This document shows positions 1 through 34,391 of a stretch of DNA of 34,391 nt, piece by piece. Position 1 is the first letter of the stretch. Each line of letters begins with the position of its first letter. The notes beneath the pieces are model-generated. The model did no database searches. It was not told where the DNA came from and worked only from the letters and a program-made list of their open reading frames with translations. The translations under genes were made by a program, and so were the position numbers. The stretch lies in the NCBI GenBank assembly GCA_012841045.1, contig DUVM01000010.1:1-34391 (forward strand), given 5' to 3'. The DNA is from Tissierellia bacterium (GTDB lineage: Bacteria; Bacillota; Clostridia; Peptostreptococcales; Acidaminobacteraceae).

Positions 1-38
1 AAACACCGTAAATACGCAATTTCCAAGGGCTTATACAT

Positions 39-1376
39 TTATTTTCTTGTCAGCAGACAGACCGTCTCCACATGACCCGTATTAGGATAGAGATCCACCA
101 TGAAGCTTTGTTCTACAACGTATGATGCCATAAGTTGCTCCATATCCCGCACTTGTGTCTTGGGATTGCATGAGATATAGAGGATCTTGGGCGGTAGAAG
201 TTGTAGAAGTGATTGAACGACTTTGGGGTGAAGACCTGCGCGAGGCGGATCAACGACAACGACGTCCGGTGAAGGAATGTTTCCTTCGACTGCTTCTTTG
301 ACATCTCCAACAATGTACTCACAGTTAACGATGTGGTTTCTTAACGCACTCTGTCTGGCGGCTTCCACAGCGACCTCATTTAGTTCGATGCCGATCACCT
401 TTTTGAACTTCTTTGAGGCAATTTGTCCGATCGTCCCTGCCCCACAATACAGATCCCATAGGACTTCGCCATCATCCAGAAGAGAAAGGGTCTTCTCAAA
501 GAGAATCTGTGCGCCGGCGCTGTTGGTTTGAAAGAACGATTCGGGATAAATCCGAAATCGTAGCCCACAGAGTTGTTCCTCGATAAAGTTCTCCCCCCAT
601 TGATAGGCCACCTGCTCATAGTCCACAAAGTTCCCGAGTGAATCCTTGATTCCAACGAGAAATCCTTTGATTCTGCCTTCCAGTGACAGCGCCAAGAGTC
701 TTCTCTCGAGCTCCTTCGCATCCACCTCTTCTTGCGAGCTGATAATGAGAACGATGAGGATCTCGCCGGTAAACTCAGCTCTTCTCAAGAGCAGAAAGCG
801 CAGGAGACCCTCGTGGGTGTAGATGTCATAGAAAGGCGCTTGCCGCTCACTAAAATACTCAGCAATCACATCTCGGATGGTGCGAAGATCTTGATGAACA
901 AGTAGGCAATGCGACGTATCGATGACATTTCTTCGCATCGCTTTTTGATGGAACCCTAAGTGAAGCGGTCCCCCTTTCACTTGATTGCCAAAGGTGAAGT
1001 CCACTTTGTTTCTGTAGGCATATTTATTCTCTGCGCCAAAGACACCTTTGTACTGCCCGAGGGGAATTTCTTTTTCCTGAAAGAGCGCCAGGACTTCCCT
1101 CTCTTTGATCTGTCGCTGCTTCTCAAGAGAAAGATGCTGACTCACACAGCCTCCACAGAGGCGAAAATCTTTGCACAGCGTTTCACCGGTATAGGGAGTG
1201 TCAAGAACTTCTAGGAGAAAGCCTGTGAGAAGACCGTGTTTCTTCTTGGCTCCTCTGGCTAACACACGCTCTCCCGGGAACGCTCCGGGTACGCGATGTT
1301 CTCCTCGTTCACTCTGGCCTATCCCTGTCGCGGGGAATTCCGTTCGTTCAATGACGACTTCATAATCTTTTGCTAT
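39..1376 (-). CDS. rlmD: 23S rRNA (uracil-5-)-methyltransferase, RumA/RlmD (TrmA) family, with N-terminal TRAM domain; the ORF track starts at 1265 (GTG), but coding similarity continues upstream to about 1376
   Basis: Fe-S cysteine motif CKDFRLCGGC, SAM motif LWDLYCGAGTIG, VVVDPPRAGLHPK and ISCNP motifs. The in-frame extension upstream of 1265 translates as AKDYEVVIERTEFPATGIGQSERGEHRVPGAFPGERV (TRAM-like), with AGAAAGGA 7 nt before ATA at 1376. Confidence 0.9.
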   Translation of the reverse strand: MAKDYEVVIERTEFPATGIGQSERGEHRVPGAFPGERVLARGAKKKHGLLTGFLLEVLDTPYTGETLCKDFRLCGGCVSQHLSLEKQRQIKEREVLALFQEKEIPLGQYKGVFGAENKYAYRNKVDFTFGNQVKGGPLHLGFHQKAMRRNVIDTSHCLLVHQDLRTIRDVIAEYFSERQAPFYDIYTHEGLLRFLLLRRAEFTGEILIVLIISSQEEVDAKELERRLLALSLEGRIKGFLVGIKDSLGNFVDYEQVAYQWGENFIEEQLCGLRFRIYPESFFQTNSAGAQILFEKTLSLLDDGEVLWDLYCGAGTIGQIASKKFKKVIGIELNEVAVEAARQSALRNHIVNCEYIVGDVKEAVEGNIPSPDVVVVDPPRAGLHPKVVQSLLQLLPPKILYISCNPKTQVRDMEQLMASYVVEQSFMVDLYPNTGHVETVCLLTRK

Positions 1377-1396
1377 TTTTTATTCCTTTCTGAGTC

Positions 1397-1425
1397 TTGC
1401 ATGATAGGACTATGTTAATTATACT
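1397..1425 (+). promoter_or_regulatory. Sigma-A-type promoter of the sortase gene: TTGCAT-17-TATACT
   Basis: Hexamers read directly. The track ORF start at 1397 (TTG) is the -35 box, which supports the start at 1445. Confidence 0.7.
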
Positions 1426-1444
1426 TAATTTCAGGAGGAACTCT

Positions 1445-2116
1445 ATGCGTAAATTCCTAGGCATCGCGCTGATCATCCTGGGACTCATTGTCCTCGGACT
1501 CTATTTCGGATTTGGATACCTCATGCGCCAGACATCTGATACGGCTTTTATTGAAGAGCTGAGTGCAGAAGAACTGCAAGCAAACAACCAACTCGAAATC
1601 ATCAACAATTATGAGTCGGTGAGCAATGTCTCCGTCATCGATGCATACATCAAACTGAATGAAGTATCCACTGAATACGTCATTGGACAAATCGTCATAC
1701 CGGATGTAAACATCAATCTGCCGGTCTCCCGCGGCACCAATGAAAGCAATCTCCTTCTTGGCGCTACGACGATGCGAGCAGATCAGATGATGGGGCAAGG
1801 GCACTATCCTCTCGCCGGACACAATATTTCGCGCAAGGGTGTCCTCTTCCACGGTATCGATACACTGCCGGATGAAACGGATATCTTTCTCACCGACAAG
1901 GTGGATGTCTATCGTTACAAAGTGATCGACCGGATTGAGATCCCTGATACGGACTTCAGCTGGCTCGAAAATGACGTGGCGGATCGCTACGGCAAACCCA
2001 CCATGTGCCTTGTCACCTGTACTCTTCCCTATCGATCCGGTGTGCGTGTGATCGTTCTTGCTACGCTTGAGGAGGTCACTCCTTATGAAGGCGGCATCAA
2101 AATCGAAAATGAATGA
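1445..2116 (+). CDS. Sortase (class A/D-like transpeptidase)
   Basis: N-terminal TM; catalytic triad context GHYPLAGHN / CLVTCT / YRSGVRVIV; AGGAGG RBS at 1433-1438 before ATG 1445. Confidence 0.9.
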   Translation: MRKFLGIALIILGLIVLGLYFGFGYLMRQTSDTAFIEELSAEELQANNQLEIINNYESVSNVSVIDAYIKLNEVSTEYVIGQIVIPDVNINLPVSRGTNESNLLLGATTMRADQMMGQGHYPLAGHNISRKGVLFHGIDTLPDETDIFLTDKVDVYRYKVIDRIEIPDTDFSWLENDVADRYGKPTMCLVTCTLPYRSGVRVIVLATLEEVTPYEGGIKIENE

Positions 2117-2138
2117 TTTCATCTTCTCATAAGCTATT

Positions 2139-2176
2139 CCTCGGTCACGGCGATTCGCGCGGAACCGAGGTTTTTT
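2139..2176 (+). terminator. Rho-independent terminator after sortase
   Basis: CCTCGGT...ACCGAGG stem followed by TTTTTT. Confidence 0.8.
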
Positions 2177-2211
2177 CTTCCTGACAGGCGACGCCTGTCT
2201 CTTTAGATGGT

Positions 2212-2607
2212 TCAGCCCGAAGGAATGCTGCTATACGTCGCAATCCGAGTGACAAAGGCATCGAGCTCTTGGAACGCTTCAGACATCACGCCTTCGCTCT
2301 GCCAAGAATATTTCCGCTCTGTTTTACCATTTGCAAGCTGAAGATATGCTGGACTCTGTGACAAGCCGTCTGGCAAGGAAGAAAACGACTTCTCAATATG
2401 GCGCTGCAACGAGTCATATTTGCTCTCCTGCACAGAATAGTAGAGCTCATAGAGAATATCATCATCGGAGGGTTCTGCACCCTCAAGATACATATAGGTT
2501 GTCATGGTCAGTGTGAGATCAGGATAAAAAACATTGACTTGAACAAACTCCTGGCCGTCCTGTGTGAAGCGGTAGGACTGCGTCAGGGTCGATGTGGCAT
2601 TGTCCAT
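2212..2607 (-). CDS. Hypothetical protein (about 131 aa)
   Basis: ORF with AGGAGGATAGG RBS directly before ATG at 2607; no family recognised. Confidence 0.6.
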   Translation of the reverse strand: MDNATSTLTQSYRFTQDGQEFVQVNVFYPDLTLTMTTYMYLEGAEPSDDDILYELYYSVQESKYDSLQRHIEKSFSSLPDGLSQSPAYLQLANGKTERKYSWQSEGVMSEAFQELDAFVTRIATYSSIPSG

Positions 2608-2677
2608 CCTATCCTCCTTTTTAGTCAGATACCCCGATTCGCTTACCATCTCTTCTTTATGATCAATACAGGAAGTG

Positions 2678-2706
2678 AAAAAAGACAGAGTCTTACAACT
2701 CTGTCT
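2678..2706 (-). terminator. Terminator of the C26 operon (minus strand)
   Basis: AGACAGAGT / ACTCTGTCT stem, with a T run on the minus strand (A-tract 2678-2683). Confidence 0.75.
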
Positions 2707-2731
2707 TCTACATCCTTATGGCTAAAAAGGT

Positions 2732-3439
2732 CTATCTTCCCCGGTCTTCACAGCGGGAGATGAGATACTCAAAGAGTTTGGGCGAATCGGGCTGATCACT
2801 CTCATATTCGGGATGGAACTGTAGGGCAATCACATTTCCGTCATCACTTTCGATCGCCTCGATCATTCCGTCTGCGCTAAAGGATGTCGCCTGAAATCCC
2901 TTCGCAACTCGTCTGAGCGCCTGATGATGGGAGCTGTTGACAATGATCTCTTCACCAAACAATTCTCTCATGACACCGGAGCGGTTAAATATCCGATGGT
3001 ACGTCACATGAAGAGGATCTTCAAACGACTCGTGACGAACATAAGGATCCCGATTCTCGGGGAGATCTTGATAGATATCTCCGCCTTCTGCGATATTTAT
3101 CAGCTGCATGCCTCGGCACACCCCCATGATCGGAAGACCCCTTTGTCGCGCCGCTTTATATAATCGCATTTCAAAATCATCTCGTCGCCAATCGATGTAA
3201 CTGCTTTTGGGGTGCGGATCTTCTCCGAAGAGAAATCCTGCCACGTCATTGCCTCCGGTAAAGATCAGACCGTCCACTGCTTCAAGGATCGGCTCTACAG
3301 GGTCTTTTGCATCAAAGGTAGGGATAATCAGGGGAATCGCGCCAAAACGCTCTATAAGCCTTGTGAAATACTCATTCGTCTGATCATATATGCGTTTCTC
3401 ATCGCGCATGGGCCAGCACAGCACACCTATGACTTTCAT
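2732..3439 (-). CDS. Class I glutamine amidotransferase-like, gamma-glutamyl-gamma-aminobutyrate hydrolase family (peptidase C26)
   Basis: FTGGNDV, nucleophile motif GVCRGMQLINIAEGGDIYQDL, QFHPEYE. Confidence 0.9.
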   Translation of the reverse strand: MKVIGVLCWPMRDEKRIYDQTNEYFTRLIERFGAIPLIIPTFDAKDPVEPILEAVDGLIFTGGNDVAGFLFGEDPHPKSSYIDWRRDDFEMRLYKAARQRGLPIMGVCRGMQLINIAEGGDIYQDLPENRDPYVRHESFEDPLHVTYHRIFNRSGVMRELFGEEIIVNSSHHQALRRVAKGFQATSFSADGMIEAIESDDGNVIALQFHPEYESDQPDSPKLFEYLISRCEDRGR

Positions 3440-4152
3440 TTCTCCCTCCCCGCTACTTCCACGAAGTACTTCATGAGACCTTGGAATTCACTTTGATCGC
3501 TTAATCGCTCAGGGTGAAACTGCACGCCAAGCAGCCAGCCGCCTTGAGTTCCTTCAAATCCCTCAATGATCCCATCCGGCGCTGTTGCATTGGCTTTGAG
3601 CGTATCGGCCAGATCCTTCACCGCTTGGTGGTGGACGGAATTGACCAGCAGTTCTTCTGTTCCAAGGGCCTGAAAAAGCTCGCTTCCGGGTGTAATGGAA
3701 ATCATATGTTCCATATCCTGTTGCTCAGGAGAGGCACTGTGTAAAATCTTGGTATCCACTTGCGAGGGAATGTCCTGATAGAGGGTTCCTCCCTCAGCAA
3801 TGTTGATCAGCTGATGTCCTCGACAGATCCCCAAAATCGGCATCCCGCGCTTTCTTGCCGCTCGATAGAAGAGCAGGTCATTGGCGTCACGTCGCTTATC
3901 ATATCTGTGCGATGCGTCCATCAGATGCTCTCCGTACAATAGTGGAGAAAGATCTACTCCTCCGCTGAGAAGAAGACCATCTACCTGATCAAGCACCTTG
4001 TCCACTAGGGTGGGATCTTGTAGGACAGGCATCACCAGCGGAAGGGCTTCGCTTGCCAGCAAACTCTTCGTGTACCCGATGTCTAAGTGATTGAATGCGG
4101 CGCCGCGCTTGGTATACGTGATGCCGCAGCTGACTCCAATGCGTACCTTCAT
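3436..4152 (-). CDS. Class I glutamine amidotransferase-like, gamma-glutamyl-gamma-aminobutyrate hydrolase family (peptidase C26), paralog of the adjacent gene
   Basis: LSGGVDLSPLLYGE, GICRGHQLINIAEGGTLYQDI, QFHPERLSDQ; ATGA overlap with the downstream gene. Confidence 0.9.
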   Translation of the reverse strand: MKVRIGVSCGITYTKRGAAFNHLDIGYTKSLLASEALPLVMPVLQDPTLVDKVLDQVDGLLLSGGVDLSPLLYGEHLMDASHRYDKRRDANDLLFYRAARKRGMPILGICRGHQLINIAEGGTLYQDIPSQVDTKILHSASPEQQDMEHMISITPGSELFQALGTEELLVNSVHHQAVKDLADTLKANATAPDGIIEGFEGTQGGWLLGVQFHPERLSDQSEFQGLMKYFVEVAGREK

Positions 4153-5009
4153 TTTTCCTCCATTTTTTCAAGAAGCCCAATGAATTCACCATGAGCGTTT
4201 CTGAGTGATATATAGCGGATCTGCTGACCTTTCACAGTCACAAGCTTTGTACTCCAAGCTTCTTTAGTGGCTTCTTCCATACAGCGTAGAGCCGATTCGT
4301 TGGATTCATCATGCATGGGGAACGGTCCTAAACGAAGAAGACGTCTTCCGTCCTTCCCTCTCACACTCAGAGGAATCTCCAGCGCGTGAAGCACCGCTTC
4401 GAGCTGCTCTTTGGTCACATCCTCTGAGACAAAGGTCCCCTCTTCCTTAAAGAATTCGGGCACATCGGGGAAAAGATACCCTATATCCAAGAGCTCATAA
4501 TACACTGTCTGCCATGTCTGCGGACGGACAAATTCTCTCAGATCTTCAAACAGGCTCGTCTCTTCGCGCGAGATCTCCTGGCGGATACGCAGGAACAGAT
4601 GCTCGAGAAAGAGACTTTTCTCCATGGTGCTTTTTCCCAACAGAAAACTCTCCTCTTTGATCTCTGCTATCATTTCGAGAATTTCTTCCTGTTCTCCTCG
4701 CATCAAATGCTGCATATAAAGCTGTTCAGGAATGGGCTGTGCATAGGAGAATAGCTTCTCAACTTTTTCATAGTGATCGCGGAGCTGCTCGAGTTCCTCA
4801 AGATGAGGAAGGACATCTTCCCACCGACGATGTTCACCCACCTGGATGAGACGCTCCTCCAGATCCTCCAGTTTTTTCTCCCACAGTCGATTTTCTCTCT
4901 CCATGAGAAAAAGAGGATGGGCTGCATCGTTTCGAGTCAGCAGACTTTGCGAATCACTCTCCTTCATTTCTTCAAGAAACTCTCCAAAGATTCCTTTGTT
5001 GTTCTTCAT
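4149..5009 (-). CDS. Degenerate hemerythrin-like/PAS protein, divergent paralog of the DUF438 protein at 30598-31782
   Basis: Colinear alignment by eye with the 30598 protein: HPLFLMEREN vs HPAFVFQKEN; DIGYLFPD vs QIGYVFAD; C-terminal GTFVSEDVTKEQLEAVLHALEIPL vs GDIVLPSGQFTVQELTHLLNTLPSDI. RBS GAGGTG before ATG 5009. Confidence 0.65.
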   Translation of the reverse strand: MKNNKGIFGEFLEEMKESDSQSLLTRNDAAHPLFLMERENRLWEKKLEDLEERLIQVGEHRRWEDVLPHLEELEQLRDHYEKVEKLFSYAQPIPEQLYMQHLMRGEQEEILEMIAEIKEESFLLGKSTMEKSLFLEHLFLRIRQEISREETSLFEDLREFVRPQTWQTVYYELLDIGYLFPDVPEFFKEEGTFVSEDVTKEQLEAVLHALEIPLSVRGKDGRRLLRLGPFPMHDESNESALRCMEEATKEAWSTKLVTVKGQQIRYISLRNAHGEFIGLLEKMEEK

Positions 5010-5028
5010 TGTCACCTCATTCTTTCTC

Positions 5029-5056
5029 AGTGTATCACGCCAAAAAAACAATACAA
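5029..5056 (-). promoter_or_regulatory. Candidate sigma-A promoter for the 5009-2732 operon: TTGTAT-16-TACACT (minus)
   Basis: Hexamers read on the minus strand, just upstream of the RBS and ATG 5009. Confidence 0.55.
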
Positions 5057-5114
5057 TAGATGAGCGGTGTCTGGGTATAATAGATAAATGTCACATGTAA
5101 CGGAAAGGCAAAAT

Positions 5115-5816
5115 ATGCAGGGATTTATTCGCACAAGAAATCTTTATAAAATCTATCCCATGGGAGAAGAGCGCATCCACGCCCTTCACGATGTCAGCCT
5201 TGACATTGCCAGAGGAGAACGCATCTGTGTCCTAGGAACATCCGGCTCCGGGAAATCGACGCTTCTCAACATGCTGGCGGGACTTGAGCCCCCGACGAAG
5301 GGACAGATCGAAATCGGCAAGATCCGACTCGATCTTCTGAGTGAAGATGAACTGACGACGTTTCGCTCCCTCAATATTGGATTTGTCTTTCAGTCCTACA
5401 ATCTGATTCCGACACTAAATGCACTGGAGAACGTCAGTCTGGGTCTGACCTTTAAAGGAATCCCGCGTCACACAAGAAACGAGATGGCCGCGCAGATTCT
5501 TTCGGATGTGGGTCTGGGAGATCGCCTAAACCATCGCCCAAACGAACTCTCCGGTGGTCAGCAGCAACGCGTCAGTATTGCCCGGGCTTTTGTCGGTAAC
5601 CCGAACATCGTATTTGCAGATGAGCCGACAGGAAACCTCGACAGTCGTACCTCAGAGGAAGTCATGCGGGTGATCACCGACTTGACTGCCAAGCACCGGC
5701 AAACCCTTCTCATTGTCACACACGATGAGCAGATTACTGATTACTGTGAGCGCACATATCGCATGAAGGACGGCCGCATCGATAAGGTCATCGTCAACGA
5801 AAGAGAGATCCTATGA
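5115..5816 (+). CDS. ABC transporter ATP-binding protein (MacB/LolD type)
   Basis: Walker A GTSGSGKST, signature LSGGQQQR, Walker B IVFADEPTGNLD. RBS GGAAAGG precedes ATG 5115; the 5088 ATG sits where the transcription start is expected, just after TATAAT 5076-5081. Confidence 0.92.
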   Translation: MQGFIRTRNLYKIYPMGEERIHALHDVSLDIARGERICVLGTSGSGKSTLLNMLAGLEPPTKGQIEIGKIRLDLLSEDELTTFRSLNIGFVFQSYNLIPTLNALENVSLGLTFKGIPRHTRNEMAAQILSDVGLGDRLNHRPNELSGGQQQRVSIARAFVGNPNIVFADEPTGNLDSRTSEEVMRVITDLTAKHRQTLLIVTHDEQITDYCERTYRMKDGRIDKVIVNEREIL

Positions 5817-6772
5817 AACGAAAAATCACCGCTATCACACTCTTGCTCCTGCTACTGATGCAGACCTTGACGTTTGCCATGGCTGTGCCGAGTAGCACAC
5901 AAAAAAACCTTCCAAAGCTAATTCTGTCTGATTATTCCCTCTCCCCGGAACATCCCAAAGCCGGAGAAGAGTTTGAGCTGACAATGACATTTTATAATAC
6001 GAACGAGGATTACAGTGCGAGAAATATCAAAGTCACTCTCATAAACGAGTCATCCGATAGAGATCCAGGAAGCTTCGGTGTCTTTACTCCCATAGGAAGC
6101 TCCAATACGTTCTACTTTGACGTGATTGAAGCACAGGAGAGCACAGAGCAGACACTGCGCTTTGACACCTCATCTGTCGCCCTGTCGAAGAACTACTCCC
6201 TGAGTGTGCATCTACAATATGAAAACTACCAGGGTGTTCAGCTGGAGGCGAAGGAATTTGTCGGCGTCCCCGTCATGCAGAGCCCTCGTATCACTATGGA
6301 TGACCCCAGCGTGCCTGCGGAAGTGCAGATCGATGACGGAATTAACCTATCCATCGGTTTTTATAACACGGGGAGAGACGACTTGAAAAATGTCATGCTC
6401 GAGACCTCAGGCAACTTTGCAGCTGATCCTGCCCGCTATTTTGTCGGAGATTTTGCCAGTGGAGCATCCGATGTGTTCTCCACTTTGTTAAAGACCGGAG
6501 AAGTCGGAGAGCTCTCCGGTGTCGTCACCATCACATTTGAGGATTCCTCTGGCCAAGAGCATAAGCTCGAAAAAGACTTTCGCTCGAACGTGCTTCCTTC
6601 GAGTGATGCGGAAGTATCTCCCGCAGAGAATGCGTCACTACCTCTACCGATGAACACGCTTCTCCTACTTGGCCTTTTGATCCTGTTGATTCTCACTGTG
6701 TATTTCTGGCTGAAATGGCGACGAGAGAAAAAAGCACAAAAAGTGCGCAACGAATTGACGATCGATGAATAA
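5813..6772 (+). CDS. Secreted, membrane-anchored protein with CARDB/COG1361-like beta-sandwich domains; extracytoplasmic partner of the ABC transporter
   Basis: Signal peptide MKRKITAITLLLLLLMQTLTFAMA; repeated pattern LSPEHPKAGEEFELTMTFYNT / INLSIGFYNTGRDDLKNV; C-terminal TM plus basic tail; ATGA-coupled to the ATPase. Confidence 0.7.
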   Translation: MKRKITAITLLLLLLMQTLTFAMAVPSSTQKNLPKLILSDYSLSPEHPKAGEEFELTMTFYNTNEDYSARNIKVTLINESSDRDPGSFGVFTPIGSSNTFYFDVIEAQESTEQTLRFDTSSVALSKNYSLSVHLQYENYQGVQLEAKEFVGVPVMQSPRITMDDPSVPAEVQIDDGINLSIGFYNTGRDDLKNVMLETSGNFAADPARYFVGDFASGASDVFSTLLKTGEVGELSGVVTITFEDSSGQEHKLEKDFRSNVLPSSDAEVSPAENASLPLPMNTLLLLGLLILLILTVYFWLKWRREKKAQKVRNELTIDE

Positions 6773-8030
6773 TCGCGACCTCCTGAGCATGAGTCTCAGA
6801 AATCTCTGGAGAAGAAAACTGAGGACCTTTCTCACCCTCCTTGGCGTCATGATCGGTGCGACGTCCATTGTCATCATGCTCTCTTTAGGACTTGCCATTC
6901 AAGAGCAGCAGCAGTCCATGCTTGAGCGAATGGGTTCTTTAAGCACGATCACCGTCAGCGCCCCCGACAGTTCTTCTTCAGGCAGTGTGCGAAGAGTCTA
7001 TCTTGACGATCGAACCCTGTCGGATCTCTCGACCATTTCCGGCGTGCAGGCGGTGGCGCCGATCACCTCAGGGGATCTGACGATTCTCTCCTATGGAAAC
7101 TACCGCTCTTTTTTAAGTGTGCAGGGGATCAAACCGGAATACTTCCGAGATTTTGAGATCGACATCATTGAAGGACATGAACTGAGAAACAGCAACAAAA
7201 ACCGCGTACAAGTCATTATCCCCTCCAATGTGCGTGAACTACTGTACTCCACCACCAGAGCACAAGACGCCACCAAAGACAAGAGCTTTGATCCGCTCCG
7301 TTCTCGCTTAACGCTAGGAAGCAGAAGAAATGCTCACCTCACCTTCCCTGCGCAGGTGGTCGGTGTCTACGATTCCAACAGTTTTAGTGCGGATGTATAT
7401 ATTCTTGAAGAGGATATGAAATACCTTTTGGAGCGCTTGGGTGCGCCCGGTCCCAGCGGATCAGGTAGAGAAAGCATCTACTCTCAAATCCAAGTCAAAG
7501 TAGACGATGTGGCGAATGTGCAGAGTGTGCGAGATGAGATTACGGAGCGAGGGTACCAGACACGCTCTCTTCAGGACATCGCCGAACAGATGAATCAAGG
7601 GACCATCATCATTCAAGCGGTGCTCGGAGGCATCGGCTCCATCTCATTGATCGTCGCGGCGATAGGTATCGCCAACACCATGGTGATGAGCATCTATGAG
7701 AGAACCCGGGAAATCGGAGTCATGAAAGTCATCGGCGCCTCTGTCAGCGATGTCAGAAGAATTTTTCTTACAGAAGCAAGTCTCATCGGCCTTTTGGGAG
7801 GTGTCCTGGGCATCGCGCTAAGTATAGGGATCTCGCAGCTATTGAATTATATCTTCCGAAGCACAGAAGCCGGCATTCGCTTAGGAGCCGATGCGGTCAT
7901 CTCCATTATCCCGATTTGGCTGATCGCTCTCTCGCTTATCTTCAGTTCGCTCATCGGCCTGATGGCCGGATACTTTCCTGCAAAACGCGCGACAAAACTT
8001 TCTGCGATTGAAGCGATTAAGACGGAGTAA
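6765..8030 (+). CDS. ABC transporter permease, MacB/FtsX-like
   Basis: NLWRRKLRTFLTLLGVMIGATSIV N-terminus, MacB periplasmic core, TREIGVMKVIGAS, C-terminal FPAKRATKLSAIEAIKTE. Confidence 0.93.
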   Translation: MNNRDLLSMSLRNLWRRKLRTFLTLLGVMIGATSIVIMLSLGLAIQEQQQSMLERMGSLSTITVSAPDSSSSGSVRRVYLDDRTLSDLSTISGVQAVAPITSGDLTILSYGNYRSFLSVQGIKPEYFRDFEIDIIEGHELRNSNKNRVQVIIPSNVRELLYSTTRAQDATKDKSFDPLRSRLTLGSRRNAHLTFPAQVVGVYDSNSFSADVYILEEDMKYLLERLGAPGPSGSGRESIYSQIQVKVDDVANVQSVRDEITERGYQTRSLQDIAEQMNQGTIIIQAVLGGIGSISLIVAAIGIANTMVMSIYERTREIGVMKVIGASVSDVRRIFLTEASLIGLLGGVLGIALSIGISQLLNYIFRSTEAGIRLGADAVISIIPIWLIALSLIFSSLIGLMAGYFPAKRATKLSAIEAIKTE

Positions 8031-8075
8031 ACACTGGTCACAACGAGAAAATCGTGATAGAATATATTTTGTCCC

Positions 8076-8152
8076 GCTGATGTAGCTCAGCCGGTTAGAG
8101 TGCCTGCCTCACATGCAGGAAGTCGGGGGTTCGAGTCCCTCCATCAGCACCA
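8076..8152 (+). tRNA. tRNA-Val (anticodon CAC), CCA encoded
   Basis: Acceptor arms GCTGATG/CATCAGC; anticodon stem CCTGC/GCAGG with loop CTCACAT; T arm GGGGG TTCGAGT CCCTC; ACCA end. Confidence 0.95.
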
Positions 8153-8231
8153 TCAATATACTCAACATGTACATGCGACGTAAGCGCTATGTCATTCGTG
8201 TAGCGTTCGACCGAAGCATGGAACCCTTTTC

Positions 8232-8268
8232 AAAATTCTGGCAAGCTGCGATGCTTTCCGGAATTTTT
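8232..8268 (+). terminator. Strong stem-loop plus U-tract between tRNA-Val and the DUF2284 gene (terminator or attenuator)
   Basis: AAAATTCTGGCAAGC-TGCGAT-GCTTTCCGGAATTTT followed by T; one G-U wobble and one mismatch in 15 bp. Confidence 0.65.
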
Positions 8269-8298
8269 CGCCATTAAGATTGTCTGAGAGGAAATGCC

Positions 8299-8823
8299 GT
8301 GACCGATTGGATTGATAAAGCAAAGGAAGCAGGCTTTGATGTCGCAGCGCCGCTTGATCCGCAGACATTGACCGCCAGGGAAGATGTGCGTGAGATGTGC
8401 GCCGTCGATAAATGCGGATTCTATAACAAAAACTGGACATGTCCTCCTCACTGCGGAACGCTTGAGGAGTGCCAGCACAAGATGAGAAGCTACCCAAATG
8501 GTGTCCTGCTACAGACCATCGGGCATCGAAGCAAGCCGATTGATTCAAAAGCCTACAGAGAAACGCAGCAGCGCCATATGAAGAACTTCAATGCGTTTAT
8601 TGAGGAGATTCGAAAAGAATATCCTGATGCACTTTGTCTTGGCGCGGGGGGCTGTCAGATCTGCAAGGAATGCACCTTCCCAGAGCCCTGTCGTTTCCCA
8701 AAGAAAGCCACGTCTAGCATGGAAGGCTACGGTCTCTTTGTGACACAAGTCTGTAAGGATGCAGGCCTGCCCTATTACTACGGTCCTAAAACGATCATGT
8801 ACATTGCCTGTGTGTTGTACTGA
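8299..8823 (+). CDS. DUF2284 family predicted metal-binding protein
   Basis: Cys-rich: CAVDKCGFYNKNWTCPPHCGTLEEC and GGCQICKECTFPEPCRFP; GTG start with GAGAGGAA upstream. Confidence 0.85.
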   Translation: MTDWIDKAKEAGFDVAAPLDPQTLTAREDVREMCAVDKCGFYNKNWTCPPHCGTLEECQHKMRSYPNGVLLQTIGHRSKPIDSKAYRETQQRHMKNFNAFIEEIRKEYPDALCLGAGGCQICKECTFPEPCRFPKKATSSMEGYGLFVTQVCKDAGLPYYYGPKTIMYIACVLY

Positions 8824-8844
8824 CGAAAATGCTTACTACCTTTC

Positions 8845-8874
8845 GTGACTCGCTTTAGAGTGGGTCACTTTTTT
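8845..8874 (+). terminator. Terminator after the DUF2284 gene
   Basis: GTGACTCGC-TTTAGA-GTGGGTCAC followed by TTTTTT. Confidence 0.75.
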
Positions 8875-8898
8875 CTTAAACAAGGGGATGGCGAGAAC

Positions 8899-8922
8899 AA
8901 AAAACCGGTGACTTGTCACCGG
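8899..8922 (-). terminator. Terminator of the six-gene minus-strand operon
   Basis: CCGGTGA-CAAG-TCACCGG on the minus strand, followed by TTTTTT. Confidence 0.8.
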
Positions 8923-8943
8923 CTGAGCCTGCACTCTATCTTT

Positions 8944-9624
8944 TCATTCCTCAAGCGTCTGCACGAATCTGTTGAGAAGAGCTGCCGATCTTCTGGCAGC
9001 AATCTCTTCAAACTGATCGTATGAGACGTCCGCTTCGTGATCGGCTTCATCAGAAATCGTACGGACAATTCCAAAAGGAATTTCGTTTCTTGTGGCCACT
9101 TGGGCAATGGCAGCGCCCTCCATCTCCACACAGAGTCCGCCAAATGTCTCTGCCAGATGTTTTTTCAGCTTCAGGTCATTGACGAAGACATCTCCCGTCA
9201 CGATGCGCCCCACATGGACGCTCAGTCCCTGGTCTTTTGCCACTTTTTCCAGTCTTTTAGCCACATCCGCATCTGCTGTAAAGTGGTCTAAAAAAGGTTT
9301 GAACGCCCGCATAATGCGATGATCAAAATCATGCATGGTCGCATCGGTTGCAATCACGGTGTCCATGACATGGATATGCGGTTGAAGACTTCCGGCGATG
9401 CCGGTGTTAATAAGAAGCTCGGGAGCAAAATGATCGATCAATTGCTGTGTGACCATGGCGGCGTTGACTTTTCCCACCCCCGCCTCACAGAGAACAAGTG
9501 TATGACTTCCTTCTTCTACTAGAAAGAATACACTGTCGCCAATTGTCTTTTCTTCTATATGATCTCTGCCCTCTAGTAAATCCAACAGTTCCACTTTCAG
9601 GGCTGCAAGAACACCAATAATCAC
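8944..9624 (-). CDS. mtnN: 5'-methylthioadenosine/S-adenosylhomocysteine nucleosidase
   Basis: IIGVLAALKVEL, LINTGIAGSL, CVEMEGAAIAQVA, VRTISDEAD. Confidence 0.95.
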   Translation of the reverse strand: MIIGVLAALKVELLDLLEGRDHIEEKTIGDSVFFLVEEGSHTLVLCEAGVGKVNAAMVTQQLIDHFAPELLINTGIAGSLQPHIHVMDTVIATDATMHDFDHRIMRAFKPFLDHFTADADVAKRLEKVAKDQGLSVHVGRIVTGDVFVNDLKLKKHLAETFGGLCVEMEGAAIAQVATRNEIPFGIVRTISDEADHEADVSYDQFEEIAARRSAALLNRFVQTLEE

Positions 9625-10076
9625 TGCAAAAACTCCTTATCATATGCGAGAAATCCGAGAATCAAAAGAACGACTCCCACGGTGATAAAACTGTCCGCCA
9701 CGTTAAAAATCGCAAAACGAATCAATCGAAAATCAAAGAAGTCTACCACCGCTCCGTAAAACAGGCGGTCAAATCCATTTCCGATAGCCCCGCCGAGGAT
9801 AAAGGCAAGTCCGAGCCTCGATGGTTTACTGAGCGTCTTGCTGTAACGCACCATGTAGATAATCAGAGCAATGCTGATCGCCACGGAAAAAAGCCCAAGA
9901 AGCGTCGTCTTTCCGCTTAAGATACTAAAAGCCGCCCCGGTGTTCGTGTGATAACTTAAGTGAAACACCCCGTCCCAAAGAGGGACGGAGCCTACAGGGG
10001 CAAGCCACGCCATCGCCGCCATCTTCGTCACTCGATCGAGGAGGATCACAGAAAGAACGATTAATACCTCCATCAT
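9621..10076 (-). CDS. lspA: Lipoprotein signal peptidase (signal peptidase II)
   Basis: Four-TM pattern, LDRVTK, NTGAAFSI, GGAIGNGFDR, VVDFF, FNVADSFITVG. Confidence 0.95.
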   Translation of the reverse strand: MMEVLIVLSVILLDRVTKMAAMAWLAPVGSVPLWDGVFHLSYHTNTGAAFSILSGKTTLLGLFSVAISIALIIYMVRYSKTLSKPSRLGLAFILGGAIGNGFDRLFYGAVVDFFDFRLIRFAIFNVADSFITVGVVLLILGFLAYDKEFLQ

Positions 10077-10714
10077 AACTTCACCTTCTTGGAGTGATAT
10101 CTCAACGCGTAGATCGGATGACCTTCCGCAGTAAATCTCTCTTCATATTCCGTTTGGATATTGTCCTCATAGGCAGGGGACTGAGCAATGTCCAGCGTCA
10201 CATCTTCAAGCATATGCCCTGTCTGTGAGATTTCTTCAATGGAAAAGGCAAACAGTGTCTTTGAGTCGGTTTTTAATTGCACCATCGAATGCTCCTGAAG
10301 CCACCTGTCGTTTCGCTCAAGATATCCTCTGTGTGTCAGTCGGCGCTTTCTATTCTTCTTCTTTGGCCAAGGATCTGAAAAGTTCAGATACAAGCCGCTG
10401 AGTGAGCTTTCTTGAATCACGTCATCTAGGTCTTCGACATTTGCTCGCAGATAGCGCAGATTCGTCTCTCCTTCGACTTTTTCCATCGCCTGAATGAGGA
10501 CAGAGTCGACTCGTTCCACGCCTAAAAAATTCAACTCCGGCTGGCGTCTGGCCATCATCAGGATAAACTCTCCTCTGCCTGTGCCAAATTCCGCTACCAC
10601 CGGTTGTTGATTGCCAAAAATATCAGCGAAGACAAGTGGCTTGGGTTCAAGCAAAAGACCTCCCCGAAACCGCTCCATTCGCTGCTCCAGATTTTTTACT
10701 TTTCTCAGTCGCAT
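10073..10714 (-). CDS. trmB: tRNA (guanine-N7-)-methyltransferase
   Basis: EFGTGRGEFI, LNFSDPWPKKKNRKRRLTH, YEERF. The TGATG overlap with pyrE supports start 10714 rather than 10744. Confidence 0.95.
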   Translation of the reverse strand: MRLRKVKNLEQRMERFRGGLLLEPKPLVFADIFGNQQPVVAEFGTGRGEFILMMARRQPELNFLGVERVDSVLIQAMEKVEGETNLRYLRANVEDLDDVIQESSLSGLYLNFSDPWPKKKNRKRRLTHRGYLERNDRWLQEHSMVQLKTDSKTLFAFSIEEISQTGHMLEDVTLDIAQSPAYEDNIQTEYEERFTAEGHPIYALRYHSKKVKL

Positions 10715-11337
10715 CAGGTAAACATCCTTGGGTTCTGTGACCACTGGGACAGAAGCAGGGCGTCCTCATCGGAGACAAGGCCTCTTTCCTGAGCAAGCGT
10801 CAGCACTTCGGCATAATCGGTCAGAGACCAGACGGGAATGCCTTCTCGCTCAAAAGCCTCCGTGGCCTCCGAAAACCCATAAGTAAATATGCTTAGCACG
10901 CAGACGACCTCAGCGCCTGCTACTTGCAACGCCTTGGCAGCCTTCAGTGAACTTCCGCCGGTGCTGATCAAGTCTTCTACCAATACGACTCGATCGCCCT
11001 TAATAACAATGCCTTCGATCTGTTCGCCTTTTCCGTGGTCTTTTGCCCCGGAACGGACATAGGCCATGGGAAGGTCGAGTTTCTGCGAGAGATAGGCTGC
11101 ATGGGCAATCCCCGCTGTCGCCGTTCCCACAATGGCGTCGACGTCTCCCAAGTCCTTTACCTTCTCGGCAAAAGCTTCTGCTATGGCATCGCGTACGACT
11201 GGAAAACTCATCGTCAGGCGATTGTCACAGTAGATAGGCGAGCGGATACCGCTGGCCCAAGTAAATAAATTGTCCTTGTCACGGATGATCAGCGCGCCGA
11301 TATCAAGGAGATGCTGGGCGATCTTTCTGTAAGTCAT
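10714..11337 (-). CDS. pyrE: Orotate phosphoribosyltransferase
   Basis: FTWASGIRSPIYCDNR, VGTATAGIAHA, PRPP motif VVLVEDLISTGGSS; RBS GGGAGG before ATG. Confidence 0.95.
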   Translation of the reverse strand: MTYRKIAQHLLDIGALIIRDKDNLFTWASGIRSPIYCDNRLTMSFPVVRDAIAEAFAEKVKDLGDVDAIVGTATAGIAHAAYLSQKLDLPMAYVRSGAKDHGKGEQIEGIVIKGDRVVLVEDLISTGGSSLKAAKALQVAGAEVVCVLSIFTYGFSEATEAFEREGIPVWSLTDYAEVLTLAQERGLVSDEDALLLSQWSQNPRMFT

Positions 11338-12685
11338 TTAGTCCTCCCAATTTGTAGTGTCCGTCAGGATTCCAGAGCATGTACTCATAGATGCCAAGGT
11401 CGTGAAGCGCTCTCACCTGTTCAGCCACCTCTTCTTCATTAAAGTCAATGAAAGCATCATATGCTTGAAGCCAAGGTCTGATAAGTCCCGGCGTCTGGAT
11501 GTTCGCATTTCTTTCAAGCGCATACTCCGTAGAGCGTTTAATCACCTCATAAGGTTCCCTCCACGGTCTGTCTAAACCCAAGTTTCCTGAGGTGTATAGG
11601 CTTGGATAGAGCATCGGACAGATGATGTCACTGACGGCACTCATCGCCTCCCAGTGTTGTCCAATGCCCTCGTCTGTAATCGAGACAGCGGACCAGCCAA
11701 ATATATCAGAACCTATCAACGCATTTCTGTCATTGAGATTATTCTGTGCGTACATGATGAATTTTTGAATCGCTGTCACTCTGTTCTCCTCTTCCGGACT
11801 TCTGAGATCTATGACGGTGCCGTAAGATACGGGAAAGCGAACATAGTCGTATTGAATCTCATCAAAGCCGTATGCCAGCGCTTCATTGCTAAGTTTTACG
11901 ATGTACTGCCACATCTGTCGGCTATGGGGAGATACCCAGTACCCTTCGTCGGAGTAAAAAAGATCCCCCGAGCTGTCGACCACTGACTGATCCGGGTATT
12001 GTGAGGCGTACTGGTTGGACTTAAAGACAACGATGCGGGCGATCAAGCGAAGCCCGCGCTCCTTGAACTTTGCGATGAATTCCTCTGGGTTATCAAGTAG
12101 AGGGTAGGAAGCGTCCGGGAGCGTCTCATCCACAGCTTTTGACGGAAAGAGAATTTGATCATAGTCATCCTTATAATCGATCACGACCGTATTGATGACG
12201 GATCCTTCTAGACGGTCTAGGAACACATCGACATTTTTCAGTTGCAAACCCGGCATATAGACTGCCCGCACAGGGACGTATTCTCGATAAGGTCTGTTTT
12301 TTTCCGCATACATCCCATATTCTACCCCTTCGTATTCATTGCTGATATACGAAGAAAAACTCTTACTTAAATACGAGCGGTCGACATAGCCTTGATTTCC
12401 GGCATAATCCTCTACAAAAGAGCGCTGCACACCTTTTCGCACAAGAAAAACTCTTTCCTGAAAAAAGAGTGGGCGAATCACTTCTCCCGATTCATCGATC
12501 AGTTTTGCATCTTCTCCCTGAATAAAGAAATAATCTTTCGGAAGCTCATCAATTTGCACCTCGATGGTCTCCGGTGCAGATGCCTTAGCGGAAGAAATTG
12601 GCAGGGCTTTTTCCGACTGAGCGCCTAAGCAACCCGTCAGAAAAAGAACCCCTGCCATGATGATCCATAGACAGCGCCTTCGCAT
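11303..12685 (-). CDS. Lipoprotein, putative glycoside hydrolase (DUF4015 family)
   Basis: Lipobox LFLTGC; SH3-like N-terminal region; VNTVVIDYKDD, FGFDEIQYDYVRFP-like YGFDEIQYDYVRFP, LWNPDGHYKLGGL. The start at 12685 (MRRRCLWIIM) is preferred over the ORF-track start. Confidence 0.85.
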   Translation of the reverse strand: MRRRCLWIIMAGVLFLTGCLGAQSEKALPISSAKASAPETIEVQIDELPKDYFFIQGEDAKLIDESGEVIRPLFFQERVFLVRKGVQRSFVEDYAGNQGYVDRSYLSKSFSSYISNEYEGVEYGMYAEKNRPYREYVPVRAVYMPGLQLKNVDVFLDRLEGSVINTVVIDYKDDYDQILFPSKAVDETLPDASYPLLDNPEEFIAKFKERGLRLIARIVVFKSNQYASQYPDQSVVDSSGDLFYSDEGYWVSPHSRQMWQYIVKLSNEALAYGFDEIQYDYVRFPVSYGTVIDLRSPEEENRVTAIQKFIMYAQNNLNDRNALIGSDIFGWSAVSITDEGIGQHWEAMSAVSDIICPMLYPSLYTSGNLGLDRPWREPYEVIKRSTEYALERNANIQTPGLIRPWLQAYDAFIDFNEEEVAEQVRALHDLGIYEYMLWNPDGHYKLGGLNDLQKDRPASP

Positions 12686-12687
12686 AA

Positions 12688-13569
12688 TTATTCCGATACG
12701 TACTTTCCTGCAAGTATATAGTTCGACGGGACATCTGCCTGGGCATCCATGAGCCAGTGCCCACGAAAGCCCATCCCATGCATGGCGAGTTGGAAGAAAT
12801 ACATGGCGATTCCGCCTTCCAGATGGTCGGCAAGTTGCTCGACTTCTCCCATCTGTTGCACCGCCATGACAATGTCGTTGTCCTGGAGAATAAATCTCCA
12901 CGGGCGGCGATTTCCCCAAGAAGGAGCATATTTCATATAATGATAGATTTCAAGATAGCCTCTTCGCACCAACTCGTCTGAATCTGCGACCTTGCCCCAG
13001 TTATCCGTATAGACGACCGGACCTGCGGGTTGACGCGTGTCTTTTTCATACTCAAAGCTGAAATCAGCATACCCTTTTTCTGAATAGGGCGATTTCGACG
13101 CTTTGATGCCGCTGAAGAGTTTTTCAAAGAACTTGTCTTCTCTCGGGTAGCCAAGGGCAATCAGCGCAACCACTTCTTTCTCCGATTCAAGCTGCAGTTT
13201 TTCTTTCACCGCATCCGAGGAGTCGACACTCACCCAGCACGTTCCGATGCCTTCGTTCATCAGACGAAGAATCAAGCTCTGTCCGATAAACCCTGCCTCG
13301 CGATAGCCCACGCCATCTGGACGGCTCAAAATGATCAGATAATGAGGAGCTTGGATCATGCGGCCGTGATAGCCTGCTACGCCCACCAGGAGCTCAGCGA
13401 TCTGTTCTCCATCTTCTAGAAAGAGCAGCTCCACATTTCCATCGTCTTCTAGTGGATATGGACGCTCCAGAAGAGAAAGGATCAGCTGGTGGTCTTCTCT
13501 GCTGAGTTTCTTATTCTGGTATTCGCGAACTGATTTTATCTTTTCCATTAATTCTATCTTATTCATCAT
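12688..13569 (-). CDS. Nitroreductase family protein (two-lobed, about 290 aa)
   Basis: KIKSVREYQNKKLSRED, GQSLILRLMNEGIGTCWV, APSWGNRRPWRFIL; RBS AAGGAGG before ATG. Confidence 0.8.
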   Translation of the reverse strand: MMNKIELMEKIKSVREYQNKKLSREDHQLILSLLERPYPLEDDGNVELLFLEDGEQIAELLVGVAGYHGRMIQAPHYLIILSRPDGVGYREAGFIGQSLILRLMNEGIGTCWVSVDSSDAVKEKLQLESEKEVVALIALGYPREDKFFEKLFSGIKASKSPYSEKGYADFSFEYEKDTRQPAGPVVYTDNWGKVADSDELVRRGYLEIYHYMKYAPSWGNRRPWRFILQDNDIVMAVQQMGEVEQLADHLEGGIAMYFFQLAMHGMGFRGHWLMDAQADVPSNYILAGKYVSE

Positions 13570-13583
13570 GCACCTCCTTTTTC

Positions 13584-13612
13584 ATTATATGCGAAGGATA
13601 AGTCCAATACAA
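13584..13612 (-). promoter_or_regulatory. Sigma-A promoter of the six-gene operon: TTGTAT-17-TATAAT (minus)
   Basis: Hexamers read on the minus strand just upstream of the nitroreductase RBS. Confidence 0.75.
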
Positions 13613-13701
13613 GAAAGGATACCTTAATTATAGACGGGATTGCTTCTGAAAAGTCTCACATATTCCCCCAATAAATGGTACACTCATTAATGGAGGTTTT
13701 T

Positions 13702-15015
13702 ATGACGATTACAGCCTACGGTGCCGCCAATGAAGTCACCGGATCTCAATATTTAGTTGAATCAGACGGGGTGAAGTTCCTCGTCGACCTTGGCCTTTTC
13801 CAGGGAAATGTCCGTCTGGAGATGAAGAACAGAGAGCCTCTGCCCTATCATCCTTCCGATCTGGACTTTGTGTTGTTGACACATGCACATATCGATCACT
13901 CCGGCCGCCTGCCCCTACTAAAAGACTTCAGTGGCCGGGTGTATATGACCCATGACACGTTTCGCTTAGTTGAACCGCTTCTGCGAGACAGTGCCTCGAT
14001 CCAGGAGAAAAGTTCCTCTCCTCTCTACTCTGCAGCAGATGTCGAGCATCTGCTCTCCCGTGTCGTGCTCGTGCCCTTTCATCAAGAGCAGCAGGACTCC
14101 GGTATTCGCTTTCGTTTTTTGCCTAACGGTCATCTGATGGGCAGTGCTTTTTTGCATGTGGAGACGCCCTCTAAGAGCCTTGTCTTCAGCGGAGACTTAG
14201 GGCGCTATGACTCCATGCTATATCCTGATCCCACGCCGATGCCTGCCTGTGATGTTTTGGTCAGCGAGACCACCTACGCGACGACCACGCATCGACCGGT
14301 CAAGGAAGCCTTTGAAGAACTCTTCGACCTGATTCAGCGCTGCTTCGAGCACGATCGCACCGTCTTGATCCCCGCATTTGCCGTCGGGAGAACGTCCGAG
14401 ATTCTCTACGGGCTTCATCTGCTCGCCAGAGAGCAGAAGAAACTCAACGAATTTTACCGCATCCCCATTTACGTCGATTCTCCTCTTGGCATCACAGGAA
14501 GAGAGCTGTACCTGCGCGGTTATGAGACAATGAATGCGACGTTTGACCCGCAGCTTCTTGAGATGCCCAATCTCACCATTGTCTCGGGCAAAGAGAGTTA
14601 CGCTCTTGACCGTGATCCTGCCCCCAAAGTAATCATCTCTTCTAGCGGGATGGTGCAAGGAGGACACATTATCCACCATATGCGTGCCTATTTAGCGCAG
14701 AGAAATGCCACCATTATCTTTGTCGGCTATCAAGGAGAAGAGACCAACGGCCGAAAGATTCAAAATAAAGAAGATCCCATCATCCTCGATAGAGAACGGC
14801 TCAAGATTCGTGCAAAAGTCTTCACGATTGACGGCTTTTCCGGTCATGCCGACAGAGAAGATCTCCGCCTTTGGATGGAGAGTTCTCCTCGTATCGGAGA
14901 AGTCTTCCTCACGCACGGTGAAGAAGATACCATTGCCAATTACTATGATGAACTGCGCAGCAGGGGAATGAACGTGCGCGTATTGCAGGAAGCCATTCCT
15001 GCCGAGATCCAATGA
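13702..15015 (+). CDS. MBL-fold beta-CASP metallo-hydrolase with C-terminal RMMBL (RNA specificity) domain
   Basis: LTHAHIDHSGRLP, FSGDLGRYD, SSSGMVQGGHIIHH, FSGHADREDL, LTHGE; TGGAGG RBS before ATG 13702. Confidence 0.92.
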   Translation: MTITAYGAANEVTGSQYLVESDGVKFLVDLGLFQGNVRLEMKNREPLPYHPSDLDFVLLTHAHIDHSGRLPLLKDFSGRVYMTHDTFRLVEPLLRDSASIQEKSSSPLYSAADVEHLLSRVVLVPFHQEQQDSGIRFRFLPNGHLMGSAFLHVETPSKSLVFSGDLGRYDSMLYPDPTPMPACDVLVSETTYATTTHRPVKEAFEELFDLIQRCFEHDRTVLIPAFAVGRTSEILYGLHLLAREQKKLNEFYRIPIYVDSPLGITGRELYLRGYETMNATFDPQLLEMPNLTIVSGKESYALDRDPAPKVIISSSGMVQGGHIIHHMRAYLAQRNATIIFVGYQGEETNGRKIQNKEDPIILDRERLKIRAKVFTIDGFSGHADREDLRLWMESSPRIGEVFLTHGEEDTIANYYDELRSRGMNVRVLQEAIPAEIQ

Positions 15016-16379
15016 CCGGCGACGAACGAACAAGGGCTCTCGGCAGCGAAGACATCACCTCCCTGCTTTTTCGCCTCACCCTGCCGGCGTTTTTTGGGAT
15101 GTTTGTCAACGCACTCTATAATCTTGTGGATACCCTATTTGTAGGAAATGTTGTCGGTCACGTTGCGATCGGCTCTCTTTCGATTGTCAATCCCATTCAG
15201 CTCATTATTGTTGCCACAAGCTTAATGGTGGCTGTCGGGACCGCATCTTCGATTTCAAGAAATCTCGGTGCGGGCAAGATGGAGCGCGCCAGAGCATATT
15301 TCCGCACCAGTTACGGCTTAAACCTTATCCTCGGCTTCGCGATCATCGTCCTCGGACTGATTTTTAGTGAGCCGATCATCGATCTCTTTGGGGCTACAGC
15401 AGAGATGCGAGAGATGGCGCTCAGCTACATTCGCATTGTGCTTTTTGCCGCACCGGCGCAGATGATCGTCATGAATACGCATCACATTTTACGAGGAGAG
15501 GGAAAGTCTCTTCAATCCATGATCGGTCTGATGATCGGCGCCTTTACTAACATTTTCCTCGACGCGGTGTTCATTGTGTATTTTCGATGGGGTGTGGAAG
15601 GAGCCGCCATTGCTACCGTCGCCAGCCAGTACATCTCCATGCTGTACATGGGGTGGATCTATTACACAGGAAGAAGCTCGATCGGAGAATATCCGCATCG
15701 ACTCAATCTCAACATCGAACTCGTAAAAGACATCTTCAGCATTGGACTCCCGACATTTCTGCGAAACGGCACGGCTTCCATTATCGCTGTCTTTGTCAAT
15801 ATCTCTCTGGCCATGTACGGAGGAGATATGGCCATCAGTGCCTACGGCACAGTGAACCGCCTCATTTTCTTTGTCACTCTGCCGGCGATCAGCCTTGTCC
15901 AAGGTATGCAACCTATCGCAGGATACAATTACGGCGCCGGCAATCTCCGACGCCTGATCGAGGTGGTAAAAAGTGCTCTGACCTGGGACACCCTTCTTTT
16001 GACCTTTTCCACCGCACTGCTGTTTCTCTTTAACAGTTCCATCATCTCGCTATTTAGCCGAGAACCGGCCTTTATTGAGAAGACGAGAGAAGCGTCTTGG
16101 GTCCTCTTCTCCATGGTGCCGCTTTTAGGCCTTCAGTTTATCAGCAGCTCCTTCTTTCAGTCGCTTGGCGAACCTCGCCCTGCCCTGATCATCACCCTGA
16201 TACATAGGGTACTGGTCTTTCCTCCGCTGCTATGGCTTCTTCCCAAGACGGGACTGGGCCTTCTGGGTGTCTACCTTGCCTTTCCCATCTCCGATGTCAT
16301 CTCCAGCCTCATCGGCGGCCTTCTCTTAAAGAAAAAAATCTCGGAGCTTCGTGAGGAGATCGCCTTGTCAGAGAATTAG
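15012..16379 (+). CDS. MATE family efflux transporter
   Basis: About 12 TM segments; LTLPAFFGMFVNALYNLVDTLFVG, IQLIIVATSLMVAVGTASSISRNLGAG, GMQPIAGYNYGA. Confidence 0.93.
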   Translation: MTGDERTRALGSEDITSLLFRLTLPAFFGMFVNALYNLVDTLFVGNVVGHVAIGSLSIVNPIQLIIVATSLMVAVGTASSISRNLGAGKMERARAYFRTSYGLNLILGFAIIVLGLIFSEPIIDLFGATAEMREMALSYIRIVLFAAPAQMIVMNTHHILRGEGKSLQSMIGLMIGAFTNIFLDAVFIVYFRWGVEGAAIATVASQYISMLYMGWIYYTGRSSIGEYPHRLNLNIELVKDIFSIGLPTFLRNGTASIIAVFVNISLAMYGGDMAISAYGTVNRLIFFVTLPAISLVQGMQPIAGYNYGAGNLRRLIEVVKSALTWDTLLLTFSTALLFLFNSSIISLFSREPAFIEKTREASWVLFSMVPLLGLQFISSSFFQSLGEPRPALIITLIHRVLVFPPLLWLLPKTGLGLLGVYLAFPISDVISSLIGGLLLKKKISELREEIALSEN

Positions 16380-17168
16380 CTTTTTGGCGTCTTTAATAGG
16401 ATGCCCCAACAAAAGCGAGCCATTTTTCGCAAAACTCATCGGATCTCCGGTGACAAGAAATTCTACCTTTCCCCCTCCTTCCACGCGAAGGAGGTTTTCT
16501 TTTTCAAGATAATCCGATGCTTCTTTCACTAAAGCATACGCAGGATCAATCAATTTCACCTCGGGAAGCAGCTCGACAATCAGATGCGAAAGTCCTGGAA
16601 AATGCGTACAACCTAGAATCAGTTTTGCCGGGGGATCATCAAGAAGTGGAGTCAGATCCTCTCGGATGACTGCGCGCGCATGATCAGAGTCGACATCGCC
16701 TTCTTCTACCAGCGTCACCAGGCGTTGCGTCGCAAGTGGGGTCACTTGCGCCGTCTCGCCTAAGGAGCGGATCATGTCCGAATACGCATGCGATCGAATG
16801 GTCGCATCTGTTGCGATCACGCCGATGCTCTCTCCCTTGCTCTCCACTGCCGCACGAGCTCCGGCCCCTATCACTCCTATGACAGGAATGTCTCCCATCA
16901 CCTCCTGCACCGCTTTGAGCGAGTAAACTGTGGCCGTATTGCAGGCGATGATCACGAGCTTGACGCCTACCTTCTTAAAATGTTCCGCTATGTTTCTTCC
17001 AAACCCTTCAATTTCCTCCGCTGTCTTCTTGCCGTAGGGAAAATGCACTGTATCGGCAAGATACACCACGTCTTCGTGGGGAAGTTCTTCTAAGAAGACG
17101 CGAAGAATACTCAGGCCCCCCACGCCGGAGTCAAACATACCTATCGGTCTTTCTTTCATAGTTCTCAT
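16368..17168 (-). CDS. murI: Glutamate racemase
   Basis: IGMFDSGVGGLSILR, VIACNTATVYSL, LGCTHFPGL; AAAGGA RBS before ATG 17168. Confidence 0.95.
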   Translation of the reverse strand: MRTMKERPIGMFDSGVGGLSILRVFLEELPHEDVVYLADTVHFPYGKKTAEEIEGFGRNIAEHFKKVGVKLVIIACNTATVYSLKAVQEVMGDIPVIGVIGAGARAAVESKGESIGVIATDATIRSHAYSDMIRSLGETAQVTPLATQRLVTLVEEGDVDSDHARAVIREDLTPLLDDPPAKLILGCTHFPGLSHLIVELLPEVKLIDPAYALVKEASDYLEKENLLRVEGGGKVEFLVTGDPMSFAKNGSLLLGHPIKDAKKLIL

Positions 17169-17214
17169 GTCTAAGTCCTTTCTAGAATTCATAAGGCAAA
17201 GAGTCTTGTGTCTT

Positions 17215-17850
17215 TCATGGAATGCCAATATACCAAGAGGCGCGGATATCGACGTCGATGACTTTTACCTCTGAAAAACAAGAGGAAAACGCCAGCGATT
17301 CTGTCTTCACTTTCTTGCAGTCCTTCATCTCTTTTTTCGCCACCTTGATAAAGCGAAAATAATCTCCCCGCTCCAGCCATTCCACAAACGAAGTAATCAA
17401 CGAGCGGTTCTCATTATAGTCGTGAATGATGACGAGATGGCGACTCACTCTGCTCATCTCCGCATACATGTGCTTTCGCTCGTCAGCGCGCAATCCATGA
17501 GCGACATAGGAGGCAAACGACACGTCAAACGACTTATCTTCAAACGGCAGTCTTTCCAAAGCATTGGCGCGAAGAAAGCGAACATGTTTATTCTCTTTTT
17601 GTCTGTCGGCCACTTTTAGCATCCCTGTAGAGGACTCTACACCCGTCACATGAAGTCCATGTTCGCTGAGAACGGAAGCCAAAGCGCCTGTGCCACTGCC
17701 TACATCCAACACCGTATGATATTTCGTTGGATCAAATACGTCTTTTACCTTCTCCAGAATCTTTGCATAATGTCTTCTTTGAAAGGAATAAAAAAGTCCG
17801 TAGACAGGCGAGATCAGATTGAACAGCAGATCGCTTCGATTTAGCTTCAT
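17215..17850 (-). CDS. Class I SAM-dependent methyltransferase
   Basis: VLDVGSGTGALASVLSEHGLHVTGVESSTGML; GGAGGAAGAA RBS before ATG 17850. Confidence 0.85.
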   Translation of the reverse strand: MKLNRSDLLFNLISPVYGLFYSFQRRHYAKILEKVKDVFDPTKYHTVLDVGSGTGALASVLSEHGLHVTGVESSTGMLKVADRQKENKHVRFLRANALERLPFEDKSFDVSFASYVAHGLRADERKHMYAEMSRVSRHLVIIHDYNENRSLITSFVEWLERGDYFRFIKVAKKEMKDCKKVKTESLAFSSCFSEVKVIDVDIRASWYIGIP

Positions 17851-17951
17851 TTCTTCCTCCGACTGATGAAAGACACTCATCTCCACTTGATCCATTGGGC
17901 GATTAATTCAGTTATACCCTTAATTTTTCCTCAACTGATACCTATCACCGG

Positions 17952-17980
17952 TTGAATTTTTCACAGTGATGAAGTAGAAT
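17952..17980 (+). promoter_or_regulatory. Sigma-A promoter of the persulfide operon: TTGAAT-17-TAGAAT
   Basis: Hexamers read directly; about 40 nt upstream of ATG 18022. Confidence 0.7.
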
Positions 17981-17993
17981 AAGGGCAACAAGA

Positions 17994-18012
17994 CCCCCCT
18001 CCCCAGGGGGTA
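17994..18012 (+). promoter_or_regulatory. Candidate CsoR/CstR-family operator: ACCCCCCTCCCCAGGGGGTA region
   Basis: Inverted repeat CCCCCT-CCCC-AGGGGG just downstream of the promoter and upstream of the RBS. G/C tracts flanked by TA resemble CsoR/CstR-family operators. Confidence 0.7.
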
Positions 18013-18021
18013 GGAGGTAAC

Positions 18022-20457
18022 ATGAAGAAAGTATTGATCGTCGGCGGGGTCGCCGGTGGCGCCAGTGCCGCTGCACGTCTTCGAAGAGGAAGCGAAGAAC
18101 TCGAGATTATCCTCTTTGAAAAAGGCCCTTACATCTCTTATGCAAACTGTGGTCTGCCTTATTACTTAGGGGGCGTCATCGAAGAGCGCGATAGCCTGCT
18201 GCTTCTTACGCCAGAAAAAATGTCCGCACAATTTCGCATTGATGTGCGCACCCAAAACGAAGTCGTTCGGGTGGATACGCAAAACAAACAAGTGGAGGTG
18301 TTAAGCCACCAGACCGGAGAGCGCTACACGGAGTCCTATGACGCGCTGATCGTCTCACCCGGCTCAACCCCCCTGCGTCCACCGATTCCAGGGATGGAAT
18401 CCGAAGGGATCTTTACTCTTTGGACCGTGCCTGATGCTGACCAGATCTACGAGTACATTGAAGAGAAGAAACCGGAACACGCCGTCGTCGTCGGTGGAGG
18501 ATTCATCGGACTCGAGATGGTAGAAAACCTTGTCCACCGTGGCATCCGCGTTACATTGATTGAGAAACTCGATCAGGTCATGGCGCCCCTTGATAAAGAG
18601 ATGGCGGAATATCTCCATCATCACTTAAGAGAAAAAGGAGTCGATCTTCGTCTTTCCGCCGGTGTCGAGTCTTTTGAAAAGACAGAAAACGGAAACGCCG
18701 TTCTCCTCGAAGGGGGAGAAAAGGTAGAGGCCGAACTGATTCTCCTCTCCCTCGGAGTACGCCCGCAGACACAATTTCTCAAAGACAGCGGTTTAGCGAT
18801 CGGAGAGCGCGGTCATATACTGGTCGATGAATACTTCCGCACCAATGTCCCCGATGTCTACGGCATCGGAGATGCGGTGGCGGTAAAAGAACGCATCACG
18901 CAGACAGAAGCCTTCATTCCTCTAGCGGGTCCTGCCAACAAGATGGGTCGCCTTGTCGCAGACACGATTCTTGGCGATCCTGTAGCCTATCCAGGCACGC
19001 TTGGCACATCGATTGCACAGGTCTTTGACCTCTCCGCAGGCTCCACGGGTCTCGGGGAAAAGACACTCGCCAGACTCGGTAAAAAGCTTGGTGAAGATTT
19101 CTTATTTGTGCAGTTCACCGGACCTGCTCATGCTAGCTACTATCCCGGTGCAATGGACATGCAGGCGAAGATGTACTTTGAACCCACAGGAAAACTTCTC
19201 GGCTTCCAGGCGGTTGGAATGGACGGTGTAGACAAACGCGTCGATATCTTCGCGGCGCTTTTACAAAAAGGAGGCACCGTCCAAGATCTCAAAGAGCATG
19301 AACAAGCCTATGCACCTCCCTACGCCTCTGCAAAAGAAGTGCTCAATCAGATGGGCTTCATGGCGGACAACGTCTTAAAAGGAAAGTCCCGTCCGTTCTT
19401 TGCCCAGAATTTTGATCAGCTTCAGGCTCCTTTCTTCCTCGACGTGCGCGAAAAAGATGAACTACTTGTCGGCGAAATCCCCGGCAGTGTAAATATCCCA
19501 CTCGGAGAGCTAAGAGAACATCTGAATGAACTTCCAAAAAATCGAACCATTGTCGTCAACTGCGCCATCGGACAGCGCGGATATTACGCAGAACAGATCC
19601 TCAGAAACAATGGCTTCGAAGATGTTTACTACCTCGCCAGCGGCTATCGAGCCTATGCCAATCTCCATGAAGATCTCCCGGTTGCTGCCCCACTAGAAAA
19701 GCCCGAGGCCGACAAGGTCTATGACCTATCAGGCGCAACGCTCCTTCGCCTCGAAGGCATGCAGTGCCCCGGTCCGATCATCCGCATCTCCAAAGCACTT
19801 GAAGACGCGCAAGACGGAACTATCTTTGAAGTGCACGCAACCGACCCCGGCCTCCTTCGAGACCTGCCGGTGTGGTCAGAAAAGACCAACAACCGATATA
19901 TCTCAGGAGAGCTAAAAGACGGACGCATTGTCGCGTATATCCAAAAAGGAGAAAAAGAGCTGAGTACCGTTGCCACACCTTCCACAGGAAATGACAAGAC
20001 GATTGTACTTTTCTCAGGAGACCTTGATAAAGCCATCGCAGCGCTGATCATCGCCAATGGTGCCCTTTCCATGGGTAGAAAAGTGACTATTTTCTTTACC
20101 TTCTGGGGACTCAATGTCCTTCGTAAGACCGATAAGGTGAAGGTCAAGAAGGCGCCCATGCAAGAAATGTTCTCCAAGATGATGCCAAGAGGCACGACAA
20201 AAATGGGCCTCAGCCGCATGAACTTCCTCGGTCTTGGACCCAAAATGATCCGAAAGATCATGCAGGATAACTCCGTTGACTCCCTGGAAGAACTTCTCGT
20301 ACAAGCAAAAGAGAACGGTGTGCGCCTCATTGCCTGCAATATGAGTATGGATCTCATGGGGATCACCGAGTCAGAGCTGATAGAAGGCGTAGAGCTTGGC
20401 GGTGTCGCCACCTATCTGGGGGCTGCCGAAGACGCCGACACGAACCTCTTCATCTGA
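18022..20457 (+). CDS. Multidomain CoA-disulfide reductase-like FAD/NAD oxidoreductase fused to rhodanese, TusA and DsrE-like domains
   Basis: VLIVGGVAGGASAAARLRR, C43 in YANCGLPYY; rhodanese CAIGQR; TusA LEGMQCPGP; DsrE-like FSGDLDKAIAALIIANGAL ... LIACNMSMDLMGI. Confidence 0.93.
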   Translation: MKKVLIVGGVAGGASAAARLRRGSEELEIILFEKGPYISYANCGLPYYLGGVIEERDSLLLLTPEKMSAQFRIDVRTQNEVVRVDTQNKQVEVLSHQTGERYTESYDALIVSPGSTPLRPPIPGMESEGIFTLWTVPDADQIYEYIEEKKPEHAVVVGGGFIGLEMVENLVHRGIRVTLIEKLDQVMAPLDKEMAEYLHHHLREKGVDLRLSAGVESFEKTENGNAVLLEGGEKVEAELILLSLGVRPQTQFLKDSGLAIGERGHILVDEYFRTNVPDVYGIGDAVAVKERITQTEAFIPLAGPANKMGRLVADTILGDPVAYPGTLGTSIAQVFDLSAGSTGLGEKTLARLGKKLGEDFLFVQFTGPAHASYYPGAMDMQAKMYFEPTGKLLGFQAVGMDGVDKRVDIFAALLQKGGTVQDLKEHEQAYAPPYASAKEVLNQMGFMADNVLKGKSRPFFAQNFDQLQAPFFLDVREKDELLVGEIPGSVNIPLGELREHLNELPKNRTIVVNCAIGQRGYYAEQILRNNGFEDVYYLASGYRAYANLHEDLPVAAPLEKPEADKVYDLSGATLLRLEGMQCPGPIIRISKALEDAQDGTIFEVHATDPGLLRDLPVWSEKTNNRYISGELKDGRIVAYIQKGEKELSTVATPSTGNDKTIVLFSGDLDKAIAALIIANGALSMGRKVTIFFTFWGLNVLRKTDKVKVKKAPMQEMFSKMMPRGTTKMGLSRMNFLGLGPKMIRKIMQDNSVDSLEELLVQAKENGVRLIACNMSMDLMGITESELIEGVELGGVATYLGAAEDADTNLFI

Positions 20458-20461
20458 TGCC

Positions 20462-20704
20462 ATGGACAAGAAAAAAGACATCATCAATCGTCTAAAAACA
20501 CTTCAAGGCCACATCGGAGGCATTGAAGCCATGGTAGAAAAGGACGAAAGCTGTGATGCGATCATGCTCCAGCTTCGAGCCCTCAGCTCCTCTCTCAAGC
20601 GCCTCCAGTACAAAGTGCTCAGCACGTATGTCGATGAGTGCCTGGAGGAAGAAGACGGAAAGAAGAAGCTCCTCAAAATGCTTGACTATGTCGGTAGAGA
20701 CTAA
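20462..20704 (+). CDS. cstR: CsoR/FrmR (DUF156) family repressor, CstR-like persulfide sensor
   Basis: INRLKTLQGHIGGIEAMVEKDESCDAIMLQL; Cys at positions 31 and 60 of the predicted protein, no His at the CsoR copper-ligand position. Confidence 0.85.
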   Translation: MDKKKDIINRLKTLQGHIGGIEAMVEKDESCDAIMLQLRALSSSLKRLQYKVLSTYVDECLEEEDGKKKLLKMLDYVGRD

Positions 20705-20721
20705 AAGAATATTTCGTTTAG

Positions 20722-20749
20722 ATGCCTCGGAGAAATCCGGGGCATTTTT
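20722..20749 (+). terminator. Terminator after cstR-like gene
   Basis: ATGCCTCGG-AGAAAT-CCGGGGCAT followed by a T run. Confidence 0.85.
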
Positions 20750-20986
20750 CTGCTTACACACTGTATTTGTTTCGATACTACTGAGATCTTAAGTCCCTGA
20801 AGAATAAATCCATCTCACTTGATCCATCAATGCTGCCCAGAACAGTAGCTTTCAAATGAACATTCAGGCGGGATTAGCATTTCTTTCTAATGGTTTGTTA
20901 ATGTTGTTCTATCCATTACTTAAGTATTTTTCGTTAGTCTATCATTAGAGGAAAGTCACTCAGACCAATGAGAGTAGAGGTATGAG

Positions 20987-22498
20987 ATGAGTATCTTTCG
21001 ACGAGCCTGGCTGAGCATCACTCGCAGAAAAAGTAAATCTCTCCTTCTTCTGAGCATCATCTTTGTGCTCGGAAGTATCATCGGCGGGGCGATGGCTGTG
21101 CGACTTGCCTCTGATAATGTCCACTCACGCATCAAACTCCGTCTAGGCACGGCGGTGACCATCGAATTTGATCAAGTGCAGATCAATAAGAGTCTAGAAG
21201 AAAATCCCGAAAGCCCTCTTACGTGGGAGTCGCCAAAACCTGAGATACTCGCCATCATCGGCAGCAGCCCTTACGTCAAAGCGTTTGAGTATTCGCTTCG
21301 CATGTCTATCGCCATCGAAGGAGCACAAAAATACATACCCGCGTATTTTCAAAATGAGGAAAAAGGAGAAAAACCGGGAGAAAATCGAGAGCCATTTTCA
21401 CTCATGGGTGTCTCGCATGCTACGATCATCGACTTTGAAGAGGGAAAAAGCAGACTTATTAGCGGCAGGCTTCCAAGTGAAGAAGAGATTACCTCCGGAG
21501 CATCGGTTGTGCTGATCAGTAAAGAGCTCTCAGAACACAATCAGCTGGACTTAGGAGATACGCTCCTTCTTCAAAGCTCCATCTACGACCTGTCAGACAT
21601 AGAAACCTTTGGCGTACTAGAGACGCTAGAGACAGCTGCAACGATCATCGGCATCTACGAGTCGACTCCTCAGGCAGCGATGGCAGATGGGGCAGGAAAT
21701 TCTTATAAGGATCCTTGGGGAGACGCTTTTTTAGATCAGCAGAACGCCAACACCCTGATCGCGCCCATCGACTTCGTCGGAAGCTTGTACCACCTTAAGG
21801 CGAGCGCCTACAATGAGTCGTATCGTGAGAGGTTCGGGTCGGATTATCCGGTAGAAGAGTATCAGGCCCTCTATATCCTCAAAGACCCCGATAAGTTAGA
21901 AACTTTTATCTCTGAGTCCGAGAAATACCTCCCCCCTTATAATCGCTTTGTCTCCTCGCTTGACAATTATCGGATTGTCTCCGGAGCCCTCGTACAGACG
22001 CAGAAGCTTGCAGAGTATACTCTGCTCATCGCCATAGGGGCGGCGGTGCTGATCATCACCTTGGTCATTCTCCTCTCCCTTCGAGATAGAAAGCAGGAAT
22101 GGGGCATTTACCTCTCTCTGGGTGAGAAAAGAAGTCGTCTGATACGCCAAATTCTCTTAGAGACACTTCTCATTGCCTTGATAGGAATCGCCCTTTCTAT
22201 CTTCAGTGGTCAGCTCAGTGCCAATGCCCTCTCACAGTCCATGGTCCGTGGGGAAATCGAAAACACAGCCAAGGAAATAGGATTAGAGTGGAAAGTCTAT
22301 GATAAGGGGATCTCCGCTCGCTACATGAACACCTCGCTGTCTCTAAAGGATGTGTATGAAGCATACGAGATTGAACTGAGCAGCAGATACTTGCTCGCTT
22401 TCTCGGGTGCCAGTGTCTTTGTCATCTCTCTCTCCACGCTCCTTCCTATGCTCTATCTTCTGCGGCTAAACCCGAAGAAAATCCTGATGGGACTGTAA
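20987..22498 (+). CDS. ABC transporter permease, FtsX/MacB-like (paralog 1)
   Basis: RAWLSITRRKSKSLLLLSIIFVLGSIIGGAM; LRDRKQEWGIYLSLGEKRSRLIRQIL; C-terminal RLNPKKILMGL. Confidence 0.88.
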   Translation: MSIFRRAWLSITRRKSKSLLLLSIIFVLGSIIGGAMAVRLASDNVHSRIKLRLGTAVTIEFDQVQINKSLEENPESPLTWESPKPEILAIIGSSPYVKAFEYSLRMSIAIEGAQKYIPAYFQNEEKGEKPGENREPFSLMGVSHATIIDFEEGKSRLISGRLPSEEEITSGASVVLISKELSEHNQLDLGDTLLLQSSIYDLSDIETFGVLETLETAATIIGIYESTPQAAMADGAGNSYKDPWGDAFLDQQNANTLIAPIDFVGSLYHLKASAYNESYRERFGSDYPVEEYQALYILKDPDKLETFISESEKYLPPYNRFVSSLDNYRIVSGALVQTQKLAEYTLLIAIGAAVLIITLVILLSLRDRKQEWGIYLSLGEKRSRLIRQILLETLLIALIGIALSIFSGQLSANALSQSMVRGEIENTAKEIGLEWKVYDKGISARYMNTSLSLKDVYEAYEIELSSRYLLAFSGASVFVISLSTLLPMLYLLRLNPKKILMGL

Positions 22499-22636
22499 TC
22501 ATCTCTGCTCATCAGCGGAAGAAAAAACGAACATATATACAGGCGATTTCTCCCTTTACAGGTAGGTCTTCCTACTGCTGAGAAGGCAGTCATTTTCTCT
22601 ATTTATTCATAGATTGGAGTATTAATTGCTACATTC

Positions 22637-22665
22637 TTGACATGAGGAAGCATGAACAGTACACT
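22637..22665 (+). promoter_or_regulatory. Sigma-A promoter TTGACA-17-TACACT upstream of permease 2
   Basis: Hexamers read directly; predicted 5' UTR about 180 nt. Confidence 0.65.
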
Positions 22666-22853
22666 CAAGGGTAAATGGAGCTCGTGTTTATAATGAATTC
22701 CTACATAACGATGACATGTTCTCTCGCAAAAATGCGGGACGAATCGGCTGATAGAATTGTCTATTGAATATGCGGGGTTTTCTGCGAAGATTGCCTAACC
22801 ACACAGATTTGCGCATCTATTTACAACTCACGGGTTGAAAGAAAGGAACGACT

Positions 22854-24398
22854 ATGAGTTTTCTCAAACGTGCCTGGCTGAGCATTACACGAAGAACAGG
22901 CAAATCTCTACTGCTTCTGCTGATCGTACTGATCCTAGGAAATGCGATCGCAGGGGCTATTTCCATTCAACAGGCCTCTGCCAATGTGGAGAAAAAGATT
23001 AAATCTGACATGGGCGCTGCGGCAACCATCCGCCTAGACTATGAAGAGTATGAAAAACTCTGGCAGCAGTATCAGGATAATCCTGAATCCATGCCGACGA
23101 TTAATCCCCCCACACCGGAGTTGATGCAAACGATCGGTAGTAGTCCATACGTGAAGTACTACGATTACTCCACCTCAAACGAGGCTGGTTCTGAGACCGT
23201 TGAGAAGTTTACCCCTCAGTTTCTTCAAGAGCAACAGGGAATGGGTGGAGGCGATTGGGACAAATACTATGCGTTTTCACTGCGCGGTGTTCAATACCAT
23301 AAGGTTCTCTCCATCGAAGAAGGTCGTCTCAATCTCGTAGGCGGTCGCGTCTTCACAGAAGAGGAAATTACGCAAGGGGCATCTGTCGCCATTATCTCAA
23401 AGAAATTGGCGGACGCGAATCAGATTAATTTGAACGATACGATCGTATTGTCCTCTTTTATCATGGATTACGAGAACGTAGATGCCAACACCGGCATGCC
23501 GGCTGTTGTTAATCAACTGGATTATCCTATCAAAGTGATTGGTTTTGTCGAACCCAACACCGCCCCCAAAACACCTAACCAGAGCGGCAATCGCGAAGGT
23601 GACAAATATACCGAAGCATTCATGGAGCAGCAGACCGCCAACACCATGTATCTGCCCAACGGCTTCATCATCAACTTTAATAAGCAACAATTGCTTGCAA
23701 GCATGGAAGCCAATCCCAAGGAGTATGAGGGAGTGGATGAGTCGGCGTTCAAGCAGACCTGGTACGAACCGGTGTACATCCTAAACGACCCGGGAGATCT
23801 CGAACGATTCAAAGAAGAGACCACTCCGCTGCTCCCCGAACTCTACATGGTGGCGACGACAGCAGATAATTATAAAGATATCGCAGCCCCAGTGGAGCAG
23901 ACAACAAAGATGGCCAACTACATTTTGATCGTTGCTGTGATTGCATCCATTTTGATTGTTACGCTGGTCGTCCTGCTCTTCCTGCGCGACCGTAAACATG
24001 AGCTGGGCGTATACCTCTCGCTTGGGGAGAAAAAAGGAAAAGTTGTCTCCCAAATTGTCGCAGAGGTCCTGATTATTGCCCTTCTCGGTATCACATTATC
24101 GGTCTTCACCGGAAATCTGGTCGCCTCGGGACTTTCTAGTTCTATGATCCAGGCGCAGATGGAAAAAGAAGCGCAGAACAATCCGTGGGAACGTGGTATG
24201 AGTATGAGCATGAACAATGTCGATGACTACATGTCCACCAATCTCACTATGCAAGACGTCGTCAGTGCCTATGAAATCCGCCTGACTCCGACGTATATTC
24301 TCGTGTTCTTCCTCGTGAGTCTGGGAACGATTGCCCTGTCTACTCTCGTACCGATGATCTACATCGTGCGGCTCAACCCAAGAAAGATTCTGATGTAA
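22854..24398 (+). CDS. ABC transporter permease, FtsX/MacB-like (paralog 2)
   Basis: RAWLSITRRTGKSLLLLLIVLILGNAIAGAI; LRDRKHELGVYLSLGEKKGKVVSQIV; RLNPRKILM; colinear with the 20987 protein. Confidence 0.9.
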   Translation: MSFLKRAWLSITRRTGKSLLLLLIVLILGNAIAGAISIQQASANVEKKIKSDMGAAATIRLDYEEYEKLWQQYQDNPESMPTINPPTPELMQTIGSSPYVKYYDYSTSNEAGSETVEKFTPQFLQEQQGMGGGDWDKYYAFSLRGVQYHKVLSIEEGRLNLVGGRVFTEEEITQGASVAIISKKLADANQINLNDTIVLSSFIMDYENVDANTGMPAVVNQLDYPIKVIGFVEPNTAPKTPNQSGNREGDKYTEAFMEQQTANTMYLPNGFIINFNKQQLLASMEANPKEYEGVDESAFKQTWYEPVYILNDPGDLERFKEETTPLLPELYMVATTADNYKDIAAPVEQTTKMANYILIVAVIASILIVTLVVLLFLRDRKHELGVYLSLGEKKGKVVSQIVAEVLIIALLGITLSVFTGNLVASGLSSSMIQAQMEKEAQNNPWERGMSMSMNNVDDYMSTNLTMQDVVSAYEIRLTPTYILVFFLVSLGTIALSTLVPMIYIVRLNPRKILM

Positions 24399-24407
24399 GG
24401 AGGAATC

Positions 24408-25082
24408 ATGTCTATTCTGGAGACGAAAAATCTTACGTACTATTATCAGGACGGGGAATCCCGCCGTTATATCCTCAACGATGTAGATGTGACCTTTGAA
24501 AAGGGCAAGTTCTATACCATTTGGGGACAGTCCGGATCCGGTAAGACCACCTTTCTTGCCATGATCTCTGCACTGGATGTACCACAGGAAGGGCAGATCC
24601 TCTTTAATGGCGCGGATATTAAGCAGATCGGATATGAAAAGTATCGTAGAAATCGCATAGGGATCATCTTCCAAAGCTACAATCTCATCCCCTACCTCAG
24701 CGCTGTGGAAAATGTCCTTGTGGCCATGTCGATCACGGAGAATCCTCTCCCTGAAAAAGAAAAAGAAGTTGCCTACAACCTGCTTGACTATATCGGCATC
24801 AGTCGATCAAAGGCGGACCGCAGTGTGACAAAGCTCTCCGGCGGCGAACAGCAGCGTGTGGCTATCGCCAGAGCGCTCTCCACCAATGTCGAGATCATCC
24901 TGGCCGACGAGCCGACAGGAAACCTTGACGAGGCGATGGAACAAGAAATCGTTGATATCTTTAAAAAGCTGGCCCATGAGCACGACAAATGCGTGGTCGT
25001 CGTCACGCACTCCAAAGAAATTGCCGAACAAAGTGATGTCATCCTTCACTTACACAAAGGAGCAATAAGACTCTATGAGTGA
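24408..25082 (+). CDS. ABC transporter ATP-binding protein
   Basis: Walker A GQSGSGKTT, signature LSGGEQQR, Walker B IILADEPTGNLD; AAGGAGG RBS. Confidence 0.95.
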   Translation: MSILETKNLTYYYQDGESRRYILNDVDVTFEKGKFYTIWGQSGSGKTTFLAMISALDVPQEGQILFNGADIKQIGYEKYRRNRIGIIFQSYNLIPYLSAVENVLVAMSITENPLPEKEKEVAYNLLDYIGISRSKADRSVTKLSGGEQQRVAIARALSTNVEIILADEPTGNLDEAMEQEIVDIFKKLAHEHDKCVVVVTHSKEIAEQSDVILHLHKGAIRLYE

Positions 25083-26679
25083 TTTTCTATCCAAATTCAC
25101 CCGCGATCAGTACGCGGATATGGTGAAAAAAGAAGAAAAAGAAAAAGCGGAAGGGACAGCGCCCGAAGAGGCACCCAGATCTCAGCGGCTTCCTGACAAT
25201 ATCGAAGATGAAAATGGTTTCGTGCCGGAGCCTCCCGTGCGATCTGCTCCCCAGGTTGCGAAGGAGCCCGTCCCTGAAACACCTGCACCAAAAGAGCCGG
25301 TCATCACCGAGCCTGAAGATCTTCCTGAAGAACCCGCAGTTGAAGAGAAGATGACGGTCCAAGATGTGGAATCCACCGGCCCTCCGCCGGTCGGGCCTCC
25401 TTCACCGCCAAAAGAGAGCAACAAGTCACGCCGTGTGCCTCCTCCGGCTCGTCATACGTATGCAGATGAAGAGACGGTCATCGATCCGTCATATAAGGAC
25501 AAGCAGCGCCGAAAGTATATCATTCTTGCCGCTGTCGGTGTCCTACTGCTTCTTCTACTTGCCTTTGGCATCTATCGATTCATGCATGTGAAGGTGCCGG
25601 ACTTCACCGGGAAAAACGTCTCAGAGGCGCGTGTCTGGGGAGCACAGAATCGTATAGACTTTGTACTCGATCAGGTACACAGCAAAGATTACGGCGCCAA
25701 CATCGTTATCAGCCAATCGGATACAGCAAATAAGATGGTGCGAAAAGGCACATCTGTCACCCTCGTGACCTCGCTGGGGCCCGATCCCGAGGAAGTGATC
25801 CCTCTACCTGATTTTGAAACATATTCAGCAGAACAGGCCAGAGAATGGGCAGGCGAGCAACAGGCCAATAACTTCTCGGTAGTCAATCAGTATTCGGACA
25901 CCGTGGAACAAGGTCGATTTATCTCCTTGAATATCACGGACAAGAACGTTACTCCCGAGTCCTATAAGAGAAAAGACACAGCGATTGCGTACTTCTCCCG
26001 CGGACCAGAAGTCTTTGAAAAGAACATTGTCGTACCTGATTTCACAGGAAAACAGCGGGCAGAGGTGGAGACGTGGGCGAACACGAATTCTATGAAGCTC
26101 ACGATCAAAGAGACGACCAGCAACGCAGTCGATGCAGGTTTTGTCATCTCACAGTCCGTAGTAAAGGGAGAAAAAGTTGCCAAGAATGATCCATTTGAGA
26201 TCACGGTCTCGCTGGGTCAGGCGATTATCGTACCGGACTTCCACGATTATCACATGGGAAATGCCGCAGAGGTAACGGGCGTCACGCCAGTAGTCCACAC
26301 CCGCTACAGCGAACTCATCCCGTACGGAAAGCTGATCAGCCAGTCGCTCATGCCGGGAACGAAACTCTCTGATAAAGACAACAAATCCATGGTCGTGGTC
26401 TACTCTCTCGGGCTTCCCTACTTGAAAGATCTGCGCCTAGAGACCAACGAAGGTGATCTTCAGAAGTACTTCTTTGATGAGTTCCAGAGTAAAGGTGCCA
26501 ATGTCACCTACACGGTGAGATATGTGGAATCACATTATCCAAAAGGAACCGTCATCTCCCAGAGTACCTATGAATCGCTTATTCCTCTGACCTTCAATGT
26601 TCAGCTGAGCATAAGCCTCGGGGACGGTACCTCGATCGATCCGGACGTCAAACCACCTCCTGGAAAAGAAAAAGACTGA
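25075..26679 (+). CDS. Single-pass membrane protein with a Pro/Glu-rich cytoplasmic N-terminus and about five PASTA-like extracellular repeats; no kinase domain
   Basis: TM KYIILAAVGVLLLLLLAFGIYRF; repeated VPDF(T)GK ... VISQS..KG..V ... SLG units; overlaps the ATPase gene by 8 nt. Confidence 0.85.
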   Translation: MSDFLSKFTRDQYADMVKKEEKEKAEGTAPEEAPRSQRLPDNIEDENGFVPEPPVRSAPQVAKEPVPETPAPKEPVITEPEDLPEEPAVEEKMTVQDVESTGPPPVGPPSPPKESNKSRRVPPPARHTYADEETVIDPSYKDKQRRKYIILAAVGVLLLLLLAFGIYRFMHVKVPDFTGKNVSEARVWGAQNRIDFVLDQVHSKDYGANIVISQSDTANKMVRKGTSVTLVTSLGPDPEEVIPLPDFETYSAEQAREWAGEQQANNFSVVNQYSDTVEQGRFISLNITDKNVTPESYKRKDTAIAYFSRGPEVFEKNIVVPDFTGKQRAEVETWANTNSMKLTIKETTSNAVDAGFVISQSVVKGEKVAKNDPFEITVSLGQAIIVPDFHDYHMGNAAEVTGVTPVVHTRYSELIPYGKLISQSLMPGTKLSDKDNKSMVVVYSLGLPYLKDLRLETNEGDLQKYFFDEFQSKGANVTYTVRYVESHYPKGTVISQSTYESLIPLTFNVQLSISLGDGTSIDPDVKPPPGKEKD

Positions 26680-26688
26680 TCTCATGCG

Positions 26689-26727
26689 ACAACGCCTCTC
26701 CAATAGGAAAGGCGTTGTTTTCATTTT
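26689..26727 (+). terminator. Terminator after the PASTA gene
   Basis: ACAACGCCT ... AGGCGTTGT followed by a T-rich tract. Confidence 0.8.
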
Positions 26728-26740
26728 TATTCTATTTCTC

Positions 26741-27550
26741 CTAGGCTTTGACTCGCCTACTCAGGTATACCAGAGCGAACACCACGCCATTTAAAAGGAC
26801 GATTGTCGCCCCGGTAGGCGTGTTCAAGACAAAAGAGGACATAATCCCACCCAGCACACAGACAAGCGAGATCACCACGCTCAGAAACAGCGTCATGTGA
26901 AAGCTTTTTTTCAGTTGAAGAGCTGTGACAGCGGGAAAGATGATCATGCTTGAGATGAGAAGTGTTCCGACAACCCGAATACCTAGGAGAATCGTGACAC
27001 TTGTCAGAAGGGCGAGCAGCTGATTGAGTAGACGCGTATTAAGTCCAAGCGTGCGCGCATAGTCTTCATCATAAGTCAGCACAATCAGCTCTGTATGGAA
27101 AAACACGATGGCGCTGACGACACCGACTCCCAAAATCACGCTGATCCACACCTCTAGTGGGCGGATGACGAGGATGGAACCGAACAGATAGCTGTTGAGA
27201 TCCACGCCAAATCCTCCCCTAAGGGAAGACAAGAAAATACCTAGTGCGACAGAGAAGCTGGATACGAGGCCAATGGCAGCGTCGGCGTGAAGCTCATTTT
27301 TTTCGCTCAGCATCATAATGAGAAAAGAAGCGCCGATCACCAGCGGAAGGGAAAACAAAAGAGGTGTTGCCCCCAGTGCAAGCGCAATCGCCACAGAGGC
27401 AAAGCTCACATGCGCCAGTCCGTCGCCGATCATGGAGTAGTGTTTGAGGACAAGAAAGACACCCAGAAGAGCGCCGCTGATCCCTATCAAGGTTCCTACC
27501 ACCAACGCGCGAGTCATGAACTCATATTGAAAAAGATTCAGCAGATTCAT
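26741..27550 (-). CDS. znuB: Metal (zinc/manganese) ABC transporter permease, ZnuB/AdcB family
   Basis: ALVVGTLIGISGALLGVFLVLKHYSMIGDGLAHVSF; multiple TM segments. Confidence 0.9.
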   Translation of the reverse strand: MNLLNLFQYEFMTRALVVGTLIGISGALLGVFLVLKHYSMIGDGLAHVSFASVAIALALGATPLLFSLPLVIGASFLIMMLSEKNELHADAAIGLVSSFSVALGIFLSSLRGGFGVDLNSYLFGSILVIRPLEVWISVILGVGVVSAIVFFHTELIVLTYDEDYARTLGLNTRLLNQLLALLTSVTILLGIRVVGTLLISSMIIFPAVTALQLKKSFHMTLFLSVVISLVCVLGGIMSSFVLNTPTGATIVLLNGVVFALVYLSRRVKA

Positions 27551-28248
27551 TCATGCCTCCAGCAGTGTTGATGTTGCGTTGCTTGGCCAAAGTACTTCCC
27601 CATTCCTCCACTCTCACAGAACTCATCGTACTCACCAAAGAAGATCAGCTGCTGGTCGAGGTAGAGAATTTTATCCGTATAGGTTCCAACCGTCGCGACA
27701 TCGTGCGTGACGAGCAGGATGGTCACACCGTCTTCTTTTAGATGGTCCATCAGCGAATAGAACCCACTTCGTGTTTTCGGGTCGAGAGCACTTGTCGGCT
27801 CATCGAGAATCAGAAGCTTTGGATCGCTCACAAGGGCCCGAGCAAGATGAACCCGCTGGAGCTGTCCGCCGCTTAAAGAGCCAATTCGTCGATCGGCCAG
27901 ATCGCTGATGGCAAGATCAGCTAGCACCTCTGCTACCGCTTCTCGACTTCTAAAACGCTCCTTTCTCTTGACCCCCATCTCCACAATCTCCGATACAGTC
28001 GCAGGAAACAGCGGGTCTTTTCCCTTTAGCTGCTGCGGCAGATAGCCGATACTCTCGGTGCGGACATGAAGTTCCCCTTTTTGAGGAAACTCCAGTCCCA
28101 AGATCGAGCGCACCAGACTCGTTTTTCCGGAGCCATTGGGCCCTACGATCCCGATATGCTCTCCCTCTTCAATCGCAAACGATACATTGTGGAGAGCTTC
28201 CACCGAGCCATAGGATAGACTGATATTTTTGGCTTCAATCAGTGTCAT
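27547..28248 (-). CDS. znuC: Metal ABC transporter ATP-binding protein, ZnuC-like
   Basis: GPNGSGKTSLVRSILGL, LSGGQLQRVHLARAL, LLILDEPTSALD. Confidence 0.92.
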   Translation of the reverse strand: MTLIEAKNISLSYGSVEALHNVSFAIEEGEHIGIVGPNGSGKTSLVRSILGLEFPQKGELHVRTESIGYLPQQLKGKDPLFPATVSEIVEMGVKRKERFRSREAVAEVLADLAISDLADRRIGSLSGGQLQRVHLARALVSDPKLLILDEPTSALDPKTRSGFYSLMDHLKEDGVTILLVTHDVATVGTYTDKILYLDQQLIFFGEYDEFCESGGMGKYFGQATQHQHCWRHE

Positions 28249-29237
28249 TGCAAACCTTTTCTAAGTTTATCCAAATTGTCCTTCATAATCTGCATATACG
28301 TGAGTCCCTGCTCTGCCTCTTCCGGACTGAGATTATGGGCTCCGTGTAAGAGCACAAGTTGTGCCCCCGTTTCATCTGCAATGGCTTGTGCCACGCGCGG
28401 ATCTGTCAGTTCCTCGAAGTAGAGGGTGGTGCTGTGCGTCTCTTTCAATGCATCGATGAGCTTGGCCATCTCGACAGGTGTCGGCTCGGCATTTGTAGAA
28501 TAGCCTGCATACGGTGAGCGATGCGTCAGCCCGTAGCGCTCTGCCAGATACCCAAAGGCGAAATGCCCTCCGTACAAAAGTGTCTTGTTCGGAAGCTCAG
28601 AGATAACCGAGATATACTCTTCATCCAACGCCAAGAGTTCCTGATCATAGGCCTCCCAGCGAGAGCGGAACAGCTCTTCGTGGGCAGGATCCGCTTCGAC
28701 CAGCGCATCAAGTACATTTTTAGCCATGATCCGAGCGTTTTCTAGACTCGTCCAGATATGCGGATCGACACCGCCGTGATCATGTGCGTGTTCTTCATGA
28801 TCGCCATGCTCTTCATCGTGATCGTCATGGCCTTCTTCATGATCGTCATGCTCTTCTTCGTGATGGTCATGATCATCGTGGTCTTCACGCGTTTTAAGGA
28901 GTGTCACGCCTTCACTGACATCCTTGACGAGCGCCGGTTTTGCAGAGGAGAGAATGCCCTCCACCCACGGCTCCATCACATCACCTGTATACAAGAATAC
29001 ATCTGCCTCGGAGATAGAGGCCACATCCTGAGGTTTCGGTTCGAACTGATGCGGCTCCGTGCCCGGAGGGAGCAAGAGTCGAAGGTCAATTTCCTCTCCC
29101 CCGATGACTCTGGCAAAGTCATACTGTGGAAAGAGCGTAGTGATCACAAGTGTCTTGTCTGACGCGGGGCTCTGAGTCCCAGGTGAGCATCCGACAAGCA
29201 GTACCAGTACCAAAAGTCCTACCATTATTTTTTTCAA
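28245..29237 (-). CDS. znuA: Zinc ABC transporter substrate-binding lipoprotein, ZnuA/AdcA-like, with His/Asp/Glu-rich loop
   Basis: Lipobox LLVGC; LLPPGTEPHQFEPKPQDV, His-rich loop then GGVDPHIWTS, LLYGGHFAFGYLAERYGL. Confidence 0.93.
   Translation of the reverse strand: MKKIMVGLLVLVLLVGCSPGTQSPASDKTLVITTLFPQYDFARVIGGEEIDLRLLLPPGTEPHQFEPKPQDVASISEADVFLYTGDVMEPWVEGILSSAKPALVKDVSEGVTLLKTREDHDDHDHHEEEHDDHEEGHDDHDEEHGDHEEHAHDHGGVDPHIWTSLENARIMAKNVLDALVEADPAHEELFRSRWEAYDQELLALDEEYISVISELPNKTLLYGGHFAFGYLAERYGLTHRSPYAGYSTNAEPTPVEMAKLIDALKETHSTTLYFEELTDPRVAQAIADETGAQLVLLHGAHNLSPEEAEQGLTYMQIMKDNLDKLRKGLQ
28776..28884. repeat. Imperfect tandem repeat encoding the His/Asp/Glu-rich loop of ZnuA
   Basis: Repeated TCTTCATGATCGYCATG-type units; translation HDDHDHHEEEHDDHEEGHDDHDEEHGDHEEHAHDHG. 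Confidence 0.75.
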
Positions 29238-29258
29238 AAGGGTTCCTCCCTTACTCTA

Positions 29259-29903
29259 TTACGAGATTTTGCGCCGTAGACGTGCAATGAGTTCTTGAAA
29301 AACCTTCACTATCGGACCGATCATGAAGGCACTTACCAAGGTACCTATACCCACTCCGCGGATCTCCCTCAAAAAAAGAATGCTTAATATCACTGACAGC
29401 AGCACCGATACGCTGTCTGCCATGATTTTTCCGCGGTAAAAAGGCCATCGCTTCGGATAGCGTGTAGCCAAAGCGTGCAAGACGCCCTCGGTCGGCATCT
29501 GGAGCACGTTTGCATCCACATATAAAGTGATGCCTAACGCAACGCAGAGGATGCTGAGCACGACATAGAGCAGCACGCCAAAGGTCCCAAAAGGAGCCTG
29601 TGAGCCGATCAGGAGCAAATACAAGTCGACAAATGTGCCAAAAAGAAGGCCGGCAATCAGCTGTGCGATATTGATCCAGCTGAACTTCTTTAGAAGAAGA
29701 CCTTGAATCAGCAGATAGATCCCCATCACCAACATCATCCAAAAACGGATATTGGTTGAAAAGATCTGCGAGAGCACATAGGGAAGCACATTGACAGGCG
29801 TCGTACCCTGTCCTGCCACGATGGAGAAAGCTCCTCCCAACGCGAGGATGTTGATTCCCAAGAGAAATTGAATAACTCTCCGAATAAAGTGTGTCTGTTT
29901 CAT
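29259..29903 (-). CDS. YczE/YyaS/YitT-like membrane protein
   Basis: FLLGINILALGGAFSIVAGQGTTPVNVLPYVLS; about five TM segments; DANVLQMPTEGVLHALA. Confidence 0.7.
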   Translation of the reverse strand: MKQTHFIRRVIQFLLGINILALGGAFSIVAGQGTTPVNVLPYVLSQIFSTNIRFWMMLVMGIYLLIQGLLLKKFSWINIAQLIAGLLFGTFVDLYLLLIGSQAPFGTFGVLLYVVLSILCVALGITLYVDANVLQMPTEGVLHALATRYPKRWPFYRGKIMADSVSVLLSVILSILFLREIRGVGIGTLVSAFMIGPIVKVFQELIARLRRKIS

Positions 29904-30079
29904 GTTCCTACCGCCGTCTCCTTATGATCAGCAAATGCATGTACTTTGTTTATTGTACACCATGAGCGGAAGAAGGTAGCGTTCTTTTTCGTGCGATGGT
30001 TTTTTCATTCCTGCGAAAGGGAAGGATAGTTGCCTTCGTATACTGAAAGGGGTATAGAAAGAAAAGAAAGGAGACCATA

Positions 30080-30586
30080 ATGAAAAAAATCGCCATATTG
30101 ATCGAAGAGTTGTTTGATGAACAGGAACTGATCTACCCCTACTATCGTCTGCTAGAAGACTACGAGGTCGACCTGATCGGCGCCGAAGAAGGGAAAGAAT
30201 ATAAAAGCAAAGCAGGTTTCACTAAAAAGAGCACTAAAGCATCGAAAGACGTGTCTGCCGACGAGTATGCCGCGCTATATATCCCGGGAGGATTCTCCCC
30301 CGACTATATGCGAAGGACCCAAGCGACGGTCGATCTTGTAAAGGAGTTTGAAGCACAGGGGAAGCCGATCGCCGCCATTTGTCACGCAGGATGGATGTTG
30401 GCATCGTGTTGCGACATTCAAGGGGAGGACATCACCTCGACCAAGTCAATCGCAGATGATCTGATCAATGCCGGTGCTAACTGGGTTGACAGAGAAGTTG
30501 TCGTATCCGGCAACCATCTGAGCTCCAGAGGCCCAGGCGACATGCCTGCCCTCATGAAAGAACTTCTCAAAGCCATCGAAGGATAA
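30080..30586 (+). CDS. DJ-1/PfpI family protein (class I GATase-like fold)
   Basis: KKIAILIEELFDEQELIYPYYRL, YIPGGFSPDYMRR, AAICHAGWMLAS nucleophile elbow; AAAGGAG RBS. Confidence 0.9.
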   Translation: MKKIAILIEELFDEQELIYPYYRLLEDYEVDLIGAEEGKEYKSKAGFTKKSTKASKDVSADEYAALYIPGGFSPDYMRRTQATVDLVKEFEAQGKPIAAICHAGWMLASCCDIQGEDITSTKSIADDLINAGANWVDREVVVSGNHLSSRGPGDMPALMKELLKAIEG

Positions 30587-30597
30587 GGAGAAAGCGT

Positions 30598-31782
30598 ATG
30601 AAACCATTTCAAGTCATTGACCGCCCGAAGCGTCTTAAAGAATTCATCGATCGACTGCACGGAGGGGAAACGGTAGAACAGGTAAAAGAAGACTTTCAAC
30701 GAGAGTTCGGCTCTGTCAGTGCCGGTGAGATTGCCCAAGCTGAAAGGCAGCTCGTAGAAGCAGGTGTCCCGATCGAAGAGGTGCAGCGTCTCTGCGATGT
30801 TCATCAGACCCTGTTTGAAGAGTCAGTCGAGGAAGTAGCTTTTTCCTCCGGACACCCGGCATTTGTCTTTCAAAAGGAAAACGAAGGGATTGAAGAGCAT
30901 CTCAAGAAAGTCGAATCACTTCTTGATAATCTTTCTGAAGAAAAGGAAGAAAGTTATCAAAGTCTTTTGTCCGCATGGGAAGAGCTTCAAAAGATCGACA
31001 AGCACTATGTGCGAAAAGAAAACTTGATGTTCCCCTACCTAGAAGCCAAGGGCATTACGGCGCCTCCAAAAGTGATGTGGGGAGTCGACGATGAGATTCG
31101 TGCAGGGCTAAAAGATGTAATCGAACAGGTGAGAAAGAAGGCATCTAGTGAGGCCATCAAACCCCTATCGCATGCGCTGATAGAAAAAATCCGCTCGATG
31201 ATCGGAAAAGAAAACAATATCCTGATGCCGATGCTGATGGAGAACATGACTGAGGAAGACTGGAAAGTCGTCGCCAGAGAAAGTCGTCAGATCGGTTACG
31301 TGTTTGCCGATGCGATCGAAGGAGCCTCTCCTTCAGATGCCACCGTCTGGGAAACGGGTGAGACAAATCTCGAGTTGGAAGGCGATATCGTCCTACCGAG
31401 TGGCCAGTTCACTGTTCAGGAACTGACGCATTTGCTCAACACTCTTCCCTCGGACATTACCTTCGTCGGCGCAGATGATCGCGTCAGATTCTTTTCTGAA
31501 GGAAAGCACCGCGTCTTTCCTCGAACACGTACGATCATCGGCCGAGACGTCGCGAACTGCCATCCACCGAAGAGTCTGTCGGCGGTGGAAGAACTGGTAG
31601 AGGACTTTAAAGCCGGAAGAAAAGACGAAGAATCCTTCTGGATCCAAAAAGACGGGGCGTTTATTATTATCAGATACTTCGCTGTGCGAGATGGAGACGA
31701 GTATCTGGGCGTGCTGGAAGTCAGTGAAGAGATCAGTGAACTGCGCTCGCTAGAAGGCGAAAAGAGATTGATCAGCAAATAA
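30598..31782 (+). CDS. DUF438 domain / hemerythrin-like / PAS domain protein
   Basis: DUF438 SAGEIAQAERQLVEAGVPIEEVQRLCDVHQTLF; Hr-like HPAFVFQKEN, HYVRKENLMFPYLE; PAS LPSDITFVGADDRVRFFSEGKHRVFPRTRTIIGRDVANCHPPKS. Confidence 0.92.
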   Translation: MKPFQVIDRPKRLKEFIDRLHGGETVEQVKEDFQREFGSVSAGEIAQAERQLVEAGVPIEEVQRLCDVHQTLFEESVEEVAFSSGHPAFVFQKENEGIEEHLKKVESLLDNLSEEKEESYQSLLSAWEELQKIDKHYVRKENLMFPYLEAKGITAPPKVMWGVDDEIRAGLKDVIEQVRKKASSEAIKPLSHALIEKIRSMIGKENNILMPMLMENMTEEDWKVVARESRQIGYVFADAIEGASPSDATVWETGETNLELEGDIVLPSGQFTVQELTHLLNTLPSDITFVGADDRVRFFSEGKHRVFPRTRTIIGRDVANCHPPKSLSAVEELVEDFKAGRKDEESFWIQKDGAFIIIRYFAVRDGDEYLGVLEVSEEISELRSLEGEKRLISK

Positions 31783-31795
31783 CATGTCAACACAA

Positions 31796-31828
31796 AAAAG
31801 CGAGTCCATATCAAACGGACTCGCTTTT
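31796..31828. terminator. Bidirectional terminator between the DUF438 gene and etfA
   Basis: AAAAGCGAGTCC-ATATCAAAC-GGACTCGCTTTT. Confidence 0.85.
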
Positions 31829-31840
31829 AGGTTTCCTAGA

Positions 31841-32860
31841 TTACTCCTGCTGAGCTTTCTTCTCTTTGAGGGCGGCAATGCTCTTGGTCAGTTCCGGGAG
31901 AACTCGATTGAGGTCTCCGACGATGCCAAGGTCTGCCACTTGGAAGATCGGCGCTTCGGGGTTCTTGTTCACCGCAATGATGAACTCACTTTCCTCCATG
32001 CCGGCGAGGTGCTGGATGGCACCGGAGATGCCGCTGGCAAAGTATACGCCGGGGCGAACGGTTTTACCGGTCTGTCCGACCTGTTGCTCTTTGGGAAGCC
32101 AGCCCGCGTCGATGACGGCGCGTGAGCCGGAGACTTCTCCGCCGATGACATCGGCAAGCTCTTGAAGCATGGGCAGTTTCTCGGGTCCGCCGATTCCGCG
32201 TCCTGCGGAAATAAGGATATTGGCGTCTTCGATCTTGATCTTTTTCTTCTGCTCGACTTCTTCAGAGAGAATTTCGATGTTGTAATCAGCGTCTTGGAGT
32301 CCTGCATCAATGTGCACGACTTCCGCTTCACGATCCATTTCGGGCTCGATGCGCTGCATGACACCGGGGCGGACGGTGGACATCTGCGGCTTGTAGTTTT
32401 CGCAGACGATGGTCGCCATGATGTTTCCGCCGAAAGCCGGACGGGTCATCAGAAGGAGTTTCGACTCCGGATCGATATCCAGTGACGTACAGTCAGCTGT
32501 CAGGCCGGTGTGCACACGCGCAGATACGCGCGGGGCAAGGTCGCGGCCGATGGATGTGGCTCCGAAGAGTACGATATCGGGTTTGACTTGCTTGCATGTC
32601 TCATAGACAGCTTTGACATACGGCTCGGTCATATATTTTTCAAGTTTGTCGTCTTCCACTAGATAGACTTTGTCTGCCCCGTAGTGGCTCAACGTACCGA
32701 CCAGGTTGGAAACATCTTTTCCTACCACGACTGCGCTGACATGCGTGTCGAGCTGTTCGGCGAGATCCCTGGCCTTACCAAGGAGCTCAAGAGATACACT
32801 CTGGAGATGTCCGTCTCTTTGCTCAGCAAAGACCATGACTCCTTTATATTCTTCTAACAC
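31841..32860 (-). CDS. etfA: Electron transfer flavoprotein alpha subunit
   Basis: [57 protein letters not shown]. Confidence 0.96.
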
Positions 32861-32869
32861 TTCAGCCTC

Positions 32870-33658
32870 CTATATGATAAAGCGTTCAGCCAGCGCATTG
32901 AGGATAATCTTTGCGCCTTCTTGTTCATCGACATCAAATACCTTACCGGCGGTCTTGGCACCCTTCGTAAAGGACTTCTTCACGCGTGTGGGGCTTCCCG
33001 CCAGACCCAGGTTTGCATGATCAACTGTGATATCGTTGACAGTAAAGATTTTCACTGTGTCTTCGTTGCGATACGAATCGAATACACGGGAGATCTGCAT
33101 ATATCGGGGCATATTCATGCCGCCGAGGGTCGTGATCAGGCAGGGGAATTTGACTTTGAGAACCTGGAAGCGGTCTTCGTACTGGCGTTTGACGACCATG
33201 TACTCGTCCGTGATTTCCTGGATCTCTTCGACGTAGCTGATGCTGGGCAGTCCGAGGTGCTCGGCAATCTGCGGTCCAACCTGAGCGGTGTCGCCATCGA
33301 TGGCCTGACGGCCGGCGATGATGAGGTCATATTCGAGACCTTGGAGGGTTCCTGCCAGGGCGGATGATGTGGCCCAAGTATCAGATCCGGCAAATGCACG
33401 GTCTGTCAGCAGGATCACTTCATCGGCTCCCATTGCATAGGCTTCGCGGAGTGCGTCGGCTGCTTGGGGAGGTCCCATTGAAAGAACAGTTACTTTTGCG
33501 CCGGTGGCGTCTTTGATTTTTAAAGCTTCTTCGAGTCCTGCACGGTCATCGGGGTTGATGATGCTGGGAACTCCTTCACGGATCAATGTCCCTGTTTTCG
33601 GATCGAGTCTGACCTCGGTCGTATCGGGAACTTGTTTAATGCAAACTACTATATTCAT
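32870..33658 (-). CDS. etfB: Electron transfer flavoprotein beta subunit
   Basis: MNIVVCIKQVPDTTEVRLDPKTGTL, INPDDRAGLEEAL, GRQAIDGDTAQVGPQIAEHLGLP. Confidence 0.96.
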   Translation of the reverse strand: MNIVVCIKQVPDTTEVRLDPKTGTLIREGVPSIINPDDRAGLEEALKIKDATGAKVTVLSMGPPQAADALREAYAMGADEVILLTDRAFAGSDTWATSSALAGTLQGLEYDLIIAGRQAIDGDTAQVGPQIAEHLGLPSISYVEEIQEITDEYMVVKRQYEDRFQVLKVKFPCLITTLGGMNMPRYMQISRVFDSYRNEDTVKIFTVNDITVDHANLGLAGSPTRVKKSFTKGAKTAGKVFDVDEQEGAKIILNALAERFII

Positions 33659-33668
33659 GAATCCCCTC

Positions 33669-34391
33669 CTAGCGCAGCAGATCAGCGGAGATAACCATAC
33701 GCTGAACTTCGCTGGTGCCTTCGTAGATTTCAGTGATCTTGGCGTCGCGCATCATACGCTCCACCGGATAATCGCGGGTATAACCGTATCCGCCGTACAG
33801 CTGGACACATTTTGTGGTAACTTTCATCGCCGTCTCCGATGCAAACAGTTTTGCATGGGCTGCTGCGGCGGCATAGGGAAGTCCCTGATCTTTATTCCAA
33901 GCAGCTTTATAGACAAGGAGTCTAGCGGCTTCCACCAAGTTGGCCAGATCTGCTAGGACAAACTGAGTGTTCTGGAACTGAGAAAGGGAGCGGCCAAACT
34001 GCTTGCGCTCTTTGACATACTGAACGGTCACATCCAGTGCGCCTTGGGCAATGCCGAGAGCCTGGGATGCAATACCGATACGTCCGCCGTCGAGCGTATC
34101 CATGGCAATGCGGAATCCGATGCCTTCTTTTCCAAGAAGATTTTCTTTCGGAATACGAACATCTTCAAAGACCAACTCACATGTGGAAGATCCTCTGATA
34201 CCCATTTTCTTTTCTTGCAGACCGAAGGAGAATCCAGGGGTTCCTTTTTCAAGGATAAAAGCAGAGATGCCTCTGGTGCCCTGCGATTTGTCGGTCATGG
34301 CCATAATAATGTAGATATCCGCTTCTTGGCCGTTGGTAATAAAGATCTTCGTTCCGTTGAGGACATATTCGTCGCCATCGAGAACAGCTGT
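33669..34391 (-). CDS. Acyl-CoA dehydrogenase, partial (N-terminus beyond the window end)
   Basis: [54 protein letters not shown]; the reading frame stays open through 34391. Confidence 0.95.

Follow-up and report, generated by a model that had tools for sequence, protein, structure and literature searches.

A gene cassette encoding one permease, one ABC ATPase and one kinase-less PASTA membrane protein recurs in Bacillota far beyond chance, and we put the probability that its three proteins form one membrane complex, with the PASTA protein as dedicated partner of the ABC core, at roughly two in three. Judged from structural models, the cassette is probably a Type VII (MacB-fold, mechanotransmission) ABC machine with a wall-directed PASTA rod, and it probably performs ATP-powered work at the cell envelope while either sensing the wall or being anchored to it. 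No description of the cassette was found in the literature searched, which agrees with the suggestion of an undescribed system made in an earlier sequence-only reading of this DNA.

Gene layout and predicted protein architecture

The window is a stretch of 34,391 nucleotides from a Tissierellia bacterium, and all features described here lie on its forward strand. Open reading frames and Pfam matches bear out that two paralogous permeases of FtsX/MacB fold, an intact ATPase and a five-unit PASTA protein are present at 20987-26679. The core permease perm2 (22854..24398; 514 aa) is followed after 9 nt by the ABC ATPase gene (24408..25082; 224 aa), which in turn overlaps the PASTA gene (25075..26679; 534 aa) by the 8 nt ATGAGTGA (25075..25082), exactly as had been claimed. 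A ribosome-binding-like site for the PASTA gene, AAAGGAG, can be read off within the ATPase gene (25056..25062), and folding predicts an intrinsic-terminator-like hairpin with a U-rich tract at the operon end (26690..26725; -19.9 kcal/mol and z -6.3 for 26680-26730). Upstream lies perm1 (20987..22498; 503 aa), a paralogous 4-TM permease of FtsX/MacB type without its own ATPase. The sequence-only reading described it correctly in this respect and needs correction only in emphasis. The intergenic gap of 355 nt contains a weak terminator-like hairpin (22574..22590) and the best promoter match of the region in a consensus scan, TTGACA-17-TACACT (22637..22665; 10/12 consensus matches), so that perm1 is better regarded as a neighbour. 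Both elements are suggestive only, the hairpin because the count of terminator-like hairpins in the region is not above that in shuffled sequences.

Both permeases match Pfam FtsX and MacB_PCD above cut-off (41.3 and 29.3 bits, respectively, for perm1). The AlphaFold model of perm2 (pLDDT 80) consists of a single 4-TM unit, and its closest folds in Foldseek are MacB, LolC/E, Streptococcus pneumoniae MacB and YtrF, while FtsX is matched more weakly (E 2.6e-3 vs 1.3e-12 for MacB). YtrF (9o9x) reaches the top query-normalised TM-score among the 50 PDB matches listed (0.52/0.59), at 11% identity. An FtsX-type C-terminal domain, a MacB-like extracellular core, the 4-TM fold and a cognate ATPase with catalytic motifs place the pair among the type VII (MacB/FtsX) ABC systems. 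The family proposed by the sequence-only reading thus stands, but FtsX is not the closest fold, and the analogy to hydrolase control by FtsEX therefore becomes only one option. Twelve cassette-specific permease residues are scattered over the protein and delineate no clear interface. The ATPase (Pfam ABC_tran, 118 bits) carries Walker A, signature, Walker B and H-loop residues, and the columns GxSGSGKT, LSGGEQQ, LxDEPTG and H201 are invariant in an alignment of nine homologues.

In the third protein, PASTA is the sole Pfam family (106 bits); Pfam detected neither a Pkinase match nor a MacA/HlyD-type domain, and the score against the kinase model NF033483 (112.7 bits) is far below the cut-off of 450. 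Pfam counts three repeats, with only the units at 41.7 and 44.3 bits exceeding the cut-off alone, but the per-unit scores (41.7, 16.4, 44.3, 21.5 and 13.5 bits for units 1-5) together with the five units in series of the AlphaFold model support the five repeats claimed earlier. According to Pfam and DSSP of the model, they occupy 25588..26622 (25588-25782, 25792-26010, 26026-26220, 26224-26412 and 26416-26622), and three of them contain one invariant Trp each (W188, W258 and W334). Foldseek confirms the PASTA fold, the best matches of the ectodomain being those of the PASTA kinases PrkC, PknB and StkP. A hydrophobic stretch at residues ~149-168 (25519..25578) is predicted as TM segment and is spanned by a long helix in the model (140-170). 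This single segment and the likeness to PASTA kinases suggest a cytoplasmic N-terminus, one TM helix and extracellular PASTA units. The putative cytoplasmic part comprises the short conserved N-terminal peptide MSDFLSKF (25075..25098) and a variable linker that is modelled with low confidence. Among the named loci the conservation of this peptide is partly circular because MSDFLSKF was one of the two search patterns used there; re-checked in loci retrieved by permease profile or PASTA family, and hence independent of the motif, MSDFL[SN][KNSG]F was seen in 12 cassettes. For a collection scan, the all-family alignment of PASTA proved too divergent. The source genome also encodes a PASTA kinase, on another contig, and a further small kinase-less PASTA protein that is unlinked to the cassette.

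Recurrence of the cassette and the optional second permease

The order permease-ATPase-PASTA is present in 54 of 55 named loci, the remaining one being truncated by a contig end, and the carriers, from several classes, comprise Tissierellia, Bacillaceae, Streptococcus, Enterococcus, Carnobacteriaceae and Erysipelotrichaceae. The occurrence is patchy: carriers are scattered over Bacillota, and about 2% of evenly drawn genomes possess the cassette, which argues that it is not a core division system. While the flanking genes differ in nearly every genome, partner, order and overlap remain constant, and the 8-nt overlap of ATPase and PASTA genes is kept in 65/65 cassettes inspected, reading ATGAGTGA in 62 and ATGTCTGA in three, the latter changing an ATPase residue from E to V and so sparing Ser2 on the PASTA side. 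In profile searches nearly all close permeases are adjoined by ATPase and PASTA genes, and matches under ~260 bits lack PASTA except for the divergent four-gene locus L181. The PASTA-linked ATPases form one group in the tree (SH-aLRT 88), separate from those of PASTA-less permease-ATPase pairs, most of which adjoin an HK+RR pair (e.g., L193-L197, L080, L082 and L083). Permeases also occur as orphans, with neither ATPase nor PASTA protein of the cassette (L077, L078 and L192), showing that the permease may exist uncoupled. No functional gene, be it for a two-component system, a hydrolase or anything else, constantly adjoins the cassette in the main clade, so the neighbourhood constrains its task only weakly.

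The cassette thus extends beyond the strain and beyond Clostridia, but with one permease; the two-permease form for which the sequence-only reading had proposed to search is not the conserved unit. Within the genus, only two genomes carry perm1, which clusters with the copy of the second genome beside perm2 in the tree, and a third (G010) lacks it at the same place. Judging from these comparisons, perm1 is a genus-specific duplicate and an optional extra permease, and with its own intergenic gap this rules out a heteromeric permease as defining trait. We consider it distinctly unlikely that a heteromeric perm1/perm2 complex is nevertheless the functional unit. Such a unit would be in line with perm1 being intact in two species and retaining 8/12 cassette-typical residues, with the heteromeric permease of LolCDE and with L181, an independent two-permease version from a distant genome in the order perm-ATPase-PASTA-perm; however, L181 is the sole exception among the other loci inspected, which lack perm1 just as G010 does, and perm1 is set apart by the promoter-like site in the gap.

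Proposed mechanism and competing explanations

The ABC core of the proposed complex would most likely consist of two copies each of permease and ATPase, and the gene overlap would couple translation of the PASTA protein to that of the ATPase. The MSDFLSxF peptide and the TM helix may dock on this core, and the five-unit rod would extend into the wall and bind peptidoglycan or its precursors, so that the cell wall would control the ATP-driven strokes of the permease or be the place where they act. The PASTA protein would thus take the position of the MacA/YknX adaptors in MacAB/YknXYZ. The most likely task, at slightly less than even odds, is the handling of membrane- or precursor-directed envelope stress, by extraction or target protection; it is suggested by the two-component links of PASTA-less relatives and divergent PASTA cassettes and by the location of some cassettes beside Bce-like modules. 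More doubtful is a wall-anchored mechanotransmission machine without kinase or hydrolase subunit, in which the multi-PASTA rod would read the state of peptidoglycan and gate the ABC motor directly, or the motor would pull on the wall through the rod.

In a rather unlikely alternative the complex is a sensor of wall damage: much as BceAB signals to BceS, it would pass the information inward, with the PASTA protein binding the ligand and a two-component system or PASTA kinase serving as output. In its favour, HK+RR pairs adjoin the cassette of Enterococcus casseliflavus and each of the four divergent cassettes, which belong to the same family and encode multi-PASTA proteins of 727-734 aa, and the source genome also possesses a PASTA kinase. 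However, two-component systems are missing from the surroundings of most main-clade cassettes, a clustered response regulator being found within 5 kb in only 9/54 loci, and the PASTA kinase is encoded on another contig.

An FtsEX-like regulator is unlikely in our judgement. Here the ABC core would trigger peptidoglycan cleavage by way of the PASTA rod or of a wall hydrolase that the rod recruits, as FtsEX does via EnvC, PcsB or CwlO. The appeal of this reading lies in the FtsX-family core and in PASTA domains being wall-binding. Moreover, FtsEX of Bacillus subtilis also requires the type II membrane partners SweC and SweD (PMC6705773). Against it stand the permease fold, the low frequency of the cassette, the two-component linkage of the PASTA-less relatives and the result of neighbour clustering, in which no hydrolase family recurred beside the cassette in 54 loci. 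It is improbable that the PASTA protein only shares a transcript with an ordinary MacB-type exporter and acts alone in the wall. The unlinked small PASTA protein of the same genome speaks for this reading, but the same partner, order and exact overlap persist amid changing flanks.

Relation to known systems

A defence system and a phage origin were rejected as candidates: PADLOC gave only generic ATPase matches and PASTA matches to PD-T4-6, and on the phage side the permease matched only phrog_6434, a family of unknown function, next to weak hits of partial length in four Listeria phage records. The cassette also falls outside FtsEX, as the ATPase stays under the cut-off of the FtsE model TIGR02673 (178.6 vs 264.9 bits) and perm1 under that of the FtsX model NF038346 (17.2 vs 250 bits), a model absent from the matches listed for perm2. 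LolCDE membership is rejected by the LolD equivalog model (184.6 vs 307.8 bits), and a BceAB-type system by the single 4-TM unit of 514 aa in place of a ten-TM permease and by the neighbouring genes in the window, among which Pfam shows no BceRS-type two-component system. FtsEX with EnvC, PcsB or CwlO shares the FtsX-family permease and the separate ATPase, but the cassette permease of ~514 aa has a large MacB-like extracellular domain, and the cassette is patchy and has no recurring hydrolase at its side.

The permease-ATPase pair YclHI is encoded beside the two-component system YclJK, and YclHI is not known to have a PASTA partner; the two-component neighbour is shared with the PASTA-less relatives named above, a likeness of gene arrangement. 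YclHI of B. subtilis is listed as Type VII with unknown function (PMC11466899). YtrEF resembles the cassette in the fold of YtrF, but has YtrBCD instead of PASTA partners; the ytr operon is inducible by wall antibiotics, and overexpression of Ytr leads to a thicker wall (PMC8060467). With MacAB, YknXYZ and S. pneumoniae MacAB the cassette shares the 4-TM MacB-fold permease, the separate ATPase of Gram-positives and a partner with predicted cytoplasmic N-terminus, TM helix and extracellular part. In contrast, the cassette partner carries PASTA repeats, its gene lies downstream of and overlaps the ATPase gene, and Pfam finds no MacA-type (HlyD/MFP) adaptor in the operon. YknX was reported to bind peptidoglycan, and stimulation of the S. 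pneumoniae MacB ATPase requires the cytoplasmic region and TM helix of MacA (PMC5985334). The PASTA kinases PrkC, PknB and StkP likewise combine a TM segment with a PASTA rod, and the PASTA region of PrkC binds fragments of peptidoglycan (PMC5786024); the cassette protein differs in bearing the short conserved peptide and variable linker instead of a kinase domain.

If the proposed partnership is true, PASTA rods would have a function beyond those in kinases and penicillin-binding proteins, and culturable carriers such as Oceanobacillus, Streptococcus orisratti and E. casseliflavus would allow the contribution of PASTA in the wall to be separated from kinase signalling. Type VII ABC systems are defined through the proteins they partner with (PMC12646458), and next to the named partners, i.e., MacA/YknX adaptors, EnvC/PcsB/CwlO, LolA, TesA, BceS and VraH (PMC5985334, PMC12646458, PMC6705773, PMC6355983), the PASTA protein would then constitute a new class.

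The permease–ATPase–PASTA cassette

In the window, a permease gene (perm2; 22854–24398, + strand), the gene of a normal ABC_tran ATPase (24408–25082, +) and a PASTA protein gene (25075–26679, +) form a tight operon. Only 9 nt separate the perm2 stop from the ATPase start. The first 8 nt of the PASTA gene are also the last 8 of the ATPase gene, in agreement with the sequence-only reading; a ribosome-binding-like AAAGGAG lies at 25056–25062 and a strong terminator-like hairpin (z -6.3) at the operon 3′ end. A 355-nt gap, with a weak terminator-like hairpin and the region's top-scoring promoter match, sets the paralogous upstream permease gene (perm1; 20987–22498, +) apart. Further upstream, 18022–20704 contains a pair of overlapping genes: one encodes an 811-aa protein that fuses pyridine-nucleotide disulfide reductase, rhodanese, TusA and DsrE domains, and a metal-sensitive (CsoR-type) repressor ORF overlaps its 3′ end. 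This pair is also seen ahead of the cassette elsewhere in the genus. Downstream (26741–29237) lies a convergent operon for metal uptake (ZnuA, ATPase and ABC-3 permease), whose binding protein has a His/Asp-rich loop.

The anticipated conservation beyond this strain was found, also outside Clostridia, for a cassette with one permease: of 55 loci from named genomes, 54 hold permease, ATPase and PASTA genes in this order on one strand, while the 55th lies at a contig end. Hosts include Tissierellia MAGs, Oceanobacillus, Sutcliffiella, Evansella, Amphibacillus, several Streptococcus, Enterococcus casseliflavus, Granulicatella, Isobaculum and Erysipelotrichaceae. The occurrence is broad but patchy, with 10/41 genomes in the window's family (five genera) and, in evenly drawn samples, 6/399 of the phylum and 10/400 of the class of Oceanobacillus (own or centre genome included in each count). 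Since the genes on either side are different in almost every genome, the three behave as a unit. All 65 cassettes examined have the 8-nt overlap, as ATGAGTGA in 62 and as ATGTCTGA in three, in which PASTA Ser2 is kept and the last ATPase residue changes from E to V. One of the two patterns of the named scan was MSDFLSKF itself; since 12 cassettes retrieved by permease profile or PASTA family also carry MSDFL[SN][KNSG]F, the N-terminal conservation is not a search artefact.

In Enterococcus casseliflavus a single contig bears two separate cassettes, roughly 14 kb from each other (L182:7000–10456 and L183:3296–7076), and one of them has a two-component system after it. The PASTA gene of an Enterococcus raffinosus megaplasmid (L202:8444–9974; NZ_CP081847.1) is annotated in two parts near an IS110 transposase, and this copy is probably decaying.

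Permeases and PASTA protein

FtsX and MacB_PCD hits exceed the Pfam cut-offs in both permeases, and perm2 profile matches comprise MacB, the YknZ extracellular domain and FtsX. In the AlphaFold2 model of perm2, a large extracellular domain lies between the first TM helix and the remaining three. Among the Foldseek matches listed, MacB, LolE/LolC and S. pneumoniae MacB (5xu1) are best and YtrF is top by TM-score (9o9x, 0.52/0.59). The proposed FtsX/MacB type held at the level of Pfam families, but FtsX is a much weaker structural match than MacB, LolE or YtrF. By fold class, the system belongs to the MacB type of Type VII ABC machines.

The permease pair, proposed earlier as a trait of the system, was not supported: perm1 occurs only in the window's genome and in G011, which also has a decayed third fragment, and is missing from G010 of the same genus despite the same upstream neighbours. 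The permease tree clusters perm1 and its counterpart in G011 with the genus's own perm2 and with an orphan permease elsewhere in the window's genome. A distant genome shows an independent, divergent permease–ATPase–PASTA–permease arrangement with long branches (L181:4800–9491). Extra permeases thus recur, but a heteromeric permease does not define the cassette. Orphan permeases of the same family lie at G000:C176:20354–21889 in the window's genome (L077:8346–9923), G009:C21 (L078:8883–10334) and G790:C1 (L192:6621–8129), with no adjoining PASTA gene or cassette ATPase, in genomes that also hold a full cassette. One ATPase may be shared by several permeases.

For the PASTA protein, an AlphaFold2 model (41 homologues) predicts a short N-terminal helix (residues 10–25), a proline-rich linker modelled at low confidence, a TM helix (~149–168) running on towards the ectodomain, and five PASTA-like units in series to residue 516 (pLDDT mostly >90). 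Scored singly, two units exceed the Pfam cut-off and three fall below. PASTA is the sole Pfam match, with no kinase domain, and Foldseek and sequence searches group the ectodomain with PrkC/PknB PASTA domains. The same genome also encodes a separate PASTA kinase, a PASTA transpeptidase and another PASTA protein, of 250 aa, which has two PASTA stretches and likewise lacks a kinase domain (G000:C59; L201:4246–4998).

In mostly non-subscription literature, we found no characterised family of this architecture and no description of PASTA with MacB, an FtsX-like permease, BceAB or Type VII; PASTA is unmentioned in the papers on the family that we checked, PMC5985334 and PMC12646458 among them. An earlier description in subscription literature is possible.

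Relatives and proposed role

In the ATPase tree, a branch with SH-aLRT 88 separates all 33 PASTA-linked members from 16 PASTA-less relatives. The PASTA-linked group includes four divergent cassettes from the window's family with 727–734 aa multi-PASTA proteins, each adjoined by an OmpR-type response regulator and a histidine kinase. In the permease tree, too, a branch (SH-aLRT 91) sets the PASTA-less members apart, and the main cassettes (99) and the four divergent ones (100) form two further groups. Since both trees are unrooted, they are compatible with a single origin of the PASTA link rather than proof of it. A histidine kinase and response regulator directly adjoin nine of the 16 PASTA-less relatives, a layout which we take to resemble B. 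subtilis YclJK-YclHI. PMC11466899 lists YclHI among Type VII systems of unknown function. Plausibly, a permease–ATPase module with its own two-component system was joined by a PASTA partner, and linkage to the regulator was afterwards lost in most cases.

The cassette itself, the overlap of its genes, the fold classes and the grouping in trees are observed. We infer that the PASTA protein would act as dedicated partner of the Type VII core in one complex, because partner proteins give Type VII systems their function (PMC12646458), S. pneumoniae MacA needs both its cytoplasmic region and its TM helix to stimulate its ATPase, YknX binds peptidoglycan (both PMC5985334), and the PrkC PASTA region binds peptidoglycan fragments (PMC5786024). 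The task is the weakest step of this proposal. Control of a hydrolase is less likely than envelope-stress handling, since no hydrolase gene recurs among the neighbours of the 54 loci, relatives are linked to two-component systems, and a module with a Bce-like layout, comprising a short histidine kinase, a response regulator, an ATPase and a large FtsX permease, precedes the cassette in Oceanobacillus and S. ovuberis.
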